From: Pseudomonas asiatica
GTDB taxonomy: Bacteria > Pseudomonadota > Gammaproteobacteria > Pseudomonadales > Pseudomonadaceae
Reading direction: 5' to 3'
Assembly: GCF_009932335.1 (NCBI RefSeq)
Contig: NZ_BLJF01000003.1
Coordinates: forward strand, 868,001-932,000
Length of the DNA: 64,000 nt
This document shows positions 1 through 64,000 of this stretch, in pieces (positions within the stretch are counted from its first letter, which is position 1; each line of letters starts with the position of its first letter). The notes under the pieces are model-generated. The model was not told the DNA's origin and did no database searches. It saw nothing but the letters and a program-made list of their open reading frames with translations. Made by a program: the position numbers and the translations under genes.

Positions 1-1539
1 GATGGTACTGGCATGGTGACCAAAGTGCTTAAGCTGGTAGGAAATGAACGGCAGTCCTACAGCAGCCCTGAACATCTGGTTGGAGAGTGAGTGCCTCAGT
101 GTGTAGGGCGATACATCCAGCTCTTCGAGTTCGTCGAAGGTCACGGTGTTGGCCAAGAAAGTACAGAGTTGATGGGTTAACCCAGACCCGCTCAACGAGT
201 TGGCCTCATGTTGCATGCCTGGCTTCACGGTGTTCATGTTGGCGAACAGGTAGGGGTTCTGCTTGAACCGGTTCAGGATCCGCAGCACTTGGACTGCATC
301 CTTGACGATTGGGATCGCAACCCACTTGTCATCGAAAAGCTTCCTGAGGACTTCCTGATGTTTGATGACACCGCTGATGATGAGGTCGTGCCCGAATTCA
401 TCAACTGTCAGGCAGCTATCAACCAGACAACCGGCTAGCTCTGATGGCCTCATTCCAGTGTACTGACCAATGATGTAGCAGGCGCTGTTGTTGATGTGGG
501 TGAGGTACTCATACAGCTCGTTGTCCATTGGAGCTCGTGTCAATTTACACAGCGCTTCCTTGTCCTTCAGCATCCCAGGGTTTTGGGGTGACCAGTATTC
601 AGGCTCCAGCTTGTAGAGGAAGGGCTTGATCTGGAGGCCCGTGTAGCCCCTTGAGGTCATCCGGTATGCAACGTAGATGTCGTAATTTCTCCGCGTGATA
701 TTGGCGCTCCTGGCCTTCTGATATTCAGCCAAATCGAGCCGGCTCAGCGTGTACTGATCGCAGATGTCTTCCTTCAGCGCTCTGAGGAAATCGACAACGG
801 CGAACGAGCCCTCACGGGAGCACTTTTCGAAAATATGATTACTGAACCATTTTTTTCTGGTGCGGTTTTTTTTGTTGGTAAAGCTGTTGTACTTCCACTT
901 CAAGGCCTCCAGATCCACATAGGCCAAAGGCTTAGAAAATAGGTTTTCGACCAGGAAGTGAGATCGTAATACCTGGAAACCTTGAAGGGTTGGCCCCCTG
1001 AAGGCTCGGTCAAAGTGTTCAGCCCCCGCCCGATAGTCTTGTTCGGTGAAGTCGGCCAAGCTGAAGTGCGATCTTTCGAAGAAGTGATCCCCATGTTCCG
1101 CTCGCTTACGAGCACACATTTGATCGATAAACGGAATCACGGATTTGAACATGTCCAAGACTGAGTGAGGTTTGCGGCTCTTAGATTTTCGACTGAAGTG
1201 AAGAGCCCCTGGAATCTCCAGCACGCACAGCATGGCCATCTTCAGCTCGAACAGGATAGTGCTGTTAAGGCTCTCATAGACCCCGAAATCGATGCGCGAT
1301 TTGGCGCCCTGGATGTCCCTCGCAAGTGCGTGAGGCTCACCGTTGAAATCCCAGAGCATATCCTTTACGAGGCTCAATTTGCTGGCTGGGAGGTTCATCA
1401 GTGCTGCGAGCAGCTCAAGTGCGTTCACCCCATCGTTGGAGTGGGAGGTGACTGCGATGAGCTCGTTGCCCAAGTAGCCCAAGAACCGCTCGCGCACGGC
1501 TTTGATTTTGTAAATGAGGCTATCGAACCCGAGGATCAC
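1..1539 (-). CDS. Third tyrosine recombinase of the trio, C-terminus beyond the window
   Basis: An open frame of 513 codons runs uninterrupted from a GTG at 1539 to the window edge. The GTG overlaps the TGA of the preceding recombinase (GTGA), so translation is probably coupled. The last 150 residues show the integrase catalytic core: IIGQYTGMRPSELAG with the first catalytic Arg near residue 364, PYTLRHSLSNQM with Arg near 482, and LKHFGHHAST with the second His at about 509-510. The nucleophilic Tyr must lie just past the edge. The usual HxxR box reads YTLR, so the first His is replaced by Tyr, a substitution tolerated in some members of the superfamily. The N-terminal 350 residues are not recognisable to me and presumably hold DNA-binding and multimerisation parts. 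Confidence 0.85.
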   Translation of the reverse strand, partial: MILGFDSLIYKIKAVRERFLGYLGNELIAVTSHSNDGVNALELLAALMNLPASKLSLVKDMLWDFNGEPHALARDIQGAKSRIDFGVYESLNSTILFELKMAMLCVLEIPGALHFSRKSKSRKPHSVLDMFKSVIPFIDQMCARKRAEHGDHFFERSHFSLADFTEQDYRAGAEHFDRAFRGPTLQGFQVLRSHFLVENLFSKPLAYVDLEALKWKYNSFTNKKNRTRKKWFSNHIFEKCSREGSFAVVDFLRALKEDICDQYTLSRLDLAEYQKARSANITRRNYDIYVAYRMTSRGYTGLQIKPFLYKLEPEYWSPQNPGMLKDKEALCKLTRAPMDNELYEYLTHINNSACYIIGQYTGMRPSELAGCLVDSCLTVDEFGHDLIISGVIKHQEVLRKLFDDKWVAIPIVKDAVQVLRILNRFKQNPYLFANMNTVKPGMQHEANSLSGSGLTHQLCTFLANTVTFDELEELDVSPYTLRHSLSNQMFRAAVGLPFISYQLKHFGHHASTI

Positions 1540-3968
1540 AGGGAGACCGTCTCAATCAGAGGGCTAGGGATGATGTGCTCTGCCAGACGACGAGCCTCAT
1601 CCAGTTGCTCCGCTGTGAAGCCGTGGTCAGACGGCGTGAGGATACTTTCCAGTACCTCAAGGTTCTCGCGGATGACAGCGCCATAGGGTGTTTCTGCCAC
1701 GTTGCTTGTGGACATAATCGAGGTGTAGTCCCACTGCATGGCAAAAAGGTCGGGCAGATTCGACACAGTGATGATGGAGTTGCTACAGGACAGGCACTTG
1801 TTGAGCAGCGAGCACTTACTGCCTTTTTTGTAGCTCGGCAGCCTTTTAATTTCATCAGGAGGGTTAAGCGCATCCTTGCAACTGACGAGGCCCGTCCGAA
1901 TGATGATCGGCGATGAGGTTGCCGCAGGGGGAGTTGGCTTGACCTGCTGGCTATCGCGAATAATCGTGCCTTTGTGAATTTGGGTGAGCGCTTTGGTGTT
2001 GACCTCACGAGCTGTTTTGTTGAATTCGAGCTTGTCGAGATAGCTCTGGGTGGCTTGTATCGACTTGTGCCCAAGTATTACCTGGATTTCCCTGACCGAT
2101 AGGCCTAGCGCTACGAGGTCGGCCACGAGGCTCGGGCGCAGTCGAGAAGCCGAGATATTCAGCGGCTGCCCGTCCTCAGTTTTGAGGTCGTGATCCATGG
2201 CTAACTGGTTCATCACATTGTTGATGACAGTTGAGTCCTCGAACGACTTCACCTTCCGGAATTCGGATTGCTTCTGCGACTCGTAGATGAACAGCCTCTC
2301 TTTGATTGGCCCTTCAGCGCGCTCGCGAATGTGGTGGGTCAGGTAGATGACCTCGTCGAAGATCTTCTTGATCTCAATGCTTTGTGCCCGTGAGTACCAT
2401 GTCCAATCCGCGTGCATCATGTCGAGATGAAGAACCTTCCCCCCACCTGAGCGCACTTTCCAGTAACGCAGGTATGGGCGATGGGTCACCTCGTGGCGCT
2501 CGACGAAATCATCGATGTCCAAGCTTTTGAGAGAGTCCGCGTTCAACCCCGTCACCTGCGCAAGGCGTGTGATGTATGGCGCCAGCATCCTCGAGGTAAC
2601 ATGGTAAATAACACCCCAGCTGGCATACGTCTCAGCGATTCCTAGCCCGCCGATCTTCAGCAACCGCACAAAGGCTTGCTCATATTTGTCATCAGGATCA
2701 GCCGACCACCGGCTAATCATCCTGCCGTTGAGCTTGTTCTCAAATATCCAGCGAGCGTTCTCTAAGGTGGCCATACCTCTCACAAGGTATCCGTCCTCAC
2801 CCAACGGATCACTGCCACCATGGAAGGGTACATAGTCCTTTGCTAGCTCGTTAGTCTGTAGCCGCTCCATGTCACAAGCTTGCTGGATCGCCGTTCGTGC
2901 GTACTTCGGGTATGGGCGATATTCATCCGTCTCTCGAGCGGTGTTGAATCCTTCCACATCAATAAATGATGTGAGGCCCATTCCGCGAATCTTCACTGCT
3001 CGCTTGAGCATCGAACGGACTGCCGACAAGACACCCTGTGAGTAGAGTGACGTAAGTATGTTGGCCTCCATTTGATCGGTGAGGTACTTCCTGAAACGCG
3101 TCAGGTAGTGTGCTGTAACGTACTCCCGAGGATCCTCATTTCCCGTGAAGCCAACCTCACTCAGATGCAGGGTCACCAGTCGGAAACCATCACTATAATT
3201 CTGCTGGCCGGATGCGGATTTCGACTTCAGCGACGCCGCAGCAAACATGTGCAGGAGCTTGCTGAAGGGCCTATTGGGATCCTCCACCAGGTCTTCGTAC
3301 TTTGAGAGTCCGATGAGCCTGAGCTCAGCGAGCGCCTTAGTCAGGGAGTCCTTTGGCGCGGCCTGCTGTTTTTTAAGCTCGGCTTCGACCTCTCGTTCCT
3401 TACAGTTTTTGTAGTCTGCCTTGATGACGCCAAGCCGCGTGAGGTCAGTGAGGATGTCTTGGAAGGTCTGCTCAACGATGACGAATTTGGAGCGGGCCCA
3501 CTTCAGGTTTTTCATCCCGTCGACCTGGAACAAGCTGGCCTTCGACGAGATGGTATTGCCGAATACTGGGACGTTTTGCTTCTCTGCCTCTGTCAGGCCT
3601 TCGTACCAGCAGAGAAGCTTCCGGCGCCACTCATTCGCGATTGAGGGCTGGTCGGGGATCACGATCTGCTCCTCGATCATCCGCTGGATGATCGAGTCGA
3701 GGATGTCTTCCCTCGCGTTGAAGGTGTTGCCGCTTGTCTCCAGTTCATCCTTGAGATACGTGTAGGCTGGGCTCAGCTTTCCTCTCTGCGAGAGCTGCAC
3801 GTTCAGGAGGGATTGGCGACTGCTCTTGATCTGCGTGGCCCACGCCTCAATTGCCTCGGTGACTTCGGACTCTTTCCGCTTGGGACGCCTGGCTTGGTCG
3901 GAAGCCTCAGATTCGCTGCGAGATTGACCGTCTGCCTGATCCTCAGGCGGCTGATGAGTGGTGCTCAT
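1536..3968 (-). CDS. Second (large) tyrosine recombinase of the trio
   Basis: Large recombinase of about 810 residues. The catalytic domain sits in the second half: SASRLRPSLVADLVALGL supplies the box II Arg, then LGHKSIQATQSYLDKL supplies the His and the presumed nucleophile Tyr (about residue 643). The position of the first Arg reads TGLNADSLKSLD, that is Asn where most relatives have Arg. After the catalytic Tyr comes an extension of about 165 residues with a C-x5-C-x2-C cluster (roughly residues 719-728) that could bind zinc. I prefer the ATG at 3968 because GGGAG stands 10 bases upstream; an in-frame ATG at 4046 has no Shine-Dalgarno and would add 26 residues. The stop overlaps the next gene by 4 bases. 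Confidence 0.85.
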   Translation of the reverse strand: MSTTHQPPEDQADGQSRSESEASDQARRPKRKESEVTEAIEAWATQIKSSRQSLLNVQLSQRGKLSPAYTYLKDELETSGNTFNAREDILDSIIQRMIEEQIVIPDQPSIANEWRRKLLCWYEGLTEAEKQNVPVFGNTISSKASLFQVDGMKNLKWARSKFVIVEQTFQDILTDLTRLGVIKADYKNCKEREVEAELKKQQAAPKDSLTKALAELRLIGLSKYEDLVEDPNRPFSKLLHMFAAASLKSKSASGQQNYSDGFRLVTLHLSEVGFTGNEDPREYVTAHYLTRFRKYLTDQMEANILTSLYSQGVLSAVRSMLKRAVKIRGMGLTSFIDVEGFNTARETDEYRPYPKYARTAIQQACDMERLQTNELAKDYVPFHGGSDPLGEDGYLVRGMATLENARWIFENKLNGRMISRWSADPDDKYEQAFVRLLKIGGLGIAETYASWGVIYHVTSRMLAPYITRLAQVTGLNADSLKSLDIDDFVERHEVTHRPYLRYWKVRSGGGKVLHLDMMHADWTWYSRAQSIEIKKIFDEVIYLTHHIRERAEGPIKERLFIYESQKQSEFRKVKSFEDSTVINNVMNQLAMDHDLKTEDGQPLNISASRLRPSLVADLVALGLSVREIQVILGHKSIQATQSYLDKLEFNKTAREVNTKALTQIHKGTIIRDSQQVKPTPPAATSSPIIIRTGLVSCKDALNPPDEIKRLPSYKKGSKCSLLNKCLSCSNSIITVSNLPDLFAMQWDYTSIMSTSNVAETPYGAVIRENLEVLESILTPSDHGFTAEQLDEARRLAEHIIPSPLIETVSL

Positions 3969-4099
3969 TCTAGGCTTGCTCCCGATCCAGGTGAACGCAG
4001 AAGGACGTGGTGATTCCTCCCGAGTGGTAACCAGAATGAATACCATGACGGTGCGTTGGTCAAGCCGTAGAAATGTATAAAAACCTTATGAATCAATGA

Positions 4100-4130
4100 G
4101 TTAAGAGTATGCTGCTGGCATACCCTTAAC
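4100..4130. promoter_or_regulatory. 13-bp inverted repeat between the first two recombinase genes
   Basis: Arms at 4100-4112 and 4118-4130 (GTTAAGAGTATGC / GCATACCCTTAAC, one mismatch) flank a 5-base loop. It lies in the 276-base AT-rich gap (3969-4244) between two otherwise tightly linked recombinase genes. It is not followed by a T-run on the minus strand, so it does not look like a simple terminator. A binding site for one of the recombinases or a regulator is possible, as is an RNA structure controlling the second gene. The rest of the gap shows no gene. Confidence 0.5.
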
Positions 4131-4244
4131 GCTAAGCGCTTGTCCTATCAGGCATTTTTCGTGGCTGAGATGGCGGAATGTGTCAAAAGCAATTCGCGAA
4201 ATTTTTTTTATCTGAGGCAGGGCCGGAGGGGTTTACGAGGCGGA

Positions 4245-5507
4245 TCATTTTTTATCTCCGGTCTTGATGCGAATGGTCGTCCTCTCGCGTAGAACGTGCA
4301 TCTCTCCGCACTTGGTTTTGATGAGGGAATCTGGCGTGCAGAGCTTTTGGTAGATGTCATGAGGGATCTGCGCATACCCCTCAGTCGTGGTGGTATACGA
4401 GTGGCCATGCCCTATCGAAAGCATTCCCAGGCGCTGGAAATAATCCTCTCCAAGATCAGGGCTTGTGAGCAGAAGGTACGCAGAACCATGTCGGAACTTG
4501 TGTGCTGAGATCTTTCGCGTGATCTTGCGTGACTTTCGCGCCCGCTTGGAGAGGCGCTCAAACAGCTTTTCAACGCTCTTAGTGGTGTAAGGCTTCCCAT
4601 GTGAGTTGAAGAAAGCAGGCGTCTCTTTCGGGTCTCTGATGCGCTGGCTATAGCGGTGGTACAGCGGCGTCTTCTGGTAGTTCTCGATGCGTTCCAGTGT
4701 CGTCCTGCTGACGAGCGTTATCCTTGGGACTATTTGATTTTTTTTGCCCTTGCTGCCTTGGACATGCAAGGGGCTGTAGTCCGCATTCACCGGTATGTTG
4801 CACTCAGCGGAAACGTACTGGAGCTTCTGGTACTCAAGCGCATCGCGAATGTGCTGAAGCGTTATGCGGGGAACCTCAGACTCTCGAATGCCCGAGTCGT
4901 AAATCAGCTGCAGCATGCACCTCTCACGTTCTGATTTTGTATGCAGGATCATCTGTTCAAGCTCAAGCATGCTGCATGGCTGAACGATTGCTTTGATATT
5001 CGCCTTACCTGTTCGAATCGGCCCGTGCTCATAAGGATTGTCAGTCCGGAGCGGAGGCTTACCATTCAGGCTGATGCACAGATGGTGGCTGAAGAAATGG
5101 TTGTAGGCGGCATCTCGGCCTTGCACCGTTTTGGGAGCAAGGCCCGCACCATCCAGGCGACCCAAGTACACCTCTAGGCTACCTAACCCGATACTCAGCA
5201 GGAGATCGTCTCGGCGGGAGTTCTCGTACTCGGGTTTGGTCTTCTGGTCTTGAAGTAGGTACGAAATACGCCTGGCATAGGACAGAACGGTTTTGTCTGC
5301 CTTTGAGACGTTCCGGTAGTTCCGGCACAGATAGGAGGACACCAGAGGGAGGAGCTGTTCATCGTCATCAATCAGCCCGCACCCAGTTACCTTCACGGAT
5401 GGTTCACTGCCTTCTGGCTGAGCTAGGAACTGTTCTCGGTATTTGCCATTGGCAAGGATGGAATTGCTTAGGTCAAGATCTCTGTCTCGCACCGCAATCA
5501 CTTTCAT
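4245..5507 (-). CDS. First tyrosine recombinase of the trio, next to the element end
   Basis: A complete 420-residue site-specific recombinase. All core residues are visible: Arg208 in YDSGIRESEV, a beta-hairpin Lys region GSKGKKNQIV (about 251-260), His336 and Arg339 in SAHKFRHGSAY, His367 in LSIGHGHS, and the nucleophile Tyr378 in TTEGYAQIP. An N-terminal SAM-like core-binding part covers about residues 50-150. The gene starts 120 bases inside the element boundary and reads away from it into the element. It is the most canonical enzyme of the three. The ATG at 5507 has only a weak ribosome site (GGGCC), so initiation may be inefficient. Confidence 0.9.
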   Translation of the reverse strand: MKVIAVRDRDLDLSNSILANGKYREQFLAQPEGSEPSVKVTGCGLIDDDEQLLPLVSSYLCRNYRNVSKADKTVLSYARRISYLLQDQKTKPEYENSRRDDLLLSIGLGSLEVYLGRLDGAGLAPKTVQGRDAAYNHFFSHHLCISLNGKPPLRTDNPYEHGPIRTGKANIKAIVQPCSMLELEQMILHTKSERERCMLQLIYDSGIRESEVPRITLQHIRDALEYQKLQYVSAECNIPVNADYSPLHVQGSKGKKNQIVPRITLVSRTTLERIENYQKTPLYHRYSQRIRDPKETPAFFNSHGKPYTTKSVEKLFERLSKRARKSRKITRKISAHKFRHGSAYLLLTSPDLGEDYFQRLGMLSIGHGHSYTTTTEGYAQIPHDIYQKLCTPDSLIKTKCGEMHVLRERTTIRIKTGDKK

Positions 5508-5609
5508 ATTCTGAGGCCCTGCACATCGACTCAGGAAGGTCGGTGGGAAGTATGGCTCATGGCTCAGATTCTGGAGGGGGTGAAGCTAAGGGCTATCGGA
5601 TTGTGCAGT

Positions 5610-6152
5610 TCAGTGTAGGGGGGTAGAAATCACTGCCTCGGCGGCGTGGTCGGTGCCGATCACCAGGCCTGCGCGGGCACCGGCGATGGTGTACTGGGCG
5701 ACCATGCGGGTGCGTGCCTTGACGTTGCCGACCACGAAGTCCACCAGCGTCGGCGAGCCGTTCTTCAACTCCACCACTTCAGCCGCAAGCGCCCGTACTG
5801 CCGGGGCGATATCCACGGTGTGCACTTCGTCGGCCTTGATCACTTCCAGGCACGCCTGGGCGTCATGCTCGTCATGCTGGACCTGGTACGGCAGGCGTAC
5901 GGCGATGAAGGTGTAGGCCTTGTCACCGGTTTCGGCGCGCAGCTCGTTGATGGCGCGCTGAGCGAGCAGGGCGGCGGTCAGTGAGTCGACGCCGCCGCTG
6001 ATGCCCAGCACCAGGGTCTTGAGCCGGGCGTTGGCCAGGCAATCCTTGATGAACGCCACGCGCCGGGCGACTTCGGCCTCGAGCGCGGCGGCGTCGGCGA
6101 ACGGCGGCTGTACCTTCAGCGCCTGGGCAATCTCTTGCTGAACCGCTTGCAT
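5610..6152 (-). pseudogene. nadE: NH3-dependent NAD synthetase, truncated by the element
   Basis: NadE amidates nicotinic acid adenine dinucleotide to NAD, the last step of both de novo and salvage synthesis. The first 174 residues are clean, including the ATP-pyrophosphatase P-loop SGGVDS at residues 52-57 and the GTDHAAEAV stretch. The intact Pseudomonas protein is about 275 residues. Here the frame continues with six foreign codons (ISTPLH) and stops. About 100 C-terminal residues, which help form the substrate and ATP sites, are missing, so the product should be inactive. The gene starts 3 bases after the pncB stop, with AAGGAG inside the pncB end, so the two form an operon. The missing 3' part may lie at the far end of the element. 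Confidence 0.9.
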
Positions 6153-6155
6153 GGG

Positions 6156-7361
6156 TTACTCCTTGCTGGGGACTTTGAATACATGGCGCATGTAGGCGAC
6201 GAAGTTCTCGTCGCGGCATTGGGTCTTGGCGGCTTCGTCCGAGATCTTGGCTACCGGTGCGCCGTTGCAGTCGGTCATTTTAAGCACGATGCTCATCGGG
6301 GCCACACCCGGGATGTCACAAGTCAGGTTGGTGCCGATGCCAAAGCTGACGTTGATGCGACCGCGCAGGGCTCGGAAGATTTCCAGCGAGCGGGTCAGGT
6401 TGAGGCCGTCGGAAAACACCAGGGTCTTGGTCATCGGGTCGATACCCAGTTTCTGGTAATGGGCAATGGCTTTTTCCGCCCAGGCCACCGGTTCGCCCGA
6501 GTCGTGGCGCAGGCCGTCGAACAGCTTGGCGAAGTACAGGTCGAAATCGCCAAGGAAGGCATCCATGGTGATGCAGTCGGTCAGGGCGATACCGAGCAGG
6601 CCGCGGTACTCGCGCACCCAGCAGTCCAGCGCGGCGATCTGGCTGTCGATCAGTCGCGGGCCGAGTTGCTGGTGGGCCATGATCCATTCATGAGCCATGG
6701 TACCCAGCGGCTTGATATCCAGTTTCCATGCCAGGTCGACGTTGCTGGTACCGACGAAGCGGCCCGGGAAATCGTCGCGCAGCACGCGCACCACTTCTTC
6801 CTGCACGCGGCTGGAAAAGCGCCGGCGGGTGCCGAAGTCGGCCACCTGCAGTTCGGCCAGTTCATCTTCGTTGGCATGCGCGCGCAGCCAGTCGAACTTG
6901 CGGTATAGCTGGTCGCGGGCCTCGGCCAGGCGCATGCGCGGGTGCAGGTGGCGGTTGCGCACTTCGCTGATGATCGCCAGCAGCGGCACTTCGAACAGGA
7001 TCACATGCAGCCATGGACCTTTCAGGCGCAGGAACAGCTGGTCGTTTTCTATCCCCAGGCGTACGTAGCGCAGGTTGAAGCGGAACAGGCGCAGAAAGCG
7101 CAGGAAATCTGGCTTGAGAAAGCTGATGCGTTCGAGAAAGGCCAGCTGGCCATCATCCAGGGTGAGGTCGCTGAGCAGTTCTAGCTGGTTGCGGATCTCG
7201 CCGAGGTATGGGCGCAGGTCCTCGCCGTTGCGACAGCGGAATTCCCATTCGACGTCGGCATCCGGGTAGTTGTGCAGCACGCCCTGCATCATGGTGAGTT
7301 TGTAGAAGTCGGTGTCGAGCAGGTTGTGCACGATGCGCTCGGCGAATGCGCTCTCGCTCAT
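6156..7361 (-). CDS. pncB: Nicotinate phosphoribosyltransferase
   Basis: PncB makes nicotinate mononucleotide from nicotinate and PRPP, the entry step of the Preiss-Handler NAD salvage route. The protein is about 401 residues, normal for the family. Recognisable stretches are [20 protein letters not shown] at the N-terminus, the [20 protein letters not shown] region around the active-site His, and the phosphate-binding IGTNLTCD near the C-terminus. The start at 7361 is preceded by GGAG at good spacing; a longer in-frame extension upstream runs through a REP sequence and is not credible. nadE follows after 3 bases, so salvage and the final amidation step were meant to be co-expressed. Confidence 0.93.
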
Positions 7362-7440
7362 CAATGGGGCTCCGGAAGCGGCGAATGGCGGACATTGTGC
7401 CAGCCTTTTTGGCCTTGTTGTGCCTGTTACGGCCTTATTG

Positions 7441-7535
7441 ACGGCAAGCCAGCGCCCACAAGTAACCCACAGGGCCGGAATTTGCAGTGTTCCTGTAGGA
7501 GCTGGCTTGCCGGCGATAGGGCCGGAACTGCCAAA
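7441..7535. repeat. REP pair, GGCAAGCCAGC type
   Basis: Two inverted copies of a GCCGGCAAGCCAGCTCC-like palindrome flank a short spacer, in the 524-base gap between pncB and livK. The left copy has drifted. The rest of the gap holds the nitrogen-regulatory sites listed separately. Confidence 0.8.
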
Positions 7536-7593
7536 ACAGAGGTGTTTTTTCGTGCACCAGCTAGCCTTGAAACGGTGCCGCCTGTAGCAGTCG

Positions 7594-7610
7594 CGCACCA
7601 GCTGTGTGCA
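7594..7610 (+). promoter_or_regulatory. Candidate NtrC-like enhancer site upstream of the liv operon
   Basis: CGCACCAGCTGTGTGCA resembles the NtrC consensus TGCACCA-N3-TGGTGCA: one half matches 6 of 7 positions, the other is weaker. A further perfect TGCACCA half-site is at 7553-7559. Both lie 200-260 bases upstream of a sigma-54 promoter, a normal distance for an enhancer. The assignment is by eye. Confidence 0.4.
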
Positions 7611-7810
7611 GTTCGGTGACGTCCGCTGTTACAGGGTGGTTGCACGTAAACACTTGCCAGGGTTGCAATGATGGCACTCGACGGTTGCTCCTTGTCTGTA
7701 CGTCTGGTGGCGCCTGCCGCGTGGCAGACGGTTGCACGCTCAATAAAGAAAAGGCCGTCGGTCGCCTGCAGGCAACCTGCGCAGTGTGTTTTGCCGGAAG
7801 ACAAAACCTA

Positions 7811-7826
7811 TGGCACGGCCCTTGCT
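7811..7826 (+). promoter_or_regulatory. Sigma-54 (RpoN) promoter of the liv operon
   Basis: TGGCAC-GGCCC-TTGCT matches the -24/-12 consensus TGGCAC-N5-TTGCW at every position. It stands 60 bases upstream of the livK start, so transcription would begin near 7838. RpoN control of a branched-chain amino-acid importer fits nitrogen regulation through NtrC. Confidence 0.85.
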
Positions 7827-7885
7827 CTGAGCACAGGGCTGAGAAGTTGTAGTGCCAACCAAAAAAACTCTAGGAGCACCACCTC

Positions 7886-9022
7886 ATGTCGCAGACGTTT
7901 TACAAGAAAGGTTTCCTGGCTCTGGCCGTAGCTACGGCACTGGGTGTTTCTTCGTATGTTCAGGCCGACGTCAAGATCGGTGTAGCGGGCCCGATGACCG
8001 GGGCTAACGCAGCGTTTGGCGAGCAGTACATGAAAGGTGCGCAGGCAGCGGCCGACAAGATCAACGCCGCCGGTGGCGTGAATGGCGAGAAAATCGTGCT
8101 GGTCAAGGGCGATGACGCCTGCGAGCCGAAACAGGCCGTGGCCGTGGCCAACCGCCTGGTCGACCAGGACAAGGTGATCGGCGTGGTAGGCCACTTCTGT
8201 TCTTCCAACACCATCCCGGCCTCCGAGGTGTATGACGAGGCTGGCGTCATCGCCATCACCCCGGGCTCCACCAACCCACAGGTTACCGAGCGCGGTCTGG
8301 GCGCCATGTTCCGCATGTGCGGCCGTGACGACCAACAGGGCATCGTCGCCGGCGATTACATCGTCGACGTGCTCAAGGGCAAGAAAGTCGCGGTGCTGCA
8401 CGACAAGGACACCTACGGCCAAGGCCTGGCCGACGCGACCAAGGCACAGCTGGAAAAACGCGGCGTCAAGCCGGTGCTGTACGAAGGCCTGACCCGCGGC
8501 GAGAAGGACTTCAGTGCCGTGGTCACCAAGATCCGTTCCACCGGTGCCGACGTTGTCTACTTCGGCGGCCTGCACCCGGAAGCCGGCCCGCTGGTACGCC
8601 AGTTGCGCGAGCAGGGCCTGAAGGACGTCAAGTTCATGTCCGATGACGGCATCGTCACCGACGAACTGGTGTCCACCGCTGGCGGCGCGCAATACGTCGA
8701 TGGCGTGTACATGACCTTCGGCGCCGACCCGCGCCTGCTCCCGGACAGCAAGGCGGTAGTGGAGGAGTTCCGCAAGGCCGGTACCGAACCTGAAGGCTAC
8801 ACCCTGTACGCCTATGCCTCGCTGCAGGCCCTGGCTGCCGCGTTCAACGGCGCCAAGTCGAACAAGGGCGAGGACGCTGCCAAGTGGCTCAAGGCCAACC
8901 CGGTGCAGACCGTCATGGGCGAGAAAAAGTGGGACTCGAAGGGTGACCTGACCGTGTCCGACTACGTGGTCTACCAGTGGGATGCCCAAGGCAAGTACCA
9001 CCAGCTGGAAAAACAAAAATAA
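7886..9022 (+). CDS. livK: Branched-chain amino-acid ABC transporter, periplasmic binding protein
   Basis: A 378-residue periplasmic receptor of the BraC/LivK type (type I fold). A signal peptide ends about residue 27 (SSYVQA then DVKIGVAGPMTG). The Gly-Asp-Asp-Ala-Cys and GHFCSSNTIPASEVY stretches are typical of the amino-acid pocket, and AITPGSTNPQVTERG follows. It is the first gene of a five-gene operon and has a strong ribosome site (TAGGAG). A gap of 156 bases with a GC-rich hairpin separates it from livH, which usually means the receptor is made in excess over the membrane parts. The likely substrates are Leu, Ile and Val, perhaps also Ala. Confidence 0.92.
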   Translation: MSQTFYKKGFLALAVATALGVSSYVQADVKIGVAGPMTGANAAFGEQYMKGAQAAADKINAAGGVNGEKIVLVKGDDACEPKQAVAVANRLVDQDKVIGVVGHFCSSNTIPASEVYDEAGVIAITPGSTNPQVTERGLGAMFRMCGRDDQQGIVAGDYIVDVLKGKKVAVLHDKDTYGQGLADATKAQLEKRGVKPVLYEGLTRGEKDFSAVVTKIRSTGADVVYFGGLHPEAGPLVRQLREQGLKDVKFMSDDGIVTDELVSTAGGAQYVDGVYMTFGADPRLLPDSKAVVEEFRKAGTEPEGYTLYAYASLQALAAAFNGAKSNKGEDAAKWLKANPVQTVMGEKKWDSKGDLTVSDYVVYQWDAQGKYHQLEKQK

Positions 9023-9033
9023 CAACGGCCCAC

Positions 9034-9059
9034 GGCCCGGGCGCGTCAGCCCCCGGGCC
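9034..9059 (+). terminator. GC-rich hairpin after livK, likely attenuator
   Basis: GGCCCGGG (9034-9041) pairs with CCCGGGCC (9052-9059) around a 10-base loop. No T-run follows, so it may act by partial termination or by protecting the livK mRNA end rather than as a full intrinsic terminator. Confidence 0.5.
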
Positions 9060-9178
9060 AAAGCCCCGCGGTACCTGTCTTTATCCGTAGATCTGCACAG
9101 TACTGCGCTGCGAGGGCCGCCTGTTCCAGGCCCGCCGTGGTCGGCGCTCGTGCAATCTCAATCAGGTGAGATTGCGTT

Positions 9179-10093
9179 ATGGATGGTATTTTCCTGCAGC
9201 AACTGGTCAACGGCCTGACCCTCGGGTCGGTCTATGGCCTGATCGCCATCGGCTACACAATGGTCTATGGCATCATCGGCATGATCAACTTCGCGCACGG
9301 CGAGGTGTACATGATTTCCGCGTACCTCGCGGCGATCAGCCTGGCATTGCTGGCTTATTTCGGTATCGAGTCGTTCCCCCTGTTGATGCTGGGCACCCTG
9401 TTGTTCACCATCGTCGTCACCGGCGTGTACGGCTTCACCATCGAACGCATCGCCTACAAACCCCTGCGCAACTCCACCCGCCTGGCACCTCTGATCAGTG
9501 CCATCGGCATCTCGCTGATCCTGCAGAACTACGCGCAGATCAGCCAGGGCGCCCGCCAGCAAGGCGTGCCAACCCTGCTGGAAGGCGCCTGGCGTGTCGA
9601 AGTGGGCACCGGCTTCGTGCAACTTACCTACACCAAGATCTTCATCCTGGTGGCAGCCTTCGTTGGCATGGGCCTGCTCACCTATGTGATCAAGTACACC
9701 AAGCTCGGCCGCATGTGCCGTGCCACCCAGCAAGACCGCAAGATGGCCTCGATCCTGGGCATCAACACCGACCGGGTGATTTCCTACGTGTTCGTCATCG
9801 GTGCGGTTATGGCTGCCCTGGCCGGCGTGCTGATCACCATGAACTACGGCACCTTCGACTTCTACGCCGGCTTCATCATCGGCATCAAGGCGTTTACCGC
9901 CGCGGTGCTCGGCGGTATCGGCTCGCTGCCAGGCGCCATGCTCGGCGGGATCATCCTGGGCATTTCCGAGTCGCTGTTCTCCGGCCTGATCAACTCCGAC
10001 TACAAGGACGTGTTCAGCTTCTCGCTGCTAGTGATGATCCTTATCTTCCGCCCACAAGGCCTGCTGGGTCGCCCGCTCGTGGCTAAGGTGTGA
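9179..10093 (+). CDS. livH: Branched-chain amino-acid ABC transporter permease LivH
   Basis: A 304-residue inner-membrane permease with about eight hydrophobic segments. The N-terminal LVNGLTLGSVYGLIAIGYTM and the GMINFAHGEVYM motif are hallmarks of the LivH/BraD family. It pairs with LivM to form the channel energised by LivG and LivF. The stop TGA overlaps a GTG codon at 10090, but the better livM start is the ATG six bases further on. Confidence 0.95.
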   Translation: MDGIFLQQLVNGLTLGSVYGLIAIGYTMVYGIIGMINFAHGEVYMISAYLAAISLALLAYFGIESFPLLMLGTLLFTIVVTGVYGFTIERIAYKPLRNSTRLAPLISAIGISLILQNYAQISQGARQQGVPTLLEGAWRVEVGTGFVQLTYTKIFILVAAFVGMGLLTYVIKYTKLGRMCRATQQDRKMASILGINTDRVISYVFVIGAVMAALAGVLITMNYGTFDFYAGFIIGIKAFTAAVLGGIGSLPGAMLGGIILGISESLFSGLINSDYKDVFSFSLLVMILIFRPQGLLGRPLVAKV

Positions 10094-10095
10094 AC

Positions 10096-11397
10096 ATGTC
10101 CATTGCCAAAACTGCCTCTGTTCCTGAAACCAAAAGTTTCGATATCAAACGCAGCCTGCTGGAGACCATCGTCGCCGGCCTGCTGGCACTCATCGTGTTC
10201 GGTCCTGTCGTTGGCGTGGTGCTCGACGGCTACACCTTCAACGCCGAGCCGCGGCGTGTGGCCTGGCTGGTTGGCGGGGTGATGCTGGGGCGCTTCCTGC
10301 TCAGCCTGTACCTGCAGACGGCCGCCGGCTCGCGCATGCTCCAGGGCTTCGAAAGCGGTGGCTCGGGAGTGCATGTGCGCGCGCCGAACTACGTATCGCG
10401 GCTGCGCTATATCATCCCGGCGCTGGTGGTGATCGCCATTGTCTTCCCGATCTTCGCCAACAAGTACCTGCTGACCGTCGTCATCCTCGGCCTGATCTAC
10501 GTGCTGCTGGGCCTGGGGCTGAACATCGTGGTCGGCCTGGCCGGCCTGCTCGACCTGGGCTATGTGGCGTTTTATGCCATCGGCGCATATGGCCTGGCGC
10601 TGGGTTATCAGTACCTTGGCCTGGGCTTCTGGAGCGTGCTGCCACTGGCGGCCATAGCTGCGGCGCTGGCGGGGTGCATACTCGGTTTCCCGGTGTTGCG
10701 GATGCACGGCGACTACCTGGCGATCGTGACTCTGGGCTTCGGCGAGATCATCCGCCTGGTGCTGAACAACTGGTTGTCGTTCACCGGCGGCCCCAACGGC
10801 ATGCCGGCACCGGCACCGACCTTCTTCGGCCTGGAGTTCGGCCGTAGGGCCAAGGACGGTGGGGTACCGATCCACGAGTTCTTCGGCTTCGATTACAACG
10901 CCAACCTCAAGTTCGTGTTCATCTACGCGGTGCTGTTTATCGTCGTGCTTGCAGTGCTCTACATCAAGCATCGCCTGACCCGCATGCCGGTCGGCCGTGC
11001 CTGGGAAGCGCTACGCGAAGACGAGATCGCCTGCCGCTCGATGGGCCTGAACCACGTACTGGTCAAGCTCTCGGCGTTTACCCTGGGGGCTTCCACCGCA
11101 GGTTTGGCCGGGGTGTTCTTTGCCACCTACCAGGGCTTCGTCAACCCTTCGTCGTTCACCTTCTTCGAGTCGGCGCTGATCCTGGCCATCGTCGTGCTCG
11201 GTGGTATGGGCTCGACCGTAGGCGTGGTGATCGCCGCCTTCGTGCTGACCGTGGCACCCGAGCTGCTGCGCAGCTTCTCCGAATACCGCGTGCTGCTGTT
11301 CGGTGTGTTGATGGTGCTGATGATGATCTGGCGACCGCGTGGGCTGATCCGCATCAGCCGTACCGGTGTGACCCCGCGTAAAGGAGTGGCGCCATGA
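10096..11397 (+). CDS. livM: Branched-chain amino-acid ABC transporter permease LivM
   Basis: The second permease subunit, about 433 residues. An N-terminal part of about 110 residues with two hydrophobic segments precedes the conserved LivM core, as in other proteobacteria. The core holds LGLGLNIVVGLAGLLDLGYV and the cytoplasmic loop with LREDEIACRSMGLN that contacts the ATPases. The ATG at 10096 has AAGGTG just upstream; a GTG at 10090 overlapping the livH stop would add two residues. The end overlaps livG by ATGA. Confidence 0.94.
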   Translation: MSIAKTASVPETKSFDIKRSLLETIVAGLLALIVFGPVVGVVLDGYTFNAEPRRVAWLVGGVMLGRFLLSLYLQTAAGSRMLQGFESGGSGVHVRAPNYVSRLRYIIPALVVIAIVFPIFANKYLLTVVILGLIYVLLGLGLNIVVGLAGLLDLGYVAFYAIGAYGLALGYQYLGLGFWSVLPLAAIAAALAGCILGFPVLRMHGDYLAIVTLGFGEIIRLVLNNWLSFTGGPNGMPAPAPTFFGLEFGRRAKDGGVPIHEFFGFDYNANLKFVFIYAVLFIVVLAVLYIKHRLTRMPVGRAWEALREDEIACRSMGLNHVLVKLSAFTLGASTAGLAGVFFATYQGFVNPSSFTFFESALILAIVVLGGMGSTVGVVIAAFVLTVAPELLRSFSEYRVLLFGVLMVLMMIWRPRGLIRISRTGVTPRKGVAP

Positions 11398-12269
11398 GCG
11401 ACGATATCATTCTCTCGGTCGACAACCTGATGATGCAGTTTGGCGGCATCAAGGCGCTCAGCGATGTCAGCCTGAAGGTCCGGCGCAACCAGATCTTCGC
11501 CCTGATCGGCCCCAACGGTGCGGGCAAGACCACCGTGTTCAACTGCCTGACCGGGTTTTACAAGGCCAGTGGCGGGCGCATCGAGCTGAACGTGCGCGGT
11601 AGCCACACCAACGTCATCCAGCTGCTCGGCGAGCGCTTCCAGGCGGCAGACTTCGTCTCCCCGGCGCGCTTCGCCAACCGCATGTACTACAAGATGTTCG
11701 GCGGTACCCACTTGGTCAACCGCGCCGGCCTGGCACGCACCTTCCAGAACATTCGCCTGTTCAAGGAAATGTCGGTGGTGGAGAACCTGCTGGTGGCGCA
11801 GCACATGTGGGTCAACCGCAACCTGCTGGCCGGGGTACTCAACACCAAGGCCTACCGCAAGGCCGAGAGCGACGCGCTGGACCACGCGTTCTACTGGCTG
11901 GAAGTGGTCGACCTGGTCGATTGCGCCAACCGCCTGGCTGGCGAGTTGTCGTACGGCCAGCAGCGCCGCCTGGAAATCGCCCGGGCCATGTGCACGCGGC
12001 CGAAGATCATCTGCCTGGACGAACCGGCGGCTGGCCTGAACCCACAGGAAACCGAGGCCCTCAGCCGCATGATCCGCGTGCTGCGCGACGAGCACGACAT
12101 TACCGTGGTGCTGATCGAACACGACATGGGCATGGTCATGAGCATTTCCGATCATATCGTGGTGCTCGACCACGGCAACGTGATTGCCGAAGGCGCGCCG
12201 CAGGATATCCGCCACAACCCGACGGTGATCGCCGCCTACCTGGGTGCAGATGAAGAGGAACTGGTATGA
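11394..12269 (+). CDS. livG: Branched-chain amino-acid ABC transporter ATPase LivG
   Basis: A 291-residue nucleotide-binding subunit. Walker A is GPNGAGKT (about residues 39-46), the signature LSYGQQRRLEIARAM is present, and Walker B is IICLDEPAAGLNP, followed by the switch His in IEHDM. The long insert between Walker A and the signature is usual for LivG. It overlaps its neighbours on both sides by ATGA, so synthesis of the membrane complex is translationally coupled. Confidence 0.95.
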   Translation: MSDDIILSVDNLMMQFGGIKALSDVSLKVRRNQIFALIGPNGAGKTTVFNCLTGFYKASGGRIELNVRGSHTNVIQLLGERFQAADFVSPARFANRMYYKMFGGTHLVNRAGLARTFQNIRLFKEMSVVENLLVAQHMWVNRNLLAGVLNTKAYRKAESDALDHAFYWLEVVDLVDCANRLAGELSYGQQRRLEIARAMCTRPKIICLDEPAAGLNPQETEALSRMIRVLRDEHDITVVLIEHDMGMVMSISDHIVVLDHGNVIAEGAPQDIRHNPTVIAAYLGADEEELV

Positions 12270-12982
12270 GTGCACCCATTCTGGAATTGAAGGACCTGGA
12301 CGTGTTCTACGGCCCTATCCAGGCGCTGAAGAAAGTCTCGATGCACATCAATGAAGGTGAGACGGTCAGCCTGATCGGCGCCAACGGCGCTGGCAAGTCG
12401 ACCCTGCTGATGTCGATCTTCGGCCAGCCGCGGGCGGCGTCGGGGCATATCGTGTACCGCGGCACCGACATCACTCGCAAGTCGTCGCATTACATTGCCT
12501 CCAACGGCATCGCCCAGTCGCCGGAAGGGCGCCGGGTGTTCCCCGACATGACGGTCGAGGAGAACCTGATGATGGGTACCATCCCCATCGGTGACAAGCA
12601 TGCCGACGAAGACATGCAGCGCATGTACGAGCTGTTCCCGCGCTTGAAAGAGCGGCGTAACCAGAGGGCCATGACCATGTCTGGTGGCGAGCAGCAGATG
12701 CTGGCAATTGCCCGCGCGCTGATGAGTCGGCCGAAGTTGTTGCTGCTGGATGAGCCATCGCTGGGGCTGGCGCCGATCGTGGTCAAACAGATCTTCTCGA
12801 CCTTACGTGAATTGGCCAAGACTGGGATGACCATCTTCCTGGTGGAGCAGAACGCCAACCATGCGCTGAAACTGTCGGACCGGGCTTATGTGATGGTCAA
12901 CGGGCAGATTCGCATGAGCGGGACGGGTCAGGAGCTGTTGGTCAACGAAGAAGTGCGCAACGCCTATCTCGGCGGGCATTGA
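12266..12982 (+). CDS. livF: Branched-chain amino-acid ABC transporter ATPase LivF
   Basis: The smaller ATPase subunit, 238 residues. Walker A is GANGAGKST, the signature is MSGGEQQMLAIARAL, and Walker B is LLLDEPSLGLAP, followed by VEQN. It forms the heterodimer with LivG that drives LivHM. It is the last gene of the operon; a REP pair follows after 9 bases and may act as the transcript end. Confidence 0.95.
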   Translation: MSAPILELKDLDVFYGPIQALKKVSMHINEGETVSLIGANGAGKSTLLMSIFGQPRAASGHIVYRGTDITRKSSHYIASNGIAQSPEGRRVFPDMTVEENLMMGTIPIGDKHADEDMQRMYELFPRLKERRNQRAMTMSGGEQQMLAIARALMSRPKLLLLDEPSLGLAPIVVKQIFSTLRELAKTGMTIFLVEQNANHALKLSDRAYVMVNGQIRMSGTGQELLVNEEVRNAYLGGH

Positions 12983-12991
12983 GTTGCATTC

Positions 12992-13112
12992 GGGGGCCGC
13001 TTTGCGGCCCATCGCGACACAAGGCCGCTCCTACAGGCAATCTGCGATTTCATGTGGTATCGCGGCCCCTTGTAGGAGCGGCCTTGTGTCGCGATGGGCT
13101 GCAAAGCAGCCC
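12992..13112. repeat. REP pair, CGACACAAGGCCGCTCC type
   Basis: Two inverted units, each with a GGGCYGC...GCRGCCC tip and a GCGACACAAGGCCGCTCCTACAG body, flank a 35-base centre. It occupies the start of the 697-base gap after livF. Confidence 0.9.
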
Positions 13113-13121
13113 GATTCCAAA

Positions 13122-13591
13122 TGTGGACAACTTGTAGCGGGCCTGCCTCCATACACTCCAGCATCCCTTCGCAAGCCCTTGTTTCCACAGGCCCGATCTT
13201 TTCCACGGTTAATGTGGAACCGCCTGTGGAAAACATGGTGGCATCTCGCTCAAACCCTTTGATACCAAGCCCTGCAGAGTCATGATCGTTTTTTGATCAA
13301 TTGCACCTTGTGGATTATTTTCCAAGGTTTTTCAAAGCCCTGCATTCATTCCAGGCGTTGCGAAAAGCCTGTGGATAACCCTGTGAAAAAGCCTTGGACA
13401 GACCGCTGCAGACGGCATGCTTGAAAGCCTTGCGCCATCACCGAAAAGATATCCACCGACCATAAGTCGCTGAAAGGGTTCCGTACCGTGGACAAGTTGC
13501 CCCCAATCCGTGGGGAAAGCCTTGTGGATAACGTGCGCATAGCTGGTGCCGAGCCGTCTGCTGTAAGGGTTTGCCACATATGATCAAAAAA
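13122..13591. other. Gene-free stretch with direct repeats and DnaA-box-like sites
   Basis: No credible gene is seen between livF and the SDR. Two perfect DnaA-box 9-mers (TGTGGATAA) lie at 13370-13378 and 13523-13531. One-mismatch forms are at 13122-13130, 13225-13233, 13309-13317 and 13382-13390. Seven copies of a short AAGCCYTG/AAAGCCTTG motif, all in the same orientation, occur near 13173, 13267, 13334, 13363, 13386, 13424 and 13516. An exact 11-base inverted repeat, TTTTTTGATCA at 13289-13299 and TGATCAAAAAA at 13581-13591, brackets the core. Perfect 9-mers also occur in genes elsewhere in the window, so only the clustering is notable. Confidence 0.5.
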
Positions 13592-13679
13592 TGAACAGTA
13601 TCCCGGGCGGGTTGCTGCAAGCACGCGGCGCGGGCATGCTGCAAGACTGCCGATGACAATCCACCGTGAGGAACAGAGC

Positions 13680-14447
13680 ATGACGTCCACCGTATTCATC
13701 ACTGGCGCGACTTCCGGTTTTGGTGAGGCCACTGCCCGCCGTTTTGCCGAAGCTGGTTGGAAGCTGGTGCTCACTGGCCGCCGCAAGGAGCGCCTGGACG
13801 CCCTGTGCGCCGAATTGTCGGCCAAGACCGAAGTACACGGCCTGGTACTCGACGTGCGTGACCGCAAAGCCATGGAGCAGGCCATCGCCAACTTGCCGGC
13901 TGGCTTCGACAAGTTGCGCGGCCTGGTCAACAACGCAGGCCTGGCGCTGGGTGTGGACGCGGCGCAGAACTGCAGCCTGGACGACTGGGAAACCATGGTC
14001 GACACCAACATCAAGGGCCTGATGTACACCACCCGCTTGTTGCTGCCACGGCTGATCGCCCATGGCCGTGGGGCGTCGATCCTCAACGTAGGTTCAGTGG
14101 CGGGCAACTACCCGTACCCAGGCAGCAACGTGTATGGCGGCACCAAGGCCTTCGTCGGCCAGTTCTCGTTGAGCCTGCGCTGCGACCTGCGGGGTACGGG
14201 CGTGCGCGTGAGCAATATCGAGCCGGGCCTGTGCGAGAGCGAGTTCTCGCTGGTGCGCTTTGGCGGTGACCAGGCCAAATACGACGCCACCTACGCCGGT
14301 GCCGAGCCGATCCAGCCGCAGGACATTGCCGAGACCATCTTCTGGATCCTCAACCAGCCGGCGCATATCAATATCAACAGCCTCGAGCTGATGCCGGTGA
14401 GCCAGGACTGGGCAGGGTTCTCGATCGACCGGTCGGCCAAGGCCTGA
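13680..14447 (+). CDS. Short-chain dehydrogenase/reductase, YdfG-like
   Basis: A 255-residue classical SDR. The cofactor motif TGATSGFG is at residues 8-15, followed by the basic TGRRKERL that favours NADP. The NNAG motif, the catalytic Ser in NVGSVAGNYPYPG and the YGGTK active site are all present. Similarity is best with the 3-hydroxy acid (serine, allo-threonine) dehydrogenases of the YdfG group, but the substrate cannot be fixed from sequence. The start is the ATG at 13680 with GAGG upstream. It stands alone between two REP pairs. Confidence 0.88.
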   Translation: MTSTVFITGATSGFGEATARRFAEAGWKLVLTGRRKERLDALCAELSAKTEVHGLVLDVRDRKAMEQAIANLPAGFDKLRGLVNNAGLALGVDAAQNCSLDDWETMVDTNIKGLMYTTRLLLPRLIAHGRGASILNVGSVAGNYPYPGSNVYGGTKAFVGQFSLSLRCDLRGTGVRVSNIEPGLCESEFSLVRFGGDQAKYDATYAGAEPIQPQDIAETIFWILNQPAHININSLELMPVSQDWAGFSIDRSAKA

Positions 14448-14456
14448 TCAAAAGGC

Positions 14457-14560
14457 GGGGCCGCTTTGCGGCCCATTCGCAGCACAAGGCTGCTCCTACA
14501 GGATTGGCACTGGTTTCAGGTGCGCCGCTTTCCCTGTAGGAGCAGCCTTGTGCTGCGAAA
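14457..14560. repeat. REP pair, GCAGCACAAGGCTGCTCC type
   Basis: An inverted pair of TTCGCAGCACAAGGCTGCTCCTACAG units lies between the convergent SDR and epimerase genes, leaving almost no other intergenic sequence. Confidence 0.88.
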
Positions 14561-14563
14561 GCG

Positions 14564-15661
14564 TCAGCCCAGGCGCTGCAACCCTTCCAGGCAAGTCGCC
14601 AAGTGGTAGGGAGTAGTCGAAGGCATATCATGCCGGCTGACACTGCCTTGCCCATCCCGGCACTCATACCAGCCCGCCTCACGCAGGAACCGCGTTTCCA
14701 GAGCCTGCAACTGCCCGGCAAGCTTGCTCTCGCCCCCTGTCCGCAACACCAGCGCCCGCAGGTATTCCGCCTGTGCCCAGATCCGCTGGGTGGCGTCGAG
14801 CACCCGGCCATCCACATCCAGCATCGCCAGCACAGCGGCATCCTTCACCCCGTATTGCTCGGCGTAGCCGAAAGCCCGGTCGATGGACGCATGCAGCGGC
14901 GTATCTCGCAGCAGTGGCGAGGTATGCAGGAGGTAGAACCACTCGAACTGGTGCCCCGGCTCGAACCAGTTATCCACAGTGCCGCGTGGCTTTTCCAGCA
15001 TCAGGCCGTGGGCGGGGTCGATGAAGTGTTCCTGCAGCGCGTCGCACAGGTGCAGCAACGACTGCTGGGCATGCTTGTCGTCACGCACCGCCAGCACCTG
15101 CAGGAAGGCTTCGGCCAGGTGCATCTGCGGGTTTTGCAGCGGGCCGCTGCCAAGGTCTGCCCAGTCTTCAGCGAGGCTGGCTTCGTACAGGCCGTCGTCG
15201 CGGGCGAACTGCTGGTCGATGATGTCCAGCGCGGCGTTCAGCGTGGACTCCACCAGGTTTTCACGCACCTTGCCCCAGTAGTGCGCACAGGCGAAGACGA
15301 TGAACGCGTGGGTGTAGAGGTCCTTGCGTCGGTCCAGCGGTTTGCCCTGGGCGTCGATGCTATAGAACCAGCCGCCGTGTTCGGCGTCGTGGAAGTGCTT
15401 CTGCAGCGAGCGGAACAAGGCGGCCGCACGCTCGGCTGCACCCGGTTGCCCGATGCGGCTGCTGAACAGGTAAAGCTGCCTTGCGCAGGCCATGGCCCGG
15501 TAGCGCTGCACCGGCAATGGCTGGTGCTGGGCATCCAGTGCCTCGTAAGGCAGGGCCATGTCGGCGTTCCAGCCCGGGCCTTGCCACAACGGCACGATGC
15601 GTTCGGCGAAGTGCTGGTTGAAGCGGGCCAGTTCGGGCAGGGTGGGGCGGGGGTCGGACAT
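14564..15661 (-). CDS. N-acylglucosamine 2-epimerase (AGE) family sugar isomerase
   Basis: A 365-residue protein with the alpha6/alpha6-barrel sequence pattern of the AGE superfamily, which holds N-acetylglucosamine 2-epimerases, YihS-type aldose-ketose isomerases and mannose isomerases. Typical stretches are GGWFYSIDAQGKP, KDLYTHAFIVFACAHYW and EPGHQFEWFYLL, whose His residues correspond to the catalytic pair. I chose the ATG at 15661 (MSDPRPTLPELARFN); the upstream ATG at 15694 adds an unlikely leader. A free-sugar isomerase is as likely as a true epimerase. Confidence 0.85.
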   Translation of the reverse strand: MSDPRPTLPELARFNQHFAERIVPLWQGPGWNADMALPYEALDAQHQPLPVQRYRAMACARQLYLFSSRIGQPGAAERAAALFRSLQKHFHDAEHGGWFYSIDAQGKPLDRRKDLYTHAFIVFACAHYWGKVRENLVESTLNAALDIIDQQFARDDGLYEASLAEDWADLGSGPLQNPQMHLAEAFLQVLAVRDDKHAQQSLLHLCDALQEHFIDPAHGLMLEKPRGTVDNWFEPGHQFEWFYLLHTSPLLRDTPLHASIDRAFGYAEQYGVKDAAVLAMLDVDGRVLDATQRIWAQAEYLRALVLRTGGESKLAGQLQALETRFLREAGWYECRDGQGSVSRHDMPSTTPYHLATCLEGLQRLG

Positions 15662-15754
15662 TTCGGCGCTCGTCGCTGTCGGGCAGGGCGCCATGGTAGC
15701 AGAACTGGGTTGTGGGTAGCCTGTGCCAGCCTCTTCGCGGGCACAGGCTACCGA

Positions 15755-16387
15755 TCAGCCCGGGTTGCCAAGCCCCTGCCAATGCCGCGCCCCTACGAAG
15801 ATGAAGCGCAACTGCTGGGTGATCTTTTCCTGGGGCGTCAACGCCTGTGGATAACCCGCTTCGGGGCTGTCGATAAGCTCTGGCAGGGTGGCGAACACGG
15901 TTTTCACCACCAGGTCGGCCATCACCGCCAGCGCGGCGCTGTCCAGGTGCTGCCAGCGCTTCATCCGCGCCAGGTCGGTGGCCAGGTCGTCGCTGATGTC
16001 CTGGCGCAAGCGGGCAATGGCCTGGCGTACGGCCTGTGAACCGCCGTACTGCTCACGGGCGAGGAACAGGAACTGCGCACGGTGGGCGGCGACCACATCG
16101 AGAAAGATGCGCACCGAGGCGTCGGTGATGCCGCCCAGTTCGAATTCGTTCTGGCGCACCAGGCGGATGGTCTGGCGGAAGGTAGTGTCGACCTCGGCAA
16201 CCAGGGCCAGGCCCAGGGCGTCCATGTCGGAAAAATGCCGGTAGAAGCCGGTGGGTACGATGCCGGCCGTCTTTGCCACTTCGCGCAGGCTGATACTGCC
16301 GAAACCACGGCCACTCTCCATGAGCTGGCAGGCAGCATCGAGTAGGGCCTGGCGGGTCTGTAGCTTCTGTTCGGCGCGCGGCAGCAT
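15755..16387 (-). CDS. desT: TetR-family regulator of the DesT/FabR group
   Basis: A regulator of about 210 residues. The N-terminal helix-turn-helix is visible as SLREVAKTAGIVPTGFYRHF. The whole protein resembles P. aeruginosa DesT as I remember it (LMESGRGFGSISLREV, ALVAEVDTTFR, FLFLAREQYGGS), which senses acyl-CoA saturation and represses the desCB acyl-CoA desaturase genes. No desaturase genes are present next to it here, so its targets would be elsewhere. The start at 16387 (MLPRAEQKLQTRQ) is preferred over 16420 because the family begins there. The epimerase gene follows on the same strand after 93 bases. Confidence 0.75.
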   Translation of the reverse strand: MLPRAEQKLQTRQALLDAACQLMESGRGFGSISLREVAKTAGIVPTGFYRHFSDMDALGLALVAEVDTTFRQTIRLVRQNEFELGGITDASVRIFLDVVAAHRAQFLFLAREQYGGSQAVRQAIARLRQDISDDLATDLARMKRWQHLDSAALAVMADLVVKTVFATLPELIDSPEAGYPQALTPQEKITQQLRFIFVGARHWQGLGNPG

Positions 16388-16427
16388 GGTGCGGGTTTCT
16401 ATGGCGGTAAGGCAGGGCACTCTAGTG

Positions 16428-16458
16428 AAAAAAACAAAGCCCGGTCAATGGACCGGGC
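16428..16458 (-). terminator. Intrinsic terminator of the repeat-protein gene
   Basis: On the minus strand GCCCGGTC (16451-16458) and its complement (16439-16446) form a perfect 8-bp stem with a 4-base loop, followed by a T-rich run (16428-16434). It ends the upstream minus-strand gene before desT. Confidence 0.8.
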
Positions 16459-16509
16459 CTGGAGGGGAGCTGGCGTTGTGACATAGATTGTTCTTTTCGG
16501 TCATGGCGA

Positions 16510-17097
16510 TCAGCTCACACGGCTGATTTCAACCAGGCGATCGGAACCACCCTCGGCAACACGGCCAGTACGTTCGATCAGGCGATCGGAACCACCCTCG
16601 GCAACGCGGCCAGTACGTTCGATCAGGCGATCGGAACCACCCTCGGCAACGCGGCCAGTACGTTCGATCAGGCGATCGGAGCCACCCTCGGCAACGCGGC
16701 CAGTACGTTCGATCAGGCGATCGGAGCCACCCTCTGCAACGCGGCCAGTACGTTCGATCAGGCGATCGGAGCCACCTTCGGCAACGCGGCCAGTACGTTC
16801 GATCAGGCGATCGGAGCCACCCTCGGCAACGCGGCCAGTACGTTCAATCAGGCGATCGGAGCCACCCTCGGCAACGCGGCCACTACGTTCGATCAGGCGA
16901 TCGGAGCCACCTTCGGCAACGCGGGCACTACGTTCGATCAGGCGATCAGCACCACCTTCAGCAACGGTCTTCAGCGGCTGGGCGATTTCAGCAGCGCTGG
17001 AGCGTGATTCGGCGGTCAGGTGTTGCTCGTCGGCTGGCAGGGCAAAAGCGTTGGCAGCCAGGATGGACAGGGTCAGGGTCAGCAGATGGCGTTTCAT
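16510..17097 (-). CDS. Exported protein of ten tandem 15-residue repeats
   Basis: The product has 195 residues: a signal peptide (cleavage near AANAFA, residue 19), a 25-residue linker rich in Ala, Ser and Glu, then nine full copies of VAEGGSDRLIERTGR-like units and one variant final unit ending in ISRVS. The first two copies differ slightly (ADRLIERSAR, SDRLIERSGR); the middle ones are identical in protein. There are no cysteines in the mature part and no membrane anchor. The Arg/Glu pattern suggests a charged, regularly folded periplasmic or secreted rod. I do not recognise a function. A good AGGAG precedes the ATG. A terminator follows. Confidence 0.8.
   Translation of the reverse strand: MKRHLLTLTLSILAANAFALPADEQHLTAESRSSAAEIAQPLKTVAEGGADRLIERSARVAEGGSDRLIERSGRVAEGGSDRLIERTGRVAEGGSDRLIERTGRVAEGGSDRLIERTGRVAEGGSDRLIERTGRVAEGGSDRLIERTGRVAEGGSDRLIERTGRVAEGGSDRLIERTGRVAEGGSDRLVEISRVS
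16513..16965. repeat. 45-bp coding tandem repeat, about ten copies
   Basis: The repeat domain of the exported protein is a DNA tandem array with 45-base period. The units are nearly identical at the base level, with scattered changes such as CCCTCGG/CCTTCGG and GGAACC/GGAGCC. Such uniformity points to recent expansion or gene conversion and to length variation between strains. Confidence 0.92.
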
Positions 17098-17438
17098 GAT
17101 TTCGGTGCTCCTCTCGGGGGCTGGAAAGTGGGTACGGAGCCAATGCTACGCCGCGTAACGCCAGAGAGAAGTTCATACGGGTAATGGTAACAATCGACCG
17201 TATTGATAGAGATTTGAAACTGCTCTAGAAAGCACTTTACAGGCCGTTAGATGGCAATTTGATGGTGCTTTTTGCAGGTAACACGCACGGTCTGGCGCGA
17301 CGATTTGCTGAGCAAAAGGCCAGGAAAAACTTCGCTATCATGGCGCCATCGATAAAACCCCACGGGTTTTCATCAGTCCGAGATATTGAGTGCCACCGCT
17401 GCACCTGTTCTGTGCCATACCGCAAGGAGAATCACGCA

Positions 17439-19505
17439 ATGACGCGTCGCGCCAGAATCCTCGTCTGGACCTTCACCAGCCTGCTGACCCTGCTGGCGAT
17501 CCTGGTGGTGGTGATTGCCACCTTCGACTGGAACCGCGTCAAGCCCCTGCTCAACGAGAAAGTCTCCGAGGCCCTGCAGCGGCCCTTCGCGATCAATGGC
17601 AACCTTGCCGTGGACTGGCGCACCGAACCAGAAGAGGGGGGCTGGCGTGCCTGGGTGCCCTGGCCGCACTTCATTGCCGAAGACCTGACCCTGGGCAACC
17701 CCGAGTGGCTCAAGGAACCGAAGATGGTCGGCCTGGAGCGCGTGGCGTTCCGCCTGGCGCCGCTGCCGCTGCTGTTCCAGCAGATCAGCATCCCGCGCAT
17801 CGACCTGACCAAGCCCACAGCCAGCCTCACCCGCCTGGCCGATGGCCGCGCCAACTGGGCCTTCGACTTCGGCCCCAAGGATGAAAACGCAGAGCCTTCC
17901 AAATGGCAGCTGGACATTGGCGCCATCGGCTTCGACCAGGGCAATGTCAGCTTCGATGACCAAACCCTGAAAACCAGCATGAAGGTGCAGATCGACCCGC
18001 TGGGCAAGCCTGTCCCGTTCAGCGACATCGTCGGCAAGGCCAGCGCCGAGAAGGCCGGTGCCGCGCAGGACTACGCCTTCGGGCTCAAGGCCCAGGGCCG
18101 TTACAAAGGCCAGCCGGTCTCCGGTACCGGCAAGATCGGCGGCCTGCTGGCCCTGCAGGACGCCAGCCAGCCGTTCCCGCTGCAGGCTGACGTGCGCATC
18201 GCCGACACCCATGTGGTGCTTGCCGGCACCCTGACCGACCCGCGCAACCTCGGCGCCCTCGACCTGCGCCTGCGCCTGTCCGGGGCCAGCCTGGGCAACC
18301 TCTACCCGCTGACCGGCGTAACCTTGCCCGACACCCCGGCCTACTCCACCGACGGCCACCTCAGCGCCAACCTGCACGCGGCGCAAGGGGCGACCTTCAA
18401 CTACCAGGGCTTCAACGGCAAGATCGGTGACAGCGATATCCACGGCGACCTGGCCTTCGTTGCCAGCCAGCCACGGCCCAAGCTGTCCGGCAACCTGGTG
18501 TCCAACCAGTTGCTGTTCAAGGACCTGGCGCCGCTGATCGGCGCCGACTCCAACGCCGAGCAGAAGGCCCGTGGGGGTGCCAGCAAACAGCCGGCGGGCA
18601 AGGTGCTGCCGGTGGAAGAGTTCCGCACCGAGCGCTGGCGCACGATGGACGCCGACGTCACCTTCGCCGGCAAGCGCATCGTGCACAGCGCGCAACTGCC
18701 GTTCAACGACCTGTCGGCCCACGTGATCCTGGAGGACGGCCTGCTGCGCCTGGAGCCCCTGCGTTTTGGCGTGGCTGGCGGCAACCTGGCTTCCAGAATC
18801 CGCCTGGATGGGCGCAACGTACCGTTGCAGGGGCGTGCCCGGCTGACGGCGCGTGGCTTCAAGCTCAAGCAGTTGTTCCCCTCCTTTGCGCCGATGCAGA
18901 CCAGCTTCGGTGAGTTGAATGGCGATGCCGATATCACTGGCCGGGGCAACTCGGTGGCCGCCTTGCTGGGCACGGCCAATGGCGACCTGCGCATGCTGAT
19001 CAACGATGGTGCCATCAGCCGCAGCCTGATGGAGATTGCCGGGTTGAACGTGGGCAACTATGTGGTCGGCAAGCTGTTTGGCGATGAGGATGTGAAGATC
19101 AACTGCGCGGCGGCTGACGTGGGTATCAAGGATGGCCTGGCGACCACGCGCCTGTTCATCTTCGATACCGAGAACGCGATCATCTACATCAACGGCACGG
19201 CCAATTTCGCCACGGAGCAGCTGGACCTGAAAATTACCCCCGAATCGAAAGGGTTGCGGCTGTTCTCGCTGCGTTCGCCGCTGTATGTGCGCGGGCCGTT
19301 CGCCAAGCCCAGTGCCGGGGTGCAGGCGGTGCCGCTGGCATTGCGCGGAGCGGGAATGGTGGCGTTGGGCGTGGTTGCCGGGCCGGCGGCGGGGTTGCTG
19401 GCGCTGATTGCGCCTAGCAGCGGGGATGATCCCAACCAGTGCACGCCGCTGTTGCAGCAGATGAAGGCGGGCAAGGCGCCGGCGGTGGTGAAAGAGCGGA
19501 AATAG
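17439..19505 (+). CDS. AsmA family envelope protein
   Basis: A 688-residue protein with one N-terminal membrane segment (about residues 8-30) and a long periplasmic part. The N-terminal AsmA domain shows the DWNRVKPLLNEKVSEALQRP and LTLGNPEWLKEP stretches; the AsmA C-terminal domain includes INDGAISRSLMEIAGLNVG and a hydrophobic tail around residues 640-665. AsmA/TamB-like proteins are thought to bridge inner and outer membranes and carry phospholipids or affect outer-membrane assembly. The ATG at 17439 has a strong AAGGAG. The 341-base divergent gap to the repeat-protein gene holds no other gene I can see. Confidence 0.85.
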   Translation: MTRRARILVWTFTSLLTLLAILVVVIATFDWNRVKPLLNEKVSEALQRPFAINGNLAVDWRTEPEEGGWRAWVPWPHFIAEDLTLGNPEWLKEPKMVGLERVAFRLAPLPLLFQQISIPRIDLTKPTASLTRLADGRANWAFDFGPKDENAEPSKWQLDIGAIGFDQGNVSFDDQTLKTSMKVQIDPLGKPVPFSDIVGKASAEKAGAAQDYAFGLKAQGRYKGQPVSGTGKIGGLLALQDASQPFPLQADVRIADTHVVLAGTLTDPRNLGALDLRLRLSGASLGNLYPLTGVTLPDTPAYSTDGHLSANLHAAQGATFNYQGFNGKIGDSDIHGDLAFVASQPRPKLSGNLVSNQLLFKDLAPLIGADSNAEQKARGGASKQPAGKVLPVEEFRTERWRTMDADVTFAGKRIVHSAQLPFNDLSAHVILEDGLLRLEPLRFGVAGGNLASRIRLDGRNVPLQGRARLTARGFKLKQLFPSFAPMQTSFGELNGDADITGRGNSVAALLGTANGDLRMLINDGAISRSLMEIAGLNVGNYVVGKLFGDEDVKINCAAADVGIKDGLATTRLFIFDTENAIIYINGTANFATEQLDLKITPESKGLRLFSLRSPLYVRGPFAKPSAGVQAVPLALRGAGMVALGVVAGPAAGLLALIAPSSGDDPNQCTPLLQQMKAGKAPAVVKERK

Positions 19506-19507
19506 CA

Positions 19508-19629
19508 GGGGGCCGCTTCGCGGCCCATCGCGACACAAGGCCGCTCCTACAGGGAATCGCGCAAATCTGCCGAGACGTGATCCCTCTGTAGGAGCGGCCT
19601 TGTGTCGCGATGGGGCGCAAAGCGCCCCC
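19508..19629. repeat. REP pair, CGACACAAGGCCGCTCC type
   Basis: An inverted pair of the ACAAGGCCGC type starts immediately after the AsmA stop and reaches the end of the convergent ferritin gene. Confidence 0.9.
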
Positions 19630-19634
19630 AGCAA

Positions 19635-20165
19635 TTACAAGCCTTGCAACAGGTCGGACATATCGTCCGCGTGCTCTTCTTCCTGCGCGAGGATGTCTTC
19701 AAAAATCCGCCGCGTGGTCGGATCTTTATCCCCAATGTACCGAATGATCTCGCGATAGCTATCGATGGCGATCCGCTCCGCCACCAGGTCTTCCAGCACC
19801 ATCTCCTTCAATGAAGTGCCCGCCACATATTGGGCATGAGACCGCTTGCTCAGGTTGTCCGGGTTGAAATCCGGCTCTCCACCTAACTGCACGATCCGTT
19901 CGGCAAGCTTGTCGGCGTGCTCGGCTTCCTGATTGGCATGCTCGAGGAATTCATCGGCAGCCACGCTGGCCTTGATGCCGCTGGCCATGAAGTAGTGACG
20001 CTTGTAGCGCAGCACGCAGACCAGTTCGGTGGCCAGTGAATCATTGAGCAGGCGCAGGATCTGTTGGCGATCAGCATCGTAACCCTCGGTCACCGCGCCT
20101 TGCTCGACATGCTGACGGGCACGTTCGCGCAGGGTTTGTACATCGGTCAGTTCATTCGCATTCAT
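19635..20165 (-). CDS. Ferritin-like (bacterioferritin/Dps-type) protein
   Basis: A four-helix ferritin-like protein of about 176 residues. Metal ligands are visible as LATELVCVLRYKRHYF, EFLEHANQEAEHADKLAERI (E-x2-H pair) and DILAQEEEHADDM (E-x2-H pair), the two-half diiron pattern. It probably stores or detoxifies iron. I chose the ATG at 20165 with AGGAG at seven bases; ATGs at 20171 and 20195 are also in frame. It is followed in the opposite direction by the AsmA unit and preceded by osmE on the same strand. Confidence 0.82.
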   Translation of the reverse strand: MNANELTDVQTLRERARQHVEQGAVTEGYDADRQQILRLLNDSLATELVCVLRYKRHYFMASGIKASVAADEFLEHANQEAEHADKLAERIVQLGGEPDFNPDNLSKRSHAQYVAGTSLKEMVLEDLVAERIAIDSYREIIRYIGDKDPTTRRIFEDILAQEEEHADDMSDLLQGL

Positions 20166-20213
20166 GTTCATCTCCTGGAACATCAGGGTGGTCATGGATA
20201 TGGCCTGGAAGGC

Positions 20214-20555
20214 TTAGGCGCCGTGGACGGCGTCGCTGTCTTCTTCGCGTTGTTTGCAAGTCTTGAAGCCCTTGGCGTCGACATGGCCGGTGGCGTCGAA
20301 GCGCACGTAGTAGGGCTGCTGGTGGCCATCGTGGTTGAGGATGTAGTCGTTGCAGGTGCCGCCATGGGGGAGGTCGATGACGTTGGACGGACTGCCGCCG
20401 ATGGCGATGACTTTCTGCATGGTCATGCCTTTTTCCACCTGCTTGACCAGCGGCTCGTCGCGGTAGGTGACGTAGTCCACCGGGTTTTCCGGGCGGCTGC
20501 CGCAGGCAGCGAGGGTGGCGCTTGCCAGAAGGATTGCCAGGGTCTGCTTGTACAT
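20214..20555 (-). CDS. osmE: OsmE-like osmotically inducible lipoprotein
   Basis: A 113-residue lipoprotein: the signal peptide MYKQTLAILLASATLAACGS has a lipobox with Cys18. The mature part is a single OmlA/SmpA-like fold (VEKGMTMQKVIAIGGSPSN) with conserved CNDYIL and RFDATGHVDAKGF. Length and sequence match OsmE, an outer-membrane lipoprotein induced by osmotic stress. AAGGAG precedes the ATG. The end lies 49 bases before the ferritin-like gene on the same strand, so a joint stress transcript is possible. Confidence 0.87.
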   Translation of the reverse strand: MYKQTLAILLASATLAACGSRPENPVDYVTYRDEPLVKQVEKGMTMQKVIAIGGSPSNVIDLPHGGTCNDYILNHDGHQQPYYVRFDATGHVDAKGFKTCKQREEDSDAVHGA

Positions 20556-20678
20556 GGTCCCGCTCCTTGCAAAGGGTATGTGTGGTTTGGAACCGCAGCG
20601 CGCGCCGGGAGTTCGATTGCGATGGTCATCAAGGCCGCTGTAGTGTTGGCCGGTCGTCCACGGAAAGGGGCTGGGGCA

Positions 20679-21569
20679 ATGCAGCAGGAATTGGCCACGC
20701 GATACCCGTTGGTGCTGGTGCCGGGCATGCTCGGTTTTGTCCGGGTAGTGCTCTACCCCTACTGGTTCGGCATCGTGCCGGCCCTGCGCCAGGGCGGGGC
20801 GCAGGTGTTCCCGGTGCAGGTTTCGCCACTGCATTCCAGCGAGGTGCGCGGCGAGCAGTTGCTGGCCATCATCGAAGACATCTGCCTGCGCACCGGAGCG
20901 GAAAAGGTCAACCTCATCGGCCACAGCCAGGGTGCCCTGAGCGCGCGCTACGCGGCTGCCAGGCGGCCCGGGCGGGTGGCTTCGGTCACTTCGGTGGCGG
21001 GGCCCAACCATGGCTCGGAACTGGCCGACTACCTGGAGCGTACGGCACCGGGCGATTCCCCGCAGGGGCGCATCCTGAAGGCTGTGCTGCATGGCTTGGC
21101 CGTGCTGCTGGTGTGGCTGGAAACCGGCTGGCGCCGCGACCCGCTGCCGGTGGATGTACACGCCTCGCACCAGTCGTTGACCAGCGCCGGGGTGGCGCTG
21201 TTCAACCAGGCTTATCCACAGGGGTTGCCAGACACCTGGGGCGGGGAGGGGGCCTATGAGGTCGATGGCGTGCGTTATTACTCCTGGTCCGGCACCTTGC
21301 AGCCCGGCCTGACCGACCAGCGGCGCAACCGTTTCGACGGCAGCAGCCACTTCTGCCGCCTGTTCGCGCGCAGCTTTGTCAAGGAAAAGGGCTATTGCGA
21401 CGGAATGGTCGGGCGCTTCAGTTCGCACCTGGGGCAGGTGATCGGCGACGATTACCCGCTCGACCACCTGGATATCGTCAACCAGTCGCTTGGTGCGGTG
21501 GGCAAGGGTGCCGAACCGGTGCGGCTGTTCACCGAACATGCCGCCCGGCTCAAGGCGGCAGGGCTCTAG
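20679..21569 (+). CDS. Triacylglycerol lipase of the LipA-like family, no signal peptide
   Basis: A 296-residue alpha/beta hydrolase. The oxyanion region reads YPLVLVPGMLGF, the nucleophile Ser83 sits in LIGHSQGALSARY, the acid in YCDGMVGRFSSHLG, and the His in DYPLDHLDIVNQS, all as in Pseudomonas family I lipases. Those enzymes are usually secreted and need a foldase. Here the protein begins directly with the catalytic domain and no foldase gene is near, so it may act inside the cell or leave by another route. The ATG at 20679 follows a purine-rich stretch. The stop TAG shares the palindrome CTAG with the stop of the convergent next gene. Confidence 0.85.
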   Translation: MQQELATRYPLVLVPGMLGFVRVVLYPYWFGIVPALRQGGAQVFPVQVSPLHSSEVRGEQLLAIIEDICLRTGAEKVNLIGHSQGALSARYAAARRPGRVASVTSVAGPNHGSELADYLERTAPGDSPQGRILKAVLHGLAVLLVWLETGWRRDPLPVDVHASHQSLTSAGVALFNQAYPQGLPDTWGGEGAYEVDGVRYYSWSGTLQPGLTDQRRNRFDGSSHFCRLFARSFVKEKGYCDGMVGRFSSHLGQVIGDDYPLDHLDIVNQSLGAVGKGAEPVRLFTEHAARLKAAGL

Positions 21570-22438
21570 CGACGGATCGGTGTGGTCCAGCGCTCGGCCA
21601 GCACCACGCCCGCCAGGGTCAGCAGGCCGCCGACCAGGTGATAGCGGGCCAGCTGCTCGTCGAGCACCACGGCGGCGATCAGTGCCGTGACCAGCGGCAG
21701 CAGGTTGAAGAACAGCGTGGTGCGGCTGGGCCCCAGGCGGTGCACGGCTTGCATCCACACCAGGGGCGCGATCATCGAGGCCAGCACGCAGGCGTACAGC
21801 ACCAGGCCGACGTTGCGGCTGTTCAGGCCAGTCTTGTCCGACAGCAGGAACAGCGGCAGCAACACGACGATGGCTACCAGCACCTGCAGGTACAGCAGCT
21901 GCATCGGCGGCAGGCGCAGCTGCCATTTCTTCAGCAGGAAGCTGTATAGCGCATAGGCCAGTGTAGCCACGAGCATCAGCAGGTCGCCGCTGTTCAGGCC
22001 TTGTTGCAGCAGGCTGGCGGGGTGGCCGGCGCTGACCACTTCAAGCACGCCGAAAAATGACACCAGCGCGCCCAGCAGGGCACCGTAGCTCAGGCGCTGG
22101 CCCAGCCAGGCGATGGACAATGCCAGTGACATCAGTGGCATCAGCGAAAGGATGATGCCCATGTTGGTGGCGCTGGTGATGCCGGCGGCAAAGTAGGCCA
22201 GGCTCTGGTACAGCGCCATGCCCAGCACGCCCAGCACGAAAACCTTGCCCAGGTGCGGGCGAATGGCCGCGCGATTGCGCCACACGGCGGGCAGCAGGAA
22301 CGGGGTGAACAACAGCGCGGCCAGCAGCCAGCGGTAGAAGCCGATCTCGGCGGGGTAGATGGCGCCGGCGGACATCTTGGTGACCACGGTGTTGCCGGCC
22401 CATATCAGGATGGCGGTCAGGGGGAACAGGTAGTTCAT
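21566..22438 (-). CDS. EamA/DMT family transporter
   Basis: A membrane protein of about 290 residues with ten hydrophobic segments and two EamA repeats (LTAILIWAGNTVVTKMSAG in the first, LYACVLASMIAPLVWMQAVH in the second). The family exports metabolites such as amino acids or purines. The true start is the ATG at 22438; upstream codons run into a REP pair. A divergent AraC-type regulator next door is a natural candidate for controlling it. The substrate cannot be told. Confidence 0.88.
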   Translation of the reverse strand: MNYLFPLTAILIWAGNTVVTKMSAGAIYPAEIGFYRWLLAALLFTPFLLPAVWRNRAAIRPHLGKVFVLGVLGMALYQSLAYFAAGITSATNMGIILSLMPLMSLALSIAWLGQRLSYGALLGALVSFFGVLEVVSAGHPASLLQQGLNSGDLLMLVATLAYALYSFLLKKWQLRLPPMQLLYLQVLVAIVVLLPLFLLSDKTGLNSRNVGLVLYACVLASMIAPLVWMQAVHRLGPSRTTLFFNLLPLVTALIAAVVLDEQLARYHLVGGLLTLAGVVLAERWTTPIRR

Positions 22439-22466
22439 GTAGCAGGTTACTCGTTTTGGACTGATT

Positions 22467-22576
22467 GGGGCTGCTTTGCAGCCCATCGCGACATACAGGT
22501 ATCGCACAGGCCCGGAAGGCAACGCGGGTCCCTGTAGGAGCGGCCTTGTGTCGCGATGGCCTGCGCAGCAGGCCCC
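22467..22576. repeat. REP pair between EamA and AraC genes
   Basis: An ACAAGGCCGC-type REP pair with one decayed arm (22467-22500) and one intact arm (about 22533-22576) occupies most of the divergent promoter region. Confidence 0.82.
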
Positions 22577-22652
22577 GATGGCAGCCATTATCAACTGTCT
22601 GTCCACAAGCCTATACTCCTATCCAGACAACCCACCCCGCAAAGCAGACAGC

Positions 22653-23441
22653 ATGCCGCGCAAATACCTCGATATTCCCCAGTTCACCCGGCTCCCGGCC
22701 CCGGTGTACTTCCGCCACGACGAGTTCGGTGCCGACACCCGCAGCGCCCTGCATCGCCACGCCTGGGGCCAGCTCAACTACACCGCCCACGGCGTGATGC
22801 ACCTGGAGGTAGCTGGCCAGAACTTCCTGTCGCCGCCGCAATACGCCGTGTGGGTACCGCCCGACACCGAACATGGTTGCTACAACCCGCAGGCTATCGT
22901 CTACCGTTCGGTCTACCTGGACCGCAGCCTGTGCGCCGCACTGCCGCAGCAACCGTGCAGCCTGATGATCAGCGACATCCTCAAGGCCATCCTCGCCGAC
23001 TTCGCCCGGCGCGACCTGCGGGTGGCCGAGGGCGAGCGCGACCAGCGCCTGGCGCAGGTGCTGCTCGACCAACTGATGCTGGCGCCCACCCAGGCCTGCT
23101 ACCTGCCGTTTGCCCACAGCGAGGGCTTGCGCCAGGTGCTCGATGCCCTTGGTGCCGAGCCGGGCGACAACCGCCCGCTGGGCGAATGGGCCGCCCAGAT
23201 TCATGTCATCGAACGTACTTTGGCCCGGCAGTTCCTGCGCGAGCTGGGCATCAGTTTTGGTGAATGGCGGCTGCGCCTGCGCTTTTTGCGCGCCATCGAG
23301 GCGCTTGAAGCCGGCCAGCCGATCCAGGCCATCGCCTTCGACCTCGGCTACAGCAGCGCCTCGGCGTTCATCGCCATGTTCCAGCGCCAGGCCCAGTGCA
23401 CGCCCGAGCAATACCGTCGCCAGGCACGGGCAGGGCGTTGA
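22653..23441 (+). CDS. AraC-family transcriptional regulator
   Basis: A 262-residue regulator. The N-terminal cupin-like sensing domain shows HRHAWGQLNYTAHGVMHLEV and WVPPDTEHGCYN. The C-terminal AraC DNA-binding domain has the two helix-turn-helix units (WAAQIHVIERTLARQFLREL, then QAIAFDLGYSSASAFIAMFQ with the usual C-terminal PEQYR). It is divergent from the EamA transporter and probably regulates it. The start is the ATG at 22653, with no strong ribosome site. Confidence 0.9.
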   Translation: MPRKYLDIPQFTRLPAPVYFRHDEFGADTRSALHRHAWGQLNYTAHGVMHLEVAGQNFLSPPQYAVWVPPDTEHGCYNPQAIVYRSVYLDRSLCAALPQQPCSLMISDILKAILADFARRDLRVAEGERDQRLAQVLLDQLMLAPTQACYLPFAHSEGLRQVLDALGAEPGDNRPLGEWAAQIHVIERTLARQFLRELGISFGEWRLRLRFLRAIEALEAGQPIQAIAFDLGYSSASAFIAMFQRQAQCTPEQYRRQARAGR

Positions 23442-23503
23442 GAATTCTTGGCTACACTCAGCTCGACCCCCGTGCATCGGGCGCGGAGCCAAGGAGATAC
23501 TCC

Positions 23504-23791
23504 ATGAAAGTGCTGCAAATCCCCTTACTGGTATTGGCGGTGTTGTTCAGCGCACAAGGCTTCGCCGCCAATACCGCGCAGCAGGAAAAGATGAAAACCT
23601 GCAACGCCGACGCCACCGCCAAGGCCCTCAAAGGCGATGAGCGCAAAGCCTTCATGAGCACCTGCCTGAAGAAGGATGTGCCACAAACCCAGCAAGAGAA
23701 GATGAAAACCTGCAACGCCGACGCCACCACCAAGGCCCTCAAAGGTGACGAACGCAAAGCGTTCATGAGCGACTGCCTGAAGAAGAAATGA
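23504..23791 (+). CDS. psiF: PsiF repeat protein, periplasmic
   Basis: A 95-residue exported protein: signal peptide to about residue 22 (AQGFAA), then two copies of the PsiF module QEKMKTCNADATAKALKGDE...FMSTCLKK, each with two cysteines. PsiF is induced by phosphate starvation in E. coli; its function is unknown. A strong AAGGAG precedes the ATG. The two modules are almost identical at the DNA level, a sign of internal duplication. Confidence 0.88.
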   Translation: MKVLQIPLLVLAVLFSAQGFAANTAQQEKMKTCNADATAKALKGDERKAFMSTCLKKDVPQTQQEKMKTCNADATTKALKGDERKAFMSDCLKKK

Positions 23792-23862
23792 CCTGCGCCT
23801 ATGCCTGCAGACGTAAGGCTGGCAGACTGCGGGTCTTTCCCGTTGTCTGCCGTTGAGGCTGT

Positions 23863-24870
23863 ATGACCTTCACCCCCCGCCAGGTCACCCTGGCCAGCTG
23901 GATCATCGTATTTGCCGGCCTGTTGCTGGCGTTGCCCCTGAAATTGCTGCCAAGCCTGCTGGCCGGCCTGCTGGTGTTCGAGCTGGTCAACATGCTCACG
24001 CCGCGGCTGCAGCCGCTGCTCGCCGGGCAGCGCGCCCGCTGGCTGGCTGTGGCGCTACTTGGCACGCTGGTGGTCAGCACCCTGACCCTGCTGTTTGCCG
24101 GTGCCTTCAGCTTTTTGCTGCACGAGGCGGAAAACCCCGGGGCCTCGCTGGACAAGTTCATGGCCCTGGTGGAGCGCGCCCGTAGCCAGCTGCCGCCGTT
24201 CATCGAAGGCTACCTGCCGGCCAGTGCGGCGGAGTTCAAGGTGGCCATCGGTGACTGGATCAAGAGCCACCTGAGCGACCTGCAGCTGGTGGGCAAGGGT
24301 ATGGCGCACATGTTCGTCACCTTGTTGATCGGCATGATCCTCGGTGCCATAGTCGCCTTGCAGCGCATCCCCGACATATCCCGGCGCAAGCCGCTGGCAG
24401 CGGCGCTGTTCGAGCGCCTGAGCCTGCTGGTGAAGGCGTTTCGCAACATCGTCTTCGCGCAGATCAAGATTTCGCTGCTCAACACTACGTTCACGGGCAT
24501 CTTCCTGGCCGTGGTGCTGCCGATGTTCGACGTGCACCTGCCGCTGACCAAGACGCTGATCGTGCTGACCTTCCTGCTGGGCCTGCTGCCGGTGATCGGC
24601 AACCTGATGTCGAATACCCTGATCACTATCGTCGGCCTGTCGCTGTCGATCTGGGTGGCGGCGGCGGCGCTGGGTTACCTGATCGTCATCCACAAGGTCG
24701 AGTACTTCCTCAACGCGCGGATCGTGGGCGGGCAGATCAGTGCCAAGTCTTGGGAACTGCTGCTGGCGATGCTGGTGTTCGAGGCGGCATTCGGGCTGCC
24801 GGGGGTGGTGGCGGGGCCGATCTACTATGCCTACCTGAAGAGTGAGCTGAAGCGGGCCGAACTGGTCTGA
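23863..24870 (+). CDS. AI-2E family transporter (UPF0118)
   Basis: A 335-residue inner-membrane protein with about eight hydrophobic segments, a periplasmic region around residues 80-150, and the family stretches NTTFTGIFLAVVLPMF and VIGNLMSNTLITIVGLSLSIW. Relatives include the AI-2 exporter TqsA and Na+/H+ antiporter-like members, so transport of a quorum signal should not be assumed. It stands alone between psiF and a REP pair. Confidence 0.85.
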   Translation: MTFTPRQVTLASWIIVFAGLLLALPLKLLPSLLAGLLVFELVNMLTPRLQPLLAGQRARWLAVALLGTLVVSTLTLLFAGAFSFLLHEAENPGASLDKFMALVERARSQLPPFIEGYLPASAAEFKVAIGDWIKSHLSDLQLVGKGMAHMFVTLLIGMILGAIVALQRIPDISRRKPLAAALFERLSLLVKAFRNIVFAQIKISLLNTTFTGIFLAVVLPMFDVHLPLTKTLIVLTFLLGLLPVIGNLMSNTLITIVGLSLSIWVAAAALGYLIVIHKVEYFLNARIVGGQISAKSWELLLAMLVFEAAFGLPGVVAGPIYYAYLKSELKRAELV

Positions 24871-24880
24871 TCTTCACCAG

Positions 24881-24992
24881 CCTGTACCGGCCTCTTCGCG
24901 GGCTTGCCCGCTCCCACAGGTACTGCACAGGCCTTGGGTACTGTGCGGTCCCTGTGGGAGCGGGCAAGCCCGCGAAGAGGCCGGCACAGGCT
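24881..24992. repeat. REP pair, CGCGGGCTTGCCCGCTCCCACAGG type
   Basis: Two inverted copies of CCGGCCTCTTCGCGGGCTTG-type units flank a 35-base centre, between two convergent genes. Confidence 0.9.
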
Positions 24993-25004
24993 GAAGAGCC
25001 TGGC

Positions 25005-26276
25005 TCAGGCTACGCCGTAGCGCTTGCGCGCCTCGATGGCCAACCCGCTACCAATGCTGCCAAAGATGTTGCCTTCCACATGCCGCGCATTCGGCAGCAT
25101 CGCCGACACGCTGTTGCGCAGCGCCGGAATCCCGCTGGAACCGCCGGTGAAGAACACCGTATCGACCTGGGTCTCGCTCACTCCAGCCTTGGCCAGCAGT
25201 TCGCTCACGCTACCACGCACCCGCTCCAGCAACCCTTCGATAGCCCCCTCGAACAGCGCTCGGGACAGGTCCACGCCCAGATCGCGCTCGATGCGGCCGA
25301 GGTCGACGTGGCGGCTCTGCTGTTCGGTCAGCTCGATCTTGCTGGCCTCCACTTCCATCGCCAACCAGTGGCCGGCACGCTCTTCGATCAGTTTGAACAG
25401 GCGGTCGATGCCCAACGTGTCCTCGATGTCATAGCGCATGCTGCCCAGCGCCAGCTGCGACTTCTGCGAGTACAGGGCGTTGATGGTGTGCCAGGTGGCG
25501 AGATTGAGGTGATAGCTGGTCGGCATCAGCGCGCCGCTCTTCATGCGGCTGCCGTAGCCGAACAGCGGCATCACGCCCTGCAGGCTCAGCTGCTTGTCGA
25601 AGTCGGTACCGCCAATGTGCACACCGCCGGTGGCGAGGATGTCGCTCTGGCGCTCGGCGATCAGGTGGCGCTCGGGCGACAGGCGGATCAGGGTGAAGTC
25701 CGAGGTACCACCGCCGATGTCGACGATCAGCACCAGCTCTTCGCGGCTGATGCTCGACTCGTAGTCGAAGGCCGCGGCAATCGGCTCGTACTGGAAGGAC
25801 ACATCCTTGAAGCCGATCTTGCGCGCCACTTCGGCCAGGGTGTCCTCGGCCTCCTGGTCGGCGGCAGGGTCTTCGTCGACGAAGAACACCGGACGGCCCA
25901 GCACCACCTGCTCGAACTCCCGCCCAGCAGCGGCCTCTGCGCGTTTTTTCAGCTCGCCGATGAACATGCCCAGCAGGTCCTTGAACGGCAGGGCGCTGCC
26001 CAGCACGCTGGTATCGTGCTTGATCAGCTTGGAGCCCAGCAGGCTTTTCAGCGAACGCATCAGGCGGCCTTCGTAGCCTTCCAGGTATTCGTGCAGTGCC
26101 AGGCGGCCATATACCGGGCGACGCTCCTCGATGTTGAAGAACACCACCGAGGGCAACGTGATCTTGCCGTCTTCCAGGGCAATCAGCGACTCGGCGCCTG
26201 GGCGGTGCCAGCCGACCGTGGAGTTGGAGGTGCCAAAGTCGATGCCCAGGGCGCGGGCCGGGGATACGTCAGACAT
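25005..26276 (-). CDS. yegD: Hsp70-like chaperone, YegD type
   Basis: A 423-residue actin-fold ATPase that keeps the Hsp70 nucleotide-binding domain (GIDFGTSNSTVG phosphate 1, VDIGGGTSDFTL phosphate 2, VFFTGGSSGIPALRN adenosine motif) but lacks the substrate-binding domain. This is the YegD architecture. The role is unproven; it may act with the DnaJ-like CbpA encoded divergently 165 bases away. Confidence 0.9.
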   Translation of the reverse strand: MSDVSPARALGIDFGTSNSTVGWHRPGAESLIALEDGKITLPSVVFFNIEERRPVYGRLALHEYLEGYEGRLMRSLKSLLGSKLIKHDTSVLGSALPFKDLLGMFIGELKKRAEAAAGREFEQVVLGRPVFFVDEDPAADQEAEDTLAEVARKIGFKDVSFQYEPIAAAFDYESSISREELVLIVDIGGGTSDFTLIRLSPERHLIAERQSDILATGGVHIGGTDFDKQLSLQGVMPLFGYGSRMKSGALMPTSYHLNLATWHTINALYSQKSQLALGSMRYDIEDTLGIDRLFKLIEERAGHWLAMEVEASKIELTEQQSRHVDLGRIERDLGVDLSRALFEGAIEGLLERVRGSVSELLAKAGVSETQVDTVFFTGGSSGIPALRNSVSAMLPNARHVEGNIFGSIGSGLAIEARKRYGVA

Positions 26277-26440
26277 GGGGAATGAGCTTCCGGAGGCAAA
26301 ACGGCCGCGCAGTGTATGCCAGTTGGCTACAGAATCAAGACCGATCGTCTGCCATGGAGCAACCCCAAGGTGGTCTTGAAAGGCTATGCTTGACCCCTAT
26401 CTTCTCTTGCAACACGCACATTCACATTGGTGATCCATAG

Positions 26441-27394
26441 ATGGACTTCAAAGACTATTACAAGATACTCGGCGTAGAGCCCGCGGCGGACGAAAAGGCG
26501 ATCAAGGCCGCGTACCGCAAGCTGGCGCGCAAGTATCACCCCGATGTCAGCAAGGAGCGCGACGCCGAGGAAAAATTCAAGGAGGCCAACGAGGCCTACG
26601 AAGTGCTGGGCGACGCGCAGAAACGTGCCGAGTACGATGAAATCCGCAAGTACGGTGGCCAGCATGGCCGGCCGTTCCAGGCGCCACCGGGCTGGGAGAA
26701 TCGTGGCGGTGGTGGCGGTTTCGAAGGCGGCGATTTCTCCGACTTTTTCAGCTCGATCTTTGGTGGCCGGGGGGGCAACCCGTTCGGTGGTGCCCGGCAG
26801 CAGCAACGCAGCGCCGGCAGGCGGGGGCAGGACGTGGAGCTAGAACTGGCGGTATTCCTTGAAGAGACCCTGAGCAAGGAGTCCAAGCAGATCAGCTTCC
26901 AGGTGCCGCAGACCAATGCCATGGGCCAGCGCACCGGCTTCACTACCAAGACCCTGAACGTGAAGATCCCGGCCGGTGTGACCGACGGCGAGCGTATCCG
27001 CCTGAAGGGCCAGGGCGCGCCGGGTAGTGGTGGCGGGGCCAATGGCGACCTGTTCCTGACCATTCGCATGGCACCGCACCCGCTGTTCGATGTCGAAGGT
27101 CATGACCTGATCATCACCGTGCCGCTGGCACCGTGGGAGGCAGCACTGGGCGCCAAGGTGGCCGTGCCGACCCTGGACGGCAAGATCAACCTCACCATCC
27201 GCCCCGACAGCCAGAGCGGCCAGCGCCTGCGCGTACCGGGCAAGGGCTTGGCCAACAAGAGTGGCGAGCGTGGCAACCTTTACGCGCAACTGAAAGTGGT
27301 CATGCCACCAGCATCCGACGAGTCTGCCCGCGAACTGTGGACCAAGCTTTCCGAGAAGGCTGCGTTCAACCCGAGGACACAATGGAGTAAGTGA
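26441..27394 (+). CDS. cbpA: Curved DNA-binding protein / DnaJ-type co-chaperone CbpA
   Basis: A 317-residue class B J-protein. The J domain (residues 5-69) has [20 protein letters not shown] and the HPD motif in [13 protein letters not shown] Gly/Phe-rich linker with long Gly runs follows (about 80-130), then two C-terminal beta domains with [21 protein letters not shown]. No zinc finger is present, which separates it from DnaJ. CbpA acts as a DnaK co-chaperone and nucleoid protein in stationary phase. cbpM follows after 2 bases. Confidence 0.94.
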
Positions 27395-27396
27395 TC

Positions 27397-27702
27397 ATGA
27401 GCAGCACCCTGATCGTTCAACTGGACATGCGTACCTTGTGTCAGGAGGCCGATCTCACGGCTGACTGCGTGATCGAAATCGTCGAGCACGGCATTGTCGA
27501 ACCTTCCGGGCGAACGCCGGAGGACTGGTTGTTCGACGATCAGGCGCCGTTGCTGGCCAAACGCGCGGCGAAGCTGCATCAGGAGCTGGAACTGGAGTGG
27601 GAAGGGGTGGCGCTTGCGCTGGAACTGCTGCAGGAAGTGCGGCAGCTGCGCAGCGAGAACAGCATGCTGAGGCAGCGGTTGGGCAGGTTTACCCAGATGT
27701 AG
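27397..27702 (+). CDS. cbpM: Chaperone modulator CbpM
   Basis: A 101-residue partner of CbpA: an N-terminal MerR-like helix-turn-helix fold (LCQEADLTADCVIEIVEHGIV) and a C-terminal coiled coil (LALELLQEVRQLRSENSMLRQRL). CbpM binds the J domain of CbpA and inhibits it. The ATG at 27397 follows the cbpA stop directly; a GTG at 27391 is in frame but less likely. Co-translation with its target is the usual arrangement. Confidence 0.92.
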   Translation: MSSTLIVQLDMRTLCQEADLTADCVIEIVEHGIVEPSGRTPEDWLFDDQAPLLAKRAAKLHQELELEWEGVALALELLQEVRQLRSENSMLRQRLGRFTQM

Positions 27703-27716
27703 GCCGTTGCGGCTAA

Positions 27717-27837
27717 CCCCTGTAGGAGCGGCCTTGTGTCGCGATGGGCTGCGCAGCAGCCCCGGCAATCTTGAGATGAAGCAAAGATCTGGGGCCGCTT
27801 CGCAGCCCATCGCGACACAAGGCCGCTCCTACAGGGA
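27717..27837. repeat. REP pair, ACAAGGCCGC type, opposite arrangement
   Basis: An inverted pair whose CTGTAGG ends point outwards, unlike most others here where those ends face the centre. It lies between convergent cbpM and the GNAT gene. Confidence 0.9.
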
Positions 27838-27856
27838 TCGTGTGAGGCCTGGTTTC

Positions 27857-28372
27857 TCAACTGGGTTCTGCCCCCGGGTTCAGCACCAGCTGCATGAAGG
27901 TCAAGTCCAGCCACCGGCCAAACTTCACCCCCACCTGCGGCATCTGCCCGGTCACCACGAAGCCCAGCCGCTCGTGCAGGCGCACCGACGCTGCATTGCC
28001 GCTCTCGATGGCCGCCACCATCACATGCTTGCCACACTCGCGCGCACGCTCGACCAGCGCTGCCATCAGCACTGGCCCCAATCCCTTGCCGCGCTGATCG
28101 CCACGGATATACACCGAGTGTTCCACGGTGTTGCGAAAGCCCTCGAACGGCCGCCAGTCGCCAAACGACGCATAGCCCAGCACACCGCTCCCGTCCACCG
28201 CCACCAGGATCGGGTAGCCCTGCTGCGCCCGTGCGGCGAACCAGGCCAGGCGGTTGGCCAAATCCACCGGGGTTTCGTTCCAGATCGCCGTGGTGTTGCG
28301 CACCGCGTCGTTGTAGATGTCGAGGATGCCTGGCACGTCGGTAGGCAGGGCGTCGCGGATTTCATGACTCAT
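27857..28372 (-). CDS. GNAT acetyltransferase of the PitA/phosphinothricin-acetyltransferase type
   Basis: A 171-residue N-acetyltransferase. IYNDAVRNTTAIWNETP and the acetyl-CoA loop RGDQRGKGLG are typical of the group that acetylates methionine sulfoximine, methionine sulfone and phosphinothricin. In P. aeruginosa a relative sits within the urease gene cluster; here it follows urtE by 31 bases on the same strand. A link to nitrogen metabolism or to protection of glutamine synthetase from its inhibitors is plausible but inferred. Confidence 0.85.
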   Translation of the reverse strand: MSHEIRDALPTDVPGILDIYNDAVRNTTAIWNETPVDLANRLAWFAARAQQGYPILVAVDGSGVLGYASFGDWRPFEGFRNTVEHSVYIRGDQRGKGLGPVLMAALVERARECGKHVMVAAIESGNAASVRLHERLGFVVTGQMPQVGVKFGRWLDLTFMQLVLNPGAEPS

Positions 28373-28403
28373 GACAGCGTCTCGCAGGGTCGTTGCTTGC
28401 AGA

Positions 28404-29102
28404 TTAAATGGTTACCAGCCCACGCACACCCTCGGTTTGCATGTTTTCGCCACGGCCCCGCTGGATGATCTCGCCACGGGCCATCACCAGGTACTGGTCG
28501 GCCAGCTCCTCAGCGAAGTCGTAGAACTGTTCCACCAGCAGGATGGCCATGTCACCGCGCTCTGCCAAGCGACGGATGACAGCCCCAATTTCCTTGATGA
28601 CCGAAGGCTGGATACCCTCGGTGGGCTCATCGAGGATCAGCAGCCGCGGGCGGCTGGCCAGGGCACGGCCGATTGCCAGCTGTTGCTGTTGGCCGCCGGA
28701 CAGGTCACCGCCACGGCGTTGCTTCATCTGTTCCAGCACGGGAAACAGTTCGTAGATGAAGGGCGGTACCTCCCGAGCTTCACGGGCGGGGAAGCGCGAA
28801 AGGCCCATCAGCAGGTTTTCCTCGACGGTGAGGCGCGGGAAGATCTCGCGGCCTTGGGGCACGTAGGCGATGCCGGCGTGGACCCGTTGCTGGGGCTTGA
28901 GGCTGGTGATCGGCTTGCCTTCCCATTCGATGCTGCCGTCGCGGGCCGGGACCAGCCCCATCAGGCAGCGCAGCAGGGTGGTCTTGCCCACGCCGTTGCG
29001 GCCCAGCAGGCAGGTGACTTCGCCAACCTTGGCTTCGAAGGACAGGCCCCGGAGGATGTGGCTGCCGCCGTAATACTGGTGCAGGGTGTCGATCTTGAGC
29101 AT
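28404..29102 (-). CDS. urtE: Urea ABC transporter ATPase UrtE
   Basis: A 232-residue ATPase. Walker A is GRNGVGKTT, the signature DLSGGQQQQLAIGRAL, Walker B LLILDEPTEGIQP, then VEQFYDFA. The EPTEGIQP variant and the opening LHQYYGGSHILRGL set UrtE apart from LivF. It pairs with UrtD. A REP pair separates it from urtD, so it may be produced from a processed or weaker message. Confidence 0.93.
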   Translation of the reverse strand: MLKIDTLHQYYGGSHILRGLSFEAKVGEVTCLLGRNGVGKTTLLRCLMGLVPARDGSIEWEGKPITSLKPQQRVHAGIAYVPQGREIFPRLTVEENLLMGLSRFPAREAREVPPFIYELFPVLEQMKQRRGGDLSGGQQQQLAIGRALASRPRLLILDEPTEGIQPSVIKEIGAVIRRLAERGDMAILLVEQFYDFAEELADQYLVMARGEIIQRGRGENMQTEGVRGLVTI

Positions 29103-29127
29103 GTGTGTATTCCTGAAATTGTTGCTG

Positions 29128-29240
29128 TGCCTGTGCCGGCCCTTTCGCGGGCTTGCCCGCTCCCACAGGTACTACACAGGGCTCGAAAACTGTGGGTTTC
29201 CTGTGGGAGCGGGCAAGCCCGCGAAGAGGCCGGTACAGGC
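29128..29240. repeat. REP pair inside the urt operon, between urtD and urtE
   Basis: An inverted pair of the TTCGCGGGCTTGCCCGCTCCCACAGG type fills the 158-base gap between two genes of one operon. Confidence 0.9.
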
Positions 29241-29260
29241 TTCAAAAATTCAAATGCCGG

Positions 29261-30118
29261 TCACCGGCCCAAGTAGACCTCGACCACCCGCTCATCCGCC
29301 TGCACCTGCTCCAGCGACCCTTCCGCCAGCACGCTGCCTTGGTGCAGCACGGTCACATGGTCAGCAATGCTGCCGACAAACCCCATGTCGTGCTCCACCA
29401 CCATCAGCGAATGCTTGCCAGCCAGCCCCTTGAACAGCTCGGCGGTGAACTCGGTCTCGGCATCGGTCATGCCCGCTACCGGTTCGTCCAGCAACAGCAG
29501 TTGCGGCTCCTGCACCAGCAGCATGCCGATCTCCAGGAACTGCTTCTGCCCATGCGACAGCAAGCCCGCCTGGCGCTGGGCCAGCGCCAGCAGGCGCAAG
29601 GTGCCCAGCACCTCCTCAATGCGTTGGCGCTGCTCCCCACCCAAGCGCGCTGCCAGGCTGGCCCATACCGACTTGTCGGTCTTCAGCGCCAGCTCCAGGT
29701 TTTCGAACACCGTCAGCGCCTCGAACACCGTGGGCTTCTGGAACTTGCGGCCTATGCCGGCCTGGGCGATCTGGTATTCGCTCATGCGGGTCAGGTCGAG
29801 GGTGTCGCCAAAATAGGCCGTACCGCTGTCAGGCCTGGTCTTGCCAGTGATCACATCCATCATCGTGGTCTTGCCGGCACCGTTGGGGCCGATGATGCAA
29901 CGCAGCTCGCCCACGCCGATGTACAGGTTCAGCGCGTTCAGCGCCTTGAAGCCATCGAAGCTGACGCTGATGTCTTCCAGGCTCAGCACCGTGCCGTGGC
30001 GGGTGTCGAGGCCGGTCTTGCGGCTTTGGCCCAGGCCGATGGCGTCGCGGCTGGCGCCGAGGTTGTCGAACACCGGTTCGAGCATGAATTCCGGGTGTAC
30101 CGGGGGCACGCCTCTCAT
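29261..30118 (-). CDS. urtD: Urea ABC transporter ATPase UrtD
   Basis: A 285-residue ATPase with Walker A GPNGAGKTT, signature LSHGQKQFLEIGMLL and Walker B LLLLDEPVAGMTD. An N-terminal extension of about 45 residues before the ABC fold is usual in UrtD. The start is the ATG at 30118, which overlaps the end of urtC by 4 bases. A much longer open frame in the same phase continues upstream inside urtC but has no support. Confidence 0.93.
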   Translation of the reverse strand: MRGVPPVHPEFMLEPVFDNLGASRDAIGLGQSRKTGLDTRHGTVLSLEDISVSFDGFKALNALNLYIGVGELRCIIGPNGAGKTTMMDVITGKTRPDSGTAYFGDTLDLTRMSEYQIAQAGIGRKFQKPTVFEALTVFENLELALKTDKSVWASLAARLGGEQRQRIEEVLGTLRLLALAQRQAGLLSHGQKQFLEIGMLLVQEPQLLLLDEPVAGMTDAETEFTAELFKGLAGKHSLMVVEHDMGFVGSIADHVTVLHQGSVLAEGSLEQVQADERVVEVYLGR

Positions 30119-31194
30119 GGCTGGCTCCTTTTCTTCAACAGGCCGACCACGCCCTTGGGCAGGTACAGGGTGACGAGGATGAACAACGCGCCGAGGAAGA
30201 ACAGCCAGAACTCCGGGAAGGCCACGGTGAACCAGCTTTTCATGCCATTGACCAGACCGGCGCCGAGCAGCGGGCCGATCAAGGTGCCGCGCCCGCCCAG
30301 GGCCACCCACACGGCGGCTTCGATGGAGTTGGTCGGCGACATCTCGCTGGGGTTGATGATGCCCACCTGCGGTACGTACAGCGCACCGGCCAGGCCGCAC
30401 AGTACGGCGCTGAGCACCCACACCAGCAACTTGAAACCACGTGGGTCGTAGCCGCAGAACATCAGGCGGTTTTCGGCGTCGCGCACGGCGGTGAGCAGGC
30501 GGCCGAACTTGCTGCGGGTCAGGCCCCAGCACAGGTACAGGCTGGCCAGCAGCAGGCCGACGGTGAGCAGGAACAGCACTGCACGGGTGCCTTGGGCGGC
30601 AATGTCGAAGCCAAGGATGGTGCGGAAGCTGGTAAAACCGTTGTTGCCGCCAAAGCCGGTTTCGTTGCGGAAGAACAGCAACATGCCGGCGAAGGTCAGC
30701 GCCTGAGTCATGATCGAGAAGTACACGCCCTTGATTCGCGAGCGGAAGGCGAACCAGCCGAACACCAGCGCCAGCAGCCCGGGCGCCAGCACCACCAGGC
30801 ACAGGGCCCAGGCGAAATGCTGGGTGCCAGCCCAGTACCACGGCAGCTCGCTCCACGACAGGAAGGTCATGAACCCTGGCAGGCCGTCACCGGCGGCCTG
30901 GCGCATCAGGTACATGCCCATGGCGTAGCCACCGAGGGCGAAGAACAGCCCGTGGCCCAGTGACAGCAGCCCGGCGTAGCCCCAGACCAGGTCCAGGGCC
31001 AGCGCGACGATGGCGTAGCAGAGGATCTTGCCGACCAGGGTCAGGGTGTAGGCCGACACTTGCAGGGCATGGTCCGCCGGCAGCAGCGACAGCAGCGGCA
31101 GGGCCACAAGCAACAGGACGACGACGGCGGCGATGGCCAGGGTCAGGCGTGGCCCGGCCTTTTGCGTAGCGGTGACAAGCAGTGGCTGGTTCAT
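30115..31194 (-). CDS. urtC: Urea ABC transporter permease UrtC
   Basis: A 359-residue permease of the LivM family with about nine hydrophobic segments. ALDLVWGYAGLLSLGHGLFF and the cytoplasmic ATPase-contact loop AVRDAENRLMFCGYDP identify it. Its ATG shares one base with the urtB stop (TGATG). Together with UrtB it forms the urea channel. Confidence 0.93.
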   Translation of the reverse strand: MNQPLLVTATQKAGPRLTLAIAAVVVLLLVALPLLSLLPADHALQVSAYTLTLVGKILCYAIVALALDLVWGYAGLLSLGHGLFFALGGYAMGMYLMRQAAGDGLPGFMTFLSWSELPWYWAGTQHFAWALCLVVLAPGLLALVFGWFAFRSRIKGVYFSIMTQALTFAGMLLFFRNETGFGGNNGFTSFRTILGFDIAAQGTRAVLFLLTVGLLLASLYLCWGLTRSKFGRLLTAVRDAENRLMFCGYDPRGFKLLVWVLSAVLCGLAGALYVPQVGIINPSEMSPTNSIEAAVWVALGGRGTLIGPLLGAGLVNGMKSWFTVAFPEFWLFFLGALFILVTLYLPKGVVGLLKKRSQP

Positions 31195-32681
31195 CAGTCG
31201 ATTACCCGTCCCTTGAGGGCGAACAGGCCTTGCGGGCGCTTCTGGATGAACAGAATGATCAACGCAAGGATGAGGATCTTGCCGAGCACGGCGCCGATCT
31301 GCGGCTCCAGCAGCTTGTTGGCGATGCCAAGGCCGAAGGCTGCCCACAGGCTGCCGGCCAACTGGCCGACGCCGCCGAGCACCACCACCAGGAACGAGTC
31401 GATGATGTAGCTCTGGCCCAGGTCCGGGCCGACGTTGCCGACCTGGCTCAGGGCCACGCCACCAAGCCCGGCGATGCCCGAGCCGAGGCCGAAGGCGAGC
31501 ATGTCGACGCGCCCGGTGGACACGCCGCAGCAGGCGGCCATGTTGCGGTTCTGGGTGACCGCGCGCACGTTCAGGCCCAGCCGCGTGCGGTTGAGCAGCA
31601 GCCAGGTGAGCAGTACCACGGCCAGGGCGAAGCCGATGATCACCAGGCGGTTGTATGGCAGTACCAGATTGGGCAGCAGCTGGATGCCACCCGACAGCCA
31701 GGCCGGGTTGCTGACTTCGACGTTCTGCGCGCCGAACAGCAGGCGGATGGCCTGGATCAGGATCAGGCTGATTCCCCAGGTCGCCAGCAGGGTTTCCAGA
31801 GGGCGGCCATACAGGTGGCGGATTACCGTGCGCTCCAGCGCCATGCCGACGCCGGCACTGACGGTGAAGGCCACCGGCAGGGCGATCAGTGGGTAGAACT
31901 CGATGGCGCCAGGGGCGTAGCGTTGCAGCAGTACCTGGACCATGTAGGTGCTGTAGGCGCCGAGCATCAGCATTTCGCCGTGGGCCATGTTGATCACCCC
32001 GAGCAGGCCGAAGGTGATGGCCAGGCCAAGGGCTGCCAGCAGCAGGATCGAGCCCAGCGACAGGCCGCTGAAGGCCTGGCCGAGCAGTTCGCCGGCCAGC
32101 AGCTTGCGCTGCACCTGGGCCAGGCTGGTTTCGGCGGCGGTGCGCACGCCCGGGTCGGTTTCCGCGTTGGGTTGCAGCAAGGCTTCGAGGCGGGTGCGGG
32201 CCAGCGGGTCACCGGTTTCGCCGAGCAGGCGAACGGCGGCCAGGCGTACTGCCGGTTCGCTGGCGCCCAGCTGCAGGTTGGCCAGGGCCAGGCCGAGGGC
32301 GGCATGCACGGCGGCATCCGGTTCGCTGGCGAAGCGCCGGTCGAGGAAGGCCATTTGCGCCGGTTGCGCGCTTTTCTGTAGTTGTTGGGCAGCGGCCAGG
32401 CGGATGTCGCTGTTGTCGCTGAGCAACTGGTGGCTGGCCAAGGCATTGTCGATCAGGCCACGCAGGCGGTTGTTCAGGCGCACCTTGCGCGTGTCGTCGG
32501 CGGCGATGCGGCCTTGGCGCAGGTTGTCCAACAGGGCCAGGCGTGCGGTATCGGGTTGTGCGGCCCAGCCTTCGAGCAGGCTGGCTTGCTCGGCGGGCTT
32601 GGCAGCGAGAAAGAATTCGCCCTCGCTGGCCTGGGTTGCCAAGGGCATCAGCAGGAGCAGGGTGAGCAGCAGTCTGAGCAT
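31194..32681 (-). CDS. urtB: Urea ABC transporter permease UrtB with periplasmic N-terminal domain
   Basis: A 495-residue protein. A signal sequence (residues 1-18) precedes a soluble region of about 190 residues rich in Ala and Leu helices that looks like HEAT-type repeats (HAALGLALANLQLGASEPA, VRLAAVRLLGETGDP). The LivH-like permease follows, with GVINMAHGEMLMLGAYSTY. The long form is common for UrtB in proteobacteria; the soluble part presumably faces the periplasm near UrtA. The ATG at 32681 is the first credible start; the codons above it lie in a REP pair. Confidence 0.9.
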   Translation of the reverse strand: MLRLLLTLLLLMPLATQASEGEFFLAAKPAEQASLLEGWAAQPDTARLALLDNLRQGRIAADDTRKVRLNNRLRGLIDNALASHQLLSDNSDIRLAAAQQLQKSAQPAQMAFLDRRFASEPDAAVHAALGLALANLQLGASEPAVRLAAVRLLGETGDPLARTRLEALLQPNAETDPGVRTAAETSLAQVQRKLLAGELLGQAFSGLSLGSILLLAALGLAITFGLLGVINMAHGEMLMLGAYSTYMVQVLLQRYAPGAIEFYPLIALPVAFTVSAGVGMALERTVIRHLYGRPLETLLATWGISLILIQAIRLLFGAQNVEVSNPAWLSGGIQLLPNLVLPYNRLVIIGFALAVVLLTWLLLNRTRLGLNVRAVTQNRNMAACCGVSTGRVDMLAFGLGSGIAGLGGVALSQVGNVGPDLGQSYIIDSFLVVVLGGVGQLAGSLWAAFGLGIANKLLEPQIGAVLGKILILALIILFIQKRPQGLFALKGRVID

Positions 32682-32710
32682 GCGGGTAATCCTGGAAATC
32701 GGCGGTGGAT

Positions 32711-32813
32711 TCTTCGCGGGCATGCCCGCTCCCACAGGTACGGTGCACAGTTTGAAAATTGTGCGGTCCCTGTGGGAGCGGGCGTGCCCGCGAATGGGCT
32801 GCAAAGCAGCCCC
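32711..32813. repeat. REP pair between urtA and urtB, composite
   Basis: The body is of the CGCGGGCATGCCCGCTCCCACAGG type, but the urtA-side arm ends in a GGGCTGCAAAGCAGCCCC tip otherwise seen with the ACAAGGCCGC type, so it is a mixed form. It fills the 139-base gap. Confidence 0.88.
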
Positions 32814-32820
32814 AGTGCAC

Positions 32821-34086
32821 TCAGTTACCTTTCACGGCGTAATCAGGGCGCTTGTCGTTGCCGGGAATGAACGGGCTCCATGGCTGCGCCCGCAGCGGTT
32901 GCTCGGTCTCCCACACCACGCTGAACTGCCCGTCATCCTGGATCTCGCCGATCATCACCGGCTTGTGCAGGTGGTGGTTGGTCTTGTCCATGGTCAGGGT
33001 GAAACCGGACGGCGCCTCGAAGCTTTGCCCGGCCAGTGCCTCGCGCACCTTGTCGACATCGGTGGACTTGGCTTTTTCCACCGCCTGCGCCCACATGTGG
33101 ATGCCCACGTAGGTGGCCTCCATCGGGTCGTTGGTCACCGCCTTGTCGGCGCCTGGCAGGCCCTTGGCCTTGGCGTAGGCTTTCCAGTCGGCGACGAACT
33201 TCTGGTTGACCGGGTTATCCACAGACTCGAAGTAGTTCCACGCCGCCAGATGGCCCACCAGAGGCTTGGTGTCGATGCCGCGCAGTTCTTCCTCGCCCAC
33301 CGAGAAGGCCACCACTGGCACATCGGTGGCCTTCAGGCCCTGGTTGGCCAGCTCCTTGTAGAACGGCACATTGGAATCGCCGTTGACGGTGGAAATGACG
33401 GCTGTCTTGCCGCCAGCAGAGAACTTCTTGATGTTGGCGACGATGGTCTGGTAATCGCTGTGGCCGAACGGGGTGTACACCTCTTCGATGTCCTTGTCGG
33501 CCACGCCCTTGCTGTGCAGGAAGGCACGCAGGATCTTGTTGGTGGTGCGCGGGTAGACGTAGTCGGTGCCCAGCAGGAAGAAGCGCTTGGCGCTGCCGCC
33601 GTCCTCGCTCATCAGGTACTCAACGGCCGGGATGGCCTGCTGGTTGGGCGCGGCGCCGGTGTAGAACACGTTCGGCGACATCTCTTCACCCTCGTACTGC
33701 ACCGGGTAGAACAGCAGGCCGTTGAGCTCTTCGAACACTGGCAGCACCGATTTGCGCGACACCGAGGTCCAGCAACCGAACACCACTGCCACCTTGTCCT
33801 GGGTTAGCAGCTGGCGGCTCTTTTCGGCGAACAGCGGCCAGTTGGAGGCCGGATCGACCACCACCGGCTCGAGCAGCTTGCCGTTCACGCCGCCCTTTGC
33901 GTTGATCTGCTCGATGGTCATCAGCGCCATGTCCTTGAGCGAAGTCTCGGAAATGGCCATGGTCCCCGAAAGCGAATGCAGGATACCGACCTTGATGGTT
34001 TCGGCGGCCTGGATGCTCCAGCTCAGGCCCATTGCGGCGATCGATGCGCTAAGGGTGAAGGCCTTGATCAGACTGCGTCGCTTCAT
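32821..34086 (-). CDS. urtA: Urea ABC transporter, periplasmic urea-binding protein UrtA
   Basis: A 421-residue receptor. A basic MKRRSLIKAF start and hydrophobic stretch form the signal peptide, cut about residue 27 (IQAAETIKVG). VGILHSLSGTMAISET, VVFGCWTSVSRKSVLPVFEE and LLFYPVQYEGEEMSPNVFY are the urea/short amide receptor motifs that distinguish it from Leu/Ile/Val receptors. The ATG at 34086 has GGAGAG at good spacing. A sigma-54 type promoter lies 50 bases upstream. urtBCDE follow on the same strand. Confidence 0.94.
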   Translation of the reverse strand: MKRRSLIKAFTLSASIAAMGLSWSIQAAETIKVGILHSLSGTMAISETSLKDMALMTIEQINAKGGVNGKLLEPVVVDPASNWPLFAEKSRQLLTQDKVAVVFGCWTSVSRKSVLPVFEELNGLLFYPVQYEGEEMSPNVFYTGAAPNQQAIPAVEYLMSEDGGSAKRFFLLGTDYVYPRTTNKILRAFLHSKGVADKDIEEVYTPFGHSDYQTIVANIKKFSAGGKTAVISTVNGDSNVPFYKELANQGLKATDVPVVAFSVGEEELRGIDTKPLVGHLAAWNYFESVDNPVNQKFVADWKAYAKAKGLPGADKAVTNDPMEATYVGIHMWAQAVEKAKSTDVDKVREALAGQSFEAPSGFTLTMDKTNHHLHKPVMIGEIQDDGQFSVVWETEQPLRAQPWSPFIPGNDKRPDYAVKGN

Positions 34087-34135
34087 GTGCTCTCTCCGCT
34101 GAGTTTTTATGTGTTGGGCAAGCGGGGAGGGGTGT

Positions 34136-34151
34136 TGCAAGGGGTGTGCCT
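34136..34151 (-). promoter_or_regulatory. Sigma-54 (RpoN) promoter of the urt operon
   Basis: Read on the minus strand the site is AGGCAC-ACCCC-TTGCA, one mismatch from TGGCAC-N5-TTGCW with exact spacing, 50 bases before the urtA start. Urea uptake is commonly under NtrC/RpoN control, which supports the call. I found no convincing NtrC site in the remaining upstream sequence, which is taken over by REPs beyond 34246. Confidence 0.78.
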
Positions 34152-34245
34152 AACGGCGGAAGGTGCGCAATAGAGGGGTTGTGCGAGGTGTTGGGGCGTT
34201 GGCTGGATCCAGGTTGGTGCCTGATGGATTTATGTGCACAGGATT

Positions 34246-34350
34246 GGGGCCGTTGCGCGGCCCATCGCCGGCAAGCCAGCTCCCACCTAGACCGCATCGG
34301 CCTCGAGCCATGCGCTGTCCCTGTGGGAGATTGCCCAGCCCTTTGGGCTG
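34246..34350. repeat. Decayed REP pair upstream of urtA
   Basis: A GGCCGTTGCGCGGCCC tip and a CGCCGGCAAGCCAGCTCCCAC body are followed by a damaged inverted copy. With the two repeats to its right, it fills most of the 487-base gap between urtA and the permease gene. No gene is seen there. Confidence 0.7.
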
Positions 34351-34393
34351 CGCTGTCGCGCAGAGAACCAATATCGCTCGTCTGACGCGTCCT

Positions 34394-34490
34394 TTGTAGG
34401 AGCAGCCTTGTGCTGCGAAGAGGCCGGTAAAGCCAATAGACAGGCTTTGTCAGCCCCGGCCTCTTCGCAGCACAAGGCTGCTCCTACAGG
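34394..34490. repeat. REP pair, GCAGCACAAGGCTGCTCC type
   Basis: An inverted pair of TGTAGGAGCAGCCTTGTGCT units faces outwards around a short centre with CCGGCCTCTTCGCAG tips. Confidence 0.9.
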
Positions 34491-34527
34491 ACTTCGCCGA
34501 ACCAATGAGTCATGTGTTGTTCTATGA

Positions 34528-34566
34528 GAGCTGGCTTGCCGGCGAAAGGGCTGCAGAGCAGCCCCC
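34528..34566. repeat. Single REP unit, GAGCTGGCTTGCCGGCG type
   Basis: One unpaired unit with a GGGCTGCAGAGCAGCCCC tip lies just after the permease gene stop. Confidence 0.75.
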
Positions 34567-34573
34567 AGGGGCA

Positions 34574-35980
34574 TCAGCCGTTACGCACAGCCGTGCGCGG
34601 ATGACGCTTGCTGCGCACCCCCTGATAGGTCACCGCCAGCAGCACAAACCAGATCGGCGTCACCAGCAATGCCGCGCGGGTATCGTCTTCCAGGCTCAGC
34701 AACACCAGGATGAAGGCAAAGAACACCAGGCACACGTAGCACATGAAACGCCCGCCGGGCATCTTGTACTTCGACGCATGGTGCAGTGCCGCGCGGTGCT
34801 TGCGGTACTGCAGGTACGACAGCAGGATCAGCGTCCAGACGAACATGAACAGCACCGCCGAAACGGTGGTGACCAAGGTGAATGCCTCGATCACGTTCGG
34901 CACCAAATAGATCAGCACTGCACCCAGCAGCAGGCAGGTGCAGGAGAAATACAGGCCGTTGGCAGGTACCGAGCGGCTCGACAGTTTTTCGAAGGCCTTG
35001 GGCGCGTCACCTTCCTGGGACAGGCCGTAGAGCATGCGGCTGGTGGAGAACACGCCGCTGTTGGCCGACGAAGCCGCCGAGGTCAGCACCACGAAATTGA
35101 TGATGCTCGCCGCCGCCGGCAGGCCGGCCAGCACGAACAGCTCCACGAACGGGCTCTTGCCCGGCACCACGTCGCGCCATGGGGTCACGGCCATGATCGC
35201 GATCAGCGCCAGCACATAGAACACGATGATGCGTACCGGGATCGAGTTGATCGCCCGTGGCAGGGTGCGCTCCGGGTTCTTCGCTTCGGCGGCGGTTGTA
35301 CCCACCAACTCGATGCCGACGAAAGCGAACACGGCGATCTGGAAGCCGGCGAAGAAGCCCATCAGGCCATTGGGGAACATGCCGCCGTCATTCCACAGGT
35401 TGGCCAGTTGTGCGGTGCGCCCGCTGGGCGAGGTGAAGCCGGTGATGACCATGTACAGGCCGGTGGCGACCAGGCCGATGATGGCGACGATCTTGATCAG
35501 GGCGAACCAGAACTCCATTTCACCGAACATCTTCACCGTCACCAGGTTCAGCGACAGCAGCAGCCCTACGCAGGTCAGCGCCGGTATCCACTGCGGCAGT
35601 TCGGGGAACCAGAACTGTGTATATGCCGCGATCGCGACCACGTCGGCGATGCCGGTGACCACCCAGCAGAACCAGTAGGTCCAGCCGGTGAAGTAGCCTG
35701 CCCAGGGGCCGAGCAGGTCGGCGGAAAAATCGATGAACGACTTGTAGTTGAGGTTCGACAGCAGCAGTTCGCCCATGGCGCGCATGACGAAGAACAGCAT
35801 GAAGCCGATGATCATGTAGACGAAGATGATCGACGGCCCGGCCAGGCTGATAGTCTTGCCCGAGCCCATGAACAGGCCGGTACCGATTGCGCCGCCAATG
35901 GCGATCAGCTGGATGTGGCGGTTGGTCAGGTTGCGCTGCAGATGCTGTTCATCTGGCGCTGTGGGTGAGGTTTGCGTCAT
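34574..35980 (-). CDS. cycA: D-serine/D-alanine/glycine permease, CycA type
   Basis: A 468-residue amino-acid permease of the APC superfamily with twelve hydrophobic segments. RNLTNRHIQLIAIGGAIGTG at the N-terminus, IIFVYMIIGFMLFFVMRAMG and the FAFVGIELVGTTAAEAKNP loop are characteristic of AAT-family carriers, and the whole is closest to CycA. The ATG at 35980 has GGA at nine bases; another ATG three codons upstream is possible. Exact substrate range cannot be read from sequence. Confidence 0.86.
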   Translation of the reverse strand: MTQTSPTAPDEQHLQRNLTNRHIQLIAIGGAIGTGLFMGSGKTISLAGPSIIFVYMIIGFMLFFVMRAMGELLLSNLNYKSFIDFSADLLGPWAGYFTGWTYWFCWVVTGIADVVAIAAYTQFWFPELPQWIPALTCVGLLLSLNLVTVKMFGEMEFWFALIKIVAIIGLVATGLYMVITGFTSPSGRTAQLANLWNDGGMFPNGLMGFFAGFQIAVFAFVGIELVGTTAAEAKNPERTLPRAINSIPVRIIVFYVLALIAIMAVTPWRDVVPGKSPFVELFVLAGLPAAASIINFVVLTSAASSANSGVFSTSRMLYGLSQEGDAPKAFEKLSSRSVPANGLYFSCTCLLLGAVLIYLVPNVIEAFTLVTTVSAVLFMFVWTLILLSYLQYRKHRAALHHASKYKMPGGRFMCYVCLVFFAFILVLLSLEDDTRAALLVTPIWFVLLAVTYQGVRSKRHPRTAVRNG

Positions 35981-36094
35981 AGGCTGCATTCCGTTGGACG
36001 GTCGGTCGTCTTGTCAGAGGTAGCCGGCTAGGCTAACACGCGCGTTCCAGTTCGGGGCGCGACAGATCGACTCGACTTTTGGGTAGCAGTGTTG

Positions 36095-36205
36095 TGCCTG
36101 TGCCGGCCTCTTCGCGGGCTTGCCCGCTCCCACAGGGACCGCGCTGCCCTCAGGCTTGGCGCAGAAACTGTAGGAGCGGGTTTACCCGCGAAAGGGCCGG
36201 CACAA
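36095..36205. repeat. REP pair, CTTCGCGGGCTTGCCCGCTCC type
   Basis: The left arm is intact; the right arm has drifted to AGGAGCGGGTTTACCCGCG, which is the form originally described for P. putida REPs. It lies just downstream of the PepSY gene. Confidence 0.88.
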
Positions 36206-36217
36206 ACGAAGCAAGGC

Positions 36218-37585
36218 TCAAGCGCTGGCCAGCACCCGGCCGCGCCTCACCACCAAGCTATCCACCATCCACATCACCACCATCGACACCCCCACCAGCG
36301 GGAACATCAACCCCAGCACCAGCATCACCCCCACCGCTACTTTCCAGCGCGGCAAGTCATGGCGCAGCGGCGGCACACCCAGCCCGCCGGCCGGCCTGCG
36401 CTTCCACCACATCACCAGCCCGCTCACCGAGCCCAGCAAGATCATCAGGCACACCAGCAGGATGATGATCTGGTTGAACGCCCCGAACATCTTGCCTTCA
36501 TGCAGCATCACACCCAGCTCGGTGGCACGGGCGACCGGGCTGTAGTCCTGCCAGCGCACATCGGCCAGCACCTTGCCGGTGTACTGGTCGACATGCAGGG
36601 TGGCGTCGTTGCGCGGGTCGTCGGCGAATACGGCGATGGTGAACACGCCATCGGCCGTGGTCGGCGCGGTGATGCTGTAACCCGGTTCGACCTGGCGCGC
36701 GGTAGCGATATCTTCGACCTGCTGCAGGCTTATCTGTGGCGCTGCCGGCGCGCTCGACATCATGTGATGCCCGGCATGTTCGGCGTGTGCACCGGACTGC
36801 GGCATCGGCGTGTTTTCCATCGCCCACGGCACGGTCTGGCGGTGCGCGCTGTTGAGTTCACCCGCCTGTTGGTCCGACTTGGGCACGTCGTTCCACATGG
36901 CCGCCGGAAAGCGGTTCCACAAGTCGGCGTACTGCTTGCCCCACAGGCCGGTCCAGGTCATGCCGCTGACCAGCATCAGCAGCAACAAGGCTGAGCCCCA
37001 GAAACCGGTCACCGCATGCAGGTCGCGCCAGAACAGTCGGCCGCGTGCCGAGAGCCGTGGCCACAGCACGCCAGCGCCATTGCGCCCGCGTGGCCACCAC
37101 AAGTACAGGCCCGACACCACCAGCACGATGCCCCAGCCCGCGGCCAGTTCTACCAGGCGGTCACCGACCGTGCCGACCATCAGTTCGCCATGCAGGGCGC
37201 GGGCGATGGCCTGCAGGTTCTGCTTGCCATCCTGTTCGCCGAGGACTTTGCCGCTGTAGGGGTCGACGAACACGTTCAGTTCGCGCCCGGCGTCATGCAC
37301 CACGAATTGTGCGCTGCGTTCGGCGTCCAGCGGCGGCAGGTACTGGCCAACGTGGCCCTTGGGGTAGGCCTTGCGGACCTCGGCCAGCATCGTGTCCGCG
37401 CCCTGTCGGTGGTGGCCGGCTTCGACCACCATCAGCTCGCGGTACAGCAGCGGGTCGAGCTGCGGCTTGAACAGGTAGATGATCCCGGTGATTGCCAGCA
37501 GGATCATGAACGGGGCCACGAACAGCCCCGCATAGAAGTGCCAACGCCAGGCCAGGTTGTAGAAGTTGATGCGTGTTCCTCTCAT
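36218..37585 (-). CDS. PepSY-associated membrane protein of the copper operon
   Basis: A 455-residue PepSY-TM protein with four or five membrane segments: an N-terminal one (LAWRWHFYAGLFVAPFMILL), central ones near residues 145-165 and 190-210, and a C-terminal pair. Two PepSY-like periplasmic regions lie between them (VFVDPYSGKVLGEQDG and LHVDQYTGKVLADVRW). A His/Met-rich loop (SGAHAEHAGHHMMS) could bind copper. Relatives sit beside TonB-dependent receptors and may reduce metals or metal complexes. It is the last gene of the oprC operon, 58 bases downstream of the receptor. Confidence 0.85.
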   Translation of the reverse strand: MRGTRINFYNLAWRWHFYAGLFVAPFMILLAITGIIYLFKPQLDPLLYRELMVVEAGHHRQGADTMLAEVRKAYPKGHVGQYLPPLDAERSAQFVVHDAGRELNVFVDPYSGKVLGEQDGKQNLQAIARALHGELMVGTVGDRLVELAAGWGIVLVVSGLYLWWPRGRNGAGVLWPRLSARGRLFWRDLHAVTGFWGSALLLLMLVSGMTWTGLWGKQYADLWNRFPAAMWNDVPKSDQQAGELNSAHRQTVPWAMENTPMPQSGAHAEHAGHHMMSSAPAAPQISLQQVEDIATARQVEPGYSITAPTTADGVFTIAVFADDPRNDATLHVDQYTGKVLADVRWQDYSPVARATELGVMLHEGKMFGAFNQIIILLVCLMILLGSVSGLVMWWKRRPAGGLGVPPLRHDLPRWKVAVGVMLVLGLMFPLVGVSMVVMWMVDSLVVRRGRVLASA

Positions 37586-37643
37586 GGGAACCTCCTGTTT
37601 GACCAGCAGATGGGCGCGACCTGCGCCGCGCCCGTTGTTGTTG

Positions 37644-39695
37644 TCAGAAGCTGAAGTCGACCTTGGTCCAGAAGGTCCTGCCTGGCTCGTTGACCGGCTG
37701 TGGATCGCTAGCCGGGTAGCCGAACCCGGCGTTCCCGGCCAGGTTCAAGTGCTCGGCGTAGGTCTTGTCGAACAGGTTGTCGACCCCCGCGCTGAGCTTG
37801 AGGTGGTTGCTTACCTTGTAGGCGCCATTGATCGAGAACACGCCGAAGCCGGCGCTGTTGTCGTAGTCCTTGCCGACCACGTTGCCCTGGTTCTCGGCGA
37901 TGCGGTTCTGCGCCGCCACCAGCCGCCACAATGCGCCGACGCTCCAGACATCGCGGCTGTAGGTCAGGCCCAGGCGGCTTTCCAGAGGCGGCATTTGCGG
38001 CAGTGCTGTGCCGTCACTGCTGTTCTTGCCCCAGGCGTAGGCCAGCGTGGCGTCGGCCTTCCAGTTTTCCGTCAGCTGGTAGGCCGCGCCCAGTTCGCCG
38101 CCCATGATGCGGGCGTCGATGTTGCGAGCCTGGGAGCTCATTCCCTGGTAGTCGAACAGGATGTAGTCGCGGATCTGCCCGATGTAGCCAGATGCCCAGG
38201 CTTCCATGCGCTCGTCACGGTACTGGACACCGAAGTCGAGCTGGGTGGTCTTCTCTGGTTTGATACCGTCGAAAGCATTGGCCGCACCGGGTGGTGCCAG
38301 CTTGGGCGAGAACAGCTCCCAGTAATCGGGGAAACGCTGGGCATGACCAAGGCCGATGTACGTGGTGGCCGGGATGGCTGCCAGGTCGTGCTCGTAGCGG
38401 ACGAAACCGCTGGGCAGGGTATCGGCGCGGGTGTCGCCGTTGGTGGCGCTGGTTGCGCGGAAGTCGCGGGCCGAGGCGCGGTCCAGGCGGGCACCGGTAA
38501 TCATGCGGTCCTCACCGCTGATGTACCAGGTCAGCTCGCCGAAGGCACCGTAGTTGTGGAAGTCGGCGTCCTTGGTCCAGGCCTGGCCCTTGTGCGCGTC
38601 CACACCCATGCCGCCGCGTTTGCGATGTTCGTTGGTCTGCGCGTCGATGCCGCCGATCAGTTGCACATCGGCCCAGCGCCAGGTGGCCTTTATGCGTGCG
38701 CCCATGGTGCGGCGGTCGACGTTGCTGACCATCGGCATGCCCATCATGCCGCTGCCCGAAGGCGTGCGCAGGCTGTAGTTGTCCATCACGTGGTCGGCGT
38801 AGTTGTAGTAGACCTGCGCCTCGACCTTGTCGAGCACCTCGCCGAGGTTGGATTTTTCGAAACGCAGGCCCAGGCTTTCGCGTTTGAACTGCGAGCCGTC
38901 CATGCCACGCCCGGCATAGCGGGCCTCACCATCGCCCTTGCCGGCGGTGAGTTCCAGCAGGGTGTCCTGGTCGGGGGTCCAGCCGAGGGCGACATCGCCA
39001 TTCCACTTGTCCCAGCGTGACGGCACGGTGTTGTCATCGCCGTCATGGTAGTCGTCCGAGCGCGACTGGTTGCCGACGAAGCGGGCGTAGGCCTGGTCGT
39101 TGCCGGCGGCGGTGTCCAGCACCTTGTCGAAGCGGCCGTTGGAGCCGGCCAGCAGGCTGGCGTTGACCCGGCTGCCGAGGGTGCCGAACTTCTCCGGCTC
39201 GCGCTCGAAGAGGATGGTGCCCGCCGAGCCGCCCGGGCCCCAGATCACGCTTTGCGGGCCTTTGATCACGGTCAGGCGGTCGTAGGTTTCCGGCGAAATG
39301 TACGACGTGGGGGCATCCATGCGGTTGGGGCAGGCGCCCAGCATCAGGCCGCCATTGGTGAGGATGTTCAGGCGCGAACCGAACATGCCGCGCAGTACCG
39401 GGTCGCCGTTGGTGCCGCCGGCGCGGATGGCCGAGAAGCCGGGGATGGTCTTCAGGTAGTCGGCGCCGTCGCTGGCCGGCACCGGCTGGCGCGGGTCTTT
39501 CGGGTTGGTGACCACGGTCAGCGGCGAGCTCGGGGCCACGGCGGTGATCACCGTCGGGCTCAGCTCGGGGGCGTCGTGTGCATGGCCTTCATGGCCTGGG
39601 TCGGCGGCCAGGGCCACGGGCGCGAGCAGCGAGCCGCACACGGCGGCGATGGTCCCACGCAGGGACAAGGCAAAAACAGGGGTGCAGCCGGACAT
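37644..39695 (-). CDS. oprC: TonB-dependent copper receptor OprC
   Basis: A 683-residue outer-membrane receptor. A signal peptide ends near ALAADPG (about residue 31), followed by a His-rich stretch. The plug domain holds SAIRAGGTNGDPVLRGMFG and the C-x3-M copper site in LGACPNRMDAPTSYISP. The barrel holds DHVMDN, which fits the second H-x-M half of the OprC copper site, and ends with Phe. These are the residues described for P. aeruginosa OprC. It imports copper across the outer membrane and is operonic with copper-handling proteins on both sides. Confidence 0.92.
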   Translation of the reverse strand: MSGCTPVFALSLRGTIAAVCGSLLAPVALAADPGHEGHAHDAPELSPTVITAVAPSSPLTVVTNPKDPRQPVPASDGADYLKTIPGFSAIRAGGTNGDPVLRGMFGSRLNILTNGGLMLGACPNRMDAPTSYISPETYDRLTVIKGPQSVIWGPGGSAGTILFEREPEKFGTLGSRVNASLLAGSNGRFDKVLDTAAGNDQAYARFVGNQSRSDDYHDGDDNTVPSRWDKWNGDVALGWTPDQDTLLELTAGKGDGEARYAGRGMDGSQFKRESLGLRFEKSNLGEVLDKVEAQVYYNYADHVMDNYSLRTPSGSGMMGMPMVSNVDRRTMGARIKATWRWADVQLIGGIDAQTNEHRKRGGMGVDAHKGQAWTKDADFHNYGAFGELTWYISGEDRMITGARLDRASARDFRATSATNGDTRADTLPSGFVRYEHDLAAIPATTYIGLGHAQRFPDYWELFSPKLAPPGAANAFDGIKPEKTTQLDFGVQYRDERMEAWASGYIGQIRDYILFDYQGMSSQARNIDARIMGGELGAAYQLTENWKADATLAYAWGKNSSDGTALPQMPPLESRLGLTYSRDVWSVGALWRLVAAQNRIAENQGNVVGKDYDNSAGFGVFSINGAYKVSNHLKLSAGVDNLFDKTYAEHLNLAGNAGFGYPASDPQPVNEPGRTFWTKVDFSF

Positions 39696-39763
39696 AATGA
39701 TTCCAGTCGATCAGTCATGAGTCAGCGCGAAGCCTCCTGGCTTCGTGCGCAAAAAGTGTGGGT

Positions 39764-40195
39764 TCAGACGTTGATCGAGGAAGGTGGGGCGCGGCTGCGC
39801 GCGCCGGGGAATACAGCCTGCCGGGCATGGCCCTGGCGCGTGGGTGCGAACAGGTGGGTGGTGGGTACGACGCTGCTGGCACTGAGCGGGCTGAGGGCCT
39901 GGGGCAGGGCCGGGCAGTTGAACAACAGGCTGCAGTAACCGCACTTTTCCCACATCACATGCAGCTGGCCATCGCCAGTCTGGCCGTGATGGGTGTCGCC
40001 GCCATGCTGATGGGCGGTGGCCATCGGCATGTCCATCGGCATGCTCATGCCGGCGTGGTGGTCCATCGGCATCGACTGGGAAATCAGCGGGCCGATGAAG
40101 ATCATCCACATGGCGAACAGGCTCAGCCATCCGCCACCGGCGCGCCTGCGGTCAGGGCGAGTGGTACGGCTGATGCTGTTGCGCGGCAGGCTCAT
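39764..40195 (-). CDS. DUF2946 family protein, His/Met-rich (copper operon)
   Basis: A 143-residue small membrane or exported protein. One hydrophobic segment (WLSLFAMWMIFIGPLI) is followed by a dense metal-binding-type run of His and Met (MPMDHHAGMSMPMDMPM, THHGQ) and a CGYCSLLFNC cysteine motif typical of DUF2946. Its place between the PCuAC chaperone and OprC implies copper handling. Function is not established for the family. Confidence 0.85.
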   Translation of the reverse strand: MSLPRNSISRTTRPDRRRAGGGWLSLFAMWMIFIGPLISQSMPMDHHAGMSMPMDMPMATAHQHGGDTHHGQTGDGQLHVMWEKCGYCSLLFNCPALPQALSPLSASSVVPTTHLFAPTRQGHARQAVFPGARSRAPPSSINV

Positions 40196-40218
40196 GGCGA
40201 GTGCCTTTCAGCGGCTGA

Positions 40219-40704
40219 TCAGTGCGCGTGTTCGTGGGCTTGCGGCTGGTCCGTCGGCGCCTGCTTCTGCACGGCCACATCGACGGTGATATCGCCGGCC
40301 TTTTCGAAGTGCAGGGTCAACGGGAAGCGCTTGCCGTCGCTGAGCAGGCTGCGGTCCTTGGGCTGCATCAGCATCACATGGTAGGCGCTGGGGGCGAAGG
40401 TCAAGTCCTTGCCGGCGGGCACCACCACGCTGGGTATCTGCTGCATCTTCATGGCACCGCTGGCGCTCATGGCATGCTCGTGCAGTTGTGCGTCATCGCT
40501 GATGGGGCTGTCGACACCGAGCAGGCGGTCGTCGGCCTGGCCATTGTTGTGCACCACGAAATACGCCGCGACGTTGGGGGCGTTGGGGGGCAGTTGCAGT
40601 GACCAGGGGTGGGCGATGTGCAGGTCACCCACGCTGTATTCGTGGGCATTGGCAAAGGCGCCGGGCAGCAACAGGGCGGCCATGACGAGGGCGTGCTTGA
40701 GCAT
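40219..40704 (-). CDS. Periplasmic copper chaperone PCu(A)C
   Basis: A 161-residue exported protein, signal peptide cut about residue 20 (ANAHEYSVGD). The PCuAC copper site H-x(n)-M-x(21)-H-x-M is visible in LHEHAMSASGAMKM and AYHVMLM. A His-rich tail (QAHEHAH) is added. PCuAC delivers Cu(I), classically to cytochrome oxidase; in this operon it may take copper from OprC. The ATG at 40704 follows a reasonable purine stretch. Confidence 0.9.
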   Translation of the reverse strand: MLKHALVMAALLLPGAFANAHEYSVGDLHIAHPWSLQLPPNAPNVAAYFVVHNNGQADDRLLGVDSPISDDAQLHEHAMSASGAMKMQQIPSVVVPAGKDLTFAPSAYHVMLMQPKDRSLLSDGKRFPLTLHFEKAGDITVDVAVQKQAPTDQPQAHEHAH

Positions 40705-40751
40705 GGTGAATCTCCGTTTCTGTTCAGGTTCAGGCAGACAGCGTGAAGAAC

Positions 40752-41141
40752 TCAGGCCAGCGGAGAGGCACGGGGGTTGAGCGCCGGCCAGAGTTGGCGC
40801 GGCGTGGCGTGGTAGTCGGCGGGTGGTGGCGGCAGGCCGGCCAGCAGTATCGGCGGGTTGTGCAGCTGCGGCGGGTAGCCGGGCAAGGCCAGCAGTGGCG
40901 CGGCGCCGGAGCAGCACCAGCAATTCATCATGCTGGCGCTGTCGTCGCTTTGCGGGCCGAGGTCGATCTTGGCCAGGGCCTGGACGTCGACCTTGGCCTT
41001 GTTGGCCATGCTGGAACAGAAGGCCCCCCACAGCAGCTGCTCGGCCGGGCCCTTGGGCGCGGCGGAAGACAGCGGCATGGCCAGCAGGTTGAACAGCACT
41101 GCAAGGCAGGCTATCCAGGCGATGTGCCGACGTGGGGGCAT
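40752..41141 (-). CDS. DUF2946 family protein, first gene of the copper operon
   Basis: A 129-residue protein with a signal-like N-terminus (IAWIACLAVLFNLLAMPLSS) and a CWCCSG cysteine motif near residue 74. It differs from the second DUF2946 protein in lacking the His/Met run. It heads the operon DUF2946 - PCuAC - DUF2946 - oprC - PepSY. The motif suggests metal binding at or outside the inner membrane; the function is unknown. Confidence 0.83.
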   Translation of the reverse strand: MPPRRHIAWIACLAVLFNLLAMPLSSAAPKGPAEQLLWGAFCSSMANKAKVDVQALAKIDLGPQSDDSASMMNCWCCSGAAPLLALPGYPPQLHNPPILLAGLPPPPADYHATPRQLWPALNPRASPLA

Positions 41142-41236
41142 GGAGAGATCCGGTCAGGAATCGTGGTGGGTATTGTAAGGCGGAGTATAGGTAAAAATGG
41201 CGGGGTGCGGTGAAGTGACGCAGGCCGGGCCCTTCG

Positions 41237-41341
41237 AGGGGCAGCTTTGCAGCCCAATCGCCGGCAAGCCAGCTCCCACAGGGACCCGCACAGATTTCAG
41301 GGCCTGTGTTAAACCTGTGGGAGCTGGCTTGCCGGCGATGA
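41237..41341. repeat. REP pair, CGCCGGCAAGCCAGCTCCCAC type
   Basis: An inverted pair with one GGGCAGCTTTGCAGCCC tip, between the start of the copper operon and the end of qmcA. Confidence 0.9.
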
Positions 41342-41355
41342 AGATCAAGGTACCC

Positions 41356-42210
41356 TCAAGCCTTGTTGCGGCCCATCAACCCACGCACGGTCTCCTGCAG
41401 GTCTGCCGGCAGCACCACCACCTTGGCATTGCTGCTGCCCGCCAGGTTCTCCATGGCCCCCACATAGCGCTCGCCCAACAGGTACATCGCCGGCACGGTC
41501 TCGTTGCCGACCGCGTCCTTGACCAGCGAAATCGCCCGCGCCGAGGCCTCGGCCAGGCTGATCTGCGCTTCGGCATCCAGCCTGGCAGCCTGCAAGCGTG
41601 CTTCTGCTTCCAGAATCGCCGCCTGCTTGGCCCCTTCGGCACGGGTCACGTCGGCCTTGCGCTCACGCTCGGCTGCCGCCTGGCGCTCCATGGCCAGTTG
41701 CATGTTCTCCGAGGGTTTGATGTCCTGGATTTCCACCGAGCGTACGGTCACGCCCCAGTCTTCGGTCTGCTCGGACATCGCCTCGCGCAGGCGCGCCTTG
41801 ATCTGCTCGCGGCTGGACAGCGCTTCGTCCAGGTCCATGGCCCCGACGATGGCGCGCAGCGAGGTCATGGTCAGGCTGGTGACGGCGAACGAGAAGTCCT
41901 GCACGCCATAGGAGGCCTTCTGTGGGTCGACCACCTTGGCGAAGCACAGGGCGTTGGCGACGATCACGGCGTTGTCCCGGGTGATGATTTCCTGCTGCTG
42001 CACATCGAGGATGATGTCCTTGGTAGGCAGGCGATAGGCGACCACGTCCATGTACGGGATGACGATGTTCAGGCCGGGCTTGAGCGTGCTCTGGTAGCGG
42101 CCCAGGCGCTCGACGACCCATTCTTCGCCCTGGGGCACGATGCGCACCCCTTTGAACACGGTGATCAGGACGAACAGGGCGATGGCGACGACGACGATGA
42201 GGCTGGTCAT
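41356..42210 (-). CDS. qmcA: SPFH/band 7 membrane protein QmcA
   Basis: A 284-residue stomatin/prohibitin-like protein. An N-terminal membrane segment (LIVVVAIALFVLITVFKGVRIVP) is followed by the SPFH domain (QGEEWVVERLGRYQSTLKPGLNIVIPY) and a coiled coil rich in Ala and Glu (AAAERERKADVTRAEGAKQA). Such proteins form large membrane rings. It is followed upstream by the NfeD partner 27 bases away, the usual pairing. Confidence 0.9.
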   Translation of the reverse strand: MTSLIVVVAIALFVLITVFKGVRIVPQGEEWVVERLGRYQSTLKPGLNIVIPYMDVVAYRLPTKDIILDVQQQEIITRDNAVIVANALCFAKVVDPQKASYGVQDFSFAVTSLTMTSLRAIVGAMDLDEALSSREQIKARLREAMSEQTEDWGVTVRSVEIQDIKPSENMQLAMERQAAAERERKADVTRAEGAKQAAILEAEARLQAARLDAEAQISLAEASARAISLVKDAVGNETVPAMYLLGERYVGAMENLAGSSNAKVVVLPADLQETVRGLMGRNKA

Positions 42211-42236
42211 GATGCGAAATTCCTTTTAGTGCGGAT

Positions 42237-42674
42237 TCAGGCCCGAATGACCCGGGCGGTGTTCCCTTCGATGGCGGTCAGGCGTACCCGCTCGCCGGCC
42301 GCGATCTCGCTGTCGGCGATGCAGGTCCATTCCTCGTTGCCGAGGATAGGCTTCTGGAAGCGCACACGGCCTTTCTGGAACTCCGAGACACCAGCAGTCA
42401 GCAGCCCCACTTCACCGATCACGCTTTCGGCGGTCCAGCGCACGTCTGGTTGCTTGCGCCGGAACAGCTTGAACCACAGTGCCGTGGTGACTGACGACAT
42501 CAAAACCCACAGCAGCACCTGCATGTCCAGTTGCAGGCTTGGGGCGGCCAGCGAAATGAGCGATACCAGCACGGCGCCGATGCCGAACCAGAGGATGAAG
42601 AACGTCGGCAGGACCAGTTCGAGCAGGATCAGCGCGATGCCGAAGACCAGCCAGATCCACCATTGCATTTCCAT
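42237..42674 (-). CDS. NfeD-like membrane protein
   Basis: A 145-residue NfeD short form: three hydrophobic helices (residues about 5-70) followed by the OB-fold domain (VGLLTAGVSEFQKGRVRF, GERVRLTAIEGNTARV). NfeD short proteins accompany SPFH proteins and are thought to modulate their assembly. It precedes qmcA in the same operon. Confidence 0.9.
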   Translation of the reverse strand: MEMQWWIWLVFGIALILLELVLPTFFILWFGIGAVLVSLISLAAPSLQLDMQVLLWVLMSSVTTALWFKLFRRKQPDVRWTAESVIGEVGLLTAGVSEFQKGRVRFQKPILGNEEWTCIADSEIAAGERVRLTAIEGNTARVIRA

Positions 42675-42806
42675 ATGGGTAGCGCCTTCCGGGGGAGAGT
42701 GCCGAGTTTAAGGCAGCAGTGCGGCACATGGCCACTTCATGGTTTGCAAGAAAAGTCCGAACATACTGTAGGCCACAGGGGGGCTGCAGTGTGCTTGCGA
42801 CATTTG

Positions 42807-43529
42807 TTACTGCAGGTCGAGTGCCGCAGCCAGGTCGGCTGGCGAATCGAATGCCCGGTCCACATCCGGCAAAGCCGGTCGCTTCAGGATCAGCACAGGT
42901 ATCCCCAGCTCCCGCGCCACCTCCAGCTTCGGTTCGGTCGCTACGCTGCCGCTGTTCTTGCTGATCAGCACATCGATCTTGCGGCGCTGGAACAACGCCC
43001 GCTCATCCTCGATATGGAACGGCCCGCGCGCGCCAATCACTTCGCAGCGATCGTTGCCAGGGCACGTTTCCAACGCACGCAAGGTCCAGAACTGCTCCAG
43101 CGGTATCTCGTCCAGATGTTGCAGCGGCTCACGCCCGAGCGTGAACAATGGCCTGCGAAACGGCTTGAGTGCCTCGATCAACCCCGCCCAATTCTCGACT
43201 TCGCGCCAGTCGTCCCCCGCTTGTGTCTGCCAGGCCGGGCGGCGCAAGGCCCAGCACGGAATACCGGCCAAGCGTGCGGCGTTGGCCGCGTTGCGGCTGA
43301 TCTGCGCGGCATAGGGATGGGTAGCATCGATCAGCAACGTGATGCCTGCATCGTGCAGGTAGTTCGCCAGCCCTTCGGCACCGCCAAAGCCGCCGACCCG
43401 AACCTGGCATTGCAGGTCCTGCGGCACCCGGCCGATGCCCGCCAGGCTGTAGACATGCTGCGGGCCCAGGCGGCGAGCGATGGCCAGGGCTTCGGTGACG
43501 CCGCCCAGCAGCAGGATGCGCCCGTTCAT
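42807..43529 (-). CDS. cobK: Precorrin-6A reductase
   Basis: A 240-residue CobK/CbiJ enzyme that reduces precorrin-6A with NADPH in corrin ring synthesis. [19 protein letters not shown] at the N-terminus, [20 protein letters not shown] in the middle and [20 protein letters not shown] near the C-terminus are family hallmarks. The ATG at 43529 overlaps the cbiD stop (ATGA). It is the last gene of the minus-strand cobL-cbiD-cobK unit. Confidence 0.92.
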
Positions 43530-44620
43530 TGCACACCCGCCCGGCCGACGATGCCACCCTGGCGATCGATGGCGAACACCTCCACCTGCACCTGCGCCGG
43601 CACCACGCTGCGGGCGAAGGCCAGGGCGTAGGCGCACACCGCGTCACCCAAGGGAATGCCGGCTGCATGGGCCAGTGCCAGGGCCTGTTGGCTGGTGTTG
43701 GCAGTAATGATCGATGCCTGCAGCGCTGCGTCGGCGCCGATGTCCGCCGCCCAGCCGGCCAGTTGCGGCAGGTCGATGCTGGAATGACGGCTGTGCAGGT
43801 CCATGTGCCCGGCAGCCAGTTTGCTGATCTTGCCGAAACCGCCGCACAGGGTCAGGCGTGGCACCGGTACCTTGCGCAGGTACTTGAGCACCGCACCGAC
43901 GAAGTCGCCCATTTCGATCAGGGCTATTTCCGGCAGGCCATAGACGCGGCGCATGGTGTCTTCGCTGGCGTTCCCGGTGCATGCGGCGATATGCGTGTAG
44001 CCGTTGGTGTGGGCGACATCGATGCCTTGGTGGATCGAGGCAATGTAGGCCGCGCAGGAAAACGGCCGCACGATGCCGCTGGTGCCGAGGATCGACAGAC
44101 CGCCGAGGATGCCCAGCCGCGGGTTCATGGTCTTCAGGGCCAGTTGCTCGCCGCCCTGCACATTGACCGTGACTTCGAAACCGCCGGGGTAGCTGCATTC
44201 GTCTGCCAAGCGTTGCAGGTGGTCGCTGATCATGCGCCGTGGCACCGGGTTGATGGCCGGCTCACCCACCGCCAGCACCAGCCCCGGGCGGGTCACGGTG
44301 CCGACGCCGGTGCCGGCGACAAAACGGATGCCAGGTTCGGCCAGCAGGCGCACCTGGCTATAGAGCAGGGCGCCGTGGGTCACGTCCGGGTCGTCGCCGG
44401 CGTCCTTGAGCGTGCCCGCTTCGGCACCTTGGCTGGTGAGGCGGCAGAACTCCAGGCGCATCTGCACCACCTTGCCCTTGGGCAGGGTGATGCTGACGGC
44501 GTCGCTGCTCTCGCCTCCCAGCAGCAAGCGCGCTGCCGCCAGGCTGGTGGCAGTGGCGCAGCTGCCGGTGGTCAGGCCGCTGCGCAGGGGGGCGGGCTGT
44601 TCGCGGGTTTCTTCACGCAT
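43526..44620 (-). CDS. cbiD: Cobalt-precorrin-5B / precorrin C1-methyltransferase CbiD
   Basis: A 364-residue CbiD protein ([21 protein letters not shown], then [17 protein letters not shown] and [20 protein letters not shown]). CbiD methylates C-1 in the anaerobic corrin route. Here it stands among genes of the aerobic route, and no cobF is in this cluster, so it probably supplies the C-1 methylation. It overlaps cobL upstream by 8 bases and cobK downstream by 4. Confidence 0.92.
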
Positions 44621-45824
44621 CGGCGGGTTTCACCACGTCCAGCAAGGTGATCGGCAGCGCCTGGCGCCAAGTGTCGAACGAGCCCAATGGCTGGGCATGG
44701 GCGACATGGATGCGGGTCAGCTCGCCACCATGGCGTTCACGGAAATGCGCCAGGGCCAGTTCGCTTTGCAGGGTCACCGCATTGGCTACCAGCCGGCCGC
44801 CGGGGCGCAGGCTTGCCCAGCACAGGTCGAGCACACCTTCGCGGGTGACGCCGCCACCGATGAAGATCGCATCCGGTTGCTCCAGGCCTTCCAGCGCCGC
44901 TGGTGCCTTGCCGCGGACCAGTTGCAGGCCGGGTACACCCAACGCATCGCGGTTGTGTTCGATGAAGCCCTGGCGGCCTTCGTCGGCCTCGATGGCCAAG
45001 GCGCGGCAGGCCGGGTGGGCGCGCATCCATTCGATGCCGATCGAGCCGCAGCCGGCGCCCACGTCCCACAGCAACTCGCCGGGCTGTGGTGCCAGGCGGG
45101 CCAGGGTGATGGCGCGGACATCGCGCTTGGTCAGTTGGCCGTCATGCCGGAAGGCGCTGTCCGGCAACCCGGCCAGTCGGTGCAGGCGCGGGGCCTCGGG
45201 CGTGGCCAGGCACTCGATGGCTACCAGGTTGAGCGCGGCGACATCGCTGTGCGGCCAGTCCTGGGCGGTGCCGGCCAACTCACGTTCGTCCACGCCACCC
45301 AAGTGTTCGAAGACTCGCAGGCGGCTTGGCCCGAAGCCCCGCTCGCGCAGCTGCGTGGCAATTGCTGCCGGGCTGTCGCCGTCGTTGCTCAGCACCAGCA
45401 GGCGCACGCCGCTGTGCAGGTGGGCATTGAGCGCAGCCAGGGGCCGAGCGACCAGCGATACCACCTGCACGTCCTGCAGTGGCCAGCCCAGGCGGGCGGC
45501 GGCCAGGGCGCAGGAGGAGGGCATCGACAGCACGCGTATTTCAGCGGCGGGCAGTTGGCGCGCCAAGCTGGCGCCGACGCCGTAGAACATCGGGTCGCCG
45601 CTGGCCAGCACGCATACTGGCTCACCGCGCAGAGCCAGGACCGGGGCCAGCGAGAACGGGCTTGGCCAGCCCAGCCGTTCGCCGGCCACGCAGCGTGGCA
45701 GCAAGGCCAGCTGGCGCGGGCTGCCGAAGATCCGCGCAGCGCCCAGCAGCGCGCGCCGGGCTTGCTTGCCCAGGCCGCTGAAGCCGTCTTCGCCGATACC
45801 TACTACTGTCAGCCAGGGTGCCAT
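44613..45824 (-). CDS. cobL: Precorrin-6Y C5,15-methyltransferase (decarboxylating)
   Basis: A 403-residue bifunctional protein. The N-terminal half is a CbiE-type tetrapyrrole methylase ([40 protein letters not shown]); the C-terminal half is a CbiT-type SAM enzyme ([27 protein letters not shown]). It methylates C-5 and C-15 and removes the C-12 acetate carboxyl. The start is the ATG at 45824; upstream codons are REP sequence. It leads the minus-strand cob operon. Confidence 0.93.
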
Positions 45825-45844
45825 GGATACCTCTTCAAGACCCT

Positions 45845-45945
45845 GGGGCTGCTGTGCAGCCCATCGCGACACAAGGCCGCTCCCACAGGGAATGGTGATC
45901 CCTGTGGGAGCGGCCTTGTGTCGCGATGGGGTGCGCAGCGCCCCC
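45845..45945. repeat. REP pair in the divergent cob promoter region
   Basis: A nearly perfect ACAAGGCCGC-type inverted pair sits between cobL and cobG. About 100 bases remain between it and cobG for promoters. I looked for a cobalamin riboswitch B12 box in this gap and did not find one. Confidence 0.9.
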
Positions 45946-46051
45946 AAAATTTCTGCTCAAACTCGAATGATGCTCGACCACCGGCTTTTCATGCCGCCGG
46001 ACAAAGCAGGCATAATACCGCGCCTTCTACACTCAAGCGCATTTTCACAGA

Positions 46052-47383
46052 TTGCCGGACGCCCCTTTGACCCAGGCCCATGCCTCCCATGTATCGCCCC
46101 GTCCCTCGGCCTGCCCGGGGTTGTGGCGCATCGTCAGTGCCCGTGATGGCGGCATCTGCCGCATCAAGCTGCCGGGCGGCCTGCTGCTGGCCGACCAGGC
46201 CGACGCAGTGGCGGCGGCTGCCGAGCGTTTCGCCGGTGGCGTGATCGAGGCCACCAACCGCGGCAACCTGCAGATTCGCGGCATCGGCAGCGACCATCGC
46301 GGCCTGGTCGAGACACTGCTCGCAGCCGGCCTGGGCCCACGTGATGCCGCCGGTGACGATGTGCGCAACCTGATGCTCAGCCCGCTGGCCGGGCATGACC
46401 CGGCGATGCTGCTGGACGCTCGGCCGCTGGCCAGGCAGATCCTCGACCTGCTGGAAGGCACCCCGCGTTTTCACCAGTTGTCGGCCAAGTTCGCCGTGCA
46501 GCTGGATGCCGGCGAAAACCTGGCCATGCTCGAACACCCCCATGACCTGTGGCTGTCGACCCTGCGCCTGGATCAGCAGACCTGGCTGGCGTTCGGCCTG
46601 GCGGGCTGCCCGGCAGACGGCCAGGTGCTCGGCGCGGTGCCGGCGGAACAAGGCCTGGCACTGGTGCGTGCGGTGCTGGAGCGCTTCCTCGACCTGGCCA
46701 CCCCGGCACAGTCGCGCATGCGCCAGTTGCTCGAGGTGTGTTCGGCAACCGATTTCATCGACGGGCTCGGCCTGGCCATCCGCCGCGATGCCGCCGTGCT
46801 CGCATGGCGGCGTGAACCGCGCAGCGTCTCGTGGCTGGGCGTCCTGCCCCAGGCGCAGGGCATCGCCTTGGGCGTTGCCCCGCCGCAGGGGCGCCTGACC
46901 CCGGCCATGCTGCGTGGCGCTGCGCGCGTTGCCCGTGAACATGGCGATGGCAGCCTGCGCCTGAGCCCCTGGCAAAGCCTGGTGCTGACCAACCTGCAAG
47001 CGCAACACATCGACCACGCCCAGGCCGGGTTGTCCGCACTGGGCCTGCTATGCCATGACCATGAGCCACTGGCACGCATAAGCGCCTGTACCGGCGCCAG
47101 TGGCTGTGCCAAGGCCCTGGGCGAGACCAAGGCCGACGCCGTCACCCTGGCCGCACTGCTCGGCCCTGGTGTGCCCGGCAGCGTGCACTTGTCCGGTTGC
47201 CCCCGATCCTGCGCCGTGGCCCATGTTGCCCCGGCCACCCTGCTGGCCCGCGCGCCGGGCCGTTACGACCTGTACCTGCGTGATGCGCGCCAGCCGGGCT
47301 TCGGCGCCCTGCGCGCCACCGACCTTACCTTGAATGAAGCAGGCGCCATGCTCGACCTGCCGACGGAGCACCTTGATGATTGA
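46052..47383 (+). CDS. cobG: Precorrin-3B synthase
   Basis: A 443-residue oxygen-dependent monooxygenase of the sulfite/nitrite reductase fold that contracts the corrin ring path in the aerobic route. VIEATNRGNLQIRGI and the iron-sulfur ligands CTGASGCAKAL...SGCPRSCAVAH are present. No in-frame ATG exists near the start; the frame opens only at 46016, so the TTG at 46052 (or the TTG at 46067) must serve. Alignment by memory with other CobG N-termini favours 46052. It overlaps cobH by 8 bases. Confidence 0.9.
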   Translation: MPDAPLTQAHASHVSPRPSACPGLWRIVSARDGGICRIKLPGGLLLADQADAVAAAAERFAGGVIEATNRGNLQIRGIGSDHRGLVETLLAAGLGPRDAAGDDVRNLMLSPLAGHDPAMLLDARPLARQILDLLEGTPRFHQLSAKFAVQLDAGENLAMLEHPHDLWLSTLRLDQQTWLAFGLAGCPADGQVLGAVPAEQGLALVRAVLERFLDLATPAQSRMRQLLEVCSATDFIDGLGLAIRRDAAVLAWRREPRSVSWLGVLPQAQGIALGVAPPQGRLTPAMLRGAARVAREHGDGSLRLSPWQSLVLTNLQAQHIDHAQAGLSALGLLCHDHEPLARISACTGASGCAKALGETKADAVTLAALLGPGVPGSVHLSGCPRSCAVAHVAPATLLARAPGRYDLYLRDARQPGFGALRATDLTLNEAGAMLDLPTEHLDD

Positions 47384-48002
47384 CTACATCCGCGATGGTC
47401 AGGAGATCTATCGCAATTCCTTCCGGATCATCCGCGAGGAAGCCCGACTCGAGCGGATCCCCGCAGACCTCGAAAAGCTCGCCGTGCGCGTGATCCACGC
47501 CTGTGGCATGGTCGACGCCATCGATGGCCTGCAGTTCTCCGAAGGCGCCGGCCGGGCCGGACGCGAGGCGTTGCTGAACGGCGCGCCGATCCTGTGCGAT
47601 GCGCACATGGTCGCCGAAGGCATCACCCGCGCCCGGCTGCCCGCCGACAACAAGGTCATCTGCACCCTGCGCGACCCGAGCGTACCGGGCCTGGCGAAAG
47701 ACGCCGGCAACACCCGTTCCGCCGTGGCCCTGGAACTGTGGCGGCCGCACCTGGAAGGCAGTGTGGTGGTGATCGGCAATGCGCCTACCGCACTGTTCTA
47801 TCTGCTGGAAATGCTCGACGCCGGCGCCCCGAAACCAGCACTGATCCTCGGCTTCCCGGTCGGCTTTGTCGGTGCCGCCGAGTCCAAGGCGATGCTCGCC
47901 GCCGACAGCCGTGGCGTGCCGTTCGTGATCATGCAGGGCCGCCTGGGCGGCAGCGCGATGGCCGCAGCTGCGGTCAACGCCTTGGCCACGGAGGTGGAAT
48001 GA
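47376..48002 (+). CDS. cobH: Precorrin-8X methylmutase (precorrin isomerase)
   Basis: A 208-residue CobH/CbiC enzyme that moves the C-11 methyl to C-12, giving hydrogenobyrinate. The catalytic His41 lies in [36 protein letters not shown] and [13 protein letters not shown] are conserved. The ATG at 47376 lies within the end of cobG, and the stop overlaps cobI (ATGA). Confidence 0.94.
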
Positions 48003-48733
48003 TGGCGCCGCGTGGACGTCTGCTGGGCCTGGGCGTGGGCCCTGGCGACCCAGAACTGATTACCCTCAAGGCCCTGCGCCTGCTGCGTGAAGCGCCAGTG
48101 GTTGGCTACTTCGTGGCCAAGGGCAAGCGCGGCAACGCCTTCGGCATCATCGAGGCGCACCTGCAGCCCGAGCAGACCCTGCTGCCGCTGGTCTACCCGG
48201 TAACCACCGAAGCGCTGCCAGCGCCGCTGTCCTATGAACAGGTGATCAGCGACTTCTACGACGAGGCCAGCGTGCAGGTAGCCGAGCACCTGGATGCCGG
48301 CCGCGACGTGGCGGTTATCTGTGAAGGCGACCCGTTCTTCTATGGTTCCTACATGTACCTGCACGACCGCCTGGCGCAGCGCTACGAGGCCGAAGTGATC
48401 CCCGGCGTCTGCTCGATGCTCGGTGGCGCCTCGGTACTGGGCGCGCCGCTGGTTTACCGCAATCAGAGCCTGTCGGTGCTGTCTGGCGTGTTGCCGGCCG
48501 AAGAGCTCAAGCGTCGCCTGGCCGACGCCGACGCGGCGGTGATCATGAAGCTTGGCCGCAACTTCCCCAAGGTGCGCGAAGTGCTGGCCGAACTGGGCCT
48601 GGACGGGCGTGCGCTGTATGTGGAGCGGGCGACCATGGCCAACCAGAAGATCGTGCCGCTGGACCAGGTCGACCCACAGTCGTCGCCGTACTTCTCGCTG
48701 ATCATCGTGCCGGGTGAAAAATGGCAAGGCTGA
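47999..48733 (+). CDS. cobI: Precorrin-2 C20-methyltransferase
   Basis: A 244-residue tetrapyrrole methylase. [20 protein letters not shown] at the N-terminus, [20 protein letters not shown] and [16 protein letters not shown] identify the C-20 methyltransferase. Two adjacent ATG codons (47999 and 48002) could start it. The end adjoins or overlaps cobJ. Confidence 0.94.
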
Positions 48734-48735
48734 AC

Positions 48736-50418
48736 ATGCACCAGGCACCGGCGATCGTCATCCTTGGCCAGGGCAGCCTGGCCACGGCGCAGCGTATCCA
48801 GCAGTGTTATCCACAAGCATCGATCCATGGCCTGGAAGGCCGGGTCGAGGGTGCCGACCTTTGCTACACCGCGTTCGGCGATACCCTGCGTGGGCTGTAC
48901 CAGCAGAACACGCCGATCATCGCCCTGTGCGCGGCGGGTATCGTCATCCGCAGCCTGGCCAGCCTGCTCAGCGAGAAAGGTGTCGAGCCACCGGTACTGG
49001 CCGTGGCCGAAGACGGCAGTGCCGTAGTGCCGTTGCTTGGTGGCCTTGGCGGTGTGAACGTGATGGCGCGCGAAATCGCTGAAGCACTGGGCGTTGCTGC
49101 GGCCATCACCACCAGTGGCGAGCTGCGTTTCGGCACCTGTCTGCTGAACCCGCCACAGGGCTATGCGCTGGCGGATATCGAGCAAGGCAAGCGCTTTGTC
49201 TCCGACCTGCTGGCTGGCGAGGCGGTGCGCATCGAAGGTGACGCGCCGTGGCTGCAACAGGCGCAGTTGCCTGCCAGCGAGGCGGCTCGGCGTACCATCC
49301 ATGTGGGGCACCAGGCCCGCCCGGCCAGCCGCGACGAGCTGCTGATCCACCCGCGTTCGGTGGTAGTGGGTGTTGCTGGCGGTAGCCTGGCCAGTATCCG
49401 GGCGGCATTGCAGCAGGCCGGCATCGCCGAGCCTGCAGTGGCCTGCCTGCTGGCCGATGAGCAAGCCATGGCCGACAGCGCCCTGCATGAGGCCGCACAG
49501 ACCCTGGGTGTTGTCTTGCGCTTTGCTGCCAGGACGCATGATCTGGCCGGGATGGTTGCTGCGGCATTGCCTGCTGCGCAGCTGATCGAGGTGGCAGACG
49601 TGGTCATCGCGGTGGCGCCTGCCCCGGTCGAGGTGGCGCAGATCGGTCGTCGTCGGGGTCGTCTGGCGGTCATCGGCCTGGGGCCGGGTGCAGCCGAGCT
49701 GATGGTGCCGGCGGTCAAGGCCGAGCTGGCGCAAGCCGAGGATGTGCTCGGTTACGAAACCTACGTGCGCATGGCCGGGCCGTTCCGTGACGACCAGGTG
49801 CTGCACTGCACCGACAACCGTGAAGAGATGCAGCGTGCCCGGCATGCCTTCGAACTCGCGGCCCAGGGCCGTTCGGTGGTGGTGGTGTCGTCGGGCGACC
49901 CGGGTGTGTTCGCCATGGCAGCTGCGGTACTTGAAGCGTTGCACGCGTCCACGGACCCGGCCTGGCACCGGGTGGATCTCGAGATCCTGCCGGGGGTGTC
50001 GGCCTCGCTCGCGACCGCCGCCCAGGCGGGTGCGCCGCTGGGGCATGACTTCTGCGTGATGTCGCTGTCGGACAACCTCAAGCCGTGGTCGATCATTGAA
50101 AAGCGCCTGGACCTGGCGGCCCAGGCTGACCTGGTGCTGGCGTTCTACAACCCGATTTCCAAGGCAAGGCCGCACCAGCTCGGGGTAGCGCTGGAGGTCG
50201 TGCGCCGGCACCGCGAGGGTAACACGCCTGTAGTCCTTGGCCGTGACATCGGTAGGCCGGGGCAGACGCTGAAGGTCGTCACATTGGCCGAACTGCTGCC
50301 GGAAATGGTCGACATGCGCACCATGGTGCTTGTCGGCTCATCTACAACCTGCGTGTTTCCTCGCTTGTCGGGCGGGGCGTGGGCCTACACCCCGCGTTGG
50401 TACCCGTCGGCTGACTAG
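48736..50418 (+). CDS. cobJ: CbiG-like / precorrin-3B C17-methyltransferase fusion
   Basis: About 560 residues in two parts. The first 300 residues are CbiG-like: an N-terminal region (IVILGQGSLATAQRIQQ), a middle region with LCAAGIVIRSLASLLSEKG and VPLLGGLGGVNVMAREIA, and a CobE/CbiG C-terminal domain with VVGVAGGSLASIRAALQQAG. The rest is a CobJ methylase (LAVIGLGPGAAELMVPAVKA, VVSSGDPGVFAMAAAVLEA, LAFYNPISKARP), which methylates C-17 and drives ring contraction. The ATG at 48736 has AAGG six bases upstream; an ATG at 48721 overlapping cobI is also in frame. Two GC hairpins follow the stop (one at 50436-50461) without a T-run. Confidence 0.92.
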   Translation: MHQAPAIVILGQGSLATAQRIQQCYPQASIHGLEGRVEGADLCYTAFGDTLRGLYQQNTPIIALCAAGIVIRSLASLLSEKGVEPPVLAVAEDGSAVVPLLGGLGGVNVMAREIAEALGVAAAITTSGELRFGTCLLNPPQGYALADIEQGKRFVSDLLAGEAVRIEGDAPWLQQAQLPASEAARRTIHVGHQARPASRDELLIHPRSVVVGVAGGSLASIRAALQQAGIAEPAVACLLADEQAMADSALHEAAQTLGVVLRFAARTHDLAGMVAAALPAAQLIEVADVVIAVAPAPVEVAQIGRRRGRLAVIGLGPGAAELMVPAVKAELAQAEDVLGYETYVRMAGPFRDDQVLHCTDNREEMQRARHAFELAAQGRSVVVVSSGDPGVFAMAAAVLEALHASTDPAWHRVDLEILPGVSASLATAAQAGAPLGHDFCVMSLSDNLKPWSIIEKRLDLAAQADLVLAFYNPISKARPHQLGVALEVVRRHREGNTPVVLGRDIGRPGQTLKVVTLAELLPEMVDMRTMVLVGSSTTCVFPRLSGGAWAYTPRWYPSAD

Positions 50419-50511
50419 TTGCACCGGAAACCCTTCAGCGCGCTGCATCCTGGGCGCGCTGGCTAAGGTGGTCGCCCCTGACTCGGGGGGCAACCATCTA
50501 GGAGTTTCCAC

Positions 50512-51192
50512 ATGTCCACAGAAACACAAGTCACTGCGACCGACACAGCCATCCTGGTCGAAGGCAACCTGCTGGCCTGCGGCGCAGGCATGTCTTCGCA
50601 AAGCCGTCATGACGTAAAGAACGCCTTCCACTTTGCCACCTTGGTGGCTGACAAGTCCTTCGATGCCGAAAAACAGAGCAGGGAGTGGTACGACCGGTTC
50701 ATCGATGTCATGCGTGATCTTGGCTTTACCATCCCTCGTCGCACCTTCGAGCTGGAAACCTCTGCCGAGTTGTCTGTCACCATAGGCGCTGTCGCTATAC
50801 GGGCGATCGGTGCGGTCGGCAATGCAGTGCTGGGTGGTACCAAGTTGGGTGTGCTGGCCAAGGCGGCTTTCGACAAACTCACCACCGTCGAAAATGACGT
50901 CAAGGTGGTCGATCACAAGCGCAAGAACAAGGTCAGGGGCATGGTCGGGATGGCCGCCTGCGTCGAAACCGACAACAACGATGTGGTCATGGTGGTGAGC
51001 TGCATCCAGGCTTCTGCCCCCAAACTGGAGGATGACATCCTGGGTATCCAGTGGAAGCTGGAAAAGACCGAGTACTACGCCGGCATGGCTGTGCTCACCC
51101 TCAACACTTTCGTCTACGACAAGGTCCGCGAAACCGTGGAAAACAAACTCGGCGTGCGCAGCGTCGAGAACGTTCTCCAGTACGACATCTGA
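50512..51192 (+). CDS. Uncharacterised protein, first of a tandem pair
   Basis: A 226-residue protein with a strong AGGAG site. No signal peptide. The N-terminal helical part contains FHFATLVADKSFDAEKQSRE followed by WYDRF and RDLGF. A glycine/alanine-rich hydrophobic stretch follows (SVTIGAVAIRAIGAVGNAVL, about residues 86-105), and a C-terminal part looks beta-rich (VVMVVSCIQASAPKLEDDIL, WKLEKTEYYAGMAV). The next gene shares the LVA-x(n)-WYD-x(n)-LG pattern and the order of parts. I do not recognise the family. A hydrophobic segment without an export signal is seen in some pore-forming and contractile-injection cargo proteins, but that is only a hint. Confidence 0.75.
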   Translation: MSTETQVTATDTAILVEGNLLACGAGMSSQSRHDVKNAFHFATLVADKSFDAEKQSREWYDRFIDVMRDLGFTIPRRTFELETSAELSVTIGAVAIRAIGAVGNAVLGGTKLGVLAKAAFDKLTTVENDVKVVDHKRKNKVRGMVGMAACVETDNNDVVMVVSCIQASAPKLEDDILGIQWKLEKTEYYAGMAVLTLNTFVYDKVRETVENKLGVRSVENVLQYDI

Positions 51193-51198
51193 TTGCAG

Positions 51199-51221
51199 GG
51201 CGGCGTTGTTGCAACGCCGCC
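51199..51221 (+). terminator. Perfect 10-bp hairpin between the tandem pair
   Basis: GGCGGCGTTG and CAACGCCGCC pair around a 3-base loop, followed by TTGTTCGG and a T-containing run. It resembles an intrinsic terminator or attenuator seven bases after the first gene's stop, so the second gene may be expressed at a lower level. Confidence 0.65.
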
Positions 51222-51251
51222 TTGTTCGGCTCTTTGTGACGAGGCAATGCA

Positions 51252-51905
51252 ATGGACAGAACAGCTGAACAACTGATGTTGATTGGCGGGACGGCATTAC
51301 TGTATCGCGCGGACGCTGGCCAGATTCAACGCCAGGCTGCCTTCGACTCCATCCTTTACGCCCAGTTGGTGGCCAACAGGAATGCGGGGTCACGCTTTGA
51401 CAACTATGAAGCCTGGTATGACGCCTATCGCGAGGCATACCGGCAACTGGGCTGGATCAAGCTGGCCAGTACGCATGACTTGAAACAGCTGGGGCAGCCC
51501 GCGCGCAGCGCGCAGATACAGCCACTCGAGGCGTGGCTGAAGATGCGCTCGATCCGTCATGAGGCTGTGCTGGCTGCAGTAAGAAGTGGCCTGGGCCGAT
51601 CGATCGAAGGTTTTCGTCACCAGCTGAAGTTCAGCACGCAGGGTTCGCAACTGGTGATCGAGCTTGGCTTGCTCAAGCCGGGCCCGGTCCTCGATCTTTG
51701 CAGTATTACCTTCCAATTCGACGCACCGATCGCCGGCATACCCCAGGACATGCTGCTGGTCGAAAAGGCGCTGGAGGGTGAAGCCGGGTTCAATGGCGTT
51801 TCCTTGCAGCTGGATAACGGGCGTTTCCAACACCAGCGAGATGAGCTGGAGGCATTGATGAAAACCAAGGATGCACAAGGGGAGTATCGGTTCGACCTGC
51901 ATTAG
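51252..51905 (+). CDS. Uncharacterised protein, second of a tandem pair
   Basis: A 217-residue protein, GAGG upstream, no signal peptide. FDSILYAQLVANRN...WYDAYREAYRQLGW matches the helical region of the first protein by eye, and ELGLLKPGPVLDLCSITFQF in the second half corresponds in position to that protein's SAPKLEDDILGIQWKL. It lacks the Gly/Ala-rich hydrophobic stretch. I infer distant paralogy. The gene ends 7 bases before the convergent marC stop. In my memory of P. putida KT2440 locus numbering, cobJ and marC are next to each other, so the pair may be strain-specific. Confidence 0.75.
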   Translation: MDRTAEQLMLIGGTALLYRADAGQIQRQAAFDSILYAQLVANRNAGSRFDNYEAWYDAYREAYRQLGWIKLASTHDLKQLGQPARSAQIQPLEAWLKMRSIRHEAVLAAVRSGLGRSIEGFRHQLKFSTQGSQLVIELGLLKPGPVLDLCSITFQFDAPIAGIPQDMLLVEKALEGEAGFNGVSLQLDNGRFQHQRDELEALMKTKDAQGEYRFDLH

Positions 51906-51912
51906 GCAATGG

Positions 51913-52509
51913 CTATGGCGCCAGGTAGCCTTTGATACCGGTAAAGATGATTTGCGCAGCCAGGGCGCAGACGAACAGCCCCATCAGCCGGCTGACGATC
52001 TGCAGTCCCTGGTCGCCTAGTATGCGCTCGATACGGTGCGACAAGTACAGCACCAGGCCGACGGTGAAGCTGGCCAGGGCGATGCTGATGATGGCCAACA
52101 GCTTGTCGTCCCAGTGCGGGTGGCCGACGCCCATTACCAGCAGTGCACCGATGGTGCCCGGGCCGACGGTGAGCGGGATGGTCAGCGGCACGATGGTGAC
52201 ATCCTGCTGGACGTTGTCGGCCTGTACCGCAGACTTGCCTTGGGCCATGCCCAGTGCCGAAATGAACAGCACACTGCCAGCGCCGATGCGGAAGGCGTCG
52301 GCGGTGATGCCGAAGATGCCGAAGATCGCCCGACCGAACAGGTACAGCAGGACACTGGCGATGAGTGCGGCGATGGCCACCTTCCATGCCAGCTGCTTGC
52401 GCTCCTTGCTGGAATGGCCGCGGGTCAGGCTGATGAAGCACGACAGCACGAAGAACGGGCTGTAGAGCACGAGCATTTTCAGGTAGACGCTGAACAACTC
52501 ATGGAGCAT
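51913..52509 (-). CDS. MarC family integral membrane protein
   Basis: A 198-residue inner-membrane protein with six hydrophobic segments (LKMLVLYSPFFVLSCFISLT at the N-terminus, IVPLTIPLTVGPGTIGALLV in the middle). MarC/UPF0056 proteins were once linked to multiple antibiotic resistance but this was withdrawn; their substrate is unknown. It is a single-gene unit. Confidence 0.9.
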   Translation of the reverse strand: MLHELFSVYLKMLVLYSPFFVLSCFISLTRGHSSKERKQLAWKVAIAALIASVLLYLFGRAIFGIFGITADAFRIGAGSVLFISALGMAQGKSAVQADNVQQDVTIVPLTIPLTVGPGTIGALLVMGVGHPHWDDKLLAIISIALASFTVGLVLYLSHRIERILGDQGLQIVSRLMGLFVCALAAQIIFTGIKGYLAP

Positions 52510-52578
52510 GGGGAAGCCCCTGGCAGGAAAGGTGAGGGGAAGTGTATCAGTAGGATCGTGGTTGTCTTCACTGGCCTA

Positions 52579-52663
52579 ATCGCCGGCAAGCCAGCTCCCA
52601 CAGGTACTGTGCATATCTTGAGATCGGTGCGGTCGGTGTGGGAGCTGGCTTGCCGGCGATGAG
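52579..52663. repeat. REP pair, CGCCGGCAAGCCAGCTCCCAC type
   Basis: A compact inverted pair between marC and the end of retS. Confidence 0.88.
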
Positions 52664-52683
52664 GCCAGTACAGGCAGTACAGG

Positions 52684-55455
52684 TCAGGAACTATGCACCG
52701 GATCCACCTTGGCTTCCCGGTGGTTGGCCCAGTACTGGATCAGCTCTCGCAACTGCGACAGTTCCACCGGTTTGGCCATGTGCCCGTCCATGCCCGCCAG
52801 GCGGGCGCGTTCCTTGTGTTCGGCAAGTATGTGCGCGGTCAGCGCCACCACCGGGGTGCGCTGGCGCTGGTTGGCGGCTTCCCAGGCGCGCAGCTGCTGG
52901 GTGGCCGAGAAACCGTCGAGTATCGGCATTTCGCAGTCCATTAGCACCAGGTCATAGCGCTGCGCCTTCATCGCCTGCAAGGCCTCTTCACCATTGCTGG
53001 CGGTGTCGGGCTCGAGGTTGAGCTTGCCAAGCATGCCGCGGATCACCTTGGTCGAGATGCTGTTGTCCTCGGCGACCAGCACGCGGAAGTCGTCGGGCAG
53101 GTCCAGTGCCTGGGGGATGCCAGGCAAACTGGCCGGTACGGCTTGCTCGCGGCCGCGCTGGGCCAGCTCTTCGGCCAGGGTGGTTTTCAGTGTGTACCCG
53201 GCCACCGGCTTGGCGAGGATCCGCTTGACCCCTGCGTTGCGCGCAATGACCTTGCTCGGCGCGTTGCTGATACCGGTGAGCATCACCACCAGGATGTCGT
53301 GGTTCAGGCTCGGGTCTTCCTTGATCTTGGCGGCCAGCTGCATGCCGGTCATGCCCGGCATGTTCTGGTCCAGCAGCACGGCATCGAAGTAGTCGCGCAG
53401 GTGGGCCTTGGTGCGCAGCAGGGCCAGTGCTTCCTTGCCCGACGGGACCGCGCTGACGTTCATGCCCCAGGCGCTGCACTGCTGTACCAGCACCTTGCGG
53501 CAGGTGTCGTTGTCGTCCACCACCAGTACGCGAGCATCACGCAGCGGGCTGTCGAGGTCGGCCGGTGGCTGTTCCAGGCGCGAAGGGTCCAGCGGCAGGG
53601 TCAGCCACAGGGTATTGCCCATGCCGCTGCTGCTCTTGATGCCGAACTCGCCCTGCATCAGCCCGATCAGCTGCTTGGCGATGACCAGCCCCAGGTGGCC
53701 GCCCAGCTTGTTGCTGGACAGGAAGTGGTGGCTGTGCAACTCGGCCTGCAGCAAGGCTTCGCGGTCAGCGGCCGGCAACGGTTCGCCGCTGTCCTGCACG
53801 GCGATGCGCAGGCGCGGTACCTCGCCGCGCTGGTCCAGCGCCACTACCAGCAGGATCTCGCCCTGGTCGGTGTTTTTCAGGGCATTCTCCAGCAGGCTCG
53901 ACAAGGCCTGGCGCAGGCGCGTCGGGTCGCCGCTGATCACCCGTGGTACCTGCGGTTGGGTGAAGCTGATCAGTTCGATGTTCTGCTGTTCGGCCTTGGC
54001 GCGGAAGATGTTCAGGCAATCTTCGATCAGCGCGTTGAGGTCGAACTGCACGTCATCGAGTTCGATCTGCCGGGATTCGAGCTTGGAAATGTCGAGAATC
54101 TCGTTGATCAGCGTCAGCAGTTCGTTGCCGGCGCTGTGAATGGTCTGCACGTAGTCGCGTTGCTTGACCGACAGCGGCGTGCCCAGAAGTAGCTCGGTCA
54201 TTCCCAGCACACCGTTCATGGGGGTACGGATTTCGTGGCTGATCTTGGCCAGGAACTCGGCCTTGGCGTTGATTTCGGCATCGCTGGCGGCCAGTGCGCG
54301 GCTGGCGCTGAAGCGCTCCTCGCTAATGCGCCGCAGGCGTTCACTGACGGCCAGGTTGAGCAGCAGGCCGCTGGCCACGGTCAGGCCCAGCAGGATGCAC
54401 AGCAGCCAGGGCGTCGAGGTACGGGTCAGGCCCAGCAGCGCTGGCAGCAGCACCAGGCCACCGAGGTTGAACACCACCATGGCCAGACTGAACAGACGTG
54501 CGGGCGCATAGCCCCTGTACCAGTGGTAACTGCTGACCAGCAGCATGCTCACGCTGCCCAGGGCCATCAGGGCGTAGGTCATCAGGTTGAGGGGCAGGGT
54601 GTCGACGAACAGCAGCACCAACCCGCTCACCCCGACCAGCAGCATCTCGCCCTGCAGCAGACGGTTTAGCCGTGGCGAGTTGCATGGCGAGAAGAAATGC
54701 TGGGTGAAACCCAGCCCCGCCAGGCCGGCCAGGACCAGCGTCAGGTATGCGGCGGGTGTTTGCGCGCTATGCCAAACGTGCCACCAGGGGCCACTGAGGT
54801 TCAGCAGGATCAGGCCGCTGAGCAGCATCAGGCCGTGGTACAGCGCCAGAATCAGGGTGGTGCTGGAGCGGCTGTAGAGGAAGCGGATCAGGTTGTGCAT
54901 GATCAGCATCACCAGGCCGCCGAACAGCATGCCGAACAGCAGTGGCTGGCGTTGGTCGGAGGCTGCCACGGCCGCAGGCTCCAGGCTGATGGCCGGGCGC
55001 AGCTGGTGCTCGGAAACCAGGCGCAGGTAGATATCCAGGGGTTGCTTGCTGTTGGGCAGGGGTAGTACATGGTCGCTGCCACGCAGGGTCGGGCTGGCAT
55101 TGCCGGCCTGGCGCCCGTGGTGCAGCTGACGCAGAAGCTTGTCGCCCTCGAGGGCGTAGAGGTCCAGGCCAGAAAGGTCTGGGGCGAAAACCCGCAGCAG
55201 TTTTTCCTGCTCGCCGGGCTCCAGGCGGTAGTGCAGCCACAGGGCCTGTTCCGCAGGAGCGGCATCCAGGTCGGCCAGTACCAGCGGGCTGAACTGGTTG
55301 CGGTAACGTTCGGAGCGCACGTCGCTCAGTTGCAGGTTGGCCTGTTCGTCGAGCATAACGGCCCAGCCTCCGTCATGTTCGGCCGCCGCCGGGAACATGC
55401 AGAGCAAGGTCAGCAAGCTGACGATCAGAGCTGAGGCAATCCGAAGCCGACGCAC
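52684..55455 (-). CDS. retS: Hybrid sensor kinase RetS
   Basis: A 923-residue hybrid kinase. After a signal segment (1-25) comes a 7TMR-DISMED2 carbohydrate-binding-like periplasmic domain (about 30-165) and seven membrane helices (7TMR-DISM, about 170-370). A HisKA region follows with His407 in AKISHEIRTPMNG, then an HATPase with weakened motifs. Two receiver domains close the protein, with phospho-acceptor Asp in AVLLDQNMPG and LVLMDCEMPI. This layout, and purD next door, match P. aeruginosa RetS, which binds GacS and suppresses the Gac/Rsm switch, favouring motility over biofilm. The start codon is GTG at 55455 with AAGGGA upstream. Confidence 0.9.
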   Translation of the reverse strand: MRRLRIASALIVSLLTLLCMFPAAAEHDGGWAVMLDEQANLQLSDVRSERYRNQFSPLVLADLDAAPAEQALWLHYRLEPGEQEKLLRVFAPDLSGLDLYALEGDKLLRQLHHGRQAGNASPTLRGSDHVLPLPNSKQPLDIYLRLVSEHQLRPAISLEPAAVAASDQRQPLLFGMLFGGLVMLIMHNLIRFLYSRSSTTLILALYHGLMLLSGLILLNLSGPWWHVWHSAQTPAAYLTLVLAGLAGLGFTQHFFSPCNSPRLNRLLQGEMLLVGVSGLVLLFVDTLPLNLMTYALMALGSVSMLLVSSYHWYRGYAPARLFSLAMVVFNLGGLVLLPALLGLTRTSTPWLLCILLGLTVASGLLLNLAVSERLRRISEERFSASRALAASDAEINAKAEFLAKISHEIRTPMNGVLGMTELLLGTPLSVKQRDYVQTIHSAGNELLTLINEILDISKLESRQIELDDVQFDLNALIEDCLNIFRAKAEQQNIELISFTQPQVPRVISGDPTRLRQALSSLLENALKNTDQGEILLVVALDQRGEVPRLRIAVQDSGEPLPAADREALLQAELHSHHFLSSNKLGGHLGLVIAKQLIGLMQGEFGIKSSSGMGNTLWLTLPLDPSRLEQPPADLDSPLRDARVLVVDDNDTCRKVLVQQCSAWGMNVSAVPSGKEALALLRTKAHLRDYFDAVLLDQNMPGMTGMQLAAKIKEDPSLNHDILVVMLTGISNAPSKVIARNAGVKRILAKPVAGYTLKTTLAEELAQRGREQAVPASLPGIPQALDLPDDFRVLVAEDNSISTKVIRGMLGKLNLEPDTASNGEEALQAMKAQRYDLVLMDCEMPILDGFSATQQLRAWEAANQRQRTPVVALTAHILAEHKERARLAGMDGHMAKPVELSQLRELIQYWANHREAKVDPVHSS

Positions 55456-55599
55456 TACGAAATCCCTTCTTAGCCTAGGTGCCGGGTATTAACTATGCGC
55501 GGCGCGCCAAGTCGAAGGCAAGGCCCCTTTGGGCCCTGTCGACGAGCCGGATGCCGCAGGCGCAAGGTGCTGGAGCGCACTGCGGCAGCCCGGTACAAC

Positions 55600-56895
55600 T
55601 TACTGCTGGTGCTCACCGCGTTCGCGGGCGATGGCCCGGTAGCCGATATCGGTGCGGTAGAAACTGCCGTTCCAGCTGATTTCCTTGGCCAGGCGGTAAG
55701 CCTGCTGCTGCGCGTCGGCAACGGTGCTGCCCATGGCGGTGGCACACAGCACGCGCCCGCCGTTGGTAGTCACCTTGCCATCCTTGAGTGCGGTACCGGC
55801 ATGGAACACCTTGCCTTCGATCTTCGCAGCAGCGTCCAGACCATTGATCACGTCACCCTTGGCGTAGTCGCCCGGGTAGCCGCCGGCAGCCAGTACCACG
55901 CCCAGGCTCGGGCGCGGGTCCCACTGTGCTTCGACCTTGTCCAGCGCCTTGGCGAAGGCGGCCTCTACCAGTAGTACCAGGCTAGACTCCAGGCGCAGCA
56001 TGACTGGTTGGGTCTCAGGGTCGCCGAAGCGGCAGTTGAACTCGATGACCTTGGGGTTGCCCGCCTTGTCGATCATCAGGCCGGCGTAGAGGAAACCGGT
56101 GTAGACGTTGCCTTCCTCGGCCATGCCGCGCACGGTCGGCCAGATCACCTGGTCCATCACGCGCTGGTGCACTTCGGCGGTGACCACCGGGGCAGGGGAG
56201 TAGGCACCCATGCCGCCGGTGTTCGGGCCGGTGTCCTGGTTGCCGACGCGCTTGTGGTCCTGGCTGGTGGCCATGGGCAGCACGTTCTGGCCGTCGACCA
56301 TGACGATGAAGCTGGCTTCCTCGCCGTCGAGGAACTCCTCGATCACCACGCGGGAGCCCGCATCGCCGAAGGCGTTGCCGGCCAGCATGTCACGCACGGC
56401 GGCTTCGGCTTCTTCCAGGGTCATGGCGACGATCACGCCCTTGCCCGCGGCCAGGCCATCGGCCTTGATCACGATCGGCGCGCCTTTTTCCTGCAGGTAG
56501 GCCAGCGCCGGCTCGATTTCGGTGAAGTTCTGGTAGTCGGCGGTCGGGATCTTGTGTCGCGCCAGGAAGTCCTTGGTGAAAGCCTTGGAGCCTTCCAGCT
56601 GGGCCGCGCCCTTGGTCGGACCGAAGCAGTCCAGGCCGCGGCTGCGGAACAGGTCGACCACGCCGATGACCAGCGGTGCTTCCGGACCGACGATGGTCAG
56701 GTCGACGTTCTTCTCGGCGAAGTCAGCCAGTTGCTCCAGGGCGCACACGTCGATGGCGACGTTCTCGCACTTGGCTTCAATGGCGGTGCCGGCGTTGCCC
56801 GGGGCAACGAAGACTTTCTCGACGCGTGGGTCCTGGGCGACTTTCCAGGCCAGGGCGTGCTCACGGCCGCCGCTGCCGATGATCAAAACTTTCAT
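55600..56895 (-). CDS. purD: Phosphoribosylamine-glycine ligase
   Basis: A 431-residue GAR synthetase, second step of purine synthesis. KVLIIGSGGREHALAWKVAQ at the N-terminus, the ATP-grasp part with APIVIKADGLAAGKGVIVA, and the PurD signature FNCRFGDPETQ are clear. The ATG is preceded by GAGG. retS lies downstream on the same strand, purH upstream behind a REP pair; in this arrangement purH and purD may share a message interrupted by the REP. Confidence 0.96.
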   Translation of the reverse strand: MKVLIIGSGGREHALAWKVAQDPRVEKVFVAPGNAGTAIEAKCENVAIDVCALEQLADFAEKNVDLTIVGPEAPLVIGVVDLFRSRGLDCFGPTKGAAQLEGSKAFTKDFLARHKIPTADYQNFTEIEPALAYLQEKGAPIVIKADGLAAGKGVIVAMTLEEAEAAVRDMLAGNAFGDAGSRVVIEEFLDGEEASFIVMVDGQNVLPMATSQDHKRVGNQDTGPNTGGMGAYSPAPVVTAEVHQRVMDQVIWPTVRGMAEEGNVYTGFLYAGLMIDKAGNPKVIEFNCRFGDPETQPVMLRLESSLVLLVEAAFAKALDKVEAQWDPRPSLGVVLAAGGYPGDYAKGDVINGLDAAAKIEGKVFHAGTALKDGKVTTNGGRVLCATAMGSTVADAQQQAYRLAKEISWNGSFYRTDIGYRAIARERGEHQQ

Positions 56896-56931
56896 GTCAA
56901 AACCTCGAATTTTGTCTGGCCGATCCCGCTT

Positions 56932-57055
56932 CCTGTAGGAGCGGCCTTGTGTCGCGAAAGGGGCGCGTAGCGGCCCCAGGTTTTCAGCTTCACAGCAGAA
57001 ATTGCTGGGGCCGCTTTGCGGCCCTATCGCGACACAAGGCCGCTCCTACAAGGGC
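56932..57055. repeat. REP pair between purH and purD, mixed tips
   Basis: Two ACAAGGCCGC-type units face outwards; the tips differ (GGGCGCGTAGCGGCCCC and GGGGCCGCTTTGCGGCCC). The pair fills the 182-base gap. Confidence 0.9.
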
Positions 57056-57077
57056 CGGCGATCGGCCCTGCATCTGT

Positions 57078-58697
57078 TTAGTGGCGGAAGTGGCGCATAC
57101 CGGTGAAGACCATGGCGATGCCGGCTTCGTCAGCGGCAGCAATCACCTCGGCATCACGCATCGAACCACCCGGCTGGATCACGGCGCTGATACCCACTTT
57201 AGCCGCATTGTCGATGCCATCACGGAACGGGAAGAACGCATCCGACGCCATGACTGCACCCTGCACCTGCAGGCCGGCATGCTCGGCCTTGATTGCAGCA
57301 ATGCGCGCGGAGTTGACGCGGCTCATCTGGCCGGCGCCGACGCCGATGGTCTGGCGCTGCTTGGCGTAGACAATGGCGTTGGACTTGACGAACTTGGCCA
57401 CTTTCCAGGCGAACACCAGGTCGTTGATCTCTTGCTCGGTTGGCGCACGCTTGGTGACGATCTTCAGGTCATCGGCAGTGATCATGCCGATATCGCGGCT
57501 CTGCACCAGCAGGCCACCGTTGACGCGCTTGAAGTCCCAACCGGCAGCGCGCTCGGCAGGCCACTCGCCGCACTCCAGCAGGCGTACGTTCTGCTTGGCG
57601 GCAACCACTTCGCGGGCAGCCTGGGAAATTTTCGGGGCGATGATCACTTCGACGAACTGGCGGTCGACGATGGCCTTGGCGGTTTCGCCGTCCAGTTCGC
57701 GGTTGAAGGCGATGATGCCGCCGAACGCCGACTCGGTGTCGGTTGCGTAGGCCAGGTCGTAGGCCTTGCGGATGCCGCCTTCGTCTTCAGGTACCACGGC
57801 CACGCCGCACGGGTTGGCGTGCTTGACGATGACGCAGGCCGGCTTGACGAAGCTCTTCACGCACTCCAGCGCAGCATCGGTGTCGGCCACGTTGTTGAAC
57901 GACAGTTCCTTGCCCTGCAGCTGGATGGCGGTGGAAACGCTGGCTTCGCCTTTCTTCGCTTCTACGTAGAACGCCGCGCTCTGGTGCGGGTTTTCGCCGT
58001 AACGCATTTCCTGGGCCTTGACGAACTGGCTGTTGAAGGTGCGCGGGAACTCGCTGCGGCCTTCAGTGCTCAGGGTTTCTTTGGCCTGGTCGATGGTGCC
58101 CATGTAGTTGGCGATCATGCCGTCGTAGGCAGCAGTGTGCTCGAACGCCTTGAGCATCAGGTCGAAGCGCTGGGCGTAGGTCAGGCCACCGGCCTTGAGG
58201 CCTTCGATGATGCCGGCGTAGTCGCTGGCGTTGACCACGATGGCCACGTCCTTGTGGTTCTTGGCAGCCGAGCGGACCATGGTCGGGCCGCCGATATCGA
58301 TGTTCTCGATGGCGGTCGGCAGGTCACAGCCAGGCTTGGAGATGGTGGCTTCGAACGGGTACAGGTTGACTGCTACCAGGTCGATCGGCTTGATGCCGTG
58401 CTCATTCATGATGGCGTCGTCGGTGCCGCGACGGCCGAGGATGCCACCGTGGATTTTCGGGTGCAGGGTCTTGACCCGGCCATCCATCATTTCGGCGAAG
58501 CCGGTGTAGTCGGCCACTTCCACCGCGTTGACGCCGTTGTCCTTGAGCAGCTTGTAGGTGCCGCCGGTGGACAGGATCTCGACACCGAGCTGCTGCAGCT
58601 CACGGGCAAATTCGAGGATACCGGTCTTGTCGGAGACGCTGATCAGGGCGCGGCGGACTGGCAGGCGGGTAGTCTGGTCGGTCATTTCGGGTTCCAA
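57078..58697 (-). CDS. purH: Bifunctional AICAR transformylase / IMP cyclohydrolase
   Basis: A 539-residue PurH, last two steps of IMP synthesis. The N-terminal cyclohydrolase domain (MGS-like fold) shows [20 protein letters not shown] and [15 protein letters not shown]; the C-terminal transformylase shows [10 protein letters not shown] and [19 protein letters not shown]. Length is near the E. coli protein (529). It is preceded by the fis terminator, so it has its own promoter. Confidence 0.96.
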
Positions 58698-58715
58698 TAA
58701 CGCGGTGGAGTCAGC

Positions 58716-58749
58716 AAAAAAGGCGCCTCTGTTCAGGGAGCCGCCTTTT
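58716..58749 (-). terminator. Intrinsic terminator of the dusB-fis operon
   Basis: On the minus strand AAAAGGCGGCTC and its partner form a stable hairpin with a loop of about eight bases, ending in a run of six T (plus-strand A's at 58716-58721). It lies 18 bases after the fis stop. Confidence 0.9.
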
Positions 58750-58766
58750 CTGGTTGGGATTCTGGC

Positions 58767-59087
58767 TTACAACAAGTCGTACTGCTTGAGCTTCTTGCGC
58801 AGGGTGCCTCGGTTCAGCCCGAGCATCTCGCTGGCCTTGGTCTGGTTGCCCTTCACGTAGTTCATCACGCTTTCGAGCAGGGGCGCCTCGACTTCGGAGA
58901 GCACCAGGTTGTACACGTCCGTCACGGTCGCGCCTTCCAGGTGGGCGAAGTAGTTGTGCAGCGCCTTCTCGACGCTGTCGCGAAGGGTCTGGCCCTCCTC
59001 GCTCGGCGTGTTGAGGTGCTGTTTCAGGTTGGCGTTGTCGCTCACGGGCGTTGTTCCACTCACAAATGTCTCGGTCATCATCGTCAT
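58767..59087 (-). CDS. fis: DNA-binding protein Fis
   Basis: A 106-residue nucleoid protein. The C-terminal helix-turn-helix reads [26 protein letters not shown], split here across residues 82-106, the canonical Fis end. The N-terminal beta-hairpin arm is present. The ATG overlaps the dusB stop by 4 bases, the standard dusB-fis operon of gammaproteobacteria. Fis controls rRNA genes, recombination and DNA topology in fast growth. Confidence 0.96.
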
Positions 59088-60097
59088 GCGGCCACCCCTT
59101 GTCCGTCCTCTGCCTCAAGGCTCTGTCGACGTTCGCTGAAAAACGCGCGAACGTTGGCGCACTGCGCTTGTGTGTCTTCCAAAGCGTTGAACCGGGAGCG
59201 AAACTCCTTGCCGCCGGGTCGTGTTGCCAGGTACCAGCCAACGTGCTTGCGGGCGATACGTACGCCCATCACATCGCCATAGAAGGCATGCAGCGCGGCC
59301 AGGTGCTCCAGCAGGATGCGTTCCACTTCCTCCAGCTGCGGCGCTGGCAGGTGTTCGCCAGTGCGCAGGTAATGCTCGATCTCGCGAAAGATCCATGGCC
59401 GCCCTTGGGCGGCCCGGCCGATCAACAGGCCATCGACCCCGGTGGCGTCCAGCACCGCCCGGGCCTTTTCTGGCGAGGTGATATCGCCGTTGGCAAAAAC
59501 CGGGATCGACACCGCCTGCTTGATGGCAGCGATGGTGTCGTATTCGGCTTCGCCGGTGTACAGGTCGGCGCGTGTGCGGCCATGCACCGCCAGCGCCTGG
59601 ATGCCGGCCTGCTCGGCAATCTTCGCCACGTTCAGGCCGTTCTTGTTCGCCCGGTCCCAGCCGGTGCGGATCTTCAGGGTCACCGGGACGTCCACGGCGC
59701 CGACCACGGCGTGGAGAATCTCGCTGACCAAGGCTTCATCTCTCAATAAAGCAGAGCCTGCGGCTTTGTTGCAGACTTTTTTTGCCGGGCAGCCCATGTT
59801 GATATCAATGATCTGGGCGCCTGCTTCGACGTTGGCCTTTGCCGCCGCTGCCATCATCTGCGCATCACCACCGGCGATCTGTACCGAGCGTGGCTCGGGA
59901 TCACCCTCATGGATGCGGCGCAGGCTCGACTTGCGGCTGTTCCAAAGGCTCATGTCACTGGAGACCATTTCCGACACCACCATGCCGGCGCCCAGGCGCT
60001 GGCAAAGTGTACGGAAAGGCTGGTCCGTGACCCCGGCCATGGGCGCGAGGATCAGGTTGTTGCGTAGTGTGTATGGGCCGATGCGTACCGCCGACAT
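59084..60097 (-). CDS. dusB: tRNA-dihydrouridine synthase B
   Basis: A 337-residue flavoenzyme that reduces uridine in tRNA D-loops. [20 protein letters not shown] binds [23 protein letters not shown] holds the catalytic Cys; LKIRTGWD and [13 protein letters not shown] follow. The ATG at 60097 is the proper start; upstream codons in frame have no support. fis is translated from the same message. Confidence 0.95.
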
Positions 60098-60251
60098 AGG
60101 TGATCCCTGTTGTGGGGCCGAATCTTGGAGTTCGAAAAAGGGTTGGCATGATACCCGCTCTCGGTGACCGGATAAAGATGGATTTGGATAAAATCTGAAC
60201 AGTTGTCGGCTTATGACTTTTGGTATGGGTGAGGTCCAGGACCTTGCGCGG

Positions 60252-60343
60252 CCCCTGTGGGAGCGGGCCTGCCCGCGAAGCAGGCGGCGCAATGGATGGC
60301 ACGGGCTTCGCCCGTGTTCGCGGGCACGCCCGCTCCCACAGGG
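60252..60343. repeat. REP pair, GGGAGCGGGC type
   Basis: Outward-facing units CCTGTGGGAGCGGGCCTG and its inverted partner CGGGCACGCCCGCTCCCACA lie between dusB and the DUF3426 gene. The remaining 253-base gap holds the dusB promoter region. Confidence 0.85.
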
Positions 60344-60350
60344 CTGCTGG

Positions 60351-61706
60351 TTATTCCGGCGAACGGAAGCTCAGGCTGTAATTAACGGCCTTCGGCCCTG
60401 GGTCGAGGATGTCCAGGGCGATATGGATCGGGGTCTGGCTTGGCATTTCGCCGCGCCCGGCCAGTTCGCCGGACAGGTATTCGCTGGGCTTGAAGCGACG
60501 GCTGGCGATCAGCTGGCCATTGAGGTCGGCGAAGCGCAGCTCCAGCAGCGGGAACGGCTGGGCGAACGGCGCGCGGTTGTAGATGATCGCATCGACGATC
60601 AGAGCGCCCTTGAAGTCCGGGTGGCTACGAACCACCAGGTTGCTGCTCTTGATTCGGGCGATATCGACGCGGGTCGGCACCTCGCAGCCGACCAACGGGC
60701 AGATTTGCTGGAAGATCGGCCGGTATTGGTCCTGGCGGGCCATTTCGTCGAAATGGAACCAGACGTACTGGAACGCAAGCAAGCCAGCGGCCAGCAGTGT
60801 CAGGAAGCCCCACAACAAGCGCTTGCCCCAGTTGGGTGCGGGCTGTTCCCAGCCTAGTTGCAGGGGGGCGTCGACCACATCTACCAGCGGCTCCTTGCGC
60901 GCCGGGCGCTCGGCTTTGCCGGCTAGGCCTGGTTCAAGACGTTCGCCGGGCAGCGGCTCGACAGGTTCGTCGTCGCGCGCTGACAGGTGCAGCTCCAGTG
61001 GCTCGTCGTCGCGGGCGCTCAGGCCCCGTACAGGGGCCTCATCATCGGCGGCCCGCAGCGGTTCGTTGAATTCGGGGTGGTCATCGATTGCGGCGGTACG
61101 GTGTACCGGTGGTTCGTCGTCGATGTCCAGGTCAAGATTGCCACCTAACGTCGGCTCGGTACGCGCGCCTGGGGCGGGTTCCAAGTCCAGCTCCAGGGGC
61201 TCCGGCTCCCGCAGCACGGGCGTGGGTTCTACTGCCTGTTGCGGCTCGAACGGCTCATCGGTTGCCGTACCGAACAGGTCGTCGGCATGTTCGTCCGGGT
61301 GCAGTTCGTCACGCCTCGCCTGCAGGCCGTCGTCCTGGCTTGCCGGGCGAGCCGAGGCCGGTTGGCCGCGGCGCTCCAGGCGCTCCAGTTCCATGTCGAG
61401 GTCGAGCGCTTCCAGCGCCTGGGTGGTGAGCGCCCAGTCCTCGTCCGAGGGGGCGCTGGGCTCGCTGGCGACTGGCTGGGGTGCGATCGCCGGTTCGACC
61501 AGCGGTTCGGCAGGTGCAGCTGGCATCGGCACCGCAGGTGCGCTGGCTCCGCTGGCGCGGTTCTGCTCCAGCAGCTGCCTGGCGGCGTTGAACACCTGCA
61601 GGCAGTGGCCGCAGCGCACTACACCGCGGGCCACGCTCAACTGGTGGTGGGTGACGCGAAAGCTGGTCTGGCAATGCGGGCACTGGGTGACGAAACTGTC
61701 GGTCAT
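60351..61706 (-). CDS. Zinc-ribbon and DUF3426 domain membrane protein
   Basis: A 451-residue protein. The first 40 residues form an MJ0042-type zinc ribbon (CPHCQTSF...CGHCLQVF). Residues about 50-285 are acidic, Pro-rich and low in complexity, with repeated units such as SARDDEPLELHL and SARDDEPVEPLP. A single membrane helix follows (LLWGFLTLLAAGLLAFQYVW) and then a periplasmic DUF3426 domain with CPLVGCEVPTRVD. The family stands next to prmA in pseudomonads; its role is unknown. A cytosolic zinc ribbon joined to a periplasmic domain suggests signalling or an assembly role. Confidence 0.88.
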   Translation of the reverse strand: MTDSFVTQCPHCQTSFRVTHHQLSVARGVVRCGHCLQVFNAARQLLEQNRASGASAPAVPMPAAPAEPLVEPAIAPQPVASEPSAPSDEDWALTTQALEALDLDMELERLERRGQPASARPASQDDGLQARRDELHPDEHADDLFGTATDEPFEPQQAVEPTPVLREPEPLELDLEPAPGARTEPTLGGNLDLDIDDEPPVHRTAAIDDHPEFNEPLRAADDEAPVRGLSARDDEPLELHLSARDDEPVEPLPGERLEPGLAGKAERPARKEPLVDVVDAPLQLGWEQPAPNWGKRLLWGFLTLLAAGLLAFQYVWFHFDEMARQDQYRPIFQQICPLVGCEVPTRVDIARIKSSNLVVRSHPDFKGALIVDAIIYNRAPFAQPFPLLELRFADLNGQLIASRRFKPSEYLSGELAGRGEMPSQTPIHIALDILDPGPKAVNYSLSFRSPE

Positions 61707-61748
61707 GCGGCAATCCGGGAGCTGTGCAGAAAAGTATTCTAGGCCCGC

Positions 61749-62627
61749 TTAACGGCGGCGACCACTGATGCGCACCCAGCCATCGCGAACGACGATCGGG
61801 TCCAGTTCGAAGTCGGCGGCATAGGCTGCGGCCACTTCCTCACCTTGCTCGGCGAGGATGCCCGACAGCGCCAGCAGGCCACCTGGGCGGACCAGGCCGG
61901 ACAGTTGCGGTGCCAGCGACACCAGCGGGCCGGCGAGGATGTTGGCGACCAGCACATCGGCCTGCATGGCCGGCATGTTCTCTGGCAGGTACAGCGCCAG
62001 CTTCTCGTCGGCGATGCCGTTGCGCTGGGCGTTGTCGCGCGAAGCCTCGATGGCCTGTACGTCGATGTCGGTACCGACCGCCTCACGGGCGCCCAGCAGC
62101 AACGCGGCGATGGCCAGAATGCCGGAGCCGCAGCCGAAGTCCAGCACCTGGGTGCCTTCGAGCTGCTGGCCGTCGAGCCATTCCAGGCACAGTGCGGTGG
62201 TGGGGTGGGTACCGGTGCCGAACGCCAGGCCGGGGTCGAGCAGCAGGTTCACCGCGTCCTGTTCCGGGGCCTCGTGCCAGCTTGGCACGATCCACAGGCG
62301 GCGGCCGAAGCGCATCGGCTGGAAGTTGTCCATCCAGCTGCGTTCCCAGTCCTGGTCCTCGATCACCTCGGCCTGGTGCTCGGGCAGTTCGGCAGCGGTC
62401 AGCAGGCGCAGGTGGGCGAATACCTGCTCAGGATCGGCATCGGCCTCGAACAGGGCCAGCAGGTGGGTGTGCGACCACAGCGGAGTGGTGTTGAGGTCTG
62501 GCTCGAAGATCGGTTGATCCTCGGCATCCATGAACGTGACCGAGACGGCACCCACTTCGAGCAGGGCATCTTCGTAGGTTTCGGCTTGTTCCGGGCTGAT
62601 GGCCAGGCGTACTTGCAGCCAGGGCAT
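61749..62627 (-). CDS. prmA: Ribosomal protein L11 methyltransferase
   Basis: A 292-residue SAM-dependent methyltransferase. The N-terminal L11-recognition domain begins [20 protein letters not shown]; the catalytic domain has [37 protein letters not shown] and [17 protein letters not shown] (NxLAGP variant of NPP-like motif). It trimethylates L11. The ATG at 62627 is preferred; upstream codons lie near a REP pair. Confidence 0.95.
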
Positions 62628-62714
62628 GGCGGGCACCTTTGGTAAATCGACAGGGGCAGCCCTAGGCTGCGCGAAGGCTGGCAGTTTACGCGAGTGCGGG
62701 GGATTTGTGGATCT

Positions 62715-62818
62715 GGGCTGCTGTGCAGCCCGTTCGCAGCACAAGGCTGCTCCTACAAGAGATCACATACCCCTGTAGGAGCAGCCTTGTGCTGCGAATA
62801 GGGCGCGAAGCGCCCCCG
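62715..62818. repeat. REP pair, GCAGCACAAGGCTGCTCC type
   Basis: An inverted pair of the AGCACAAGGCTGCT type, with dissimilar tips (GGGCTGCTGTGCAGCCC and GGGCGCGAAGCGCCCC), lies between prmA and the MaoC gene. Confidence 0.9.
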
Positions 62819-62825
62819 GAATGCG

Positions 62826-63281
62826 TCAGACAAAACAGAGGGAAAGCGACTCAGCTATATAAGCAGGCTTCTCTTCTCCCTCGATCTCCAGCGTGGCAAT
62901 CGCCTTTAGCAGCCATTGCCCTGGTCTCTTTTCCGTCACTTCGGCCAGGTCCACCTTCAGCCGTACCTGGCTGTCGACCTTGACCGGCTGGATGAACCGC
63001 ACGCTGTCCAGCCCATAGTTCACCACCATCTTCAGCCCTTCCGGCAGAATCAGGATGTCCTCGATCAGCTTGGGAATCAGCGACAATGTCAGGAAACCGT
63101 GGGCGATGGTGCTGCCGAACGGGGTTTTTGCCGCCTTTTCCGGGTCAACATGGATGAACTGGAAATCGCCCGTGGCTTCGGCGAACAGGTTGATGCGTTG
63201 CTGGTCGATCTTCAGCCAGGCCGAGCGGCCCAGTTCCTTACCAACGTACTGCGAAAGCTCTGTAACCGGTACATGGGGCAT
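62826..63281 (-). CDS. MaoC-like (R)-specific hydratase
   Basis: A 151-residue hot-dog-fold protein. The active site reads FAEATGDFQFIHVDPEKA (Asp and His of the hydratase motif), followed by GSTIAHGFLTLSLIPKL. The group holds (R)-enoyl-CoA hydratases such as PhaJ and NodN-like proteins. PHA or lipid metabolism is possible; the substrate is not fixed by the sequence. Confidence 0.87.
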   Translation of the reverse strand: MPHVPVTELSQYVGKELGRSAWLKIDQQRINLFAEATGDFQFIHVDPEKAAKTPFGSTIAHGFLTLSLIPKLIEDILILPEGLKMVVNYGLDSVRFIQPVKVDSQVRLKVDLAEVTEKRPGQWLLKAIATLEIEGEEKPAYIAESLSLCFV

Positions 63282-63392
63282 CGCGAACTCTCCGGGTTGT
63301 CAGTTGGTACGAAAGTGCAAGATCAGCACGGCGAACCGTTTCAGTCAAGTTGCACGTTTTTCGACGAATATCGGTATATGACGGCACATGCT

Positions 63393-63398
63393 TATAAT
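63393..63398 (+). promoter_or_regulatory. Consensus -10 box upstream of lrgA
   Basis: TATAAT at 63393-63398 stands 27 bases before the lrgA start, within CATGCTTATAATGG. No good -35 hexamer is seen at 16-18 bases, so an activator may be needed. Confidence 0.5.
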
Positions 63399-63424
63399 GG
63401 CGGCCATGCCCGAGGGAGATGCTT

Positions 63425-63787
63425 ATGCTGTTGCGTGGTTTGACCTGGCTGGTGCTGTTCCAGCTGCTGGGGACGGCAATCAACCATCTGTTGGTGCCGT
63501 TTCTGCCGGGGCCGATCATCGGCCTGTTGCTGCTTTTGTTCTTCCTCATGGCCCGTGGTGAGGTGGGCAAGCCGCTGAACGAGGCCGCCAGCAGCCTTCT
63601 GCGTTACCTGCCGCTGTTGCTGGTGCCGCCAGCGGTGGGGGTGATGGTGTATGCCAGGGATATCGCCGCCGACTTCTGGGCCATTGCCGGTGCCTTGCTG
63701 ATCTCCTGCCTGGTGACCCTGGTTTTCGTCGGCGTGTTGATGCAAAAGCTCATCCACCGTCAGGGCCGGAGCGAGGAGCAGCCATGA
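63425..63787 (+). CDS. lrgA: LrgA/CidA family holin-like protein
   Basis: A 120-residue membrane protein with four hydrophobic segments (LTWLVLFQLLGTAINHLLV, PGPIIGLLLLLFFLM, YLPLLLVPPAVGVMVY, AGALLISCLVTLVFVGVL). LrgA/CidA proteins resemble phage holins and affect murein hydrolase activity or solute export. The ATG at 63425 has GAGGGAG at proper spacing, better than the ATG at 63419. It overlaps lrgB by ATGA. Confidence 0.9.
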   Translation: MLLRGLTWLVLFQLLGTAINHLLVPFLPGPIIGLLLLLFFLMARGEVGKPLNEAASSLLRYLPLLLVPPAVGVMVYARDIAADFWAIAGALLISCLVTLVFVGVLMQKLIHRQGRSEEQP

Positions 63788-64000
63788 TGCTCGACTGGCA
63801 AGGCGCACTGGATGCGGTCGTTCATCATCCCTTGTTCGGTATCGGCATCACGCTTGGGGCCTACCAGGTGGTGCTGGCGGCCTACGAGAAGACCCGCTGG
63901 ATCTTCCTGCAGCCGGTACTGGTCTCGATGCTGCTGGTGATCGGCGTGTTGCTGGTGTGTGGCATCGACTACAGCGAATATCGCAAGAGCACCGAAATCA
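63784..64000 (+). CDS. lrgB: LrgB/CidB family membrane protein, cut by the window edge
   Basis: The first 72 codons of the LrgA partner: ALDAVVHHPLFGIGITLGAY and FLQPVLVSMLLVIGVLLVCG are typical of the LrgB/CidB N-terminus (first two membrane segments). It starts at the ATGA overlap with lrgA. The rest lies beyond the window. Confidence 0.9.
   Translation, partial: MMLDWQGALDAVVHHPLFGIGITLGAYQVVLAAYEKTRWIFLQPVLVSMLLVIGVLLVCGIDYSEYRKSTEI

Follow-up and report, generated by a model that had tools for sequence, protein, structure and literature searches.

Essential genes are usually seen as closed to insertion, and the locus described here raises the question of how a Pseudomonas can live with a large mobile island seated within its gene for NAD synthetase, nadE. 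The answer favored here, with a probability of about 0.86, is that the island inserts into nadE and destroys the short NadE of the host while a distant NAD synthetase of its own takes over the essential reaction; this class of island seems to land in an essential gene and to pay with a substitute.

The window, a stretch of 64,000 nucleotides (C3:868001-932000 of a 5.97 Mb genome in three contigs), contains in its region 1..5631 the right end of the island, the rest of which lies to the left (Table 1). Alignment of an uninterrupted nadE (L027) against both flanks matched the right flank up to window position 5629 and the left flank from C3:832216, the two alignments overlapping by 6 bases, and placed the break at window 5628/5629, after codon ~175 of nadE; since both flanks could be mapped in this way, the size of the island is ~41.4 kb. 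The earlier note on this DNA had proposed a site-specific element end inside a host gene, at the edge of a lower-GC block and with the cargo to the left, and each of these points was borne out: GC is 0.505-0.559 in window 1-5000 vs 0.578-0.641 in 6001-12000, the left nadE fragment was reached, the empty site was mapped at both junctions, and the same nadE codon is used in all seven islands of this class. The cut falls inside the codons of a conserved catalytic motif, and the open reading frame of the N-terminal nadE piece extends to 5610, inside island sequence. The junction spacer has its counterpart at C3:832211-832216, and the island ends carry imperfect short direct repeats and also form an imperfect inverted pair, with CCCCCC then TGCACA on one side and TGxGCA then GGGGGG on the other. 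The 34-base target was identical at 26-34 of 34 positions in all 19 intact nadE genes compared.

Table 1. Coordinates of the island end and the interrupted host gene within the window.
Feature	Position in window	Strand	Evidence
ginA, tyrosine recombinase, 420 aa	4245..5507	-	ORF, hmmscan, alignment
ginB, tyrosine recombinase, 836 aa (810 from Met27)	1536..4046	-	ORF, hmmscan, alignment
ginC, 5' part of 709-aa recombinase-like gene, continuing left to C3:867410	1..1539	-	ORF, hmmscan, alignment
Island terminal motif TCTACCCCCCTACACTGAACTGCACAAT (minus strand)	5600..5627	-	Kept in 7/7 islands, few changes
Junction spacer, gtgatt on minus strand (attB gtgatg)	5628..5633	-	Both junctions aligned with empty site
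Host nadE N-terminal piece, codons 1-175	5629..6152	-	98% identity to codons 1-176 of intact NadE; empty-site junction

Leftwards on the minus strand, nadE codons 1-175 are followed by the terminal motif and by genes of 420, 836, 709 and 169 residues. The three recombinase genes in a row of the earlier note, the last two of them overlapping, are present as described (420, 836 or 810 from Met27, and at least 513 residues), and the proposal that three unequal tyrosine recombinases belong to one module held, as they are ginA, ginB and ginC of a ginABCD operon. The third gene has 513 residues inside the window, is open at the window edge and reaches 709 residues with the left-side sequence added, while ginD lies after it, just outside the window; ginB and ginC overlap by 4 bases (1536-1539), and the ginC/ginD overlap is also of 4 bases. 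Regarding domain content, Phage_integrase matched ginA above the cut-off (hmmscan, E 2.2e-10), ginB just below the cut-off of 27.1 bits in hmmscan (E 6e-6, 26.6 bits) and above it in the genome scan (28.6 bits), and ginC below it in both (18.6 bits, E 0.0017, in hmmscan), and ginD gave weak helix-turn-helix-like matches only. In an alignment of 11 sequences, six from the nadE class and five from a second class in thyA, GinA residues R208, K253, H336, R339, H369 and Y378 were kept in all 11, and the first catalytic Arg was replaced by Asn in all 11 GinB sequences and present in all 11 GinC sequences.

At the left end of the island, an intact gene starts with an ATG at C3:832571, ~355 bases away from the junction, and runs inward for 543 residues; it encodes an NAD synthetase of the glutamine-dependent type, with NAD_synthase and CN_hydrolase domains. 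The protein scores 796 bits against NCBIfam PRK13981 (cut-off 479), aligns over its full length to the solved enzyme 5kha, is 28% identical to the short NadE broken by the island, and is the only intact NAD synthase found in its genome. This gene and ginD had been missed by the earlier note because they are outside the window. For pairs with unsaturated dS, dN/dS was 0.02-0.05 for the substitute vs 0.07-0.17 for ginA-C. A search for the 34-base target within the island gave a best match of 22/34, a value inside the spread obtained for 60 shuffled islands (mean 20.6, maximum 23), and the spot in the substitute that aligns to the target is identical at 7 of 34 positions. No promoter was found upstream of the substitute when sought by consensus. 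Compared with 20 other Pseudomonas long NadEs, those of the islands group together as a separate, single clade (support 0.974), so that the gene appears to have been captured once in the nadE subfamily and not seven times independently. The long NadE of G369 has a Ser-Thr repeat of ~25 residues between the two domains.

Regarding recurrence, a genus draw of 398 genomes, one per species, gave GinB relatives (E<=1e-10) in 26 and long NadE (E<=1e-60) in 25, and the two sets share five genomes, namely G000 (the own genome), G086, G322, G332 and G369. These are the genomes with the closest GinBs (own, 76, 55, 83 and 58% identity, in that order) and also with the closest NadEs (own, 97, 84, 96 and 83-92%). 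All five show the break in nadE at one and the same codon, with gin adjoining the N piece and long NadE the C piece; in G086 the two pieces of nadE are found on separate contigs. In the remaining 21 GinB genomes the short nadE is full-length and long NadE is absent at E<=1e-60. GinB was not matched in any of the remaining 20 long-NadE genomes, 12 of which show no short NadE, so that a Pseudomonas can apparently live with the long type alone. The suggestion that native long NadE is a fossil of such islands was considered and dropped, the gene not being within 12 kb of pncB, azurin or a LOG gene in four of four genomes (G241, G027, G316 and G042). A GinA profile search of named genomes returned four loci, two of them new (P. 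fluorescens HK44 and Pseudomonas sp. S31) and two taken as G086 and G369 and not counted again; HK44 and S31 have the same nadE split and the same replacement, giving seven of seven islands, from the own genome and six others. With PF02540, one intact NAD synthase was detected per genome in all seven, which is the island copy; besides the nadE pieces, other matches were weak, lay in frames of 378-535 residues and were taken as other PP-loop enzymes. When 398 genomes drawn from across the family were searched with the GinA profile, no further nadE-class member was detected in other genera; the matches comprised eight at 389-442 bits and G484 at 169, as against 824-883 for the nadE class. A syntenic recombinase module in other genomes, named in the earlier note as support for a family, thus exists in the seven nadE-class islands and in the thyA class.

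An ORF comparison of the seven islands, two of which were covered in parts only, showed that ginA, ginB (cut short in G086) and the NAD synthetase are common to all and that other cargo varies. Both ginC and ginD were detected in six of the seven, G086 lacking them on the part read, and G086 is a decayed nadE island with the substitute still intact. A 175-residue ORF is partially matched, at 33-68% identity, in five of the six other islands, so that NadE is not quite the sole cargo gene in common, and a block next to the replacement is common to four of the seven. Islands with both ends on one contig measure 41.4, 33.4, 31.6, 21.3 and 42.6 kb. In G332, a single-contig genome, the nadE pieces are 790 kb apart and in opposite orientation, an arrangement from which simple excision could hardly regenerate an intact gene. 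Between G000 and G332, identity is 63% for the nadE N piece and 96% for the island NadE, which points to movement of the islands between distant hosts, and in G000 and G322 the host nadE genes are 97% alike but ginA-D only 55-61%, which suggests that hosts of one clade took different islands.

In the cargo of the own island, a Pfam scan of 20 of the 36 ORFs detected no transfer, capsid or relaxase genes and one IS66 transposase, and thus, among the ORFs scanned, no sign of the ordinary prophage or ICE that the earlier note had named as an alternative. A DUF2326/AAA protein adjoining the replacement gene (C3:834270-835964, L026:15270-16964) is common to four of the seven islands and has a PADLOC match to the candidate defense protein PDC-M68B (E 4e-17). 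Genes at C3:845019-848439 and 854337-861064 encode a luciferase-like monooxygenase, flavin reductase, aldehyde dehydrogenase, a ribBA-like gene product, CobW, an amidohydrolase and a purine/cytosine-type permease, and this cargo looks like flavin-dependent catabolism. Two further modules were seen elsewhere in this genome. One (L201, C3:386918-392360, flanks to 381059 and 393608) has four genes of 426, 571, 613 and 145 residues, has no NCBIfam name beyond a weak XerD match, and seems to be an insertion of ~11 kb in a gene that we take to be comM; comM is not known as essential, which makes this locus a natural comparison without a substitute. The other (L200, C3:320622-326205) has a first integrase that is split in two (214 and 219 aa), followed by genes of 537, 800 and 119 aa.

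Islands of the same layout with GinB identity of ~35-43% sit in thyA, the gene of thymidylate synthase, as seen in 20 upstream regions read, in 10 of which a gene presumably lgt is visible before thyA; the thyA label was confirmed by profile. A PF00303 search detected an N piece, a C piece and one intact ThyA in all 23 thyA-class genomes (19 from the GinB search of the 398 genus genomes and four from the family-wide GinA-profile draw), and one intact thyA without any piece in seven controls (0/7 split). ThyA lies directly behind ginD in the 15 genomes with the parts on one contig, with a 4-base overlap in 12, a 9-base gap in two and a shortened ginD in one (G079); in the 12, ThyA is the fifth, overlapping gene of the gin operon. 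Host thyA is cut at the same place in 15/15, across three host types. The N piece and the island ThyA are 36-39% identical in eight genomes, 73-78% in four and 46% over a short stretch in one further genome (13 of the 15 measured). A ThyA at least 79% identical to the island copy occurs in 20 of the 398 genomes, 19 of them with GinB and the other being G384, which keeps a truncated ginC, ginD and an intact ThyA; ThyA at 70-74% identity was taken as the host gene without individual inspection in 64 of 84 genomes. As further observations, the ginB ORFs of G077 and G486 (L173, L181) are 1410 aa long, with a second partial GinB match upstream in G077, as if duplicated and fused, and G291 has a tandem pair of thyA N-terminal matches before the gin operon (C155:24401-25673).

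These two classes bear on the possibility that the element is an ordinary GInt, a genomic island with three integrases, whose NAD synthetase is passenger cargo with a meaningless match to the target. GInt cargo is diverse and often metabolic (PMC5385486), and the seven copies go back to one capture, but other cargo turns over while the NAD synthetase is kept at the same end in seven of seven islands with nadE broken in all, and the second class shows, independently, thyA paired with ThyA in 23 of 23, which makes passenger cargo very improbable. Equally improbable is that both nadE pieces are made and assemble into a working short NadE, leaving the island gene as an extra. The nadE pieces are open in all seven hosts, and both thyA pieces are open in 14 of 15, the N piece being broken only in G376; as the host pieces are mostly undecayed, decay gives no proof that the host gene is dead, and it was given up as such after apparent stops in G263 and G141 proved to lie beyond the junction, both pieces being open there. 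The nadE cut, however, falls inside the catalytic motif, and the C-terminal piece lacks its own start region; in the thyA class stand the broken N piece of G376 and the remnant in G384, around which 80 kb contained no ginA, ginB or host thyA piece. The split-protein idea had been raised earlier for tmk, where it was tested and rejected (PMC10653934).

Thus, displacement of the host enzyme by an island-borne substitute is the preferred reading; it draws on the split, the site, the sole intact NAD synthase, the recurrence in seven of seven islands, the strong conservation of the substitute and the parallel thyA class, as seen at sequence level, and from these we infer that the substitute is expressed and sufficient, that the island is still mobile and that the arrangement stabilizes it. 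The gin proteins would insert the island circle at the conserved catalytic codons of the essential gene, insertion into nadE would destroy the short NadE of the host, and the cell would live if the incoming substitute were expressed. The substitute, having no attachment sequence, would be no target itself, so that insertion would be survivable and island loss costly: exact excision would restore nadE, any other loss would be lethal, and the island would be kept. The gin genes and the substitute of the nadE class read inward from opposite island ends, and would therefore be divergent neighbors in the circle, whereas in the thyA class the substitute is inside the gin operon.

It is rather probable that multi-recombinase islands (GInt, SE-like and perhaps Tn554-like) generally follow a strategy of breaking and replacing, each lineage using the catalytic codons of one essential gene and a distant substitute without an attachment site; catalytic-motif codons may have been chosen as targets because they are among the most conserved DNA across hosts. 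Each insertion would then displace an essential host enzyme and make the island hard to lose, and decaying islands would leave a foreign enzyme behind. If the reading is true, catalytic codons would explain site choice and host range, bacteria would have a concrete way of exchanging an essential enzyme for a distant counterpart, and the strains concerned would have an essential function located on a mobile element.

Regarding class, three recombinases without large cargo are typical of RIT elements, and the 41-kb size and the cargo speak against that type. Membership in another multi-recombinase class (SE, RIT or Tn554-like) is scarcely probable, since several tyrosine recombinases and a 6-base spacer also occur in SEs (PMC10214605) but the element agrees with GInts in gene order, in size, in cargo and in having three integrase-like genes and a small one. 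By its layout and ends, the element is a GInt: three integrase-like genes and one small gene are ordered as in ginABCD, the operon lies at one island end adjoining the attachment site with the cargo behind ginD, and the single target, the large variable cargo and the imperfect direct repeats with a 6-base spacer all agree with the published family (PMC5385486). The little-described family suggested by the earlier note is therefore one already published. In GInts, all four gin genes are required for excision and integration (PMC5385486). The targets given in that paper were left whole, either at gene ends or by expression from an island promoter, and no replacement cargo is described there, whereas here the target is broken and a substitute is carried. 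The first catalytic Arg is reported there as missing in GinC, in contrast to its absence from GinB and presence in GinC here; its absence from GinC is not treated there as defining for GInts.

No nadE or thyA case of this kind was found in the literature searched, most subscription journals and supplementary tables being outside reach, nor by term search for nadE and thyA in the GInt and SE papers (PMC5385486, PMC10214605); a P. putida killing island was dropped as nadE-related, the "nade" text match being an author's name.

Among known systems, strand-biased circularizing integrative elements (SEs) resemble the island in having four core genes (in SEs intA, tfp, intB and srap), large recombinases, a 6-base spacer and inverted repeats at the joint, but they are smaller (median 15.7 kb) and form a sequence cluster separate from GInts (PMC10214605). 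Tn552-II is a tnpABC element with a target-gene-like gene, tgl, for which a rescue role is suggested (PMC12486829); it differs in its size of 9 kb and in its YolD-like or plasmid target, essentiality not being shown there, and tgl keeps an att copy, unlike the island substitute. An experimental precedent is the tmk island of P. putida KT2440, a large island that splits an essential gene and whose own terminal gene, dNMPK PP_1964, was shown by experiment to supply the lost function; its authors call it a "first-case example" and mention homologous islands in other genera (PMC10653934). It differs in target and substitute and in its module, which is described there as comprising a TetR/AcrR-like regulator, a pair of integrases and a protein of unknown function, and which looks SE-like. 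With tmk, nadE and thyA, three target/substitute pairs are now available side by side.
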